Positions 1 to 64,000 of a stretch of 64,000 nucleotides of DNA are shown here, in pieces. This DNA comes from Basidiobolus meristosporus CBS 931.73 (Eukaryota > Basidiobolomycota > Basidiobolomycetes > Basidiobolales > Basidiobolaceae), in contig MCFE01000255.1 of the NCBI GenBank assembly GCA_002104905.1, positions 48,689 to 112,688 of the forward strand, read 5' to 3'. How positions within the stretch are numbered: position 1 is the first letter of the stretch; each line of letters starts with the position of its first letter. Both the position numbers and the translations under genes were made by a program. Below the pieces are notes generated by a model that ran no database searches, was not told where the DNA came from, and saw nothing but the letters and a program-made list of their open reading frames with translations.

Positions 1-485
1 TAGTTGGGGCTCCACCCTCAGTGGTTACCACAAACTTGTAGTATCTGATTAGGTTGACGTTGCCAGCTCTGTTCGGGATTTCTTGGAAATAATCCGAAGT
101 CACGATAATGGGCAAAAACCCTTCGTTGTTGTACCCCATCCATTGCTTAAGCGGCTTGCGTGTGTCAGACATCTCATAGAGGTATATATCTACTGTGGAT
201 TTCGCAACCAAGGTGCCGTAATACTTATTCCAACGCAGGATCTGGGAGCTTCCAACTGTCCAAGTGGCATTGAGCTCAGGTGAGCAGTAGAGCTGAGGAC
301 TGCACGGCGCATCTATTTCAATTGGGAAGAGTAAGAGGCTGGGAAGGGAGCAACAAGAGCACAAGACTGGATAGTTCTATACCATCGGCTACCGGGTCAG
401 CAGAACTACAGCAAATGAGGGAGAGAACCAGAAAGGCTGATATTATTAACCAAGAACGTCTTGTCGGCGCGACTGATAATTTCAT
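1..485 (-). CDS. Secreted cell-wall-type protein, 5' part (runs off window)
   Basis: Minus-strand gene whose 3' end lies outside the window. Exon 1 is 485-383 and exon 2 is 312-1, joined across a 70-nt intron (313-382; donor GTATAG, acceptor AATAG). The phases fit exactly: GAT G|AT gives Asp. Exon 1 starts at the ATG at 485-483 and encodes a textbook signal peptide: MKLSVAPTRRSW, then a hydrophobic core (LIISAFLVLSLICC), then SSA as a likely cleavage site. The mature start is Cys-rich (DAPCSPQLYCSPELNATW), followed by a beta-rich segment with GSSQILRWNKYYGTL and VDIYLYEMSDTRK. An N-terminal W-x-V-G-x-S-x-x-I-x-W pattern is typical of the Kre9/Knh1-like Ig fold of fungal wall or GPI-anchored proteins, but that family call is inference. 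The downstream part is unseen, so a GPI or membrane anchor cannot be judged. No function is claimed beyond secretion. Confidence 0.72.
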
Positions 486-2011
486 GACTGGAGAAAGGTC
501 AAGGTATCGATGGTAGCAAGTAGGGAAGGGACTAGCTAAAGGGTATAGGTAAAGAGGGTAGAGATGGTGCCAAGCACGGTTGTCTTGTCAGGTCTGCTTC
601 AAGAGGAATAAAAGTCAAAACAGCTGTCCACTTCGCAGAGAATAGGGAAAAGAGTATCTCATGAACACAAACAAAACCGCCGCCAAATTTTCTGACCCGG
701 GTTGATTGGCACAGAAGCTCTTGAAATATATATAACTTTTAAGAGTGCGCTTGCAAGCCATAGTCTTAATCTTAGATTAGGCATTGAGTATCGATCTGAG
801 TTGGTATTGGATCGTCTAAAATTAACTCGACTATAACGAGCAAATAGAGCATCACGTATGATGAGAACCTGATTGAATCAGGTATCATGTTGATAATTAG
901 TGGGCAATTTCAGAATGGCTCGCAATGGCAATGATATCCATCGCCGGTACATTGGAGGTCCAAGCCATGATTGGGCTGAGGCGGGCATTCACCACTGCAT
1001 CACTCTGGTGGTCACCCGCCCAATCAGCGCCGCCTGCTAATGAAATGGCGATGCACTCACATGCACGTCCCATTATGGCAGGAAAGTAGGCTGACATCCA
1101 TCAGATGAGGTCAAGGTCTTGGGCTATCCTTCTATAAGGATCCCAATGATGATCCTCTCCGCCTTCAACCGCGAAGGGATTCCTGATTACTGGTCCTCAC
1201 CATGCTCCGTGATCTGTGGAGCGAAGGCCGACGAGTTTTTTTCATGAGCCCGCTCCAATCCATGGATCGGATGAGGCCATTTGCCACCCTGATCTCGAGA
1301 GCGCCTCTGGGGCTACGCCCAGCTCGACGACGTAGGCTGCTTGTTCCGAGGACGTCGATCGTGTACCGAGGATTCAACCAATCCCTTGCATGCGACGGCG
1401 ATGTGTGGGGAGCGCTGGTCGACCCCCAAAACATTGGCAATCCAAGACACGGCCTGGTGAGGATGTTGCTGAATATACACCGCCATATCTAGGATCACTG
1501 CCGGGCTCACTGAGAAACCGGTTTAATTAACTTATGTAACCGTTGCCTTCTCTATCTCATCTGATGGCACTACGAACGTTGGCGCATATTTTCTGAGGTG
1601 GTACGGGCACTTGAATGCAGCCTGTGTAACAACCATGTTGAGCTGACCGATGCAGAGATGACTATCAAGCAGCTATGATGCTTCGTGAAGATCAGTGGTG
1701 TATCCACGGTGAGTCTTGACTGGTACAGCGCGGAAATCAGACATTGTCTTGGGGGCAGTGAGTGTAGATTGGGATTAGCACCGCGTCTCTATGCATGTCC
1801 ATCAAACAAGCCTGAAAGGGCACAACCTGCAGTTTCGGTGCGAGCTCTGATTTCATGATAACGAAGCAATGAGGTGGTAAATCCTGATACGATGTTCGTT
1901 TTAATGGGACGAGAATACAAATCGATTCAGGGTATCATGTCATATATATAATATGTCCTCACACGGACACGCAAACGGCCGTTGTGAATTTCGTCTAAAA
2001 AGGCACAGCAC
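486..2011. other. Intergenic region, no supported gene
   Basis: This lies between the start of the secreted-protein gene and the 3' end of the PP2C gene. A TATA-rich stretch (about 727-737) could be the promoter of the minus-strand gene. Around 897-1510 the DNA is GC- and CpG-rich and three reading frames are open for 65-96 codons on both strands. None has recognisable motifs or convincing splice links, so I make no gene call. A decayed gene remnant is possible. Confidence 0.5.
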
Positions 2012-3550
2012 TCAAGATTCCTGGAGTGGCAGGGTTTGTTCAGCCGAGGTGGCTAAGCCGCTAGCGTCCTCTTGGACTCGCTTACTAATCCACTGGTACC
2101 ATTCCTCTTCGGTCCTTCCTTGTAGAAAGCCTACGATCACCACCGTCATGTTGTCACAGCCAATGCCACCAAGCTCGCTATCGGGTGCCAGGCAATGATC
2201 CATCATGCTTTCGCATATCTGTGCTAAAGTTTGGTGCTCAGCAATCTTTGCTCGGACAAACGCGACCACTTCTTCTGAACTCATACAATCCCAAATACCT
2301 ACACAGACAGAACCTTGAGCGATGCGACCCTTCAACGAAGGAAATCGAATTACATACCGTCGCAAGCGAGGACAAGGAATTCGTCTTCAGTGGCCAAAGT
2401 GTGCTCTGCAACGTCAGGATTGGCTACAAAGCGAAGAATTGGCACCGATGTCTTTGATAGCAAGCATACAAACAGGTGCAGTATTACCAGTGACAATTTG
2501 ATCTTCAGGATTCAACTTGAGGTTCTGTTTAAATTCGAAATCCCCGATTGCTCGAGACAATGCCAAGTTGCCTGAAATCACAAGCAATTATTTGGTATAT
2601 ATCGATACAAGTCTTTGCTGATGTCCGGCTTACCATTCACTCGGCCAAACTCAACAAAGCCACCAGCAGCAACGATACGAGAAGATTCCCCTGATACAAG
2701 TATGAGCGATAGTTTCACGCAAATCTAAGCGAGCTTCCCCGCAGTCAAGAGGGTACCTTCGTTTACTGGCTTGTGATCTTCCGACATGGCCTTGGCTTTT
2801 CCACCGGCTGATAAAACAGCGCGAGAGTCACCGGCGTTTCCCTTTGGACCGGTCAGCTGTACATTCTGCAACTTTGAACAGAGTCACAATAGACTCACTT
2901 ACAACAAAGATCCTCTTGTCGGGGGTGATTAGTGCGGTGACTGCGGTGCAACCGGAGGAATCGTGAATAAAATCAGAATCTAAATTTGACAAAGCTTCAA
3001 CGTCTAAAGTTTGGTTCCCGGACAATAGGATTAATCCTAACCTCTTTTAAGATCCGAGTCTGCCCCTAGGAAACCATTCTTGATAGCAAGAGCATAGTCA
3101 CCCTGAAGAAAGGCCTCATCCTTGATGATTCGTTGATGCAACTGTTCCCCACTATATTTTGCGGCACCACGACCTGCAAGTTACATAGAATAAACGGTGT
3201 GAGTGTACAGAATGCAACTCTATCTGATATAAGCATACCTCCGTGGCCATCGTATACGCCGAAGAAACTTGTGTCGTTCAGATCTTTGAGCTTCAGTATG
3301 GTGGTGTGCGCATCTTCCATTGCTGTAGAGTTGTGGGGGTTGGGTTAAGGAAGAAGCTCGCTCTGTGATAGTAAGCTCTAACCAGAAGGCCGCAGCCGGC
3401 GCACCTCTACACAAATCGCAGAAGTTCCTGTCGAAGCAAAAGGATACTGACTCGCCAACCTTGCATGGCGGAGGCACCACAGATCAACCGCTCATCACCA
3501 TAGAAGGTCGAATGTTTCTCGACAACAGGCTCAGAGAGGGTTTGTCCCAT
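2012..3550 (-). CDS. PP2C-type protein phosphatase (Ptc2/Ptc3 group)
   Basis: Metal-dependent Ser/Thr phosphatase; the Ptc2/3 group acts in stress-MAPK and checkpoint down-regulation. Nine exons on the minus strand: 3550-3448, 3322-3239, 3173-3042, 2979-2903, 2856-2757, 2690-2634, 2571-2488, 2423-2358 and 2298-2012. All junctions are GT..AG and in phase, giving 329 aa. The start MGQTLSEP fits an N-myristoylation signal (Gly2, Ser6). Signature motifs in order: GWRVTMEDAH (31-40), [10 protein letters not shown] (54-63; Asp59/Gly60 bind metal), [15 protein letters not shown] (Asp142), [22 protein letters not shown] (Asp234, Asp238) and [10 protein letters not shown] (Asp283). All metal ligands of the family appear intact. 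It is shorter than yeast Ptc2, lacking a long C-terminal tail. One uncertainty: exon 4 could begin 24 nt earlier, at 3003, through an in-frame alternative acceptor (3004-3005), but that intron would be only 38 nt. Confidence 0.93.
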
Positions 3551-6492
3551 AATATGAAAATTGAAGGGTAATAGACAATAAAGAGCTGTGGCGATACTCT
3601 AAAGATTGTAGGAGGAAGAGGATACTCCAGCTGAGTTGGTCAAAATGGAAATCCAATAAAAAAATCAGGATTTAATAGGACTACTAGATGCACATTCAAT
3701 ACTGGTCCGTGTTCTCTTTTTACCCCCTAACTCTAGTATATGGTAATATTATCTACACCCCTAGTAGAATATTGTTTGATCCGGAAGGTTGCTTACTGCG
3801 AAATTCATTCCCAATAGCCTTGGCCTTGTAATTTCACAATCAAAGTTGGGCTTTATCTCGTACTATGAGGGCTTTACTCGGAGTTTGGTTTATCTAGTTC
3901 GCAATGATGCACTGCAGGTACATGTCGCATTGGTGGTAGACATGGCCGAAACCTCCGTTTGTGGTACGTGCAAACCACGTATTGCATCACTCCACCAGTA
4001 TACACCAGGACTCTAACTGTACTAGGCTAGCTTGGAACTACCGAGGCCCAGGATGGTCAGAGTTATGTCAATACATAATCAAGAATCATTCTAGCGGGTA
4101 TGCCCAGTATGGTTACAAGCTAATACCTATTGCTGTCAAATAAGGTATTTCATAAAGCTTCACAGTCAGAAAGGTCTATAATAAGGCCAGGTGGTACGAT
4201 TTTTGGAATGTTATCTGTATGTTCGCTATTGGATGACTCAGAATCCTTGATTTTCCGCTTCTCATAGGCACCTCCACTTGGCCAAGAATACAATCATCAC
4301 CTGCAAGTAATCAAGTCGCCTACGTTAGTGACAGTCAAAACAACGTACAGAACGTAGGAATCCCAACAACTCCAAGTTTGCGGTCGCAATACCTCAACAC
4401 GTTTAGAACGCACTCACCAACGGAAAGTTCTATACAGATTCGACGCCACACCAAATGTAATCATTGGCAGCGTTTGCAAGCAGTAGCTGAGGGAATAGCA
4501 TAAAAGAAGCCAGAATAATCCAGAATACCTCTTGCTGAGGTATTCGGCAAAGTTTTTCCAGGCAATTATTCCCGTGATGCTGTTTCAATTTCAGCCCACA
4601 AACTAGACCTTCAGCACCTGGTATTGATGATGAAGTTCTTGGTGATTAGGGTTTGTATAGCACAAACCTTCTTCGGATGCTGGATTGGCTGACTGGAAAG
4701 TCTAGTGTGAAATGAGTGTTGCAAGCAATCAGTAACACCTTGGAATTTATTTGTTCTAGGCACAGTTAGCTTATTGGATGAGAATCGAACCGCCAACACA
4801 TTATGATAATTCCTCTGATAGCCATGCTAAATTGAGGAACACTTAAATGGCTTCAATAGATTGTAGAACATTAGCAAATAGCCGCCATTGCACCAAACTC
4901 CTTGCATCTTGATTGCATAATTGGCTGGAAGCGATTTGGAATTTTTAGATGTGTCATTTCCTGAATTGCAATAATTCATAAAGCAATGTCTGGACTTGTT
5001 GGTTCTCTTTGCTGTTCTGCCTGTTGCCAGGGGATTTTGGTGCTGCACCTAATTATCATTTGCACATGGCGATTCAACATTTCATCAATTTGTAGGAAAT
5101 CGATCGCCTGATGCCCATGTTCGACATTGGAAAATTTATCAGAAATGTGCAAATCCTGCAAACATTGAAATTCTCCACAAACTACGCCTACATCTTGCCA
5201 TAACCACAACCTAACATTATGCATCGTTGTATTCAGCTATCTGAATTTCCACGAAACGTATGGAAATTCATTGGCACCCAGTAAACCTACAAGCAATTGC
5301 TCCGAATTACGCACAAGCTCCCGCTCATACTACCCTCAGATTACCATAGTCTATATTTACGTTTTCCCTTGAAGAACGCAAGCCTAGGTTGCAAACTTTC
5401 CACTTGATGGCCGTGTTATATTGGGTTTCCTAGGTGTCGCTGAGTCCCGCATTTGGGAGGGTCTATTTGCTCAAGGCTTGCTAAGCCATGCTCTTTCACC
5501 ACACTAGACAATGGTCAAACTTTGTAGTAGCCTAATCCTGGCCCTACTCATGGAATGCATAGGAAAGAAATCACTTTCTTATTTACTGCACCACCACTTC
5601 TAGGGCACCTTTTTCACTTCGTGTATACAGCAGAAAATAGTTCACCTGCTACTCTACAAGAGCAAGTGGATTGTCAAATACTCATATAGATGTAAGGAAA
5701 TAATCTAGTATAGTTCAGTATAGCTCCAGTAAAAAAGGAGGGTCATGTTTTGATTAAGGGGATATTGATTTGGTGAGAGCCTGAAGACTGCACTACAGCT
5801 AGGCATTATGGGCAACTATGTATGTAAATCATTGCTAGTGAAGCCAGTACAATTGGCTATATCCGAAACTGCTCGTGCGAACCTATCAGAGAGACTGCAG
5901 CAGTAATAGTTGGGAGTAGACTATCAGCGACTTTTCCATACAATCATGTTTCTGGTGCCTTCTTGAAAGTGTACGATCAACTAGATGAATAGGCTCATCG
6001 CCATATAAGTGATAATAACATCATTTGTGTAGCCACGTACCAACACAGCTCATAACATCATCCCAAACAACTATCTTGATTTTAATTCTGGCGATTTTTT
6101 CAACCAAACTGCAGGATGGCTCTCTTCATACGCATCAGAGAGTGGTGTAGATTTGAGGCACACCACTCCGTCATGGCATATATATTCTAACGTGGCTCAA
6201 AGTGGTCGCTCTCCGTGGTGACAGAGTTAAGGGCCGCGCTCCCAGCATTGCGTCTTGACCGGTCGATTGAAAACCATATCCTGCTACTAAGAGGGATTTC
6301 TATATCCGGTGGGGCCCATTGGGTTATCACAAGATTTGTAATCCACTACTGTTTGAGAAACCCAATATGGCACAGTCATTGCTGTAGGGCCGGAGATTTG
6401 ATGGTTGCCAGGTAATTGCGGCAGGTCGAGGAGCTGGATTGATGTAAGGCTAGGATCTCACGACGCAATGATGCAAGGCTCTGGCCATCAGC
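3551..6492. other. Long intergenic region, no supported gene
   Basis: About 2.9 kb of moderately AT-rich DNA. All open frames are under 85 codons, lack family motifs, and do not join across plausible introns. The segment just upstream of 3551 is the PP2C promoter region. No tRNA, rRNA or transposon signature was recognised. Short AT-rich blocks (around 3720-3780 and 5690-5760) may be decayed repeats. Confidence 0.45.
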
Positions 6493-7122
6493 ATGCTTTC
6501 TGTTGGGGTTGCCCACTTCTGTGGTGCATTTTCGCCCAGGAAAACGCGACGACAACCTCATGATGGCAAAACAGGGGAGGGAGCCCGCTTCATCGTTGTC
6601 AATGGAAGAGTGCTTCATTCCCCACAAATGGCTGGATCCAAGACGCCCCAACCTGTATACATGCCGCTTACCAATAGTCAGCTACGGATAGCAGTCACTT
6701 GTGCTTATACTTGCACCCCAGCAGCAAGGACGCCTTGTGTTTCATCAACATCACGGTTGGACGGCATCTGTCTGAGGAGTAGAGGCACAGTCTGTTGCAT
6801 CCATTCGTACCTGACTCGTGCGTACAACTCCCTGACAGCGGGTGACAGATGTGGGCCGCTCAAGGAACCATTTCTTAAGCGTGGTGATCCAGTGCTCAAA
6901 TCCGTTATCAGCGCACTCAGATTCGGATTGCCGGTCATATATGGATATATGGTTTTGAAATTCAATCCAATTCGAGAAACCTATGAGCAGCCAGGGTTGT
7001 CGTACACGTATTATTTAAATCTGTCGGGCCCCGCCGATTTTTTTGATTGGCTACCTTCGGACAAACAAATCCTGGCCTCGTATGACGTAAGTGCCGGGCA
7101 GGCACCTATCCGCTTGATTTAG
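6493..7122 (+). CDS. Hypothetical protein, weakly supported
   Basis: A 209-codon open frame (ATG 6493, stop 7120-7122) that I do not recognise. The C-terminal third looks the most protein-like: hydrophobic and aromatic residues such as FGLPVIYGYMVLKFNPIRE and ADFFDWLPSDKQILASYD. Just before the nominal end there is a strong donor, GAC|GTAAGT (donor at 7087). Splicing to an acceptor CAG about 64 nt downstream would skip this stop and continue in frame through TDAEFRKKRLSSG to a stop at 7253-7255. The true 3' end may therefore be 7255. The N-terminal half reads poorly and may contain an unrecognised intron or be non-coding. The opposite strand is also partly open (6705-6965), which lowers confidence. 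It lies about 320-450 bp upstream of the Cys-Pro repeat gene on the same strand. Confidence 0.3.
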   Translation: MLSVGVAHFCGAFSPRKTRRQPHDGKTGEGARFIVVNGRVLHSPQMAGSKTPQPVYMPLTNSQLRIAVTCAYTCTPAARTPCVSSTSRLDGICLRSRGTVCCIHSYLTRAYNSLTAGDRCGPLKEPFLKRGDPVLKSVISALRFGLPVIYGYMVLKFNPIRETYEQPGLSYTYYLNLSGPADFFDWLPSDKQILASYDVSAGQAPIRLI

Positions 7123-7426
7123 GAGCACCCCAGCGAATTGCAAGTATCAGACGGATGCTGAGTTCAGAAAGAAAAGGCTCAGCAGTGGGACTGCAGAACA
7201 CAGGAGTAACCCAAGGTGCCGTTATTGCAGTTGTCAAGCATCGATGTATAGCTGATCAGCTCGATAGGAGTCGGGTGGCATGAGGTTTCGATAGCCACAA
7301 ACCCATTCGCCAATCACGGGTCAGTTGACCACTAGCGAATGCTGAGACGAGATCATTGGTGCACGATAGTAGCCAAATAAGGGCATTCATTTTCCTCCTA
7401 TTCATGTTGAGCCTGGATTCACTGGC

Positions 7427-7435
7427 ATAAATAGA
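7427..7435 (+). promoter_or_regulatory. TATA-like element upstream of the Cys-Pro repeat gene
   Basis: CATAAATAG lies about 140 bp before the ATG at 7573. The leader before the start is pyrimidine-rich, and the start context AAATAAGATGTCC has a purine at -3. This is a weak call from position and composition only. Confidence 0.3.
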
Positions 7436-7572
7436 CGGGGCTGCCGGTATCCTTCCGCACATATTTTTGCCCATTACATCCACCACCGCTGATTGCTATT
7501 CACTGCGCAGACCCCTTACGCAGCGCCATCCAATAACTCCATCCTCGCACCGAACTTTGCCCTCTAAATAAG

Positions 7573-8820
7573 ATGTCCAGCTCCAACGCCGGTAAATGCC
7601 CTTACAGTGGACACTCCAAACCCGCCGCTGATTCCAGCGAGGCCTCCAAATGCCCCCTAGCCGGCAAATGCCCATACTACGACCAGGTGAAGAATGATCC
7701 TGCCCACCATTTGACCTCCGACCACGGAGAGTGCCCAGTCAAGGGGAAATGCCCATACTACGATGTCGTCAAGGAAGGTCACGACAAAGGCGAAGGGAAA
7801 TGCCCCTTCCTTGAGCACATGCAGGGCATGAGTTTGAATGAGGCCCACGAAGCCGGAAAGTGCCCTCTCGCCGGTAAATGCCCATATTATGACCAAGTCA
7901 AGAAGGATCCCGCTCATCACTTGACCGGCAGCCATGGCGAGTGTCCCGTAAAGGGCAAATGTCCATACTACGACCAAGTCAAGCAAAAGGAGGGCATGGA
8001 TACTGCCCATTCTTCCAAGTGCCCCCTTGCTGGTAAATGCCCATACTACAATCAGGTCAAAAATGATCCTGCACATCACTTGACCGCTGAGCATGGTCAA
8101 TGCCCAGTGAAAGGAAAATGCCCGTACTACGACGAGGTCAAGGAGGGTCATGAGGCAGGAGAAGGCAAATGCCCTTTCCTCGAACGCATGCAGGGTATGG
8201 GTGTCCATGAGGCCCATGAGTCCGGCAAATGCCCACTTGCTGGAAAGTGCCCATACTACGATCAGGTTAAGAAGGATCCCGCCCATCATTTAGCCGGGGA
8301 GCACGGCGAGTGCCCAGTCAAAGGAAAGTGCCCCTACTACGATCAGGTTAAGCAAAAGAGCGTTTCTGAGGCCGAGCACAAATCGAAGTGCCCTCTTGCT
8401 GGAAAATGCCCTTACTACGACCAAGTGAAGCAGGATCCTTCTCACCACTTGACTGGCGAACACGGAGAGTGTCCTGTCAAGGGCAAGTGTCCGTACTACG
8501 ATGTTGTTAAGGAGGGTCATCATACGGGGGAAGGAAAATGTCCTTTTGTTGAACACATGAAGGGTCATGGAAGTGGCGAAGCGCATGAGGCTGGAAAGTG
8601 CCCACTAGCTGGCAAGTGCCCCTACTACGACCAAGTCAAGAGTGACCCTTCACACCATCTCACCGGGGAGCATGGTGAATGCCCAGTCAAGGGTAAATGC
8701 CCATACTACGATGAAGTCAAGGAAAAGAGCACAGCTGAGGAAAGTTCATCAGCCCTACCCGAGGGCCATCCTCCAGTACCTGGTAGTACGACCGGAGGCA
8801 AGTGCCCATTTTCCAAGTGA
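7573..8820 (+). CDS. Cys-Pro (heme-regulatory-motif-like) repeat protein
   Basis: Intron-less 415-aa protein. After a 25-residue leader (MSSSNAGKCPYSG...) come three copies of a 123-residue super-repeat. Each is a 70-residue unit A (residues 26-95, 149-218, 272-341) followed by a 53-residue unit B (96-148, 219-271, from 342), with a short Pro/Gly tail ending GGKCPFSK. Each unit opens KCPLAGKCPYYDQVK, then DPAHHLT, HGECPVKGKCPYYD; unit A adds GEGKCPFLEHM. There are 29 cysteines and every one is followed by Pro. His pairs (HH) and HG are conserved in each unit. There is no signal peptide or membrane segment, so it is probably cytosolic or nuclear. Known: KCPF/CP motifs bind heme in ALA synthase presequences, heme oxygenase-2 and Hap1. 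Inferred: a multivalent heme or metal binder or buffer. Codons vary between repeats while residues stay fixed, indicating selection on the protein. Family not recognised. Confidence 0.85.
   Translation: MSSSNAGKCPYSGHSKPAADSSEASKCPLAGKCPYYDQVKNDPAHHLTSDHGECPVKGKCPYYDVVKEGHDKGEGKCPFLEHMQGMSLNEAHEAGKCPLAGKCPYYDQVKKDPAHHLTGSHGECPVKGKCPYYDQVKQKEGMDTAHSSKCPLAGKCPYYNQVKNDPAHHLTAEHGQCPVKGKCPYYDEVKEGHEAGEGKCPFLERMQGMGVHEAHESGKCPLAGKCPYYDQVKKDPAHHLAGEHGECPVKGKCPYYDQVKQKSVSEAEHKSKCPLAGKCPYYDQVKQDPSHHLTGEHGECPVKGKCPYYDVVKEGHHTGEGKCPFVEHMKGHGSGEAHEAGKCPLAGKCPYYDQVKSDPSHHLTGEHGECPVKGKCPYYDEVKEKSTAEESSSALPEGHPPVPGSTTGGKCPFSK
7648..8745 (+). repeat. Coding tandem repeat, three 369-bp super-units
   Basis: Super-units begin at 7648, 8017 and 8386 (exactly 369 bp apart), each made of a 210-bp A and a 159-bp B half. 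The last B unit diverges after its first 50 codons. Many differences between copies are third-position changes (for example gccggtaaatgc, gctggtaaatgc, gctggaaagtgc). Confidence 0.9.
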
Positions 8821-8944
8821 GTCCAGGTGTCGGGGATTCTGAAATTTATATATAAATGTATACCTACGAGCCATATGATCCCCCTACCCGCTTTGGGGAT
8901 TGCTTGTGTGAAAAGAATGCCACCCACAGTAGTAGAATTTGTTA

Positions 8945-8950
8945 AATAAA
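8945..8950 (+). terminator. Poly(A) signal of the Cys-Pro repeat gene
   Basis: AATAAA about 125 bp after the stop codon, in an AT-rich 3' region. Assigned from position only. Confidence 0.4.
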
Positions 8951-9396
8951 GTAAATCCATCCACGACGTTTATTACATCACTACCACTGTCAGCATCATC
9001 ATTCATTCCTACACTCGCACCGTCATCACGCTTGAGCCTAGTCAATGCTGACTTGGGCACTTTTAATTGCTCTTTGAATGTCCTCAATGAATCATGCTAA
9101 TTGAGGTCAGTTTAACAGTCGGCCATACCCAATGCACTTGTGCTAGATATCAAGTCGACCAATCCCCATTCTCCCACTAAGCTTGGGGCCTCGTGGGATT
9201 TGCTAGAAACATCGAGTCACTTCCAGTAGTTTCGTAAATTCGAAAAGCCACTGCGTATTGGAAATTCCAAGATTGGATCTTCCCTGAACGGTTTTGCAGG
9301 ACGCACCACTTCTCAATGCCATCTCGTGGTCGAATTCCACTTCACTTTGAAGAATGCCGCTAGCTATCCTGTATATACCACCCAGGGATGGTATAT
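8951..9396. other. Border zone between host genes and transposon nest
   Basis: No supported gene. On the minus strand, a frame open from about 9087 to 8884 reads TFKEQLKVPKSALTRLKRDD then an acidic stretch. This could be the last exon of a gene whose upstream part was lost to, or lies beyond, the transposons starting at 9397. It overlaps the 3' region of the Cys-Pro gene head-on, and no family is recognisable. Confidence 0.35.
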
Positions 9397-9648
9397 TGTT
9401 GTAAATCTTTGAGACATTGGAAGCTACTGGGAGATCCTGTAGATCATGTGATTTTCACTTCACAACTGACTGAATGTAAAAGTGGCATCTCTACCTTTAC
9501 TAGGTTTTGGCAAAGCAAACACATAATATATGCTCAGGGAGGTCTCAAGAACACATGTGCAAAACCTGGGGGCCTTTGAATTATTATGGGAACTGTCATG
9601 CTCTATACTTGGTATTTCTGGTAGTAACTCTATAAGTAAATCCCATTA
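9397..9648 (-). mobile_element. Truncated copia-A LTR
   Basis: Reverse-orientation LTR fragment. It starts TGTTGTAAATCTTTGAGA, matching the complement of the family LTR 3' end, and proceeds through the diagnostic attttcacttcacaactg, tgaatgtaaaagt, gaggtctcaagaacacatg and aagtaaatccca blocks. It decays after about 9648, before the other terminus. It marks the start of the repeat region. No internal domain is attached. Confidence 0.7.
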
Positions 9649-10600
9649 TGGGTAGAGCATTGTAAAGCTTGTATACTTTGCTCCAGGTGGGAAAAGCAAT
9701 GGAATACTTAGGCTTAGTGTTGTGCATCAACATTTAAAACTTAGCCAATTTTACTCCATTAGAAAATCTAGTACCCTAACCAATTTTCCCTAACCCAAAC
9801 ATAACTAATCCTAGTTATGGTTTATTTTATCACTTCTCAGAGTCTATTTTTAGCTGTCACACCTGATCAATTTTCATGAGTTCATTACATCCTCAACTGA
9901 TCAGCTAAGCCTTTCCAAGTGATTAGCCATCTGAGATCCATCCAACCACTTAGCAGTTGCCAAGACATCAGCTGATTGATGATGCAATTTTCATTTATCT
10001 TATATGCCTATCAACATCCAAACTGATTTCAATTAGTCCAGTTTCTTGGCACTCTCTAATTCAACTTGATCAGAAAAGTATAAATAAAGCTTATTGAACC
10101 TTTTGGTTTAGTGTGCATCTCAACAAAATTAAGAATTCAGCAATTCCATTCTAGTTTCCACCCTAGTCTAGCATATCTAAGCACTCCTAAGTACACCAAG
10201 CCTATCATGCATAGCAAACCAATTCTGTTGCCTTTATAGCCAAATCCAGCTATATATAACACCAATACTGGGCCAGAATCTCTCTGCTAATATTTCCGCC
10301 ACTCTCTGACAATCCTGAGATTCTGCACTTTATTGTCCCTTTGATTCAGTTAAACCATTCAAGAGCTTTATTACACCATTCTCTTGGATACAACACTTAG
10401 TTAATAAGAGTATTTGGTCAAGTGGTAGTGCTGCAGACCTTATATTAACACCTATGCTGTACAAAGTATCTCTGGCAATCCACAAGAAGGCCACCACAAA
10501 ATCCAGGTTCTATGGCAATACAGAGCTGATGTATCTAAGAAGCCAATGCAATGCTGTTGAAGGAAAGCACACCTTAAATATTCAATAAATCAGTTCATGT
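9649..10600. other. AT-rich, CpG-poor repeat remnant, unassigned
   Basis: No open frame above about 60 codons. The sequence has TATA-type boxes (tataaataaagc near 10079, tatatataac near 10250) and the CpG-poor composition of the neighbouring LTR elements. A degraded LTR of another family is likely but not demonstrable. A tRNA A-box-like string (ttggtcaagtggtagtg, about 10412-10430) lacks a matching B box. Confidence 0.35.
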
Positions 10601-10948
10601 TGTTGTAAAAATTTGTAATTTCACCTCAATATTCACATCACTTAGTCACTTGGATCATTACCTACAAATCTTAGAGAATACTGACCAAATTCCTTGTTGG
10701 GATTTACTTGGAATATTTTCACCAGACTATCAGGTACCCAGAACATGAAAATTCTCAAAGCTGTCCAAACAGCCCCAAACTTTGCACACATGCTCTTGGG
10801 ACCTTCCTAAACTTTTTATACATATTTGCTCTGCTAAGACCATGTAAAAGTATAATTTCTACTTTTACATTCAATCAATCATTAAGTGAAACCACATGAT
10901 CTACTTGTTCTCCCCATCACTTCTAATATCTCCAAGACTGCTACTGCA
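10601..10948 (+). repeat. Copia-1 5' LTR
   Basis: 348 bp starting TGTTGTAAAAATTTG; ends ...gactgctactgca (family consensus gactcttacaaca). Contains the family TATA-like aagtataa and aatcaatcattaagtg region. Confidence 0.85.
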
Positions 10949-10961
10949 GGTTATGAGCCCC
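10949..10961 (+). promoter_or_regulatory. Copia-1 primer binding site (initiator tRNA-Met anticodon arm)
   Basis: GGTTATGAGCCCC immediately follows the 5' LTR. Its complement contains GGGCTCATAACC, the anticodon stem-loop of eukaryotic initiator tRNA-Met. This implies half-tRNA priming as described for copia and Ty5. Confidence 0.7.
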
Positions 10962-13900
10962 AAGTTGCCATTCTCTGCAATGCTTACTACTGCTATTACT
11001 GGAATTTCCCCTCTGCTGAAAAGTTGGATGGATCTAACTACCCAGTGTGGCTGGTGAAGATGAAGATGCTGCTGCAAGAAAGAGGCCTTTAGGATGTTGT
11101 CATAGGAGAAGAATGCCCTTGTAAAAATGTGGGAGAGGAAGCCTTAGAGTACCAGAAGAAAGTACAATGAGCCTTTAACTGCATTTGCTTGAATGTCAAA
11201 GACAAATTACAAATTCAATGCTCAAGAGTAAATACCACATAGAATGCCTGGAAGGCATTAAAAGACACATAATAGTCATGTGCAGCTGCTAAGAAAATGT
11301 GTATTTGCCAAAGATTCCTTATTACAAAGATGCTGCCAGGAGAAGAAATGAAAAATATAATAAACAGAATTACCCTGCTGGTGGGTGAGATGGAATCTGT
11401 AGGTGTACCAACTACTGATGAGGATGTTACAGTTACCATCCTGAATTGCCTGACAGATATGTTTCAGGGCCTTGTATCAGCCCTAGAGCTCAGAACTGAA
11501 GATTGACTTTAAAATACGTATATGGAAGGCTCCTGGATGAGAATTAAGATAATCATGCACCAAAAAGAAGGAATAAGAAAAAGCTTTAATAAGCAGTGAT
11601 AACCAACAAAGGAGATACTCAAGACCCTTTGAAGGCAACAGCAATCTGCTTTGCAATTGCTGCAAAAGGAAAGGACGCACATTACGTTGTAAGAGTCTTG
11701 GAGATATTGGATGTGATTGGGAGAACAAGTAGATTATGTGGTTTTCACTTAATGATTTATTGAATGTAAAAGTAGTATTTATACTTTTACCTGGTCTTGG
11801 CATTACAAACACCTAGAATAGGTCAAGGAAGGTCCCAAGAACATGTATGCAAAGTTTGGGGTTGTTTGGACAACTTTGAGAATCTTCATGTTCTGGGTAC
11901 CTGGTATTTTGGTGAAAATATTCTAAGTAAATCCCAACAAGGAATTTGGTCAGTATTCTCTAGAATTTGAAGGTGATGATCTAAGTGACTAAGTTAGGTG
12001 AATATTTAGGTGGAAATACAAATTTTTACGACACATTAGACTGGTGCTTCAAATAGAGAGATAATCAGCAAAAGTAGCCAGAATATGGAAATGCTGCAAC
12101 AACTGAAGATAGACTATTCATATCTGCCCTAACTATGACCACAGACAAGGATTCTCAGATGTGGTACATTGGCTCTGGAGCATCTCAACACCTTACACAC
12201 CAGAAAGAACATTCTACTCAATATCAAGAAGTTCCAATTAAGAAGGTTTTCATGGGTGACAATAGAACACTTGATGCAGTGGGAGAAAGAACTATCCAAG
12301 TAAGCCTTAGAAGCATTGATGGAAGCCATACACTTTCCTTCAAAGAAGTACTCTATGTACCAGAAATGGCTAAGAGCCTACTATCTGTAACCAAGGTCAC
12401 TTCTGAAGGACTCAGTCTCAGCTTTGACAATTCTGGATGCAGGGTTGCTGGTCAAAATGGTGTCCATATTGCTTTAGGTATCAGAGATCAGAATCTATAC
12501 AAGTTGATATATATTCCATTGTATCTGGAAGCCAATATAAGTAACTTAAATGAAGAAACACCAATGCTTTGGCACAGGAGATTTGGATGCATTAATTTTG
12601 ATTATTTGTGCAAAATGATCCAAGATCAGCTAATATCCAGAATGAAAATTGATCCCCCAGCTAATGTGAAGCACTGTAAAGCCTACATATTTGGGAAAAA
12701 AGCCAGACAACTGTTCAGGAGCTCTGGATTAATCAAAGCTAAAAAAATTAGATCTCAGATTTGTGTGGACCTATGTAAAATATACCCTTAGGTGGGATGA
12801 AGTATTTAATCACTTTTATTGACAATTATACAAGAAACATGTGGGTCTACTTCATGGAGAGAAAGGAAGCAGCTATGTCTAAGCTCAGGGAGCTTAAAGC
12901 CATGGTGGAGGGAGAAACCAGTGAGAAAATCAAGAAAATATGCTCCAACAATTGTAGAAAATATACCTCAAAACTCTTCATCCACATCTGCAAAACCTGT
13001 GGGATAAAGTAAGAGACTACTGTACCACACTCCCCACAGCAAAATGGAGTAGCAGAACATGCAAACAGATCAATAATTGATATGGGAAGATCCATGATCC
13101 ATTATCAAAAACTATCCTCTCATTTTTGGGCAGAATATTTGCCATAGCTGTATACCTTATATATGAGTTATAACAGAATAATTTGTGATTCTACTCCACT
13201 TGAGTCATGATATGGATACAGACAAAGTGCAGCATCTTAGAATATTTGAGTAAACAGCATATGCCAAGAAACTACCTGAAAATCAGTTACAACATGAGCT
13301 AAAAAGTGTAAAATTGATATTTTTGGGCTACTGCAATGAGAGTAGCAAATACAGACTCTACAACACTAAAGCAAAGAAGCTGATTAAGTCCAGGGATGTG
13401 CTGTCTGATGAAAATTCAGATTTTCCACAAAAAATGACATCAGATGATGACAAAAATGTGATCTTAAGTCCACCAATTATCAGGATTGAATCTGAATAAA
13501 ACAATGAAATCTTTCTCACTCCAGAGTACTCTAAAGCTGTGGTTCAGCCTGAATTAGTGCCCAAGAATATCCCAGAAGTGATCAATCCAGTATCAAATGC
13601 CAGGAGATCCAACAAGTCAAGAAATAGCCCAAATTACTATATCAATGAGTGTACAAACTTAGCCAATGACTATTCAGTCAATATTGATGAGCCCAGACTG
13701 TAAAAGAGACCCTAATTAGCCCACAGACAAAGTTTGGGAGATCTGCAATGACTGAGGAATATCAGGCCCTGATGGAAAATCAAACTTGAGACTAAGTCAA
13801 ATTACCAATTGACCAAAAATCAATTGGATGGAGGTGGGTCCTTAAGACAAAATACAAGGCTGATGGTACAACTGAAAGATACAAAGCAAGACTTGTAGAC

Positions 13901-15205
13901 AATGGATAACCTCAAGCCACAGGACTTGACTATACTGCAACCTTTGCACTGGTAACCAAGTTTAATTCCACCAGATTAATATTGGCTATTGCAGCCAATC
14001 ATAGGTTGTTTATTCATCAAATGGATGCAAAATCTGCATTTTTTAATAGGGAACTTGCTGAAGACATGTATATGAACCAGCCTGATGGGTTTGCTGACTA
14101 AGATAACACCTATCTGGTCTGCAAGCTTTAAAAATCTCTATATGGACTCAAACAATCACCAAGAGCATGGAGTTGTAAGAAAATTCTTATTTGGAATCTT
14201 TGAGTTACTAGAGGAGTAATCCTGACTATAGTATAAAGTATTAGTTGGATGGAGGAAGTCCAGTTATATTTGTTCTCTATGTGGATGATGATACAATAAC
14301 TGCCAATAACATTGAAACATTGGAAGTGACTAAATCCAGCCTATCTAAGGAGTTCAAGATGTCCAATCTAGAAGAATTAAATTATTACTTAGAGTGATAA
14401 CCTGAGTACTTCTGTCTATGGAGGGCTTTATCCCTAAGCCAATCCAAATATATTCAAGATATACAAAGAAGTACAAAATGACCAATTCTAAACTGACAGC
14501 TACCCCTATAGAGACAAACCTTAACTTGGTCAATACTCAACCAAATCAAGTGAGCTTGGTGCCATCTGAAAGCCCTAACTTTCTTTATCAATTGATAGTT
14601 GTCAGCTTGATGAGTATTGTGCTTGAAACACATCCAGATATCTCATATTCAGTGGAAGTAGTCAGTTAGCATAAGCAGAACTATGGATATGACTATATTG
14701 CAGCAGTTGAGCAGATTACCTAAAAGGAATTGCTAATATCTGCTTAAGGCACACCTAAAAAGAATTACAACAAGGTTCTATTGGATACTCTGATGCTGAT
14801 TGGGGAAGAAATTTGGAAGACAGAAGATCCACCACAGGATACACCTTGATTTACTGCAAAGGGTCATTTCATGTAATTCAAGAAAGCAACCAACCATAGT
14901 ACTCTCTACAACAGAGGCAGTGTATATGGCAGCCTGTGAAATCACAAAAGAAGCAATGTGGATAAGAAAGCTTTTACAGATTTAGGCCTATGTCAAAAAA
15001 CGCCTATTACTTTATTTCAAGATAATCAAGGATGTGTATAATTATGTATATATCCAACTTTTGATGCTAGAACTAAGCACATAGATATTAGACATCATTT
15101 CATATGTGAAGCTATAGAGAATAACTTACTTAGCTCAGTTTGCTGTCCTACAGGTGAAATGATTGCAGATACCTTAGGTAAAAATTGGGACTAGTTAGCA
15201 TGGAA
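10962..15205 (+). pseudogene. Copia-1 gag-pol, many stops and frameshifts
   Basis: Recognisable by alignment to copia-2 and copia-5. gag: AEKLDGSNYPVW near 11017-11050. Protease/integrase frame 12135-12791: WYIGSGASQHLTH has GSG in place of the usual DSG, then LWHRRFGCINFDYL and CKAYIFGKKARQ replace the His and Cys zinc ligands in part. Integrase, reverse transcriptase (VDDD remnant near 14281) and RNase H (YSDADWGRNLEDRRSTTG near 14780-14835; KHIDIRHHF near 15077) persist in several frames with stops. The protease catalytic Asp is lost and the reverse transcriptase is broken, so the element is inactive. A reverse-orientation LTR interrupts it at 11685-12033. Confidence 0.85.
11685..12033 (-). 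mobile_element. Solo copia-A LTR nested in copia-1
   Basis: 349 bp in reverse orientation, cgttgtaagagtcttgg ... tttttacgaca, flanked by a perfect 5-bp duplication CATTA (11680-11684 and 12034-12038). Without it and one CATTA, the copia-1 zinc-knuckle region reads through as in copia-5 (cacatcagaccggtg). It is probably the product of LTR-LTR recombination. Confidence 0.9.
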
Positions 15206-15222
15206 ATTGAGTTGAGTGGGAG

Positions 15223-15569
15223 CATGGTAAAATTTGTATTTCCACCTAAATATTCACATAATTCAGTCACTTAGATCATCACCTACAGATCTTAGAGAAT
15301 ACTGACCAAATTCCTGAATGGGATTTACTTAGAATATTCTCATCAATATATCAGATACCCAGAACATGAAAATTCTTGAAGTTGTCCAAGCAGCCCCTAG
15401 CTCTGCATATATGTTCTTGGGACTGTCTTAAGACCATTTGCCATGGTTTTATGCCAAGACCATGTAAGAGTGTGAATACTACTTTCACATTGAATAAATC
15501 ATTATGAGGAAGCCGCATAATCTAATTGTTCTCCAAATCACCTACAATACCTCAAAGACTCTTACCACA
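15223..15569 (+). repeat. Copia-1 3' LTR
   Basis: 347 bp starting catggtaaaatttgtatttcc and ending cttaccaca, preceded by the family polypurine tract gagttgagtgggag. It is more diverged than the 5' LTR. Confidence 0.82.
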
Positions 15570-16050
15570 AGGCAATCATAGTGCTGGCAGCATGGAATTA
15601 GTGATCCTCTTGACAATCTTATGACAGGATTGTGACAGTGTTTGGCTGATTTCACTGCTGAATAGGTTAATAAACTTAACAAGGTTTTAGCAGTCCTTAT
15701 GCAGGATTTGTATTAATTTCTCACAGCCTTATTGTGGTCCTTATATACTTAAGCAGAACCAGCCAGCCAATATAAGCTAATGCCATATATGGAAAAAAAC
15801 TTGACAGTGTTTTGACAGCCTTCATACTAACAGAAGTTAGCATTATTATGGCAGCACTGCAGGCTGCAGCTAGTTCTGTATAAAGCTGCTATACTAATTT
15901 ACCTGATGGTATTTCCTTTTTTTACCTCCCCTTATATCATCCATATATTCCAATGTATAATCATCCTGCTGTATTTGCTTATCCACTACCACCATAGGTA
16001 TTCTAAATATAGTCCAAATCAAATAAAACTATGGCCACCTACTTACTTAT

Positions 16051-16076
16051 CTCAGCATACACACACACACACACAC
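16051..16076. repeat. CA microsatellite
   Basis: A short (CA)n run inside C1. The related position in C3 has a shorter gtgtgtgtgtt run (complement), so this looks like a local expansion in an inherited seed. Confidence 0.6.
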
Positions 16077-16779
16077 CTGTCAGCACTGACACACTTCTAT
16101 CACCTCAACTTTACAGCTTTTCAGTGTCATACTCACAAAGTTGCCATATACCTTGTATTGCTGGTAGCATATACTTCTGGCAAACAAATGTATATTTGCT
16201 GTCACTTTTTCCATGAGTACCACCTGAATAACTACAAGATACTACTCTGTACTTAAGCAATATATTCCTGTTCACTGCTGGGCTCTAGTCACTTTATAGG
16301 TAGGCACTGCTCCTTGCTTATATGAGCTCCATATTGAGTGGTATAGAAATTGTGTTGTCCAGCCTACCTTTTGGTACTTAACTCATTACCCATGCATTAG
16401 GGCTGTTTGACTACTTAAAGCCAAAGGCATAGGTGTTTACATATGCACATCTGCCCTCACATTTTTCTACTTTTCCTGGAAATATTTGCAAAGTAACTTT
16501 TGGTACATGACCAATATATTCCTTCTCCCTGCTGGAATTTAGTCCCCCATATAGGTGCCCACTGGTTCTTATTTGCATGGATTCTGTATTGAATGATGTA
16601 GAAATTAGCTTGTAACCACAAAAACCTGGTATACTTTGGTAAAGTTGTTCTAATTAAAATAAGTTGCTTGTAGTGTCCAACCCAACCTTGCACTACTTAG
16701 CAAATTACTCATGATTTAGGGCTGCTTAGCTTCTTGATGCCAATTGCATGGGTGTCACTATGGGCACATTGGTCCCAGG

Positions 16780-17979
16780 AATTTTCAAACTCATCTTAGA
16801 TGTCCTTCATGTGACAACCTACTATATCCATGACAAGCTTGATGGTATTGTTCTTGATAAGGTTGGAATATAGTAGTACTTGTAGCTTGACTTGTCTTCC
16901 TATCTCCACACACATCTGCTCCATAGGAAGCTCCCAAAAGGTGAAGCAAGGTCCAATATTCCACACACACAAAGCAAGATGGCTTTAAAAGTGGATGCAA
17001 TAGTGACAGAGATCTATGCATTCACCCAAGGCAAAGGTATATTCATACTTACCTTCAAAATAGCCCTTGCTTCTTAGCTGTTTGTAATGTTTGCCATCAC
17101 TGTATCAGAGATGCTTGCACTTGACAGTTACTGATTACAATACTTCATAGCTTCTCAATATTTGTTGGACTGCATAAGCTTCCTTAGATGGGATGTTACT
17201 GGAATATATCCAGAGTGTGAGCAATGTTTTCCTCCAATGGTAGTAGATACCAGATAATTTGAACACATTATAAAAGTGCCATTTTCTGATGTGAATGCTG
17301 TGCAACTTTTAACACATGTGGGTATCAGGATGGTTTTGGGTCATATGTTGCCAGCTGCATGATAATTTTCCATTTGTAACATGTGCACATTAAGTTGCAT
17401 CTTGGAATGATTTTGGCAAGAAGTAGGAGTAAATCCTTTATGCCTCACAACTGCTATTAGTAGGAACACACCACATCTCTAGCCATTACATCACATCATT
17501 CACCAGTAGATGGATTACTTGGCTCACTTGGATCCATAAAGTATCCTTGTTATTATTTATACAGGTGCTATGTCATTGCATATTGGAATCTTGTTGGGCT
17601 CATGTAGGGTACTGTAGTTAGAGTAGATAGGCTCACAATCCATCATTGAGCCTTCTTCTTCAGAACTATTACTCTGTGTGCCATATTCAGAAGGCTGAGG
17701 TGAGTATAAAGGTGCCACAAGCTCACCTGACTCAGTTTGTGTAAGGTGATAAGTATGGCTAGGTGCCATTATAGAAGTATCAAGTGGCTGGCAAGATATT
17801 GTTGGTACAGTAGTGACTAATGAATGATCAAATATGACTTATGTGGCAAAATACTGGCTGTGATCCTAGTAATACTTTCTATACTGTGTGTGTGCTTCAT
17901 GGCTCAAAGGCTTGTTGCAATTACCACACAGACATTTTTCTCTTGTCTTATGGTGTTGAATCAAGGTAGTCTTTTCCAT
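16780..17979 (-). pseudogene. C1 Tnp2-type transposase, core deleted
   Basis: Starts at the ATG complementary to 17977-17979, with KTTLIQHHKTREKCLCGNC then a decayed Cys/His finger, followed by the acidic linker (PQPSEYGTQSNSSEEEGSM). After a recognisable NSCMA/CPNCQ-type region (about 17100-17300) the sequence jumps near 17020-17060 directly to the C-terminal part (VEYWTLLHLLGASYGADVCG). The central transposase domain present in C2 (ALALDGFSLNKF through GHNGQYCCQMC) is missing. It is therefore a non-autonomous deletion derivative. Confidence 0.65.
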
Positions 17980-19405
17980 GGTATAAGCAGTATGACACCC
18001 ACATTGTAAAGCTATTATATCACTTTTTGTCAATAGTCATGTGAGTTTAAGACAGTCTTGCATTTGAAACATTGCACCTACATGAATGAAAGCTTCAATG
18101 ATGACCTGTCATTGTAGGCATTATGAATAAACTTGTGGCACCACATATACATGCATATATTGAGCTGTTTCCCTTTTGTTTGACTCACTTACATATATAT
18201 GCTGCCAAAAAGTTGTTCTAATTATTAGACTTGTTCCATTGTACTGTGCCAGGGCATGTGGTGCAATCTGCGGTTGTAAAGAACAATCAGGCGCAATATT
18301 ATAGCTACCAGAAGGCAGGATTGTTCTTGGACAATTTTGCACTATGTGGGACAATCTTGCACACTATGGCACAATCCGACACAATGATGTTGGCACGGAT
18401 GATTGTGCCAATTTGTAACATTTGCATCACGTGCGCAATTGGATACCGCTATTATGGCAGGTAAAATTGGGTATTTGGGTTTGTTTCTTTAATGTAAATG
18501 GAAATAAATGTGTATCACACTATAAACTACACTGATACTTACCATTTTGGTTACCATCACTCCAATTGGATGGTATCTCAGTGGTTAATTGGCCCAAAAG
18601 TATCCTGAAGCTGGCAGCCCCCAATTGGCTCATTGACTACTAAACAAGCTACCTGATTTGCCATCAAATATCCCATTTTGCCATTGAGCAAGTAAATCCC
18701 TGATCCTAGTGATTGGACAAGGTGTTGTAGCTAGCATGCAAGCTATCAGATAGGTGCAAAACAGATCCAATAGCTGCACTGGTATTACAGATGATGTATA
18801 TATATGCAGGGTGTTTATTTGAAGGGGTTCTGTCTCAAATGTGAGATGACCTTGATATTACTTTATCAAAATTTGATGATCACTGATTTGCAATGGCTTG
18901 ATTTGGATTGCAAAAAAAAAGGGTTGTTGGGATCATTACAAATAATAGCAATTCAAAGCAATTGCATCATCTTCTCCTGTGTTTTTTTCTCACAGGGATT
19001 ACTACTGAAGCATTTGGTAGTGACTCACTTTGCACACCTATACTACTTCCTGGCTGACTATCATCTGGGCTACTGTGTATTTGTAGTCAGTATTTTGCCT
19101 CCTAGTTGATGAGTGTGATGCTGCAGATTGGCCATGCCAAATTGCTCCAACTGAACCAACTGAACTGGCCTGGAGTGCCACACGCTGACGTGTTCTTTTA
19201 CTTGCCAAGGGCTCTGGTGGTTGAGGCACTTCATGTTGGTCATCATCAGTCATATATATATAAAGCAGCCTGTTTATAGTGCAGGATCAATCTGGCACTA
19301 TCTGGCACTATAATTTCTACCATCATGCCAATGGTAGGATTTAGTTACTGGTAATTTTACTCAATCTTACTTATGTTGCTCAGAGTAGTGCTTTCCTTGC
19401 TTTAT

Positions 19406-20290
19406 TTACTCCTCATAATGCTCCAGATACATTTCTCTCAGTTGATGTCTTCTTGTATGAATATACTGTCCATTGATAAGTATCTTAGCTATTTTACCTA
19501 TTCTGCTATTTTCTCCTATATATGACTTTCCTCTGTATTTACCTGCCAATATGCTGAATCTCTTCAGATATACAAATGTATGCTCTACCCTCACTCTGAA
19601 TTGACTAAATATCTTGTTGTAGAGCTTCTGCTTCCTGCTAAGCACACCATTCCTTGGCTTCCTATAAGCTGTAAGACATCCTAATATCTGACAATCCTCT
19701 CCTATATAAGCCAGGTCTGCCATACATTTCTCACCTCTACTGAATTATGGATGATTCTCTACCAAGAGGGCTTTGTAATGCCTACTTCCAGCAAATGGCC
19801 CACTAAACCAGATGATGTTACCCTCAATGTTGGACAGTGCTTGAAATGTCACACAGTGTGCCATGTACTTGCCAGAATAAAAGTGCCTCTGCCTTCTTGA
19901 AGGTCTGTTAGTCCTGACTGGGAAGGTATCCAAAATACTCCTTATATGGAACCTATTGCTGAACACTCTGAGATATGGAAGTCTATTGGAGCTTCTAAAC
20001 CTAGTACTCCAAGCTTGCTCATTCATACCCTCTGCAAGGTGGTTCTCCATTGCTGTCAGCAGGGAATGAAAGCTTCAAGGACTTTTGTTGCCATGGATGG
20101 TGGGATGAAACCTTGTTGGGCAATAGTTCTTTTAATAGAAGAGAAGCTTAACAAGGGATCTCCTTGAGTAGATTGGGGTAGATGGTCCACAGTACTTGGA
20201 ATAGATCTCCTCTAGTGTGTCAAAAGGAAATCCAGTGGTAGAGATGAAATTGATGAGAAAAGACCATTCAGATGAATAAGTCATATTAAA
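19406..20290 (-). pseudogene. Harbinger transposase (DDE_4 type), composite copy
   Basis: Same protein as the 48053-48979 copy but broken, with stops and a frame change near 19740. The pieces ILDTFPVRTNRPSRRQRH, HFYSGKYMAHCV, MADLAYIGEDCQ and RVEHTFVYLKRFS keep the D..D..E framework. It is inactive as it stands. Confidence 0.8.
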
Positions 20291-20642
20291 ATTGGTAAGG
20301 ATTGGGCTGAGATGAGTTGATTCAATTTGGTGGAATCAGCTTTATTTATCTGATTTTCCATGCATTATGATTAAATCTCCATCAATTTCCATGTATCCCA
20401 TGACTATGCTGCAAAAATCATCCTCAAACAATGACTGGGTATTTTTATTGATGTTTTACTCACAAGTCTATAATCAAATAGAAAATCTGCAATTGATGTG
20501 ATCTGATTTGTGTCAATGCAATCCAAGATGCATCATCCATAATGTATTGAAAATTCAACAATCACATTAGTTTTCATATATATTTCATATAAGACCAGGT
20601 TGATACCAATACACCAGTGTATAAGTATCCAAATCCATCACT

Positions 20643-21886
20643 ATGGTCCCTATACCAAGTTTCAACTCATCTTTAGTCCAACCCAGACAAAACCAATCCC
20701 CCAGATCACAAACATAGCCCAGACCAGAAAAGGCAACATTGGATACGTTGAGTTCTCACCAAATGATTTCAGTATTTTCCAGGTGCCTATGATGAGCCTT
20801 CATACAGATATTTGGGCACTACTCATTAATCTAGCAGTACTAGATACCTTGCAGAGTTGACAGCAATGGAAGAACCTGAGTAGAAAGCTGTGGCATGAGC
20901 TCTACATCAAGATGCCAGCCAATGTATGTAAGAAGATTTATAACAAGATAAGTATTGAAATCAAGAATGAGCTGAGAGTGAAGGGATTTGATGAGGAAGC
21001 TGCATGGGAACAATTATGTGCGCAATTTGCTCAGTAGAGGCTGGATGCGTCCATTTGTGCCTTGACTTTGGGGACCAAAGAGATTTTGAATGAGTTTTTG
21101 CCTCAAATGACTAATGTATTATGTGATATATTAGTAGAGCTAAGTGGCTTCCAAGAGCAATATACACCAGAATCATCCAGGCAACAGTTGCAAAGTATTA
21201 GACAGAGGGTAAGTGAATACCTTGAGGAATCAGAAGGTGAGCTTCAAGAGGTAGAATACAGACCATAAGCAACATTGTCTAGATTGTGCCAACACACCTT
21301 GCTGGATTCCTTACCATCCTTTGCAACTTCAGAGCACTGGCACTCATCAGTCCAAACTATGCCAACACCCTTCACAAGAGCACCCTGCATTGACTCAACA
21401 TGTATTGGGTCAATGCGCATGCTTCAGAGCAAAACCACCAGAACCAGCCAAACTACTCAAAAAGACACAAGTCCATTGGAGCGGGCCAAGTTGCGTTGAC
21501 AACTGGCATCACATTGAACTCAGCCAAGGGCCATGCCAGTGCATCAAGTTGTGTCTGCGTGTGCCATTAAACCTGACCATCAGCAAGCATCTTCTAGTGA
21601 ACTGACTGATGATGACCCACATGAAGTGCCTCCACCACCAGAGCCTCTGGCAAGTAAAAGAACACATCAGCATGTAGCACTGCAGGCCGGCTCAGTTGCA
21701 TCATCCAGAGCAATTCAGCGCGGCCAAGCTGCAGCATTGCACTCATCAACTAGGAGGCAAAATACTGACTTCAAATACACAAGTAGCCAAGATAATCAAC
21801 AAGAAAGTAGTTTAGGTGTGCAAAGTGAATCACTACCAAATGCTTCAGTAGTAATCACTGTGAGAAAAAAGCCTAGGAGAAGATGA
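20643..21886 (+). pseudogene. Harbinger second gene, composite copy
   Basis: Homologue of 49297-50544. Readable stretches: MSLHTDIWALLINLAVLDT, then TGA, then QQWKNLSRKLWHELYIKMP, then LGTKEILNEFLPQMTNVL, the Ser/Thr/Gln-rich middle, and the basic tail ITVRKKPRRR ending at 21886. Additional stops and frame changes are present, several explained by CpG to TpG/CpA changes relative to the other copy. The function is not recognised; Harbinger elements usually carry a second DNA-binding protein. Confidence 0.6.
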
Positions 21887-22633
21887 TGCAATTGCATTGA
21901 ATTGCTATTATTTGTAATGATCCAAACAACGCATCTTTTTTTGCAATCCAAATCAAGCCATTGCAAATCAGTGATTACTAAATTTTTGATATAAGCAATA
22001 TTGAGGTTGTCTCACATTTGAGACAGAACACCTATAAATAAGCACCCTGCATATGTATACATCATCTGTAATACCAGTGCAGCTATTGGATCTGTTTTGC
22101 ACCTACCTGATAGCTTGCATGCTAGCTACAACACCTTGTCCAACCACTAAGATCAGGGATTTACTTGATTAATGGGCAAAATGGGATATTTGATGGCAAA
22201 TCAGGTGGCTTGTGTATTTGTCAAAGAGCCAATTGGGGGCTGCAAGCTTCAGGATACCTTTAGACTAATTAACCGCTGGGATACCATCCAATTGGAGTAA
22301 TGGTAACCAAAATGGTAAGTTTCAGTGTAGTTTTTAGTGTGATACGCATTTATTTCCATTTACAATAATGAAACATATCCAAATACCAGATTTTACCTAC
22401 CATAGTAGCAGTATCCAATTGTGCACATGATGCAAACATTACAAGCAGGTGCAATCATTTGTGCCAACCTCATTGTGTCAGATTGTGCCATAGTGTGCAA
22501 GATTGTCCCACATGGTGCAAAATTGTCCAAGAGCAATCCTGCCTACTAGTAGCTACAATATTGCACCCAATTGTTCTTAGAGACCGTGGATTGCATTGCG
22601 CACCCTGGCACAGTACAATAGAACAAGTGTATT

Positions 22634-22969
22634 AAGTTGTCACCTAAATATTCATGCTAGCTTAGTAACATATATCTTATTCTTTGATTGGCATTCTGTC
22701 TTGACCAAATTTCTTGTTGGGATTTAGTCTGTATATTCCCACCATATTATCAGGTACCTAAATTGTGATCTTTCTCAAAGTTGTCCAAAAGCTCCCAAAT
22801 TTTGCACACACATTCATGGGACCTTCCTTGGCAAACTCTACATGTTTGTTTGCTCTATTTTATCAAAAGTAGAAATACTATACTTGTGATCAATAAATCT
22901 ATCAGTGAATAACATTTAAGTCCACTGGTTCTCCACATCACTTCCAATACTCCTCAGAATATTGCAGCA
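22634..22969 (+). repeat. LTR-B 5' LTR, main part
   Basis: Continues the 16 bp at 18211-18226 after the Harbinger composite. Matches 30268-30614 throughout (aaatattcatgctag, atatcttattctttga, ctctattttatcaaaagta, caataaatctat) and ends attgcagca before the primer site at 22970. Confidence 0.8.
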
Positions 22970-24049
22970 GGGTGTGAGCCCCAAGCTTGCTGTCCTCTTG
23001 GTGTCTACTTTGCCTTGGGTCTTTTTCTGCTAGTCTGGAGAAAGACTTTTCATTCTATTGCTCTGCTAAAGTTAAAGATGACTACCACTGCTAAATGGAC
23101 TATGTTCATGGGGATATTGCTGTAGAGAACCTTATGAAAAATATCTTGGTCCCATGGGTGGATCCAATCTGGATCAGCCATCAGGATCTTGCTGACAGAC
23201 CATCATAATCCCTGCAGCTTGGAATTTGTGTCCCTCCTAACAATCTTATGACAGGATCATGATGGTGTTTTGGTAATTTTGCAACCAAATAAAGAGACAA
23301 AGCTTGACAATATTTGCATGGTGTTGTTGCGGTCTTTTAGCGCTCTATAACTATTTTAAGTGGACCCAGTTGGCCAGGACATCCAATTGCCTTGTGTGGC
23401 AAGAAACTTGACGGTATTTCAATGGCCTCACAGCAAGGTTCTGATGGCACTATATTGGCAGTATGACAGCCTACCACTGGTTCTGTATAATGCTACCGTA
23501 CCAATTTACCAAATGGTATTTCCTTTTTCTACCTCCCCTTGTGCTATTCATATATTCCTCTGTAAAATCACCCCTCCTAATTTGCTTACCAACCACTACC
23601 TTTGGTTTTCCACATATAGTTCAAATCAAAAAAACTATGGCCTCCTGCTTACTAACCTCTACAAACGCACACACCTGCTTCAATGGAAATACTTCTATCA
23701 CCTCAACTTTACTGCTTTGTAGTGTGATACTTACAAAGTTTCCATATACCTTGTACTGCTGGTAACATATACATCTTGCAAACATATGCTTGGTTGTTGC
23801 CACTTCTGCCATGAATACCTCCTGAATATCTGCAAAGAACTTTTTGGTATTTAGCCAATATATTACTTCTCCCTGCTGGATTCTAGTCCCCCTTATAGGT
23901 GCACTCTAGCTTTTGTTTGTGTGAATTCCATATTGTATGATGTAGAAGTTGGCTTGTGACCATGAGAAATCTAGCATATGTTGGTAGAGTTTTCCTGATA
24001 AAAATTAGTTGCTTGTTGCATCCAACACAACTTTGCATTACTTAACTGA

Positions 24050-26276
24050 TTACCCACGCATTGGGGCTGCTTAGCTTCTTAATGCCATAGGCATAGGTGT
24101 CTCCACGGGCACATTTGTCCTCAATATTTACCAACTATTTCTGACAGTCCTCCATGTGCTAGCACATTACATCCATGACTTACCTGAAGGTAGTATTCTT
24201 GATGAGATTGGGATATGGTAATACCTGTAACTTGACTTGTCTTCCTATCTGCCCAAACATCTGCTCCATAGGAAACTCTCAAAAGGTAAAGCAAGGCCCA
24301 ATACTCACCACACACCATGCAAGATGGAGTAGAGAATGGATAGAGTAGCGGCAGAGATCTATGTGTTCAGCTTTATGTTTGGGGTATAGCTGCTCAAATC
24401 CCATCACAAACTCCTCACACAACAACTATAGATGCGTCAAGCTGGCATTAGTGATCTGCCTCTGGATAAATACTCCTACAATGTCTACATATGACTCCCA
24501 ATGCTTCCAATGTACTCTTGGTAGGAATGGCTTCAGAACACCACTGGAATAAATACATATTCAGTTCATCCAGTCTTTGCATTTGTATTGTTGCATATGC
24601 ATATGAATATTAATTGGCACCTGTTAGAGGTACTTAGGGTAGCAGATACTCTGCAATATCTTGCCAATTCTTTCAAACTTCTCTGGTATCTTGAAGGGCT
24701 CATTTAGCCTGAAATGCCCCATGTACAACTTGGTCATTAGTGTAGGAATACTGTTGAAAAGCAAATGCATTGCTCCCAGTGGAAAGCGTTTGCTCCAACA
24801 GATACCCTCTATCTTAAGTATCTCAGGCTTCCAATTGATTCCATATTCCAGCCAATGGCCTATAGCTTGCCAACTTTGTTGCAATTGCATGCTTACTTCT
24901 GTACATTCTCTCTGTGAAATGATGATGTTCTTAGTGCTGATATTTGGGTAATAATAATGTGTGTGAGTTATGGAGTAAGTCCCCTGGATCTCACACATTT
25001 GACAGCAATACTGTCCATTGTGCCCCGATAAACCTGCAATCTTGCTGATGGCTGGGGTATCTCCAATACAAATAATAATATGGGCTTTTACATGATGGCC
25101 ATTTACCATTATCCTGCTGCAAAGCATACAAAATTCATCCAGTAATGGATACTGGTAGCTATCCAGGTTGGACGGTGATTTAGGCCCAGATACCAGTGAG
25201 ACTACCACCAGATTATTGCTCTGATACCATAAGATGGGTGGCAGATTCATATTGATGAGATTCAGTAGCCAGCAGGATTTGCTGGTAGAGAACTTGTTTA
25301 ATGAGAATCCATCAAGTGCCAAAGCAAAGGCATGGTCATACATACCTTCAAAGTAGCCCTTGCTTCTTAGCTGTTTGCAATTTTTGCCATCAAATATATC
25401 AGATGTGTTTGCAATTGATTTATACTGAGTGTGGTACTGTATAGCTTTGCAATATTTGTTGGACTGCATCAGCTTCCTCAGACAGGGTATGACCAGAATA
25501 TATCTGGAGTGTGAACAATGTTTTCCCTCAATGATGGTAGATTCCTGACAATTTGGATGCTTTGGAATGGTAGCATTTTTAGATTTGCATGCCATGCAAC
25601 TGTTAACACATGCTGGAATCAGGACAATCTCTGGAACATATGTTGCCAGCCACATGACGGTTGTCCACTTTTACCATGTACATGGTAAGTTGCATCACAG
25701 CACAATTTTGGCAAGAAGCAGTAATAAATCCTCAAAGCCCCAATTACTGATATTAGTGGAAACGCACCACTTCTCTAGCCACAACATTACATCATTCACC
25801 AGTAGAAGGATTACTTGGCCTACTTGGTTACATAAAATATCCTTGGCATTTGTTTCAATGGGTGTAGTCTCATTGCATATAGGGATTTGACCAGGCACAT
25901 ATGTGGTACTGTTGTGAGGGGAGATAGGCTCAAAATCCATCAGTGAACCTTCTTTGTCAGAGCTATCACTTGGCAAGCCATATTCAGAAGGCTGAGGTGA
26001 GCCTAGAGGCATCACAAACTCACCTGACTCAGTTTGTGCAAGGTGACAAAGACAGCCAGGTGCCAATATAGAAGTATCAACTGGCCTGCAACATAATGTT
26101 GGTACAGTAGTGACCAATGAATGGTCAAATATGACTTGGGTGGCAAAACACTGGCCGTGATACTTGTAATACTTCCTATGCTGTCTACATGCTTCATGGC
26201 TGCGAGGCTTGCCACAATAGCCAAGTGGTCTTTTTTCTCTTCTCTTACAGCATTGAGTCAAAGTGGTCTTGTTCAT
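24050..26276 (-). pseudogene. C2 Tnp2-type (CACTA) transposase
   Basis: Starts at the ATG complementary to 26274-26276. The N-terminal part (26276-25695) has a Cys/His cluster (CCKRREKRPLGYCGK ... HEACRQHRKYYKYHGQC) and an acidic linker. The 24624-25655 frame (343 codons) contains the Tnp2 signature: CMACKSKNATIPKHPNCQE, ALALDGFSLNKFSTSKSCW, NLINMNLPPILWYQSNNLVV, SGPKSPSNLDSYQYPLLDEF, IIICIGDTPAISKIAG, GHNGQYCCQMCEIQG and HLLFNSIPTLMTKLYMGHF. The C-terminal block (24318-24121) has several stops. The two main frames overlap in different phases near 25690, either through an intron or a frameshift. It is the best-preserved transposase of this family here, but it is not clearly functional. Confidence 0.82.
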
Positions 26277-26498
26277 AGGGTCAACAGTTTGACCTTCAAC
26301 AACATTATGCTATATTACCATCTTTTGGTCTCTACTCATGTGAACTTAAGACAGTCTTGTATATGAGACATTGCGCCTACATGAATGTAAGATTCAATGA
26401 TGACCTGCCATAGTGAGCATTATAAATAAAGTTGCGGCACCACATACACATGTAAATGTAACACTATTTCCCCTGTGCTTTGACTCACTTCCATATAT

Positions 26499-28453
26499 AT
26501 GCCGCCAAAAAATAAACCAAAGCTGTCTGGTTCTCAACCAAACCCCACTGCTGATGGCAACAGAAGAACAGTTGGACAACAGCTTGCTTTGACTTTCAGT
26601 GCAACAAGCAGGGCTACATCCAAAAAAGGCTCTGTGGACAGTGTGCCAACTAAAGGTAATAATGCAGTCTCCTCAGGCTCTCAGTCAAGTAGGCAATTGA
26701 GAACTTCTGCAGAGCCACAAGCTGACTGTTATGCCAAGTAGATGAGAATGTAGCAAATGCAGTACCCTCAGTTGAAGATTAGCAAGCGGCCATGATAACA
26801 TCACCACCACCCATATTAGCAAGTATGTTGTCAGCTCATACCAAAGCATTAATGAAGCAATTAGGTGCAGTGGCTGATAGGATGGATGCAGTGGCCTGGA
26901 GAATTCAGGAAATAGTCCAGAAACAGGATGAGCGGATAATACATGTAGAGTAATTAATATCCCAGGGAGAGAAAGCAGCATCTTTGCTGCAAAGAAGAAC
27001 TCAAGTAGCTAAATGTCACAGCCAAGAATTGAGCCATTTCCCAATAAAACAGCAGAGGAACACCATACAGTCTCTGAAGCACATCAGCAGTGCCCAAAGA
27101 TAAAGCCTACAGAAAAACCTATCACAGTGTGGGAGGGAGACAATGTGGTGTTTATACCAAAGCCTAAAAGTCAAAAGACATTGAAGATCTGTGAAGCCAT
27201 TGAATGCAATAATGAAGAGTAGGCTAATATACAAGAGGCTGTCAGAAGTCTAGCATGCCATAACCTTAAGGCCGGTATACCATGAGACCATCAAGAACTC
27301 AAGGCCACGCAGAATGCACTTGACTTACTCCATGAGCATTATCCTGGATTCAAACAAGCAACTGGATTTTGGGCCAGCATTGGTATGCTGAGAAAGTATC
27401 TTAAGAATAGCAGAAACTATCAAAGGCAGAAGAACAAGGGTGCCATGGCTAAAAACCAGCGGCTTCCTCAAGAGCCTGTTACAAGCAGGACCAAAAGCTC
27501 CAGAAAAGCACCAAAGAGATGTCAGGTAGCTGGAGGAGTGCCAATTGGGGACAAGTAGGCAGACACAGATGTGCCAGCACAACATTCATCAAGGAAGAAG
27601 CATAGTACCACTGAAGAAGCACCAAGTACAAGTAGCAGTGAAGGACCTGGCAGTGATAAAAGCCAGTCACTTTTACAGGAGCCTGTCACAACTATGGTTG
27701 AGAGCTCAAAACAAGTGGAAAAGAAATGTCAGGTTGCTAAGAGAGTGCCAGCAAGGGACAAGCAGGCCAATACAGATGCATCAGAGCAGAGTTTATCCAG
27801 GAGAAGATGTAGTTCTTTACAAGGAGCACTCAGACAAAGTAGTAGTGAAAGACCTGGCAGTGCTAAAGAAAAAGGTAAAGGGAAAAATGTCTACCCAAGC
27901 CTGAGACAGGGAGGCATGAAAAAAAAACTGTAGTTCTTGCCAATTAATGCCGCAAGCCAGGAACAGACTGAGTCCCATCATAGCTAAGAAGAATTACCAA
28001 CCAAGAAAATAGCTGCTTTCACAAGAGTCAGAAGTGCAAGCAGTTGAGCCACACTACAGCAAGGTAGATGAGTTTGCTAAAAAAGGCAATTTGTCTACCA
28101 CAGCCTCCACAGCTTCCACATCCTCCATTGTTGACAGAGTGGAGATCCCACTGGCAGACAAGGCTGCAATTTCAAGAACTTGAACAATTATCATAATGCC
28201 CTCAGTGGAATGTTAGAACATTAATAGGCACACCAAGAGGTTGCAGCACTTCTTCAAGAGCAGTGCACTAGAAAACACACTGGAATATTGCAAGGGTTTA
28301 TTGCAAAGAGTGGCAGATGAGATGCTAAACCTTGCAGTGTTGGCTGAAGACCAGGACACATGGGAACCAGTAAATGAACAGTGGCGTAAAGCTGTTGGGT
28401 TCCTGCCAAAGTTGTGGAACCTGTGCATTACAGCAGAAATACTTATTGAGTAG
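26499..28453 (+). pseudogene. C2 second gene (Ser-rich repeat accessory protein)
   Basis: Starts MPPKNKPKLSGSQPNP at 26499, divergent from the transposase. It is interrupted by single stops (for example after PQADCYAK at 26741). A middle part reads SQPRIEPFPNKTAEEHHTV and WEGDNVVFIPKPKSQKTL. Then come about 205-bp tandem units encoding QEPVT...CQVA.RVPARDKQA.TDA...SSSE.PGSDK, and a C-terminal helical domain (NTKRLQHFFKSS-like, LEYCKGLLQRVADEMLNLAV) ending EILIE. The protein is low-complexity, basic and Ser-rich. The function is unknown; it is conserved in C3, C5, C6 and C8, so it belongs to the transposon. Confidence 0.65.
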
Positions 28454-28906
28454 TGGATTTTAATGGAGTTACTTGTTGAGTGTGGGGTTGGGCCTAATAT
28501 TAGTTTGGGGTATAGGGACTTGTATAGGTCAATTCAATTGGCAACTGAGGTACAACTGAAGTTTCAACAGAAATAAATCAATTTGTACGCCTGAAAAGTA
28601 AAAGAAACAGTTGAGTCAGAAAGTAAGGAGTGTGAAAAAGAGGCAATAGTCAGCTGGTTCACACTAATGTAGGAGGCAATGGAGTGTCTGGGATGAGAAA
28701 GTGAGCAAGTAGGCAGGGAACCAATCAAAAGCCACTTATACACCGTTGTGATGAAAAATTTTGACCAAGTCTTTTGTGAAACCTAGGGTGCAATTATTTT
28801 TCAGCAGTCTCTGGACAATGTCCCAATGGGATCAGTACGTCTTAGTCATGGGACTTTAACTTTGTGATGGCCTTTGACAAGATCATATCATTAATTTCTC
28901 ATAGGG

Positions 28907-30267
28907 GAAGAAGGCCTTGCCCTCAAAAGGCCCATTCAAAAACTATTCAAGCTAGTTATGAAGGAGAGTCCATCAAGCTCACATATAAGTATGTCAAGAA
29001 ATATCTTATATTGGTGCACTACCACTGCTCAAGAAAATTACACAATCCCAGCAATTGAGGGTCCAGATCTATAATGAAATATTTTGCTATATACTTATAT
29101 GATTGCAATTGATTGTTAAGCAAGTTTTTGGATTGGATTTTATCCTGAGTTCTGAGAAAAGTTGATGATTATTGAGCGGTTGACAGAGGAGAATTTTCCA
29201 ACTCCATTGCTGCACAAAATAACGCTGAGAATGCAAGTACTGGAGCTGTTAACCACCATTTGGACTACCTGTTAACACTAAGAAGATCAGCCAGCCTTGC
29301 AAACCAAGCTCAAGGTTGAAGATAACTAACAGGAGAACAAGGATAATCATAGCCCTTGTCAAGGAGAATCTCACTTCTACTCAACAAGTATATTCTAATA
29401 AGACAAAAGCAGCAGTATCAATTGAAGTAAGCAGAATCACTCTAAAGATAGCTATCAAACAATTATAGTACTCTTGGATACCAAACTTGGTAAATCAAGA
29501 AGCAAATGGACTTTAAATCTACCGCAAATGAGGTAATCAATCCAAAGAAAGCCATTGCCACTTAATGATAACATATATGACCACTATAGGTCATGTTTAG
29601 TGGGTCTAAATCACTTGACAGACATGGTTCAGGTGAGACCGGACCATCCCAACTCAGAGCTGAGCTAAAGCCTTTTTTTTGGCCATGTTGTATATGCCAC
29701 AGTGCCAGGAAATGAGGATAATCCAGCTCAGCAGTAAATGACAAAACCTTAACTTGGCCCAATATAGGTCATTTCTTTTGCCTCATTTAGAGTCTATATG
29801 ATGGAAGTAACTATCCATGTGCCAAATGTGCATATAGAGGGAAGCTGTCTTAAAGAATAAGACTGTTTCCCAGAAATTAGGAAACTCCAGATCAGCTGTG
29901 AATGACAAAGCTTTAGCTTGCCAAAAGCTGGTTAATCTTGCTGAAATAAGCAGCAATGGATAGTCCAGATGATATGTATAACTACCAAAACTGACCAACT
30001 AGACTAAGCATTTTATTTAAGCCTGTGCAAGGGATCACAGATGATGACTAGTATTTTGAGCAGATAGCTCCAATTTTTAGGCACCAAACTAAGTAGATAT
30101 ACTCATTGAGTTACAAGTCGCTTCTTCAATTAAGTTGATCACAAATACGTGTACTGATGGATAATATGGAAGTCCAGTGTGCAACACATTTAAATTTTAT
30201 ATGTTTATCACAGATTTTACACTCTCAATTTGTACTTATTACTCACAAATATTTTGTTGAGTGGGAG
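28907..30267 (+). other. LTR-B internal remnant
   Basis: Resumes LTR-B gag after C2 (gtagaGAAgaaggccttgcc once the insertion is removed). No frame exceeds 66 codons. Copia-like pol cannot be read here, so most coding sequence was deleted or decayed. It ends with the polypurine stretch gttgagtgggag before the 3' LTR. Confidence 0.6.
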
Positions 30268-30614
30268 TGTTGTAATTATTGAGTAGTCACATAAATATTC
30301 ATGCTAACTTGGTCACATATATCTTATTCTTTGACTATCATTCTGTCCTGACCAATTTTGTGGTTGGATTTGCTAAGAATATGTTCACCATATTCTCTGG
30401 TACCCAGATTGTGATCTTTCTCAGAGTTGTTCAAAAGCCCCAAACTTTGCACACATGTACCTGGGACTTTTCTTAACAGGCTCTACACATTTATTTGCTC
30501 TACTTTATCAAAAGTATAAATACTATACTTTGGAGCAATAAATCTATAAGTGATTAACATGTCAATCCTCTAGTTCTCCAAATCACTTCCATTACTCCTC
30601 AGAACATTGTAACA
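30268..30614 (+). repeat. LTR-B 3' LTR
   Basis: 347 bp, TGTTGTAATTATTGAG ... aacattgtaaca, an uninterrupted copy that lets the split 5' LTR be recognised. Confidence 0.82.
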
Positions 30615-30768
30615 AAAATAAAGCAAAGCTTTCTGGTTTCCAACCAAATCCCACTTTTGACAGCTGCAGAATAACAGTTGGGCAACAGCTTGCCTTGACA
30701 TTCAGTATAACAAGCAGGGCTACATCCAAAAAGGCCATGTTGACATTGTGCCCACTGAACATAATAAT
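30615..30768 (+). pseudogene. C1 second gene, 5' fragment
   Basis: Continues C1 after LTR-B: aaaataaagcaaagctttctgg, tgacagctgcagaataacagttgg, caagcagggctacatcc, matching the start of the C2 second gene at 26510-26660. It is cut at 30769 by the CCCTATG end of C3. Confidence 0.75.
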
Positions 30769-31235
30769 CCCTATGAAAAATACGCCATGAGAAATTATTG
30801 TAATGATCCAGTCAAAAGGTGGTCACAAAGCTAAAGTCCCATGACTAAGAGGTACTGATACTGTCAGGACACTGTGCAGAAACTGTTGAAAAACAATTGC
30901 ACCCAAGATTCTACAAAAAACTTAGTCAAAATTTTTCATCACAACAATATATAGGTGGCTTTTGATTGATTCCTTGCCAATGGGCTCACTTTTGGATCCT
31001 GGACACTCTATCACCTCCTATGTATGTGTGCATTGATTGGCTATTGCCTCTTTTTCACACTCCTTACTTCCTGACTCAACTGTTTCTCTTACTTCTCATG
31101 CATACAAATTGATTTTTTTCTGTTGAAACCTCATTTGTACCTCAATTGCCAATTGAATTGACCTATACAAGCCCCTTTACCCTACACTAACATTAAGCCC
31201 ATCCCCACACTCAGCAAGTAACTCCATTAAAATCC

Positions 31236-33150
31236 ACCACTCAAAAAATACTTCTTCAGTTATGATCTGGTTTCACAACTTTAGCAGGAACCCAACAGCT
31301 ATATGCCACTGTTTGTTGACTGGTTCCCACACATCCTGGTCTTCAGCCAGCACTGCAAGGTCTAGCACCTCATTTACCAGTCATTGCAATCAAACCTTGA
31401 AATATTCAAGTGCATTTTCTTGAGCACCGCTCTTGAAGAAGTGCTGCAGCCACTTTGTGTGCCTATTAATGTTCCAAAATTCCACTGAAGGCATTGGGAT
31501 AGTCTTTTGAGTTTTTGACATTGTAGCCTTGACTGTAAGTGGGATCTCCACACTGTCAACAATGGAGGATGTGAAGGCTGTGGTAGACAAATTGCCTTTT
31601 TCAGCAAACTCATCTACCTTGCTGGAGTGTAGCTCAACTGGCTGTGCTTCCAACTCTTATGAGAACAGCTGTTTTCATGTTGGGAACTCCTCTTGGCTAT
31701 GATGGGATTTAGTATCCTCATGGCTTGCAGCATTAACTGGCAAGAACTGCAGCTTTTGTTGCATGCCTCCCTGTCCCAAGCTTGTGTAGACATTTTTCCT
31801 TTACCTTTACCGTTATCACTGCCAGGTCTTTCACTGCTACTTTGTCTAAATGCTTCTTGTAATGAACTGTGCCTTCTCCTTGATAAGTTCAGCTCTGAAG
31901 CATCTGTTTTGGCCTGCTTGTCCCTTGCTGGCACTCTCCTGGCAACCTGATTTTTCTTTTCTGCTTGTTTCAAGCTCTCAACTGTAGTTGTCACCGGCTC
32001 CTGTAAAAGCTGCTGGTTTTTATCACTGCCAGGTCCTTCTCTGCTACTTAGACTGAGTGACACTTGAGTGGTACTACACTTTTTTCTAGATAAGTGTTGT
32101 GCTAGTGCATCTATATCTGCTTGCTTGTCCCTAATAATGACTATTCTAGCTACCTGATGTCTCTTTGATGCTTGTCTGGAGCATTTGGTCCTGCTTATAA
32201 CAGGCTCTTGAGGAAATCACTGGTTTTTAGCTGTTTCACCCCTGTTCTTCTGCCTTTGATAGTTTCCTCAATTCTTGAGTACTCTCTTAGCTTGTTTGAG
32301 TCCAGGATAATGCTCATGGAGCAAGTCAAGTTCATTCTGCTTGGCCTTGAGTTCCTGGTAGTCACTTTGTATGCTGCCCTTGAAGTGTAGGCCTGCTAGA
32401 CTTCTGACAGCTTCTCAAATATTAGACCACTATTTATTATTGCACTCAATGGCTTCACGGATCTTCAATGTCTTTTGATTTTGAGGCTTTGGTATAAACA
32501 CCACATTCTCTCCTTCCAATGCTGTGATAGGTTTTTCTGTGGGCTTTATCTTTGGGCACTTTTGGTGTGCTTCAAAGACTGTACGGTGTTCCTCTGCTGT
32601 TACATTGGGAAATGGCTCAATTCTTGGCTGTGACATTTAGCTACTTGAGTTCCTTCTTTGCAGCAAAGATACTGCTTTCTCTCCCTGGGATATTAATTAC
32701 TCTACATGTATTATCTGCTCATCTTGTTTCTGGGCTATTTCCTGATTTCTCTGGGCCATCACATTCATCCTATCAGCCACTGCACCTAGTTGCTTCATTA
32801 ATGCTTTTGTGTGAGCTGACAGCCACCTTGCCAATATGGGTGGTGGTGATGTTATGACAGCTACTTGCTGGTCTTCAACTGAGGGTGCTGCATTAGCTAC
32901 ATTCTCATCTGTCTGAGCATAACAGTCAGCTTGTGGCTCTGCAGAAGTTCTCAATGCCTATTTGACTGGGAGCTTGAAGAGTCCACAGTATTACCTTCAG
33001 AGGGCACACTGTTAACATAACCTTTTTTTGATGTAGCCCCACTTGTTGCATTGAATGTCAAAGCAAGCTGTGGTCCACTATTCTTCTGCTGCCATCAGCA
33101 GTGGGGCTTGGTTGGGAACTAGTCAACTTTGCTCTATTTTTTGGTGGCAT
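31236..33150 (-). pseudogene. C3 second gene (Ser-rich repeat accessory protein)
   Basis: Starts MPPKNRAKLTSSQPSP at 33150. Homologous pieces: RTSAEPQADCYAQTDENVANAAPSVEDQ (32954 downward), MSQPRIEPFPNVTAEEHRTV (32636), the roughly 200-bp Ser-rich units near 31840 and 32040, VARRVPARDKQAKTDASELN (in the 32063-31614 frame) and QHFFKSGAQENALEYFKV (31450-31390). Several stops and frame changes are present. It retains a larger uninterrupted N-terminal stretch than C2. Confidence 0.62.
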
Positions 33151-33370
33151 ATATATGGAAGTGAGTTAAACCAAAGGGGAAATAGCGTTACAAATAGATG
33201 TGTGTGGTGCCGCAGCTTTATTTGTAATGCTTACTATGGTGAACCATCATTGAATCTTACATTCATATAGGAGCAATGTCTCATACAAAAGACTGACTCA
33301 AATTCACATGAGTATTGACCAAAAAGTGATATCATAGTGTTATATTGTTGAGTTTCAAGCTGTTTGCACC

Positions 33371-35466
33371 ATGGACAAGACTTCTTTGATTCAAGACCAT
33401 AAGAGAAGAGAAAAAAGACCATGTGGCTATTGTAGCAAGCCTCTCAGCCATGCAGCATGCAGATAGCACGGGAAGTATTACAAGGTTCACAGCCAGTGTT
33501 TTGCCAAACAAGTCACACTTGCCTATTCATCAGTCACTACTGCATCAACATTACCTTGCTGGCCAGTTGATACTTCTATATTGGCACCTGACCATCTTTG
33601 TCCCCTTGAGCAAACTGAGTAAAGTGAGTTTGTGATGCCTTTAGGCTCACCTCAGCCTTCTGAATATGGCACACCAAGTGATAGCTCTGACAAAGTAGGT
33701 TTACTGATAGATTGTGAGCCTATATCCCCTAACAACAGTAACATGTATGAGTCCTGTCAAATCACATTATGCAATGAGACAACACCAAGAAATAAATGCC
33801 AAGGATACTTAATGGAGCCAAGTGAGCCCAGTAATCCATCTACTGGTGAATGATATATAATATGGCTAGAGAAGTGGCACATTTCCACTAATATTAGTAT
33901 TGGAGGCTTTGAGGATTTTTACTACTTCTTGCCAATATAATTGCAGGATGCAACTAACCATGTACATGGTGCAAGTGGACAACCATCATGCAGCTGGCAT
34001 GCTCCAGATATATTCCAGTAATACCCTGTCTAAAGAAGCTAATGCAGTCCAACAAATGTCACAAAGCTATAAAGTACTGCACTCAGTATCAATCCAGCAC
34101 AAACAAATGCAATATATTTGATGGCAAATATTACAAACAGCCAAGAAGCAAGGGCTACTTTAAAGGTATGTAGGACCATGCCTTTACCTTAGCACTTGAT
34201 GGATTCTCATTGAGCAAGTGCCCCACTAGCAAACCCTACTGGCCACTGACTCTCATCAATCAGCATCTGCTGCCCATCTTAGGGTATCAGAGCAATAATC
34301 TGATGGTATTCTCACTGGTATCTGGGCCTAAATCACCATTCAACCTGGATGGCTACCGGTATCTGTTGCTGGATGAATTTTTTATGCGTTCTAGCAGAAT
34401 AACAGTAAGTGGCTGTCATGTCAAAGTGTAAATTGTTATCAGTATTGGAGATACCCCAGCCATCAGCAAGATAGCAGGCTTTTCTGGTCACAATGGATGG
34501 AATAGCTGTTGAATGTGTGAGATCCAGGAAATTTACTCCATCACTCACATACATTATTATTGCCCAAACACCAGTATTATGAACATCAGCTTTCTACAGA
34601 GAGAATATACCAAAGTCAGAATGCAATTGCAGCAAAGTTGGCAAGCTATAAGTCATTGGCTGGAATATGGGATCAATTGGGAATAGAAGATACTCAGGAT
34701 AGAGGGTGTCTGTTGGAGCAAAAGCTTTCCATTGGGAGCAATTATTTGCTTTTCAACAGTATCCCTATACTGATGACCAAGTTGTACATGGGGCATTACA
34801 AGCTAAATGAGCCCCTTGAGATTCTGGAGAAATTTGAAAGAACTGGCAAGATATTACAGAGTATCTGCTACCCTAAATACTTGTCACAGCCCCCAATTAA
34901 TATTTATATATATGTGCAACAATACAAATGCAAAGAATGGATGAACTGGATATGTATTTATTCAAGTGGCTTTCTGAAGCCATTCCTACCAAAAGCATGT
35001 TGGAAGCATTGGGAGTCACATGTGGACACTGCAGGAATATTTATGTAGAGCAGATCACTAATGCCAACTTGACACATCTACAGCTGTTGTGCAAGGAGTT
35101 TGTGAAGGGATTTCAGCAGCTATACTACTAACATAAAGCTGAACACGTAGATTGCTGCTGTAACTGTATCAATACTCTACTCCATCTTGCATGGTGAGTG
35201 GAGAATATTGGGCCTTGCTTCACCCTTTAGGAGTTTCCTATAGAGCAGATGTGTGGGGTGATGGGAAGACAAGTCAAGTTGCAGGTATTACCATATCCCA
35301 ATCTCATCAAGAATATTACCTTCAAGTCTGTTGTGGATGTGATGAGTTGGCAGTTGGAGGACAGCCAGGAAGAGTTGGAAAATGCTCAGAACAGATGCAC
35401 ACATGAAGACACCTATGCCTATGGCACTAAGAGGCTAAGCAGCCCCAATGTGTGGGTATTTAGTTA
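33371..35466 (+). pseudogene. C3 Tnp2-type (CACTA) transposase
   Basis: ATG at 33371: MDKTSLIQDHKRREKRPCGYC, with the finger CGYCSKPLSHAAC interrupted by TAG and then HGKYYKVHSQCF. The acidic linker PQPSEYGTPSDSSDKVG, SLVSGPKSPFNLDGYRYLLL, NSIPILMTKLYMGHY, KEFVKGFQQLYY and EQMCGVMGRQVKLQVLPYPN follow in shifting frames. It covers the full length of the family protein, including the C-terminal block that is poor in C2, but at least five disruptions are visible. It is inactive. Confidence 0.75.
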
Positions 35467-36826
35467 AGTAATGCAAAGTTGGGTAGGGTGCAAAAAGCAA
35501 CTAATTTTTAATTATGAAAACTCTACCAAGATATGACAGATTTCTCTTGGTCACAAGCCAACTACTACACCATTCAGTAGGGAACTCACACAAACAAGAG
35601 CCAGAGTGCACCTATACGGGGGCCTCAAATCCAGCAGGGAGAAGGTATATATTGGCTAAATACCAAGAAGTTCCTTGCAGATATTCAGGAGGTATTCATG
35701 GCAGAAGTGGTGACAACCAAGCATATGCTTGCAAGATGTAAATGTTACCAGCAGTGCAAGGTATATGGTAACTTTGCAAGAATCACACTAAAAAGCCATA
35801 AAGTTGAGGCTATAGCAGTGTGTCAATTGCAGCAGGTGTGTGTGTTTGTAGAGGTTGATAAGCAGGATGCCATGGTTTTGTTTGATTTGAGCTATATGTG
35901 AGCTACCAAAGGTATTAGTGGGTAAGCAAATAAAGAGGGGTGATTCTACAGTGGAATATATGAACTGCACAAAGGGGAGTAGAAAAAGGAAATAACATTT
36001 GGTAATTTGGCAAGGTAGCATTATACAGAACTAGCTGTTGGCCACCATACTGCCATAACAATGCCTTTTGAGTCTTGCCATGAGGCCATTGAAATACTGT
36101 CAAGCTTCTTGCCATACAGCACATTTGGATGTCCTGGCCGGTTGAATCCATTCCAAACAGTTGTAGAGTGCAATAAGACCACAACAAGGCCATGCAATTA
36201 TTGTCACAGCACCAATCAAATCCTGTCAAGCTTTGTAACCTTATTTGGCAGTTAGCAAAAAACCATTTAGATCCCATCATAAGATCATTTAGAGGGTCAC
36301 TAATTTCAAGCTGCTGGTATTATGATGGTCTCTAAATAGGATCCTGATGGCTGATCTGGATTAGATCCACATGCAGGACCAAGTTATTTTTTGTAGTGAT
36401 AATTATGATGATCCCATCAAAAGGCTATCACAAATTAAAGTTCTGTGACTTGGAGGCACCAATCCTGTAAGGACACCATGCAAAGACTGTAGAAATAAAT
36501 GGACCCCAGATTTCACAAAAAACATAGACAAAATTTTCATCACAAAAATACATAAGTGGCTTTTAACTGGTTGTCTGGCAATTCACTCCCTTTCTAATCC
36601 TGGACATACAATTACCTTCTACATTTGTGTACATTGATTGGTTATTGCCTCTTTTGTACCCTCATTACTTCCAGACTCACCAATTCTCTTACTTTTCATG
36701 CATACAAAGTAATTTATTTCTGTTGAAGCTTCAGTTGAACCTCAATTGCCAACTGTATAGACCTGTACAGGCCTCTTTACCCAACACTAACATTATGGCC
36801 AACCTCAAATTCATCATGTAGCTCCA

Positions 36827-37257
36827 TTAGAATCCACCTTTCAATGGTATTTCTGCTATAATGCCCTTCTTGAATGACTTTGGCAGGAACTCCATGACAT
36901 TGTGCCACTGTTTGTTCACTGGTTTCCATATGTCCAGGTATTTAGGCAGCACTGCAAGGTTTAACACTTCATCTGCCAGTCTTTGCAATAGATCCTTGTA
37001 ATATTCAAGTGCATCTTCTTGAGCACTACTCTTGAAGAAGTGTTGCAACCTCTTGGTGTTCCTATTAATGATTGAATACTCTACTCTAGGCATGGTGATA
37101 GTCTTTTGAGCACTTGACATTGCTGCTTTGTCTGTCAGTAGGATCTCCACGCAGTCTATCATGTAGGACATGAAGGTTGTGGTACATAAATTGCTTTCTC
37201 TGCAAACACATCTACCTTACTTGATTGTAGCTCAACTGGCTGCACTTCCAACACCTG
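36827..37257 (-). pseudogene. C5 second gene, C-terminal part
   Basis: The frame 37171-36827 reads MSYMIDCVEILLTDKAAMSS, NTKRLQHFFKSSAQEDALEY, LLQRLADEVLNLAVLPKYLD and WHNVMEFLPKSFKKGI. It is the clearest version of the C-terminal helical domain of this family. Separated from its N-terminal part by copia-2. Confidence 0.65.
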
Positions 37258-37262
37258 AGAAA

Positions 37263-37609
37263 TGTTGTAAAATTTTTACTTCCACCTAAATATTCACCTA
37301 ACTTAGTCACTCAGATCATCACTTTCAAGTCCTAGAGAATACTGACCAAATTCCTTGTTGGGATTTACTTAGAATATTTTCACCAGAATACCAGGTACCC
37401 AGAACATGAAAATTTTCAAAGTTGTCCAAACAGCCCCAAACTTTGCACCCATGTTCTTGAGACCTTCCTTAACCTATTCTACATGTTTGTAATGCCAAAA
37501 CCAGGTAAAAGTATAAATACTACTTTTAAATTCTGTAAATTATTAACTGAAAACCACATAATCTATTTTTCTCCCAATCACTTCAAATATCTCCAGGACT
37601 CTTACAACA
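37263..37609 (+). repeat. Copia-2 5' LTR
   Basis: 347 bp, TGTTGTAAAATTTTTAC ... gactcttacaaca, followed by the primer site ggctatgagcccc (37610-37622), one change from the copia-1 and copia-5 site. Confidence 0.88.
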
Positions 37610-37613
37610 GGCT

Positions 37614-39889
37614 ATGAGCCCCAAGCTGTCACTCTCTGCAATGTCTACTACTGCTTTTACTGGAATTTTTCCCTCTGCTGAAAAGTTGGATGGATCTAAC
37701 TACCAAGTGTGGAAGGTGAAGATGAAGATGCTGCTACAAGAAAGAGGCCTTTGGGATATTGTCATGGGAGAAGAATGCCCTCCTAAAAGCGTGGGAGAGG
37801 AAGCCTTAAAGTACCAGAAGAAAGAACAAAGTGCCTTTAACTGCATTTGCCTTAATGTCAAGGACAAATTGCTAATTCAATGCTCAAGAGCAAAAACAGC
37901 AAAGAATGCCTGGAAAGCATTAGAAGACACCTACCAGTCATGTTCAGCTGCCAAGAAAATGTATCTGAGATGAAAATTCTTTACACAAAGATGCAGCCAG
38001 GAGAAGTAATGAAAAATCTAATTAACAGAATTACCCTGCTAGTAGATGAGATGGAATATGTGGGTGTACCAACTACTGATGAGGATGTGATAGTTACCAT
38101 CCTGAATAGCCTGACAGACAAGTTTCAGGGCCTTGTATCAGCCCTAGAGTCCAGAACTGAAGATTTGACCTTAGTTTACATATATGGAAGGCTCCTGGAT
38201 GAAGAATTAAGAAAATCAATTGCTAATAAGATGGAAGAAAATGCTTTAATAAGCAATGATAACCAACAAAGGAGGTACTCAAGACCCTACAAAGGCAACT
38301 GCAACCTGTTTTGAAACTACTGCAAAGGAAATGACACACATCAGACTGGTGTCTCGAAAAGAGAGATAATCAGCAAAAGAAGCCTAAATATAGAAATGCT
38401 GAAACAGCTGAAGATAGACTATTCATATCTGCACTATATATGACCACAAACAAGGATTCTCAGATGTGGTATATTGACTCTGCAGCATCTCAACACTTTA
38501 CACACCAATAAGAACTTTTTACTCAATATCAAGATATTCCAATTAAGAAGGTTTTCATGGGTGACAATAGAACACTTGATGCAGTGGGAGAAGGAATTAG
38601 ACTTGTTCCATCATTCCAGCTGATCATTGTACCCAATAGTGCCATAGCATGCCAGATGGTGCCTGATCATGCCTCAGATTGCCAGATGGTGCCATACAGT
38701 GCCAATTTAGAATCAAAATTGACATGCAACCCTAAAATATCAAATTAATAACAAAATATACAGCACCCTCTGGCACTATGATCAATGGCACAATGTAACA
38801 AGTCTATTATCCAAGTAAATCTAAGAAGCAGTGAAGGAAGCCATACACTGACTCTCAAAGAAGTAAACTATGTACTAGAAATAGCCAAGAACCTACTATC
38901 TGCAAGCAAGGCCACTGCAGAAGGACCCAGTTTCAGCTTTGACAATTCTGGATGCAAGATCACTGATCAAAATGGTGCCCATGTTGCTCTGGGTATTAGA
39001 GATCAGAATCTATACAAGTTGAATTATTTTCCATCATATTTGGTAGCCAATATAAGTAACTTAAATGAATAAATACCAATGCTTTGGCACAGGAGATTTG
39101 GGCACATCAATTTTGATTATTTGCGCAGAATGGTCAAAGATCAGCTAATTTCTGGAGTAAAAATTGATCCCCCAGCTAGTTTGAAGCACTGTGAAGCCTG
39201 CATATATGGGAAACAAGCCAGACAACTGTTCAAGAACTCTGGGTTAATCAAAACTAAGAAAACTTAGATCTAATTCACTCAGATCTGTGTGTAATATGCA
39301 AAATTTATCCTTAGGCAGGATGAAGTATTTAATCACTTTTATTGATGATTATACAAGATACATATGGGTCTACTTCATGGATAGAAAGGAAGAAGCTCTG
39401 TCTAAGCTCACAGAGCTTAAAGCCATGGTGGAGAGAGAAACAGGTGAAAAGATCAAGAAAATATGCTTTGACAATGGTGCAGAATATACCTCAAAACTCT
39501 TCATCCACTTTTGCACAATTCATGGGATAAGGCAAGAGACTACTGTACCATACTCCCCACAGCAAAATGGAGTAGCAGAACATGCTAACAGTTCAATAAT
39601 TGATATGGCAAGATCTATGATCCATGATCAAAAATTATCCTATGATTTTTGGGCGGAATCAGTTGCCACTGCTGTATACCTTAAAAATAGGATTTATAAC
39701 AGAATACTTGGTGATTCTACTCCATTTGAAGCATGGTATGGATACAGACCAAGTGCAGGACATCTAAGAATTTTTGGGTGTACAGCATATGCCAAAAAAC
39801 TGGCCGGAAATCAGTCAAAATTTGATCCAAAAAGTGTAAAATGCATATATTTGGGCTACTGCACTGGGAGTAAGGCATACAGACTCTAA
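37614..39889 (+). pseudogene. Copia-2 gag, protease and integrase, disrupted
   Basis: gag (37614-37973, then 37880-38314 in another frame): AEKLDGSNYQVWKVKMKMLL and FQGLVSALESRTEDLTL. The zinc knuckle near 38310 has lost its first Cys to TGA. Protease WYIDSAASQHFTH (about 38470) has DSA instead of DSG, and the next segment is split by the MITE. Integrase: LWHRRFGHINFDYL and HCEACIYGKQ (zinc ligands intact, 39079-39267), then a frame 39287-39889 with FDNGAEYTSKL (Asp kept) and QQNGVAEHANSS (Glu kept). Several stops and frameshifts make it non-functional. Confidence 0.82.
38599..38805. mobile_element. Harbinger-type MITE (207 bp) in copia-2
   Basis: Termini AGACTTGTTCC and its complement (GTAACAAGTCT), flanked by ATT (38596-38598 and 38806-38808). 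Removing it with one ATT restores ggaattatccaag, the same length as ggaactattcaag in copia-5, which fixes the duplication at 3 bp. The interior is packed with GTGCC/GGCAC and TGCCAGATGG motifs, like the subterminal parts of the full Harbinger. No coding capacity. Confidence 0.92.
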
Positions 39890-40272
39890 AATACCAAAGC
39901 AAAGAAGCTGATCAAGTCTAGGGCTGTATTGTTTGATGAAAATTCAAAATTTTTTTAAAAAATGACATCAGTTGATGACAAAAATTTGATCTCAAGTCCA
40001 CCAATGTCAGGATTAAATCAGAGCAAAACAGTGAGAGTTTTTTCACTCCAGAGGACTCTACAACCATGGTTCAGCCAGAATCAGTGGCCATGAATATCCC
40101 AGAAGTGATCATTCCAGTATCAAATGCCCAGAGATCCAAATGGACAAGAAATAGCAAAAATACTTTATTAATTAGGGTAAAACATAGCCTATGCCTCCTC
40201 AGTCCATATTGATGAGCCCCAGACTGGAAAGAGGCCCTAAATAGCCCTCAGACAAAGTTTTGGAGATCTGCA

Positions 40273-41730
40273 ATGACTGAGGAATATCAGGCCCTGATGG
40301 AAAATCAAACATGGGACTTAGTCAAATTACCAATCAACCAAAAATCAATTGGATGCAGATGGGCCTTCAAGACAAAATACAAGGCTGATGGTACAATTGA
40401 AAGATACAAAGCAAGACTTGTGGCCAAAGGATACTCTCAAACGAAAGGACTTGACTATACTGTGACCTTTGCACTGGTAACCAAGTTTAATTTCATCCGA
40501 TTAAAATTGGCTATTGCAGCCAAATATAAGTTTTTTATTCATCAAATGGATGTAAAAACTGCATTTTTGAATGGAAAACTTGATGAGGATGTGTGTATGG
40601 ACCAGCCTGAGGGGTTTGTTGACCAAGATAACCCCCATTTGGTCTGCAAGCTTAAACAGTCACTCTATGGCCTCAAACAATCACCAAGAGCCTGGAATTG
40701 CAAGATAGATTCTTATTTGGAATCTTTGAGTTTCAAAAGGAGTAATGCTGACTATAGTATATACTATAAGCCAGATAGGGCAAATCCAGTTCAATTAGCT
40801 CTATATGTGGATGATCTTATTATAGCCACCAATAACCTAGAAACATTGGAAGAGACTAAATCCAGCCTATCTAAGGAGTTCAAGATGTCCAATCTAGGAG
40901 AACTTAATTACCACTTAGGGATTAAGTTCTCCATTGGCAGAAGTACCCAGACTATTACCCTGAGCCAATCCAAGTATACTCAAGATATACTAAAGAAGTA
41001 CCAGATGGTAGACTGTAAACCAGCAGCTACCCCAATGGAGACAAACCTTAACTTGGTCAAAGCTCAACCAAATCAAGAGAGCTTGGTGCCATCTGAAAGC
41101 CCTGACTTTCCTTATCAATCTATGATCGGCAGTCTGATGTATATTATGCTTGGAACACATCCAGATATCTCATATTCTGTGGGAGTTGTCAGTCAACATA
41201 ACCAGAACTTTGGATCTGATCATATTGCAGCAGTTAAGCGGATTTTTAGTTACCTAAAAGGAGCTGCTGATATCTGCTTAAGATACACTTACAAGGATTT
41301 AGAACAGGATCTTGTGGGATACTCTGATGCTGATTGGGGACAAAGTTTGGAAGACAGAAGATCCACCACAGGATACACCTTTCTTTACTGTAAAGGAGCA
41401 ATTTCATGGAATTCAAGAAAGCAACCGACCATAGCACTTTCCATCATAGAGGCAGAGTATATTGCAGCCTGTGATGCTGCAAAAGAAGCAATGTGGTTAA
41501 GAAAGCTGTTTACAGATTTAGGCCTATGTCAAAAAATGCCTATTAATTTATTTCAAGATAATCAAGGATGTATACAATTAGGTAGAAATCAAACTTTTCA
41601 TGCTAGAACCAAGCACATAGATATTAGACATCATTTCAAACTTGAAGCAATCGAGAATAATATAGTTAGCTTAGTTTACTATCCTACAGATGAAATGATT
41701 GCAGATATATTTACCAAACCATTCAGCTAG
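40273..41730 (+). CDS. Copia-2 reverse transcriptase-RNase H frame (485 codons)
   Basis: Uninterrupted C-terminal pol frame, part of a dead polyprotein, so it has no start of its own. Signatures: MTEEYQALMENQTWDLVKLP (start of the copia RT domain), [29 protein letters not shown] (first catalytic Asp), [16 protein letters not shown] and YVDDLIIA (catalytic Asp pair). RNase H: YSDADWGQSLEDRRSTTGYT (Asp), IIEAEYIAACDAAKEAMWL (Glu), FQDNQGCIQLGRN (Asp) and KHIDIRHHF. TFALVTKFN replaces the usual TFAPV. The stop at 41728-41730 falls within TKPFS, slightly short of the family end (compare copia-5). Confidence 0.85.
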   Translation: MTEEYQALMENQTWDLVKLPINQKSIGCRWAFKTKYKADGTIERYKARLVAKGYSQTKGLDYTVTFALVTKFNFIRLKLAIAAKYKFFIHQMDVKTAFLNGKLDEDVCMDQPEGFVDQDNPHLVCKLKQSLYGLKQSPRAWNCKIDSYLESLSFKRSNADYSIYYKPDRANPVQLALYVDDLIIATNNLETLEETKSSLSKEFKMSNLGELNYHLGIKFSIGRSTQTITLSQSKYTQDILKKYQMVDCKPAATPMETNLNLVKAQPNQESLVPSESPDFPYQSMIGSLMYIMLGTHPDISYSVGVVSQHNQNFGSDHIAAVKRIFSYLKGAADICLRYTYKDLEQDLVGYSDADWGQSLEDRRSTTGYTFLYCKGAISWNSRKQPTIALSIIEAEYIAACDAAKEAMWLRKLFTDLGLCQKMPINLFQDNQGCIQLGRNQTFHARTKHIDIRHHFKLEAIENNIVSLVYYPTDEMIADIFTKPFS

Positions 41731-41796
41731 AGACAAGTTTGAATATCTTAGGTCAAAACTAGGACTAGTCTGTATGAACATTTAGCTGAGTGGGAG

Positions 41797-42141
41797 TGTT
41801 GTAAAATTTGTATATCCACCTAAGTACTCACCTAACTTAGTCACCTAGATCATCACCTTCTAATCCTAGAGAATACCAACCAAATTTCTTGTTGGGATTT
41901 ACTTAGAATATTCTCACCAAAATACCAGGTACCTAGAACATGAAAATTCTCAAAGTTGTCCAAACAGCTCCAAACTTTGACACATGTTCTTGGGACCTTC
42001 CTTAACTTATTCTACGTGTTTGTAATGCCAAGACCAGGTAAGTATAAATACTACTTTTACATTCAATAAATCATTAAGTAAAAACCACATAATCTATTTG
42101 TTCTCCCAATCACTTCCAATATCTCCAAGACTCTTACAACA
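41797..42141 (+). repeat. Copia-2 3' LTR
   Basis: 345 bp, TGTTGTAAAATTTGTATATCC ... gactcttacaaca, preceded by the polypurine tract ctgagtgggag. Confidence 0.88.
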
Positions 42142-42146
42142 AGAAA

Positions 42147-44105
42147 ACAGCCAACATCTTGTTGCTGGTTTGGGTAGACCTTTTGCTCATTACCTTTACC
42201 ATTTTTGCTGCCAAGTGGTTCACTGCTACTTTGCCTGAGTGCTTCTTGTATTGTACTGAGTTTATGCTTTGATGATGCTACACCGGTGAGTCTGTGTTTA
42301 CCTGCATATCTCTTGCTGGCACTCTTCTGGCATCCTGACATTTGCAAGCTGCTTGCTTAGAACTATCAGCCCTGCTTGTGATAGACTCCTGAGAAAGATG
42401 CAGGCTTTAGTCATTGTCAAGTCCTTCACTGCTACTGTGACCAAGTGCTTCTTGTATTGCACATTGTTTTCTCCTTAATGAATACTGAACTGGTGCATAT
42501 GTTTTTGCCTGCTTGTCCCTTGCTGGAGCTCTCTGGCCACCAAATGCTATTTGCTGCTTATTGGACCTTGCAGCCCTGCTTGTGATTGGCTCCTGAGAAG
42601 GTTGCAGGTATTTATCACTGTCATGTCCTTCTTTGCTGCTGTGACTGAGTGCTTCTTGTATTGGACTACACTTTCACCTTGATAAATACTGCACTGATGC
42701 ATCTGTTTCTGCCAGCCTGTCCCTAACTGGCACTAATCTGACTACCCAGCATCTCTTTGCCACCTGTTTAGACCTTTCAACCCTGCTTATAACTCGCTAT
42801 TGAGAAAGCTGCTAGTTTTTAACATGGCTTCTTTTTCATTGTACCTTTGATTGCTTCTGCTATTCTTGAGATACTTACTCAGCATACCAATGTTGGCCTA
42901 AGATCCATTTGCTTGCTTGAGTCCCAGACAAAGCTCATGGAACAGGTCAAACACATTCTGCTTAGCCTTGAATTCCTGACAGTCCCATTGAATGCTAGCC
43001 TTAAGATGATGCCATGCTGGACCTCTAAAAGCCTACTGAATATTAGCCCACTTTCCTGTTGAAATATTAGAGAGATATGTTGGAAGTGAATTGGAGAATT
43101 AGAAGATTTATATGATATTCACTTTATGTTTTATTGAGTTGCAACACAGTATTTATACTTATTGCAGAACTACGTAAATGTGACTATTTGGTCATTATTA
43201 GGGGAGTCTCAGGAGTACATGTGCCAAGTTTCAGCTCATTTGGACAAGTTTTAAATTTTCCTAAAATTCTGTACTTCTCTAATTCCTAACAATTAGTAAA
43301 TATCTTACAAACCAATTTCCATGTTGATAATCTGAAATATATCATTTCACTAAGTGCTAGTTCATAATATGTTAATAATTAGGTGGACTCCTAATTATTT
43401 CAACATTTTCAGCATTGCACTCAAGGGCTTTTATTCTTATGATTTGGTATAAGCACCTCAGTCTCTCCTTTCCATGCAGTGATAGGTTCTTTGGGGATCT
43501 ATATCGCTGGGCACTGCTGTTGTGCTTCAAAGACTGAAGTGTGTCCTTGGCAGTGATAATGGGAAATGTCCCAATTATTGGCTGTGACATTGAGATACTT
43601 AAGTTCTTTCTTTTCAGTAAAGATACTCCATTTTGTACCTTGGATATTGCTTGCACTACGCATATTACCCACTCATCCAGGTTCTGGATTATTTCCTGAT
43701 TTCTCCAGGCCACTGCAAATATTCTATCAGCCACTCCACCTAATTGCCTCATATATGCTTTAGTATGAGCTGATCACATACTTACTTTTACAGAGAGTGG
43801 TGATGTTATGACTGCTACTTGTTGTTTTTCAACTGAGAGTACTGCATTTGCTACATTCTCCTCTGCCTGAGTATTATGATTAGCTTGTGTAACCACAGAG
43901 ATTTTCATTTGCCAACTTGACTGGGAGCCTGAGGAGTTGGCAGTATTACCTTCAGTAGGTGCACTAACAAGATGATCACTGTTGGATGTAGCCCTGCGTT
44001 GTGCACTCAATGTCAAAGCAAGCTGTAGTCAAGCCATTCTTCTGCTGCTGTCAATGGTGGGACTTGGCTGGGAGCCAGACAACTTTGCTTTATTTTTTGG
44101 TGGCA
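42147..44105 (-). pseudogene. C5 second gene, N-terminal and repeat part
   Basis: Continues the gene at 36827-37257 beyond copia-2. Three clear roughly 205-bp Ser-rich units (gcttcttgt motif at about 42240, 42447 and 42651), then KPITA-type and VFIPKP-like blocks, MRQLGGVADRIFAVAWRNQE (43752 downward), EENVANAVLSVEKQQVAV (43900 region) and the MPPK start near 44105. Stops are frequent. Confidence 0.55.
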
Positions 44106-44263
44106 TTTGTATGGAAGTGAGTCAAACCAAAGGGAAAATAATGTTACATATAGGTGTGTATATGGTGCCACAGCTTTACTAACAGTGCTTAATATGTCTG
44201 GGCATTATTGAATCTTCCATTCATGTAGGTGCAATTTCTCAAATATAAGACTGTTATGAGTTT

Positions 44264-45690
44264 GTGATGCCTTTAGGCTCACCTCAGCCTTCTGAATATG
44301 GCACACTGAATGGTTGCTCTGACAGAAAAGGTTTGCTGATGAATTGTGAGCCTATCTCCCCTGAAAATAGTACCATGTATGAGCCTAGTAAAGTCCCAAT
44401 ATGCAATGAGACAGCACCCACTGAAATAAATGCCAAGAAATACTTAATGGAGCCAAGTTAGCCCAGTAATCCATATACTGGTGAATGATGTAATGTTGTG
44501 GCTAGAGAAATGGCACATTTCCACTAATATCAACAATGGGGGCTTTGAGGATTTATCACTACTTCTTGCCAAATCATTCCAGGATGCAACTTACCATGTA
44601 TATGGTTCAATGGACAATGGTCATGTGGCTGGCAAAATATTACCCTGAGACTGTCCTAGTTCAAGCATGTGTTAACAGTTGCATGGTATTCACATCCAAA
44701 AATGCTACCATTGTAATATGTCCATATTGTCAGGAATCCACCACCATTGAGGGAAAATATTGCTCACACTCCAGATAAACTTTGGTAATACCCTGTCTAA
44801 AGAAGCTAATGCAGTCCAACAAATGTTGCAAATCTATACAGTACTGTACTCAGTATCAATTAAGTGCAAACATATCCGGTATATTTGATGTCAAACACTA
44901 CAAACAGCTGAGAATCAAGGGCTACTTTTGAGGTATGTAGGACTGTGCCTTTGCCTTAGCACATGATGGATTCTCATTAAATAAGTACTCTACCAGCAAA
45001 TCCTGCTGGCCACTGATTCTCATCAACCTGAATCTACTGCCCATCTTATGGCATCAGAGTAATAATCTGATGGTAGTCTCACTGATATCTGGGTTTAAAT
45101 TGCTGTCCAACTTGGATAGCTACCTGTGTCCATTGCTGCATGAATTTTGTATGCTTTCCTGCAGGATAACAGTAAAAGACCATCATGTAAAAGCACGTAT
45201 TGTTATCTGCATGGGAGATACCCCAGCCATCAGCAAGATAGCAGGTTCTTCTGGGCTCAATGGAAGGAACTGCTGACAAATGCGTGAGATCCAGAGGATT
45301 TACTTGATAACTCACATATTATTATTACCCAAACACCAGCACTATGATCATCATCTTTCCACAGAGAGAATGTACTAAAGTCAGCATGCAATTGCAGCAA
45401 AGTTGGCAAGCTATAAGCCATTGGCCAGAATATGGAATCAATTAGAAGCCAGAGATACTTACAATAGAGGGCATCTGTTGGAACAAAAGCTCTCTACTGG
45501 GAACATTGTGTTTGCTTTTCAACAATTTTGTTACACTGATGACCAAGTTGTGCATGGGGCATTTCAAGACAAATGACCCCTTCAAGATACTAGAGAAATT
45601 TGAAAGAACTGGCAAGATATTACAAAGTATCTGCTACCCTAAGTACTTCTCACAGGCTTCAATCAATATTTATATGCGTATGGATTAAAT
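44264..45690 (+). pseudogene. C5 Tnp2-type transposase, both ends deleted
   Basis: Begins at the acidic linker (MPLGSPQPSEYGTLNGCSD); the N-terminal Cys/His finger present in C3 is missing because tataagact joins directly to gttatgagtttgtg. Middle motifs remain: NSCMVFTSKNATIVICPYCQ, VVSLISGFKLLSNLDSYLCP, RIVICMGDTPAISKIAGSSG and MTKLCMGHFKTNDPFKILE. It stops near 45690 at MRMD, where the sequence jumps to the terminal non-coding part without the C-terminal block. It is a deletion derivative. Confidence 0.65.
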
Positions 45691-46122
45691 AAGGGGAGGT
45701 AGAAAATGGAAATACCATCCGGTAAATTGGCATGGTAGCATCATACAGAACTAGCTGTAGGCCACCATACTGCCATTATAATGCCATCAGATTCTTGCTG
45801 TAAGGCTGCTGAAGCACCATCAAGAATTTTGCCATATAAGGCATTTAATGTCCTGGCTGGTTAGATCCATTTAAAATAGTTGTAGAGTGCATTAAGACCA
45901 CAACAATGCCATACAGTTATTGTCACAGCATCAATCAAATCCTGTCAAGTTCTATAACTTTAGTTGGCAGTAAAATTAGTGAAATGACATTGTGATCCCA
46001 CCAGACAATTGTTAAGTGGGTCACTGATTCCAAGCTGCTGGTATTATGATGGTATATAAATTGGATCATGATTACTGATCTGGATTTGATCCACCCATGG
46101 GGCCAAATTATTTTTCATAGGG

Positions 46123-46496
46123 TTTGGTAGAAATCCACAGCTTTATGCCACTGTTCATTCACTGTTTCCCATTTGTCCTGGTCTTCAGGCAACCCTGCAA
46201 GGTCTAGCTCCTCATCTGCCAGTCTTTGCAATCAATCCTTGCGCTATACAAGTGTATTTTCTTCAGCACTGCCCTTGAAGAAGTGCTGCATGCTCTTGGT
46301 GTGCCTATAAATGTTTCCAAATTCCACTGAAGGCATTGTTTTAACCATTTGAGCTCTTGATGTTTTTACTTTGTTGCAGGTGGGATCTCAACTCTGTCAA
46401 CAATGGAGGATGTGGAGGCTGTGGTAGACAAGTTGACTTCCTCTGTAAACTCATCACCATGCTGGAGTGTAGCTCAACTGGCCATGCTTCTATTCT
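46123..46496 (-). pseudogene. CACTA second-gene fragment (C6)
   Basis: Directly follows the CATAGGG end of C5 and matches the C-terminal half of the CACTA second gene (ttcactgtttcccatttgtcctggtcttcagg; cttgaagaagtgctgcatgc; tcaacaatggaggatgtgg). It is a separate, truncated copy of unknown extent. Confidence 0.6.
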
Positions 46497-46960
46497 GAAT
46501 AGACACAAGGCTAAAGAGTAGAGCTAGGCAAGGCAGGCCCAGGAAAGGACCTAGGTGTGGATCAACAAGGCAAGGTAGATTTCCAAGGCAAGGCTATTTA
46601 TTCATGACCTATGTTGATCAAACTGAGGAATTTGTAGGTTGGATGGAATTAAACTAAAGAACAGACTAGAATGTCACACAGGGATATGACAAGGGTCAGC
46701 AGCTCATGTGATCAGGTGATGTGACAGGCACCTATCATATATGGTACTGAGCTACATAAATTACAATTGGAAGCTTCCATATAATGTTCCATTGTGTACA
46801 ATCAACTTGGAGCATTCCAGAAGCTGCTAGAATGTAGTAGAGCTTTCTGCAGGTAGCTGGGATTTCTTCACCAACTTGATTTGGCTGGATCATGAAAGGT
46901 CAAGGATGTCATGTGCTTTTGACACTTTCTCCTCTCTTGAGCAGATTTCCTCAAGCTTTT
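46497..46960. other. Unassigned repeat-like segment
   Basis: Starts tgaatagacacaaggc and ends just before the CCCTATG of the next CACTA fragment. It contains tatttattcatgacc (poly(A)-signal-like on the minus strand) and attccagaagctgctagaatg. It resembles the 57623-58282 segment in style (gttccagaaggttctgg there) and may be an LTR, but its ends are not defined. Confidence 0.35.
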
Positions 46961-47460
46961 CCCTATGAAAAATGTTTTGGTCCCACAGATGGATTCAATC
47001 TGGATTTGCCATCAGGATCCCATTTGGAGACCATCATAATACCAGCAGCTTGGAATTAATGACCATCTTAGCAATCTTTTTACAGGATCACCACAACATT
47101 AAGCTTATTTTGCTGCCAAATAAAGTTAAAAATCTGACAGGGTTTGATTGGTGCTATAGCAATCAATGCATGGCACTGTTGCAGTCTTAATGCGCTCTAC
47201 AACTATCTTAAATGGATCCATCCAGCCAGTACATCCAATTGCCTTCTATGGCAAAAAGATTAAGAGTGTTTTGCTGGCCTCATTGAAAGTCTCTGATGGC
47301 ATTATTATGGCTGTATGGCAGCCTACAGCTAGTTCTGTGTAATGATACCGCAACAATTTACCAAATGGTATTTCCTATCTCCTTTTTCTACCAACCCTTG
47401 TGCAGTTCATATATCCTACTGTAGAATCACTCCTGTTGAGTTGCATACCCACCACTACCT
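46961..47460 (-). mobile_element. CACTA terminal fragment (C7)
   Basis: Transposase-side terminal 500 bp: CCCTATGAAAAATGTTTTGG at 46961, atcaggatcccatttggag, gacagggtttgattggtgc and accaaatggtatttcc, up to caccactaccttggg. Beyond that, gypsy sequence begins. No coding sequence. Confidence 0.7.
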
Positions 47461-48052
47461 TGGGTAAAAGTGCTATCATGATTAAGCACAGCTCTAGGCT
47501 GTTGCTTGTTTTCTGCAAACTTCCTGTACCCTTGATGGGCTAAGAATAGTTCTTTCTTGATTGTTTCTTGGATTTCTAGAATTGTTGATGCATATTCAGA
47601 TACTGGGAGGCTCATAGGATTTGCAGGAGTCTGAATAACAAATTATAGATGAATATAATAATATGCATAGAATGTGGTGAGTCCAGTTACACTATGACAT
47701 GTGTTGTTATAGGCAAATTCTACAAGTGGTAGGAGCTGGGTCCAGTTATCTTACTGATAGGTGATATAGCACCAAAGGTACTATTCAAGGGTCCGGTTAA
47801 TTCTTTCAGTCTGGCCATCCGACTGAGGATGGAAAGCAGCTGAGAGTTTGACTTGTGCACCAAGGTATTAGACTTGTTCCGTTGGATAGTGCCACATAGT
47901 GCCAGCCTGTTTATGGTGCCGGATCAATCTGGCACTCTACGGCACTATCTGGCACTATAATTTCTACCATGATGCCTGTGGTATGATACAGCTACTGGTA
48001 ATTTTACTCAATCTTACTTATGTTGCTCAGAATAGTGCTTTCCTTGCTTTAT

Positions 48053-48979
48053 TTACTCTTCATAATGCTCCAGACACATTTCTCTCAGTGGATGTCTTCT
48101 TGTATGAACATACTGTGCATTAATAAGTATCTTAACTATTTTACCTATTCTGCTGTTTTCTCCTGTATATGACTTTCCTCTGTATTTACCTGCCAATATG
48201 CTGAATCTCTTCAGATATCCAAATGTGTGCTCTACCCTTACTCCAAAATGATTAAATATCTCATTGTAGAGCTTCTGCTTCCTGCTAAGTACACCATTCC
48301 TTGGCTTCCTATAAGCTGTAATACATCCTAATCTCTGACAATCCTCTCCTATATAAGCTAAGTCTGCCATACATTTCTCCCCTCTACTGAATTCAGGATG
48401 ATTCTCTACCCAGAGTGCTTTGTCATGCCTACTTCCAGCAAATGGCCTACTAAACCAGATGATGTTACCCTCAATGTCAGACAGTGCTTGAAACTTCACA
48501 CAGTGTGCCTTGTACTTGCCAGAATAAAAGTGCCTCTGCCCTCTAGAAGGTCTGTTAATCCTCACTGGGGAGGTATCCAAAATACTCCTGATATGGAACC
48601 TGTTGCTGAACACTCTGGGATATGGAAGTCTATTGGAGCTTCTGAACCTAGTATTCCAAGCTTGCTCTAAGTCATTCATACCCTCTGCAAGGTGGTTCTC
48701 CATTGCTGTCAGCTGGGAATGAAAGCTTCCAGGACTTTTGTTGCCATGGATGGTGGGATGAAACCTGGTAGGGCAATAGTTCTTGTAATAGCAGAGAAGC
48801 TTGACAAGGGATCTCCTTGAGTAGATTGGGGTTGATGGTCCACAGTACTTGGAATAGATCTCCTCTAGTGTGTCAAAAGAAAATCCAGTGGTAGTGATGG
48901 GATTGATGAGAAAAGACCATTCAGATGAGTAAGTCATATTAAAATTGGTGGATGATTGTATTAAGGCGGTTTGAATCAA
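48053..48979 (-). CDS. PIF/Harbinger DDE transposase
   Basis: At least 308 uninterrupted codons ending at 48053 (TAT..EHYEE stop). The first two acidic residues are in ILDTSPVRINRPS (equivalent of iDGTxxxIxxP) and MADLAYIGEDCQ (equivalent of aDxGYxG), and the Glu is in RVEHTFGYLKRFSI, so the DDE triad appears intact. HFYSGKYKAHCVKFQALSD and FAGSRHDKALW are also classic DDE_4 blocks. The frame stays open upstream (ADRAKLIQTALIQSS) to about 49002 with no ATG, and AAATCAG there could be an intron acceptor. The true start is therefore probably in an upstream exon that I cannot place. It is the only transposase in the window with an undamaged catalytic domain. Confidence 0.85.
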   Translation of the reverse strand: MIQTALIQSSTNFNMTYSSEWSFLINPITTTGFSFDTLEEIYSKYCGPSTPIYSRRSLVKLLCYYKNYCPTRFHPTIHGNKSPGSFHSQLTAMENHLAEGMNDLEQAWNTRFRSSNRLPYPRVFSNRFHIRSILDTSPVRINRPSRGQRHFYSGKYKAHCVKFQALSDIEGNIIWFSRPFAGSRHDKALWVENHPEFSRGEKCMADLAYIGEDCQRLGCITAYRKPRNGVLSRKQKLYNEIFNHFGVRVEHTFGYLKRFSILAGKYRGKSYTGENSRIGKIVKILINAQYVHTRRHPLREMCLEHYEE

Positions 48980-49296
48980 TTTGGCGCGATCTGCCTTATT
49001 TATCTGATTTTTAATACATTATGGTTAAATCTCCATCAATTGCCATGTATCCCATCATTATGTTGCAAATATTATCCGCAAACAATGCCTTGGTACTTTT
49101 ATTGATGCTTTAATCATAGGTCTATAATCAAATAGGAAATCTGCGATTGATGTGATCTGATCTGTGTCAACGCGATCCAAGATGCATCATGCATAATATA
49201 TGGAAAATTCAACAATCACATTAGTTTTCATATATATTTCATATAAGACCAGGTTGATGCCAATATACTACTGTATAAGTATCCAAATCTGTTGCT

Positions 49297-50544
49297 ATGG
49301 TCCCCATACCAAGCCTCAACTCATCTTTAGTACAACCCAGACAAAACCCATCCCCCAGCTCACCAGCGCGGTCCGGACCGGAAAAGTCAATGTTGGATCT
49401 GTTTGAGTTCTTGCCAAATGATTTTAGTATGGCCCAGGTGTCTATGATGAGCCTTCATACAGATATTTGGGCACTACTGATTAATCTAGCAGAACTAGAT
49501 ACCTCAGAGAGTTGACAAAGATGGAAGAATTTGAGTAGAAAGCTGTGGCATGAGTTCTACATCAAGATGCCAGCCAATGTATGTAAAAAGATATATAACA
49601 AGACAAGTATTGAAATCAAGAATGAGCTGAGAGTGAGGGGATTTGACAAAGTAGCCGCGTGGGAGCAATTTTGCATGCAATTTGCACAGTACGGGCCGGA
49701 CGCGTCTGTTTGTGCCTCAACTTTGGGAACCAAAGAGATTTTGAATGAGTTTTTGCCTCAAATGACTAATGTACTACATGATTTATTAGTAGAGCTAAGT
49801 GGCTTCCGAGAGCAATATATACAGGACTCATCCAGGCAACAGCTCCAAAGTATCAGACAGAGGGTAAGTGAATACCTTGAGGAATCAGATGGTGAGCTTC
49901 AGGAGGAAGTATACAGACCGCAAGCAGCATCATCCAGATTGCACCAGCACACCTTGCTGGATTCCCTACCATCTCTTACAACCACAGCGCGCCGGCCCAC
50001 GTCAGTCCAGAGTACACCAACACCCTTTACCAGAACGCCCCGCATCAAGTCAACGCGTGTTGGGTCAACACGCGCGCTTCAGAGCAAAACTATGAGAACT
50101 TGCCAAACTGCTCATTTAGACACAAGTCCATTGGAGCGGACCAAGTTGCGTCAACTTGCAGCATCACATTGAGCTCAGCCAAGGGCCATCTCAACGCGTC
50201 AAGGCGCGCCTGCACGTGCCGTTTTGCCTGACCATCAGCAAGTTACTTCTGGTGAACTGACTGATGATGACCAACATGAAGTGCCTCAACCACCGGAGCC
50301 CTTGGCAAGTAAAAGAACGCGTCAGCACGTGGCACTACAGGCCAGTTCAGTTGGTTCAGTTGGAGCAATTCAGCGCGGCCAAGCTGTAGCATTGCACTCA
50401 TCAACTAGGAGGCAAAATACTGACTACAAATACACAAGTAGCCAAGGTGATAATCAGCCAGGAAGTAGTATAGGTGTGCAAAGTGAGTCACTACCAAATG
50501 CTTCAGTAGTAATCCCTGTGAGAAAAAAACCCAGGAGAAGATGA
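49297..50544 (+). pseudogene. Harbinger second gene, one frame with two in-frame TGA
   Basis: A single reading frame from ATG 49297 to the stop at 50542-50544, interrupted only by TGA at 49513-49515 and 50170-50172. Parts: MVPIPSLNSSLVQPRQ; SMMSLHTDIWALLINLAELD; after the first TGA, QRWKNLSRKLWHEFYIKMP and a helical region (LGTKEILNEFLPQMTNVLHD, QQLQSIRQRVSEYLEESDGE); a Ser/Thr/Arg-rich middle; after the second TGA, a tail ending IPVRKKPRRR. Harbinger elements usually encode a Myb/SANT-like partner, but I do not see a Myb motif. The composite at 18227-22630 has TGA at the same two places. Confidence 0.6.
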
Positions 50545-51524
50545 TGCAATTGCTTTGAATTGCTCACATCTGTGATGATCCCAACAACCCTTTTTTTTTG
50601 CAATCTGAATCAAGCCATTGCAAATTAGTGATCATCAAATTTTTGATATAAGTAATATCAAGGTCGTCTCACATTTGAGACAGAACCCCTATAAATAAAC
50701 ACCCTGCATATATATACGTCATCTGTAATACCAGTGCAGCTATTGGATCTGTTTCGCACCTACACTATTGCTCATGTGCTGGCTATGACACCTTGTCCAA
50801 TCACTAGGATCAGGGATTTACTTGCTTAATGAGCAAAATGGGATATTTGATGGCGAATCAGGTAGCTTTTTTAGTAGTCAATGAGCCAATTGGGGGCTGC
50901 CAGCTTCAAGATACTTTTGGACCAATTAACCACTGAGATACCATCCAATTGGAGTGAGGGTAACCAAAATGGTAAGTATTAGTGTGGTTTATAGTGTAAT
51001 ACACATTTATTTCCATTTACATTAAAGAAATATATCCAAATACCGGATTTTACCTGCCATAATGGCGGTATCCAATTGTGCACGTGATGCTAACATTACA
51101 AGTTGGCGCAATCATCCATTCCAACCTCATTGTGTCAGATTGTGCCATAGTGTGCAAGATTGTCCCGCATAGTGTGAAATTGTCCAAGAACAATCCTTGC
51201 TTCTGGTAGCTATAATATTGCACCCAATCATTCTTTACAACTGCGGATTGCGCCGCACGCCCTGGCACGGTACAATGGAACAAGTCTATTGCATTAAATG
51301 TTTCCAGAATTTTTATATGAGCTGGGTTCCTCTATCAGATACAATGTCACTGGGGATACCATGGGGGTGGAAAATGTTCTTTGCTACTCAGTGGGCAGTC
51401 TCCTTGGAATCTATGTTCTTGCAGCAGGAAGTGAAGTAAGCCATCTTTGTGAGTCAATCTGCTACTACCAGGACTGAATTAAATTGGTAGTATTCTGGGA
51501 GGTTGGCAGTGAAGTTCATCAAGA

Positions 51525-51881
51525 TTAAATTCCATTACTGGTTAGATATTGGCATGTGTTGAAGAAGTCTATATTGATGTTGTCTGGTAGATTCTGCTTC
51601 ATATATGTGTCTCTGGATTGGAGGCACTCCTTGACAAGGGATATCATCTTGGACCACCAGAAGTCTCTCTTTTTTGCAATTATGGCTTTGGTGGTAGCAA
51701 AATGTCCTGCAGCCATTAAATCATGGCAAGAATGGATGATATCCAACTGGGTATCAATATCTGGGATAAATTGTTGATGCTTGTTGTGGATGATGTCATT
51801 CACTAGATGTAGGAGCTGGAGGTATGGGAATTTGGATGGTTGATCTGTGGGAGACTTAGAGTTTTTCTTGATTGTTGCCAC
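51525..51881 (-). pseudogene. Gypsy integrase, zinc-binding region
   Basis: Frame reading IHSCHDLMAAGHFATTKAI, KRDFWWSKMISLVKECLQ and RDTYMKQ. The HHCC finger has its two His (CHD...GHF), while the CxxC pair reads CLQS, so the finger is damaged. The C-terminal end of the same integrase is at 47615-47427 (SEYASTILEIQETIKKELFL, AHQGYRKFAENKQQPRAVL), separated by the Harbinger. Confidence 0.72.
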
Positions 51882-52164
51882 TGTGGAGTTGCTGGCTTGG
51901 CTGATCTGGACTTTCTCAAAGAGTAAAGGAGCTAAAAACTGGAGGACTGGGTTGCAAGGAGTTCAAGAAGTCCTTTGTTAGGTATAGGGTTTTCATGTGC
52001 CAACATGAATCATCCTCTTCTTCACAGTAATACTCCACCTTTCTGCACAGGGCACCAGGTTTTCCTTTTTTTGCACTTGGTCTATAGGTGATGACAAAGT
52101 CAAAGCTGGAATGGAAGAGGGACCATCTGGCTTGTCTTTGGTTTATTATTCTTGGGGTGGTAAA

Positions 52165-52605
52165 TTACTCTAGGTTCTTATGATTACAAAAGATCCTAGT
52201 CTTTTGGGCTGCACCATTAGGATAATGTCTCCATTGTTCAAGGGCAACATTTATTGCAAGAGGTTTCTTGTCATAGATATTATACTCTACTTTGGCTGGA
52301 GGAAATTTCCAAGAGTATAATGCAATAGGGTGTAGCACATTGTTGTCATAATATTGGCAAAGGATGGCACCAAGGGCAAAGTCAGAGGCATCAGTTTCTA
52401 TGATGAAAGGTTTCTCAAGGTTAGGGGGAGCAACAAGGGGGGTACACAACAAAGATATCTTGATAGAATTAAAGGACTCAGACTTTTCCTCATTCCATGC
52501 AAAGGGCAGATTTTTATGAGTGAGCTTTGTCAAGGGAGTGATTATCTTGGAGTAGTTGACAATGAGTCCACAGCAGAAGTTGACAAGTCTAAGGAAGGAT
52601 TGCAC
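52165..52605 (-). pseudogene. Gypsy reverse transcriptase end and RNase H
   Basis: 146-codon frame: FLRLVNFCCGLIVNYSKIIT (RT thumb, FLGxxNYYRxFI-like), PLTKLTHKNLPFAWNEE, ETDASDFALGAILCQ (RNase H Asp), HPIALYSWKFPPAKVEYNIY (Glu) and LAINVALEQWRHYPNGAA. Typical Ty3/gypsy layout; the YxDD part upstream is lost at the junction with the copia LTR. Confidence 0.8.
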
Positions 52606-52629
52606 TTCTTTTACAGAAGAGGGAGTTTC

Positions 52630-53220
52630 TAGTGGTCAGAATCTTGGAGATATTGCAAATGATTGGGAGGACAAGTAGACTATGTGATTTTCACTTGAAA
52701 ATTTATTGAATGCAAAAGTAGTATTTATACTTTTACATTGTCTTGGCATAGCAAACATGTAGATTAGGTTAAGGAAGGTCCCAAGAACACGTGTGCAAAG
52801 TATGGGGATGTTTGGCCAACTTTGCAAATTTTCATGCTCTGGGTACCTGGCATTTAGTGAAACTATTTGAAGTAAATCCCAACTAGGAATTTGGTTAGTA
52901 TTCTCTAGGATTTAAAGGTAGTGATCTAAGCAACTGAGCTTGGTGATTACATTGGTGGAACTACAAATTTCTGCAACACTCCCACTTGGCTAAATGCTCA
53001 TACTGACTATTCTTAATTTTGACCTAAGATATTCATACTGGTCTCTAGCTGATGGTTTGGTAAATATGTCTTCAATCATTTCATCTGAAGGACAGTAACC
53101 TCAGCTAACAAAGTTACTCTTGATAGCTTCATGTATGAGAAGATATCTAATATTTATGTCCTCAGTTGTAGCTTGAAAAGTTGGATTTCTACCTAATAGT
53201 TGGCATCCTTGATTGGCAAT
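52630..53220 (-). mobile_element. Copia-3: 3' end of a copia-A element
   Basis: Minus-strand fragment: 3' LTR at about 52630-52978 (terminus decayed to tggtcagaatcttgg, other end tttctgcaaca), polypurine tract, then the end of RNase H (CQLLGRNPTFQATTEDINIR; the usual LGRNPTFHARTKHIDIR is altered). It is cut at about 53220, where CACTA second-gene sequence starts. Confidence 0.8.
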
Positions 53221-53805
53221 GCGCAATGTGGAGTTTGTAGTAGATAAATTGCCTCTCTCTGCAAACTCATCTACCTCACTGGAGTATAGCTCAACTTGCT
53301 TCACTTCCAACTCTTATGGAAATAGCTGTTTGCTTGTAAGTTATTCTTCTTGGCTATAATGGGATTCAGTCTCTTCTGAGCATAAGACATTAATTGGCAA
53401 GAACTGCAGCTTTTTTCTTATGCTTTTGTGTCTCAGTCTTAGGTAAACTCTTTTCCCTTGGCATATTCCTTTATGATTACCAGGTATTTTGCTGCTACTT
53501 TGTCTGAGTGCTTCTTGCTTTGAGCTATGCTCTCTTTGTGCCAAATGCAGCTATGATGCATCTGTTTTTACTTGCTTGTCCCTTGCTGACACTCTGCAGG
53601 CAACCAGATGCTTTTTTCCTGCCTGTATTGAGCTCTGAACCCATGCTGTGATGGGCTCCTGAGGTAGCTACTGGTTTTATCACTGCCAGGTACTTCACTG
53701 CTACTTTGGCTGAGTGCTTCTTGAGTGGAACTATACTTTTCCATGATCAATGTTGTACTGGTGCATATGTAGCTGCCTGCTTGTCCCCTATTGGTACTAC
53801 TTCTT
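53221..53805 (-). pseudogene. CACTA second-gene fragment (C8)
   Basis: Matches the middle of the CACTA second gene: VDEFAERGNLSTTNS near 53270 and roughly 205-bp Ser-rich units at about 53490 and 53700 (ctgagtgcttcttg). It fuses to copia-3 on the left and, near 53808, to gattgcaacaggttatgagcccc, an LTR-end plus primer-site remnant of copia-A type. Confidence 0.6.
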
Positions 53806-53942
53806 AGATTGCAACAGGTTATGAGCCCCAATTGTCTTAATCTATTCTTAAGATGATATCTACCAGCAAACAGAATAATACAAACATCTTCCCTGTAAAG
53901 GAGAGGTCTGAAGGGAAAAATACAGATTTTGGAGAGTCAAGA

Positions 53943-55632
53943 TGAATTATGAGTTACAGCTTAAATGCTTAAGTTGGATCAGTTCTTGGTCAAATCAATT
54001 AGGTATATGTTTACCCTATCAGTATATCAGTGTTATATATCTATTCAGTAGCATTAGTGAGTAAATAAATCAGCAAAACCTCATCAGACAGAAATAGATA
54101 TATTTGGCAGGATCTTATTGGGTGATGATGATGCAATCAAATGAGTCATCATCCACAATCTACATCAGTATATACAGTTAATCAGCAATTGATCTGGCAA
54201 AATGTATATAGGGAGCTGCTGGAACCTCAATAAAAATCAGGTCAAGCTTTAGTGAGTAAAATACTAGCTAAACTCCTTATTCCTCTACAACTCTTATACT
54301 AAGACTTGTAACAGATGCCAATCCACCTTGAGGAAAGAAAGCTTTGGAATTTAGTAACAGGAAGAGATGTTGAGCCCAAAGGAAAAGCAGAGGAAGTGGA
54401 CAAGCTTCAACAGAAGGAGAGAAAAGCCTTTAATGCCATATGTATCAATATGCAAGATCCCTTCATTGGACAAATTCATGCTTTGGTTACTGCCAAACCA
54501 GCATGGAATCTTTAGAGACAAACTTTAGAGCCAAGTCAGTATCAAGCTAGCTTTATTTAAACAAATGTTCTTTAACTTGAGGAAGAAGCCAGAAGATGAC
54601 ATGCTACAACTCATTACTAAAGTGCAGTCACTTGCAGAAGAACTCTACCATATTGATGCTGGTGAAGATAATGAAGCAAAGATACTTGGTCTGCCATGCA
54701 GCTTACCAGACAAATCTAAACATCTTATACTTCTTCTGAAAGCAGAGAAGACAATCTGACCTTAGATTATGTCCAAGGAAGACTTCAAGTCAGACACACT
54801 GATCAAGCAGAGTAAATTGAAGATAATGCTTTATTCAGCTCAGAAAGGCACACAGAAAAGAAGGGAAAGCAGCAAAACTGAAAGAAAACTTGGTTGCTGT
54901 TACTGCTGTAAGATGCCTGGACACTGGGTAAGAGAATGCAAGATGAAACAAGCAGATGAAAAGCAGAAACTAGAGCAGACAAACCATACTGCTACTAATG
55001 CACAGTTATTTATAACTGTACAAGAGAGTGCAACTAACCAAAATAATGAGTGATATATTGGCTCTAGAGTATCTCAGCATATTTGTGGTATAAATGAGTG
55101 GTTTGGCAACTGGAAGACCATTCCTGTAAGAAAAGATTATCTTGGAGACAACTTTTCACTGTAAGCTACAATCAGTGGATCTATACCGCTAAATATTAGT
55201 GATACCTCCAGTACAACAACAGGAACACCCACTGATATAATCTATATGCTCTATGTACTCTATGTGCCTCAAATAGCTAAAAACCTACTCTAAGTCAGTT
55301 GTTATGATCTGCCTCTTGAATGCTTAAGTTGGATGAGTTTTTTAGTTAAATCAATTAGTTATATGTTTAGGTTATTGGTATATCAGTATTTTCTATCAAT
55401 CAGTAGTATTAGTCAGCAAATGAATCAGCAGATCCTTATCAGACAGAAATGGATATACTAGGTAGGATCTTATTAGGTGATGATGACGCAATCAAATGAG
55501 TCATTAGCCACAGCCTATATTAGGAAATACAATTAGTCAGCAATATATCTGGCAAAATGTATATAAGGAGCTGCTGGAATCTCAATAAAGATCATTTCAA
55601 GTCTTAGTGAATACAATACTAGCTAAACTCTC
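53943..55632 (+). mobile_element. Copia-like element C, internally deleted
   Basis: Two direct repeats about 350 bp long: 53943-54313 (tgaattatgag ... acttgtaaca) and 55300-55632 (tgttatgatctg ... ctagctaaactct, truncated). They share caaatcaatta, gatgatgatg.cgcaatcaaatgag and ggagctgctggaa. About 1 kb of internal sequence holds gag and the start of protease only, so integrase and RT are deleted. Unrelated in LTR sequence to copia-A and LTR-B. Confidence 0.75.
54315..55100 (+). pseudogene. Element C gag with zinc knuckle
   Basis: Frames 54315-54515, 54565-54759 and 54769-55053: ERKLWNLVTGRDVEPKGKAE, RKAFNAICINMQDPFIGQI, KKPEDDMLQLITKVQSLAEE and the CCHC knuckle CCYCCKMPGHWVREC (C-x2-C-x4-H-x4-C intact), followed by a protease start whose active site reads GSRVSQHICG instead of DSGAS. 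Stops and frame changes separate the pieces. Confidence 0.75.
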
Positions 55633-57622
55633 TGTTTGGGTGTGTGGGGGGTGGGATGGGAGAGGGAATGGGGGATCCAAAACATAGGGGGGGATAGGGG
55701 GAGGAAAGGAGCCTACTGGATTGGCCCAATTGAATTACTTGGCCTCTCCCATTTTCATTATGGTTAAAATAATAAATAATGTAAATGCTTTCCACTATGG
55801 AAGAATAAGACCATTGCTTCCTGCAATGGGGGTGTGATATGGGTTTATTTACCCTCCCCCCCTGGAGGGGGAAGCAGTTAATTTCCCCCACCCTTACCGG
55901 GGGACTATGCCTAATTTCCAATCACTAATGTAGAAGCACCATCAAAGGTGCAAGTAATTGTTATTCCTTTTGTAGAGGTGCCTTATTGATCTTTTAGCTT
56001 ATCTTCCACACCTATAACCGGGATAATACTTGAGTGAGGAATGAGGTACATCCAAAGTTGGGTATGGGCTCTTATCTTAAAAGGATTGTTAAAGGAGCTA
56101 AAGTTGGTTATAATCTGGAAACTTTACCTTCATCAGTAAATAGACTTGTTCCCTTGGATAGAGCCATATGATGCCATAGTGTGCCAGAGAAGCCAAGTGA
56201 ACCTATACTTGGTCACAGAGTGTGAAACATAGCTCTGCATCTTCATGCAAAGCAGCCCCTGTGTTTCACCCTTTGTGTTGGAGAAAATCCATTTTGGACA
56301 TTTTTTTGTGGACCAATATTGTGCAGGATGTGTAAGAGCACAGAAGAATTGAAGACATGCATCTGGTACTTAATGCCCATGGCACACTGAATCTAGCTCC
56401 TGTGGCTTGTAACATGTCACAAAATGCATGGCACTATCTTGGTCCACTGGTACTATATGGCACTAGATTTAATTATTAGCCCTAAAGTAAGATCTATACA
56501 AAGCACTCATAGTGCCAGATAGTACCAGTGGACCAAGATAGTGCCATGCATTTTTGTGCCATGCATTTTTGTGACATGTTACAAGCCACAGGAGCTAGAT
56601 TCAGAGTGCCATGGGTACCATGTACCAGATGCATAACTTCAATCCTTTTGTGCTCTTACAGATCCTTCACAACATTGACCTAAAAAAAATGGTCAAAAAA
56701 TGGATATTCTCCAACACAAAGGGTGAAACACAGGGGCTGCTTTGCATGAAGATGCAGAGCTAGGCTTCACACTCTGTGGGCAAGAATAGGTTCACTTGGC
56801 CTCCCTGGCACACTATGGCACCATTTGGCACTTATGGTGCAATTTTGTTCTATCCAATGGAACAAGTCTAATGCTTTTCATATGAATCCAATAGTCAGAA
56901 TTTGTTGTGTTATTGGAGGATTATTAATAGTAACATGGTTAGGCTTTTATAAAGAGATATATCTACCATGGAACTATATGATATTTCTTTTAACATCTGT
57001 TCAGTTTGTTTATATGATTGTCATAATAATTATTAAAGTAGTATATATGGTTGAACAATGGAGAAATGGATCCCTAGAAGTTAGAAATTCTCCTCCTGAT
57101 TAGTTTGCTTCTCTTATTGCCAAGCTTGTGATCTGTGTTAAAACAGGTTGTACAATAGGAGCAGGAACAGGGGTATTATTAGGGTTAGGTATTGGCTTAT
57201 TTGACATCTAAGAAGCATTGGGTTGTGAATCAGTAGTTAAACCAGGATTAGGAGGAATTCTAGATAAAGGGTTAACTATTCTTGGTATACCTAATCCAAA
57301 ATCCCTTACCATGGCAGTGACATCTAATGACAGAGAGGAAGCCATCCCAGCTTTGGTTGATAAATGCACCCCAATGGTATCAAACTTGAATCTTGCTCTT
57401 ATTCAAGACATCTTGGGGGGCAACCAATGGACAGAAGTTCATGAAGGGCATCTTGGAGAAACAGGTGGGAGTGTAATAAAAGATGGGGAGGCCTCTGATT
57501 TGTTCAATGAGCAGCCACAAAATAAAGAATTTAACTCTGGGGGGAATCTTAAAAGCCTTGGCTCAAATAGAAAGGCCCCCCAATCAACAGGAAATCCAAA
57601 AGGAATTTTAAACTATCTCTGA
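55633..57622 (+). other. Possible mitochondrial or mitochondrial-plasmid insert
   Basis: Starts with G-run clusters and palindromic GC blocks (ccccccctggaggggg, cccccacccttaccggggg; 55633-55915) in AT-rich DNA, like GC clusters of fungal mtDNA. It is followed by highly hydrophobic, Ile/Tyr/Met-rich reading: VIGGLLIVTWLGFYKEIYLP and SVQFVYMIVIIIIKVVYMVE (56869-57101), then a glycine-rich membrane-like segment GCTIGAGTGVLLGLGIGLF (57140-57205) and ALGCESVVKPGLGGILDKGL (57213 on). A frame continues to 57622. Composition and coding style differ from the neighbours. A Harbinger MITE interrupts it at 56142-56869. Assignment is inference. Confidence 0.4.
56142..56869. mobile_element. Harbinger-type long-palindrome MITE (728 bp)
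   Basis: Termini AGACTTGTTCCCTTGG and complement of ccaatggaacaagtct, flanked by AAT (56139-56141 and 56870-56872). The element is one long inverted repeat with arms of roughly 340 bp (for example tttgcatgaagatgcagagct on the right mirrors agctctgcatcttcatgcaaa on the left) around a short AT-rich centre near 56470-56510. No coding capacity; presumably mobilised by a Harbinger transposase with the same ends. Confidence 0.92.
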
Positions 57623-58282
57623 GTTTTCCTCACAAGTAGTGCCTTCAAGGTCACTTGGCTGTCAGCATGGTTTCCTGGGAGTGTCCTGTGGTCTGGGGCT
57701 GGAAGTTCAGGTTGCAGCAGGTAGCAGTGATCACACTAATCAACAAGGCAGTATATTGATAAAAGGGATGATGATTTATTGTTATGGGATTGCCTCCCTT
57801 ATATACTTTTCTCACTGGCTAAGTGATTACTAATCATGGTGTTCCAGAAGGTTCTGGATATCATTAGAAATCCTTATAGCATCCAAATGACCTAAGAATG
57901 TTCTAAGTAGGTGCCAGAAGGTTCTATGAGGCACAGCACATCTGACCAATCAGGAATCAGTACTCTGAAACCTGTGTAATACAGGGACACCATATATGGT
58001 ATGGAAATGGTGGGGATGGGGACACAGGTTGATCATGTGTCACAAGTAGTGGCACAGGCACTTGCCAAATATAGAAGCACTTACTGCTAGTAATCTTACA
58101 TAAAGTGAGGTATAACTTATGCAGTAAGGTAAGCATGTGTAATAGTCAACTGGCTTATGGGATAGTACTGATCTGGTAAGACAGATGGGATAAAACTAAA
58201 ACCAGTGTAGTAGAGAAATAGGGAAGCAGAAAATATGGGAATGAGCATGTCTGTCAGTGGGTGTCACTGTGACCCCACTACA
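57623..58282 (-). other. Probable solo LTR or repeat, family unknown
   Basis: On the minus strand the right border reads TGTAGTGGGGTCACAGTG at 58282, abutting a truncated copia-4. Inside, tttattgttatggg (aataaa on minus) and a tataagg box (minus) fit an LTR in reverse orientation. The other border is not defined. No coding sequence. Confidence 0.4.
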
Positions 58283-58935
58283 CCATAATTTGTTTATGAT
58301 ATGCATACTTGATAATCTTGAAATAAAGTAATAGGCATTTTTTGACACAGTCCTAAATCTGTAAAAAGCTTTCTTAACCACATTGCTTCTTTTGTAGCTT
58401 CACAGGCTACCATATTCTCTGCCTCTGTGGTAGAAAGTGCTATGGTTGGTTGCTTTCTTGAATTCCATGAAATTGCTCCTTTACAGTAAAGTAAGGTGTA
58501 TCCTGTGGTGGATCTTCTGTCTTCCAAACTTTGTCCCCAATCAGCATCAGAGTATCCCACAAGATCCTGTTCTAAATCCTTGTAAGTGTATCTTAAGCAG
58601 ATATCAGTAGTTCCTTTTAGGTATCTAAAAGTCCGCTTAACTGCTGCAATATGATCAGATCCATAGTTCTGATTATGTTGGCTGACAACTCCCACTGAAT
58701 ATGAGATATCTGGACGTGTTCTAAGCATGATATACATCAGACTGCCGACTATAGATTGATAAGGAAAGTCAGGGCTTTCAGTTGGCACCAAGCTCTCTTG
58801 ATTTGGTTGAGTTTTGACCAAGTTAAGGTTTGTCTCCATTGGGGTAACTGCTGGTTTACAGTCTTCCATTTGGTACTTCTTTAGTTTATCTTGAATATGC
58901 TTGGATTGGCTTACAGTAATAGTCTGGGTACTTCT
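58283..58935 (-). pseudogene. Copia-4 RT-RNase H fragment (part 1)
   Basis: Minus-strand pol: STQTITVSQSKHIQDKLKKY, PMETNLNLVKTQPNQESLVP, YSDADWGQSLEDRRSTTGYT and STTEAENMVACEATKEAMWL (AEN replaces AEY). It is truncated at FQDYQVCIS, where the neighbouring repeat starts at 58282. The same element resumes at 63615 beyond copia-5. Confidence 0.85.
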
Positions 58936-59284
58936 TGTTGTAAAAATTTGTATTTCCACCTAAATACTCAACTAACTTAGTCACTTAGATCATTACCTTC
59001 AAATCCTAGAGAATACTGACCAAATTCCTTGTCGGGATTTACTTAGAATATTTTCACCAAAATACCAGGTACCCAGAACATGATAATACTCAAAGTCGTC
59101 CAAACAGCCCCAAACTTTGCACACATGTTCTTGGGACCTTCCTTAACCTATTCTACATGCTTGTATTGCCAAGACCAGGTAAAAGTATAAATACTACTTT
59201 TACATTCAATAAATCATTAAGTGAAAAATACATAATCTACTTGTCCTCCCAATCACTTCCAATATCTCCCAGACTCTTACAACA
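58936..59284 (+). repeat. Copia-5 5' LTR
   Basis: 349 bp, TGTTGTAAAAATTTG ... gactcttacaaca. Contains aagtataaatac (TATA-like) and aataaatcattaag (poly(A)-signal-like), the likely U3/R layout. Confidence 0.9.
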
Positions 59285-59297
59285 GGTTATGAGCCCC
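59285..59297 (+). promoter_or_regulatory. Copia-5 primer binding site
   Basis: GGTTATGAGCCCC directly after the LTR, complementary to the anticodon arm of initiator tRNA-Met. The gag ATG (59290) lies within it. Confidence 0.7.
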
Positions 59298-62200
59298 AAG
59301 CTGTTACTCTCTGCAATGTCTACTACTGCTATTACTGGAATTTTTCCCTCTGCTGAAAAGTTGGATGGCTCTAACTACCAAGTGTGGAAGGTGAAGATGA
59401 AGATGCTGCTACAAGAAAGAGGCCTTTGGGATATTGTCATAGGAGAAGAATGCCCTCCTAAAAATGTGGGAGAGGAAGCCTTAAAGTACCAGAAGAAAGA
59501 ACAAAGTGCCTTTAACTGCATTTGCCTTAATGTCAAGGACAAATTGCTAATTCAATGCTCAAGAGCAAAAATGGCAAAGAATGCCTGGAAAGCATTGGAA
59601 GACACCTACCAGTCATGTTCAGCTGCCAAGAAAAGTATCTGAGACAAAAATTCTTTACTACAAAGATGCTGCCAGGAGAAGAAATGAAAAATCTAATTAA
59701 CAGAATTACCCTGCTGGTAGATGAGATGGAATCTGTGGGCGTACCAACTACAGATGAGGATGTGATAGTTACCATCCTGAATAGCCTAACAGACAAGTTT
59801 CAGGGCCTTGTATCAGCCTTAGAGTCCAGAACTGAAGATTTGACCTTAAATTACATATATGGAAGGCTCCTGGATGAAGAATTAAGAAAATCAAGCGCCA
59901 ATAAGAAGGAAGAAGAAAATGCTTTAATAAGCAATGATAACCAACAAAGGAGGTACCCAAGACCCTACAAAGGCAACAGCAACCTATTTTGCAACTACTG
60001 CAAAAGGAAAGGACACACATCAGACCGGTGTCTCAAAAAGAGAGATTATCAGCAAAAGAAGCCTGAATATGGAAATGCTGCAACAACTGAAGATAGACTA
60101 TTCATATCTGCACTAAATATGACCATAAACAAGAATTCTCAGACGTGGTATATTGACTCTGGAGCTTCTCAACACTTTACACACCCAAAAGAACTTTTTA
60201 CCCAATATCAAGAAATTCCAATTAAGAAGGTTTTCATGGGTGACAATAGAACACTTGATGCAGTGGGAGAAGGAACTATTCAAGTAAACCTTAGAAGCAG
60301 TGAAGGAAGCCATACACTGACCTTTAAAGAAGTGCTCTATGTACCAGAAATAGCCAAGAACCTACTCTCTGTAAGCAAGGCCACAGCAGAAGGACTCAGT
60401 TTCAGTTTTGACAATACTGGATGCAGGATCACTGATCAAAATGGTGCCCATATTGCTTCGGGCATCAGAGATCAGAATCTATACAAGTTGACTTATATTC
60501 TATCATATTTGGAAGCCAATATAAGTAACTCAAATGAAGAAACACCAATACTTTGGCACAGGATATTTGGACACATCAATTTTGATTATTTGAGCAAAAT
60601 GATCAAAGATCAGCTAATTTCTGGAGTGGAAATTGATCCCCCAGCTAATTTGGAGCACTGTGAAGCCTGCATATATGGGAAACAAGCCAGACAACCGTCT
60701 GATAGCTCTGGGTTAATCAAAACTAAGAAAAAATTAGATCTAATTCACTCAGATCTGTGTGGACCTATGCAAAATTTATCCTTAGGCAGGATGAAGAATT
60801 TAATCACTTTTATTGATGATTATACAAGATACACATGGGTCTACTTCATGGAGAGAAAGGAAGAAGCTCTGTCTAAGCTCAGGGAGCTTAAAGCCATGGT
60901 GGAGAGAGAAACTGGTGAAAAAATCAGAAAAATACGCTCTGACAATGGTGGAGAATATACCTCAAAACTTGTCATTCACTTCTGCAAAATTCATGGGATA
61001 AAGCAAGAGACTACTGTACCATACTCCCCACAGCAAAATGGAGTAGCAGAACAAGCTAACAGATCAATAATTCATATGGCAAGATCTATATCCATGATCA
61101 CAAATTATCCTATGATTTTTGGGCGCAATCAGTTGCCACTGCTGTATATCTTATAAATAGGAGTTATGACAGAATACTTTGTGATTCTACTCCATTTGAA
61201 GCATGGTATGGATACAGACCAAGTGCAGGACATCTAAGAATATTTGGGGGTACAGCATATGCCAAAAAACTGGCCGGAAATCAGTCAAAATTTGAACCAA
61301 AAAGTGTAAAATGCATATTTTTGGGCTACTGCAATGAGAGTAAGGCATACAGACTCTACAATACCAAAGCAAAGAAGCTGATCAAGTCCAGGGATGTGTT
61401 GTTTGATGAAAATTCAAAATTTTCACAAAAAATGACATCAGATGATGACAAAAATTTGGTCTCAAGTCCACCAATTGTCAGGATTGAATCAGAGCAAAAC
61501 AATGAAAATTTTTTCACTCCAGAGGACTCTACAACCATGGTTCAGCCAGAATCAGTGCCCAGGAATATCCCAGAAGTGATCATTCCAGTATCAAATGCCC
61601 GGAGATCAAATCAGACAAGAAATAGCCCAAATTACTATATCAATGAGGGTACAAACTTAGCCTATGCCTATTCAGCCCATATTGATGAGCCCCATACTGT
61701 AAAAGAGGCCCTAAATAGCCCTCAGACAAAGTTTTGGAGATCTGCAATGACTGAGGAATATCAGGCACTGATGGAAAATCAAACTTGGGACTTAGTCAAA
61801 TTACCAATCAACCAATAATCAATTGGACGCAGATGGGTCTTCAAGACAAAATACAAGGCTGATGGTACAATTGAAAGATACAAAGCAAGACTTGTGGCCA
61901 AAGGATACTCTCAAACAAAAGGACTTGACTATACTGAGACCTTTGCACCGGTATCCAAGTTTAATTCCATCAGATTAATATTGGCTATTGCCGCCAAATA
62001 TAAGTTTTTATTCATCAAATGGATGTAAAAACTGCATTTTTGAATGGAGAACTTGATGAGGACGTGTATATGGACCAGCCTGATGGGTTTGCTGACCAAG
62101 ATAACCCCCATTTTGTCTGCAAGCTTAAAAAGTCACTATATGGTCTCAAACAATCACCAAGAGCCTGGAATTGCAAGATAGATTCTTATTTGGAATCTTT

Positions 62201-63257
62201 GAGTTTCAAAAGAAGTAATGCTGACTATAGTATATACTATAAGCCAGATAGGGCAAATCCAGTTCTATTAGCTCTATATGTGGATGATCTTATTATAGCC
62301 GCCAATAACCTAGAAACATTGGAAGAAACTAAATCCAGCCTATCTAAGGAGTTCAAGATGTCTGATTTAGGAGAACTTAGTTACTACTTAGGGATTAAGT
62401 TCTCCATAGACAGAAGTACCCAGACTATCACCCTAAGCCAATCCAAGTATATTCAAGATATACTAAAGAAGTACTAAATGGAAGACTGTAAACCGGCAGC
62501 TACCCCAATGGAGACAAACCTTAACTTGGTAAAAACTCAACCAAATCAAGAGAGCTTGGTGCCAACTGAAAGCCCTGACTTTCCTTATCAATCTATGGTC
62601 GGCAGTCTGATGTATATCATGCTTAGAACACGTCCAGATATCTCATATTCAGTGGGAGTTGTCAGCCAACATAATCAGAACTATGGATCTGATCATCTTG
62701 CAGCAGTTAAGTGGATTTTTAGATACCTAAAAGGAACTGCTGATATCTGCTTAAGATACACTTATAAGGATTCAGTACAGGATCTTGTGGGATACTCTGA
62801 TGCTGATTGGGGACAAAATTTGGAAGACAGAAGATCCACCACAGGTTACACCGTTCTTTACTGTAAAGGAGCAATTTCATGGAATTCAAGAAAGCAACCA
62901 ACCGTAGCACTTTCTACCACAGAGGCAGAGTACATGGCAGCCTGTGAAGCTACAAAAGAAGCAATGTGGCTAAGAAAGCTTCTTACAGATTTAGGCCTAT
63001 GTCAAAAAATGCCTATTACTTTATTTCAAGATAATCAAGGATGTATACAATTAGGTAGAAATCCAACTTTTCATGCTAGAACCAAGCACATAGATATTAG
63101 ACATCATTTCATACATGAAGCTATAGAGAATAACTTAGTTAGCTTACTTTACTGTCCTACAGATGAAATGATTGCAGACATATTTACCAAACCATTAGCT
63201 AGAGACAAGTTTGAATATCTTAGGTCAAAATTAGGACTAGTCAGTATGAGCATTTAG
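59290..63257 (+). pseudogene. Copia-5 gag-pol polyprotein, lightly disrupted
   Basis: gag begins MSPKLLLSAMSTTAITGIFP and contains AEKLDGSNYQVWKVKMKMLL. Order: CCHC knuckle CNYCKRKGHTSDRC (about 59991-60032); protease WYIDSGASQHFTH (DSG intact, about 60146); integrase finger LWHRIFGHINFDYL/HCEACIYG (HHCC intact) and core HSDLCGP, RSDNGGEYTSKL, QQNGVAEQANRS (DDE intact); RT HQMD-equivalent near 62010 and [11 protein letters not shown] (about 62275); RNase H YSDADWGQNLEDRRSTTGYT, TTEAEYMAACEATKEAMWL, DNQGCIQLGRN, KHIDIRHHF; end TKPLARDKFEYLRSKLGL. Disruptions: frameshift near 59635, frameshift near 61088, TAA at 61816-61818, frameshift near 62010, TAA at 62475-62477. It is non-functional as sequenced, but all catalytic residues are retained. 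Confidence 0.92.
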
Positions 63258-63267
63258 CTGAGTGGAG

Positions 63268-63614
63268 TGTTGTAAAAATTCATATTTCCACCTAAATATT
63301 CACCTAACTTAGTCACTTAGATCATTACCTTCAAATCCTAGAGAATATTGACTAAATTCCTTGTTGGGATTTACTTAGAATATTTTCACCAAAATACCAG
63401 GTACCCAGAACATGATAATTCTCAAAGTTGTCCAAACAGCCCCAAACTTTGCACACATGTTCTTGGGACCTTCCTTAACCTATTCTACGTGTTTGTAATG
63501 CCAAGATCAGGTAAAGTATAAATACTACTTTTACATTCAATAAATCATTAAGTGAAAAACACATAATCTACTTTCCTCCCAATCATTTCCAATATCTCCA
63601 AGACTCTTACAACA
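63268..63614 (+). repeat. Copia-5 3' LTR
   Basis: 347 bp, TGTTGTAAAAATTCA ... gactcttacaaca; preceded by the polypurine tract gctgagtggag. Confidence 0.9.
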
Positions 63615-64000
63615 CTTCTGTCTATGGAGAACTTAATCCCTAAGTAGTAACTGAGCTCTCTTAGATTGACATCTTGAACTCCTTAGATAGGCTGGATTTA
63701 GTCTCTTCCAATGTTTCTAGGTTATTGGCAGCTATAATAAGATAATCCACATATAGAGCTAATAGAACTGGACTTGCTCTATCTGGCTTATAGTATGTAC
63801 TATAGTCAGCATTACTGCTTTTGAAACTCAAAGATTCCAAATAAGAATCTATCTTGCAATTCCAGGCTCTTGGTGATTGTTTGAGACCATATAGTGACTT
63901 TTAAGCTTGCAGACAAAATGGGGGTTATCTTGGTCAGCAAACCCATCAGGCTGGTCCATATACACATCCTCATTAAGTATTTCATTCAAAAGTGCAGTTT
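63615..64000 (-). pseudogene. Copia-4 reverse transcriptase fragment (part 2, runs off window)
   Basis: Minus-strand RT continuing upstream of 58935: [14 protein letters not shown]-equivalent at the join (cttctgtctatggagaac), the ALYVDYLII-type catalytic region (gataatccacatatagagc, where the usual YVDD codons read YVDYL), [15 protein letters not shown] near 63930 and TALLNEILNEDVYMDQ at the edge. One frame change occurs near 63900. Integrase and the rest lie outside the window. Confidence 0.82.

Follow-up and report, generated by a model that had tools for sequence, protein, structure and literature searches.

Metallothioneins combine a very high share of cysteine with repeated units, and their arrays grow in copy number. 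The protein described here appears to be alike in all three respects, but whereas metallothionein cysteines are spaced as CXC or CC, its own form CX5C pairs with proline following, and no metallothionein was among its Pfam matches with E values up to 10. It shares K-C-P-hydrophobic motifs with Hap1 and the ALA synthase presequence; in these, a few such motifs lie beside other domains, whereas this protein consists of strictly paired motifs. Passages of earlier work put the heme affinity of Cys-Pro (CP) peptides at about micromolar and describe the six clustered CP motifs of Hap1 as binding heme strongly without a regulatory role (PMC5758875), give K/R-C-P-V/I as the form for fungal Hap1 (PMC9491583) and, for S. 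pombe Hhy1, report that one CP was dispensable whereas CPC mattered (PMC13135908). A third comparison, with the ZIP7/YKE4 zinc transporters of the endoplasmic reticulum (ER), is made through P0030, one ZIP protein with ten such CP in its N-terminal part; unlike these transporters, the protein described here has no transporter domain. ZIP7 and yeast YKE4 are located in the ER, and loss of ZIP7 is linked to an excess of zinc in the ER and to aggregated protein disulfide isomerase, according to passages on these transporters that do not print the HEIPHEVGD motif taken up below (PMC5666860).

The gene lies in the window, the whole 64,000-nucleotide stretch of Basidiobolus meristosporus DNA that was analysed (C486:48689-112688), and genome searches covered the 89.0-Mb assembly of 1311 contigs. 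Its coding features are as follows.

7573..8820 including the stop, + strand: single-exon ORF of the Cys-Pro-repeat protein, 415 aa, ATG to TGA (from the ORF list and homologues)
7648..8016, + strand: super-repeat 1, residues 26-148, nine CP (from module comparison)
8017..8385, + strand: super-repeat 2, residues 149-271, nine CP (from module comparison)
8386..8754, + strand: super-repeat 3, residues 272-394, nine CP (from module comparison)
7648..7773, + strand: module 1 of 6, residues 26-67, with two CX5C pairs, DPxHHL and HG
7858-7983, 8017-8142, 8227-8352, 8386-8511 and 8596-8721, + strand: modules 2-6

The initial annotation of this DNA had described a protein of 415 residues with 29 cysteines, all in Cys-Pro motifs of the types KCPY, KCPL, ECPV/QCPV and KCPF, with three 123-residue super-repeats of nine CP each plus one at either end, and with conserved histidines in DPxHHL and HG. 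Each part of this description agrees with our analysis: the frame at 7573-8820 has proline after 29 of 29 cysteines, the motif list returns the same four types, the end motifs are those of Cys9 and Cys411, and DPxHHL and HG are found in six of six modules. Shuffling the residues 20,000 times gave at most ten CP, compared with the 29 observed. Exact CX5C pairs, a feature absent from the initial annotation, take in 24 of the 29 cysteines, while the remaining five belong to three KCPF linkers and to both ends of the protein, and there are 12 adjacent pairs where random placement of 29 CP (20,000 trials) gives no more than eight, a comparison in which the repeat copies are not independent. The pattern [KR]CP[VILFYM] fits 23 of 29 sites, while the stricter K/R-C-P-V/I printed for fungal Hap1 fits none of the 29.

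At the DNA level, Tandem Repeats Finder reports a period of 369, 2.9 copies and 75% matches within the ORF. Across the 15 comparisons among the six 41-aa modules, nucleotide identity is 0.74-0.82 and amino acid identity 0.85-0.95, with dN of 0.04-0.085 and a dS that is saturated in nine comparisons and 1.0-4.1 in the other six. The modules are alike in protein while their synonymous sites have reached or come close to saturation, which marks the repeat as old and its protein as held by selection; together, the shuffles and dN/dS rule out chance or composition as the source of the CP pattern. Codon use of the ORF correlates with that of three HSP70 ORFs of the same genome at r 0.62-0.64, with a ribonucleotide-reductase-like ORF at r 0.44 and with three transposon ORFs at r 0.44-0.53. 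The genome also has a local HSP70 cluster, with five matches in about 13 kb (G000:C416:1828-15285). An antisense ORF at 7657-8289 (- strand) overlaps the Cys-Pro-repeat ORF, and the simplest explanation for it is the repeat itself.

The initial annotation had proposed a search for homologues and knew of no described family with this architecture. Such a search returned 30 public proteins in all, 13 with the window protein as query and 29 with a profile whose scoring was limited to the 7996 candidates with most words in common; 22 of the 30 carry chytrid names, and these we take to belong to Chytridiomycota. P0025 has a JGI code that probably stands for Homolaphlyctis. Thus homologues do exist publicly, mostly as hypothetical proteins, whereas the statement that no family has been described holds for the libraries and literature searched; our literature search, which left most subscription journals outside its scope, found no publication naming a Cys-Pro pair family. 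The chytrid Cys-Pro proteins P0001-P0025 (for example, Chytriomyces hyalinus HDU77_007421) are uncharacterised and have the same CP[LV]xxKCPYY (CX5C) pairs, the family unit, as the window protein, which matches P0001 with a phmmer E value of 1.7e-52. Most of them have hydrophobic N-termini (judged by eye) and xxEL tails, two features missing from the window protein, whose repeats are also more regular. P0027, a Glomeromycotan member from Ambispora gerdemannii, and P0028 have the same pairs together with xxEL tails, and differ in being shorter and lacking the two pairs with which the chytrid form begins. Overall, an ER-retrieval-like xxEL C-terminus is found in 22 of the 30 proteins, the exceptions being P0004, P0009, P0010, P0011, P0024, P0026, P0029 and P0030, and most known relatives, the chytrid proteins, look ER-resident by these signals.

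The pairing is retained across the family: among 243 CX5-6C pairs in 31 proteins, both cysteines are followed by proline in 220, one in 18 and neither in five. The single-domain members P0015-P0023 all (9 of 9) have 11 cysteines after residue 22, at spacings of 6, 15-30, 7, 22-23, 6-7, 19-23, 6, 16-17, 6 and 25-28. In the 12-row alignment A2, ten Cys columns always have proline next where cysteine is present, with four of the columns filled in 10 rows, and one histidine is invariant (12 of 12 rows). At column 125, 12 of 12 rows have cysteine and only 4 of 12 have proline next, meaning that the thiol has been kept where the proline was not. Relatives also carry His-rich C-terminal stretches.

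Shuffles that keep CP in place, applied to 11 of the 30 proteins, gave z values of 7.6-14.8 for nine of them (9.7-14.8 for the chytrid-named members tested, 8.8 for P0027 and 7.6 for P0028), 5.4 for P0030 and 3.1 for P0029. The last value is low enough that P0029 may represent a second family of Cys-Pro repeats that arose by convergence; this EukProt transcript has 18 cysteines, all in CP, within CPAFKDGCPF-like repeats, and no hydrophobic start by eye. The share of cysteines in CP ranges across the family from 0.38 (P0026) to 1.00, the low values probably reflecting gene models, and the unrelated N-terminal domains attached to P0012 and P0014 are probably gene-model fusions. A prokaryote or viral source was considered in one pattern scan each, in which 2 and 10 stretches matched and none was confirmed as a relative. 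The window protein itself has the CX5C pairs with proline and the homology beyond CP placement that mark the family, and lacks its common, non-universal combination of signal peptide and ER-retrieval tail; judged on sequence comparison, it is a divergent, tail-less member.

Searching the genome with the window protein recovered the window gene and one further locus, a paralog on C280. Queries with P0015 and P0028 for an ER-type copy matched the same two loci alone. The paralog and the non-coding features of the window gene are listed below.

L006 3616-5812 (G000:C280:145115-147311): paralog of the window gene
7017..7053, + strand: upstream block common to the promoters of both paralogs, with an inverted CCAAT box, 34/38 columns identical
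7426..7433, + strand: TATA-like CATAAATA, a pattern match only, with the ATG 147 bases downstream and no intervening ATG
8945..8950, + strand: AATAAA, a possible polyadenylation signal, a pattern match only

The paralog multiplies the same nine-CP scheme as the window protein in 6.6 near-identical copies of a 333-bp unit (96% matches) holding 63 TGY-CC words, an array that has grown or been homogenised recently. Its reading frame is interrupted by two breaks, either genuine or introduced during assembly. The shared promoter block (window 7017-7053 against L006 3065-3102) has an E value of 2e-7, with matches at chance level in the rest of the promoter, and two exact core patterns of the block are present at both paralogs and nowhere else in the 89 Mb, so that exact matching gives no sign of a wider regulon. 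The paralog has a TATATA about 60 bases 5' of its ATG and one more in-frame ATG at about -55.

No start codon of the window gene or the paralog gives a hydrophobic leader. A hidden signal-peptide exon was also considered and rejected: hydrophobic short ORFs begin upstream at -418 in the window and at -1430, -397 and -150 in the paralog, and none is common to both. The window protein ends in PFSK. As it has neither an xxEL tail nor an evident signal peptide, it is probably located in the cytosol, as far as such signals can tell.

P0030, of 485 aa, has a hydrophobic start and ten CP before residue 165, followed by a Zip domain (E 3e-51) with an HEIPHEVGD stretch that we assume to be typical of the ZIP7/KE4 group. 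With its CP region as query, no second ZIP-CP fusion was found among 79 candidates. Over its membrane part, P0030 is matched at 55-57% by two ZIP genes of the window fungus; where the N-terminal stretches of these genes align with the CP array, the one on C422 has one CP and the one on C466 has none. The C422 gene (L055 2259-3071) retains a lone CPFH where P0030 has the array. Both ZIP genes adjoin a ribonucleotide-reductase-like ORF (named by eye).

Domain libraries place the window protein in no described family with any confidence. Its score against DUF427 (PF04248), 41 bits compared with a cut-off of 22.1, would at face value make it a member sharing that fold, but this score is the sum of seven short stretches at E values up to 10, none of which passes 0.01 by itself and the best of which covers 22 of 93 profile positions. 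None of the nine other aligned family members matches DUF427, or any other row found with the window protein, at 0.01. We rejected membership on coverage and hold it to be very remote. The ALA synthase presequence family (PF09029) falls below threshold, at 20.8 bits compared with 21. In NCBIfam, the matches of the three proteins scanned were all far below cut-off, and a row that carries the name of a Francisella virulence factor (E 0.0098, 16.3 compared with 130 bits) was taken as noise. The PDB, searched by sequence, had no match for the window protein, A2 or P0030, and AlphaFold models have a low-confidence mean pLDDT of 45.8 for P0022 and 40.4 for the window protein. We call the protein a putative Cys-rich ligand buffer with an architecture of its own, and infer its ligand below.

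Our favoured reading, to which we give a probability of roughly 0.4, is a paired-thiolate buffer for a soft or borderline metal, most likely zinc, that would follow a metallothionein-like logic in an unrelated sequence. The window protein would belong, as a repeat-expanded and probably cytosolic member, to an undescribed family found in early-diverging fungi; the more common form of this family resembles an ER-resident protein. Each CPxxxKCP[YFH][YF] unit would act as a two-thiolate clip, and clips in twos, or with nearby histidines, would hold the metal ion; from this we infer metal binding, the likely metal, the cytosolic location and the role of the whole protein as a high-capacity metal buffer or store. 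The pair grammar, the cysteine that outlasts its proline, the His-rich stretches, the ZIP fusion and the growth of the paralog array favour metal, and, speculatively, 11 cysteines plus the invariant histidine make 12 ligands, which would suit three four-ligand sites. Several points count against it: zinc alone leaves the proline after nearly every cysteine unexplained, CX5C is a non-standard zinc spacing, the ZIP fusion comes from the single protein P0030, the two ZIP genes of the fungus's own genome that are similar to P0030 have one CP or none in the corresponding stretch, and both predicted structure models are of low confidence.

The main rival is a multivalent heme binder, with each Cys-Pro ligating ferric heme through its thiolate and the protein buffering, carrying or detoxifying heme; the 29 of 29 prolines, the 23 of 29 sites that fit [KR]CP[VILFYM], the near-miss to the ALA synthase presequence family and the heme binding known for CP peptides and clustered Hap1 motifs (PMC5758875) all point this way. 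We nevertheless consider heme less likely than metal as the ligand, as none of the 29 sites has the fungal Hap1 form, fixed CX5C pairing and an invariant cysteine without proline would be unexpected for independent heme sites, the P0030 fusion points to metal, and many CP motifs lack a function tied to heme, as shown by the six of Hap1 in regulation (PMC5758875) and by the dispensable one of Hhy1 (PMC13135908). Since CP motifs bind heme often without such a role, the protein should be expected to bind hemin in vitro even with a different function. Distinctly less probable is a thiol/disulfide role, in which the CX5C pairs would be reversible disulfides and the protein would buffer redox state or take up oxidants, acting in the ER in chytrids and in the cytosol in this fungus. 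Cysteine pairs in the ER are often oxidised, and the ER-type tails of 22 of 30 relatives and the pair grammar fit such a role; the odd number of cysteines, 11, in 9 of 9 single-domain members does not, and a redox role would account neither for the His-rich stretches nor for the ZIP fusion. The pair grammar is found both in ER-tailed relatives and in the tail-less, probably cytosolic window protein, which disfavours a purely disulfide role. What stands of the initial proposal of a multivalent heme or metal binder is thus a multivalent binder outside described families; its emphasis on heme is less supported, because the CX5C pair unit, the invariant cysteine without proline, the ER tails, the His stretches and the ZIP fusion fit a divalent metal, in line with its alternative of another soft metal, at least as well as heme.

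More broadly and more tentatively, it is possible that the CX5C Cys-Pro pair represents a ligand-binding module of a new type, serving as a dedicated ER-lumen zinc or heme store in chytrids and some other early fungi, joined to a ZIP exporter in one lineage, and here relocated to the cytosol and multiplied into a metallothionein of a second kind. No buffer dedicated to zinc or heme in the ER lumen is known to us. If zinc is the true ligand, an ER zinc store working beside a ZIP7-like exporter would add a new component to early-fungal metal homeostasis. The repeat form in the window fungus would be a high-capacity version of the chytrid Cys-Pro protein. The small chytrid members, with 11 near-fixed cysteines, are easily made, and their ligand and stoichiometry are directly accessible.

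Contamination is unlikely for either contig: C486 also has protein phosphatase 2C and V/A-type ATPase exons, and C280 carries genes for a phosphodiesterase and for a protein with an RWD domain. A search for IFT57, for which there was no eukaryote control, gave no match, a result weakly consistent with a fungus that lacks flagella. The protein phosphatase 2C exon, at window 2015-2386 (- strand), is an ordinary host neighbour of the Cys-Pro-repeat gene. Elsewhere, the window holds pieces of Ty1/copia-type retrotransposons (gag, integrase and RVT_2) at 12078-12788, 37551-41727 and 59531-63254, and DNA-transposon ORFs at 24627-25670 (- strand) and 48056-49018 (- strand), of the tnp2-type transposase and DDE_Tnp_4 kinds.
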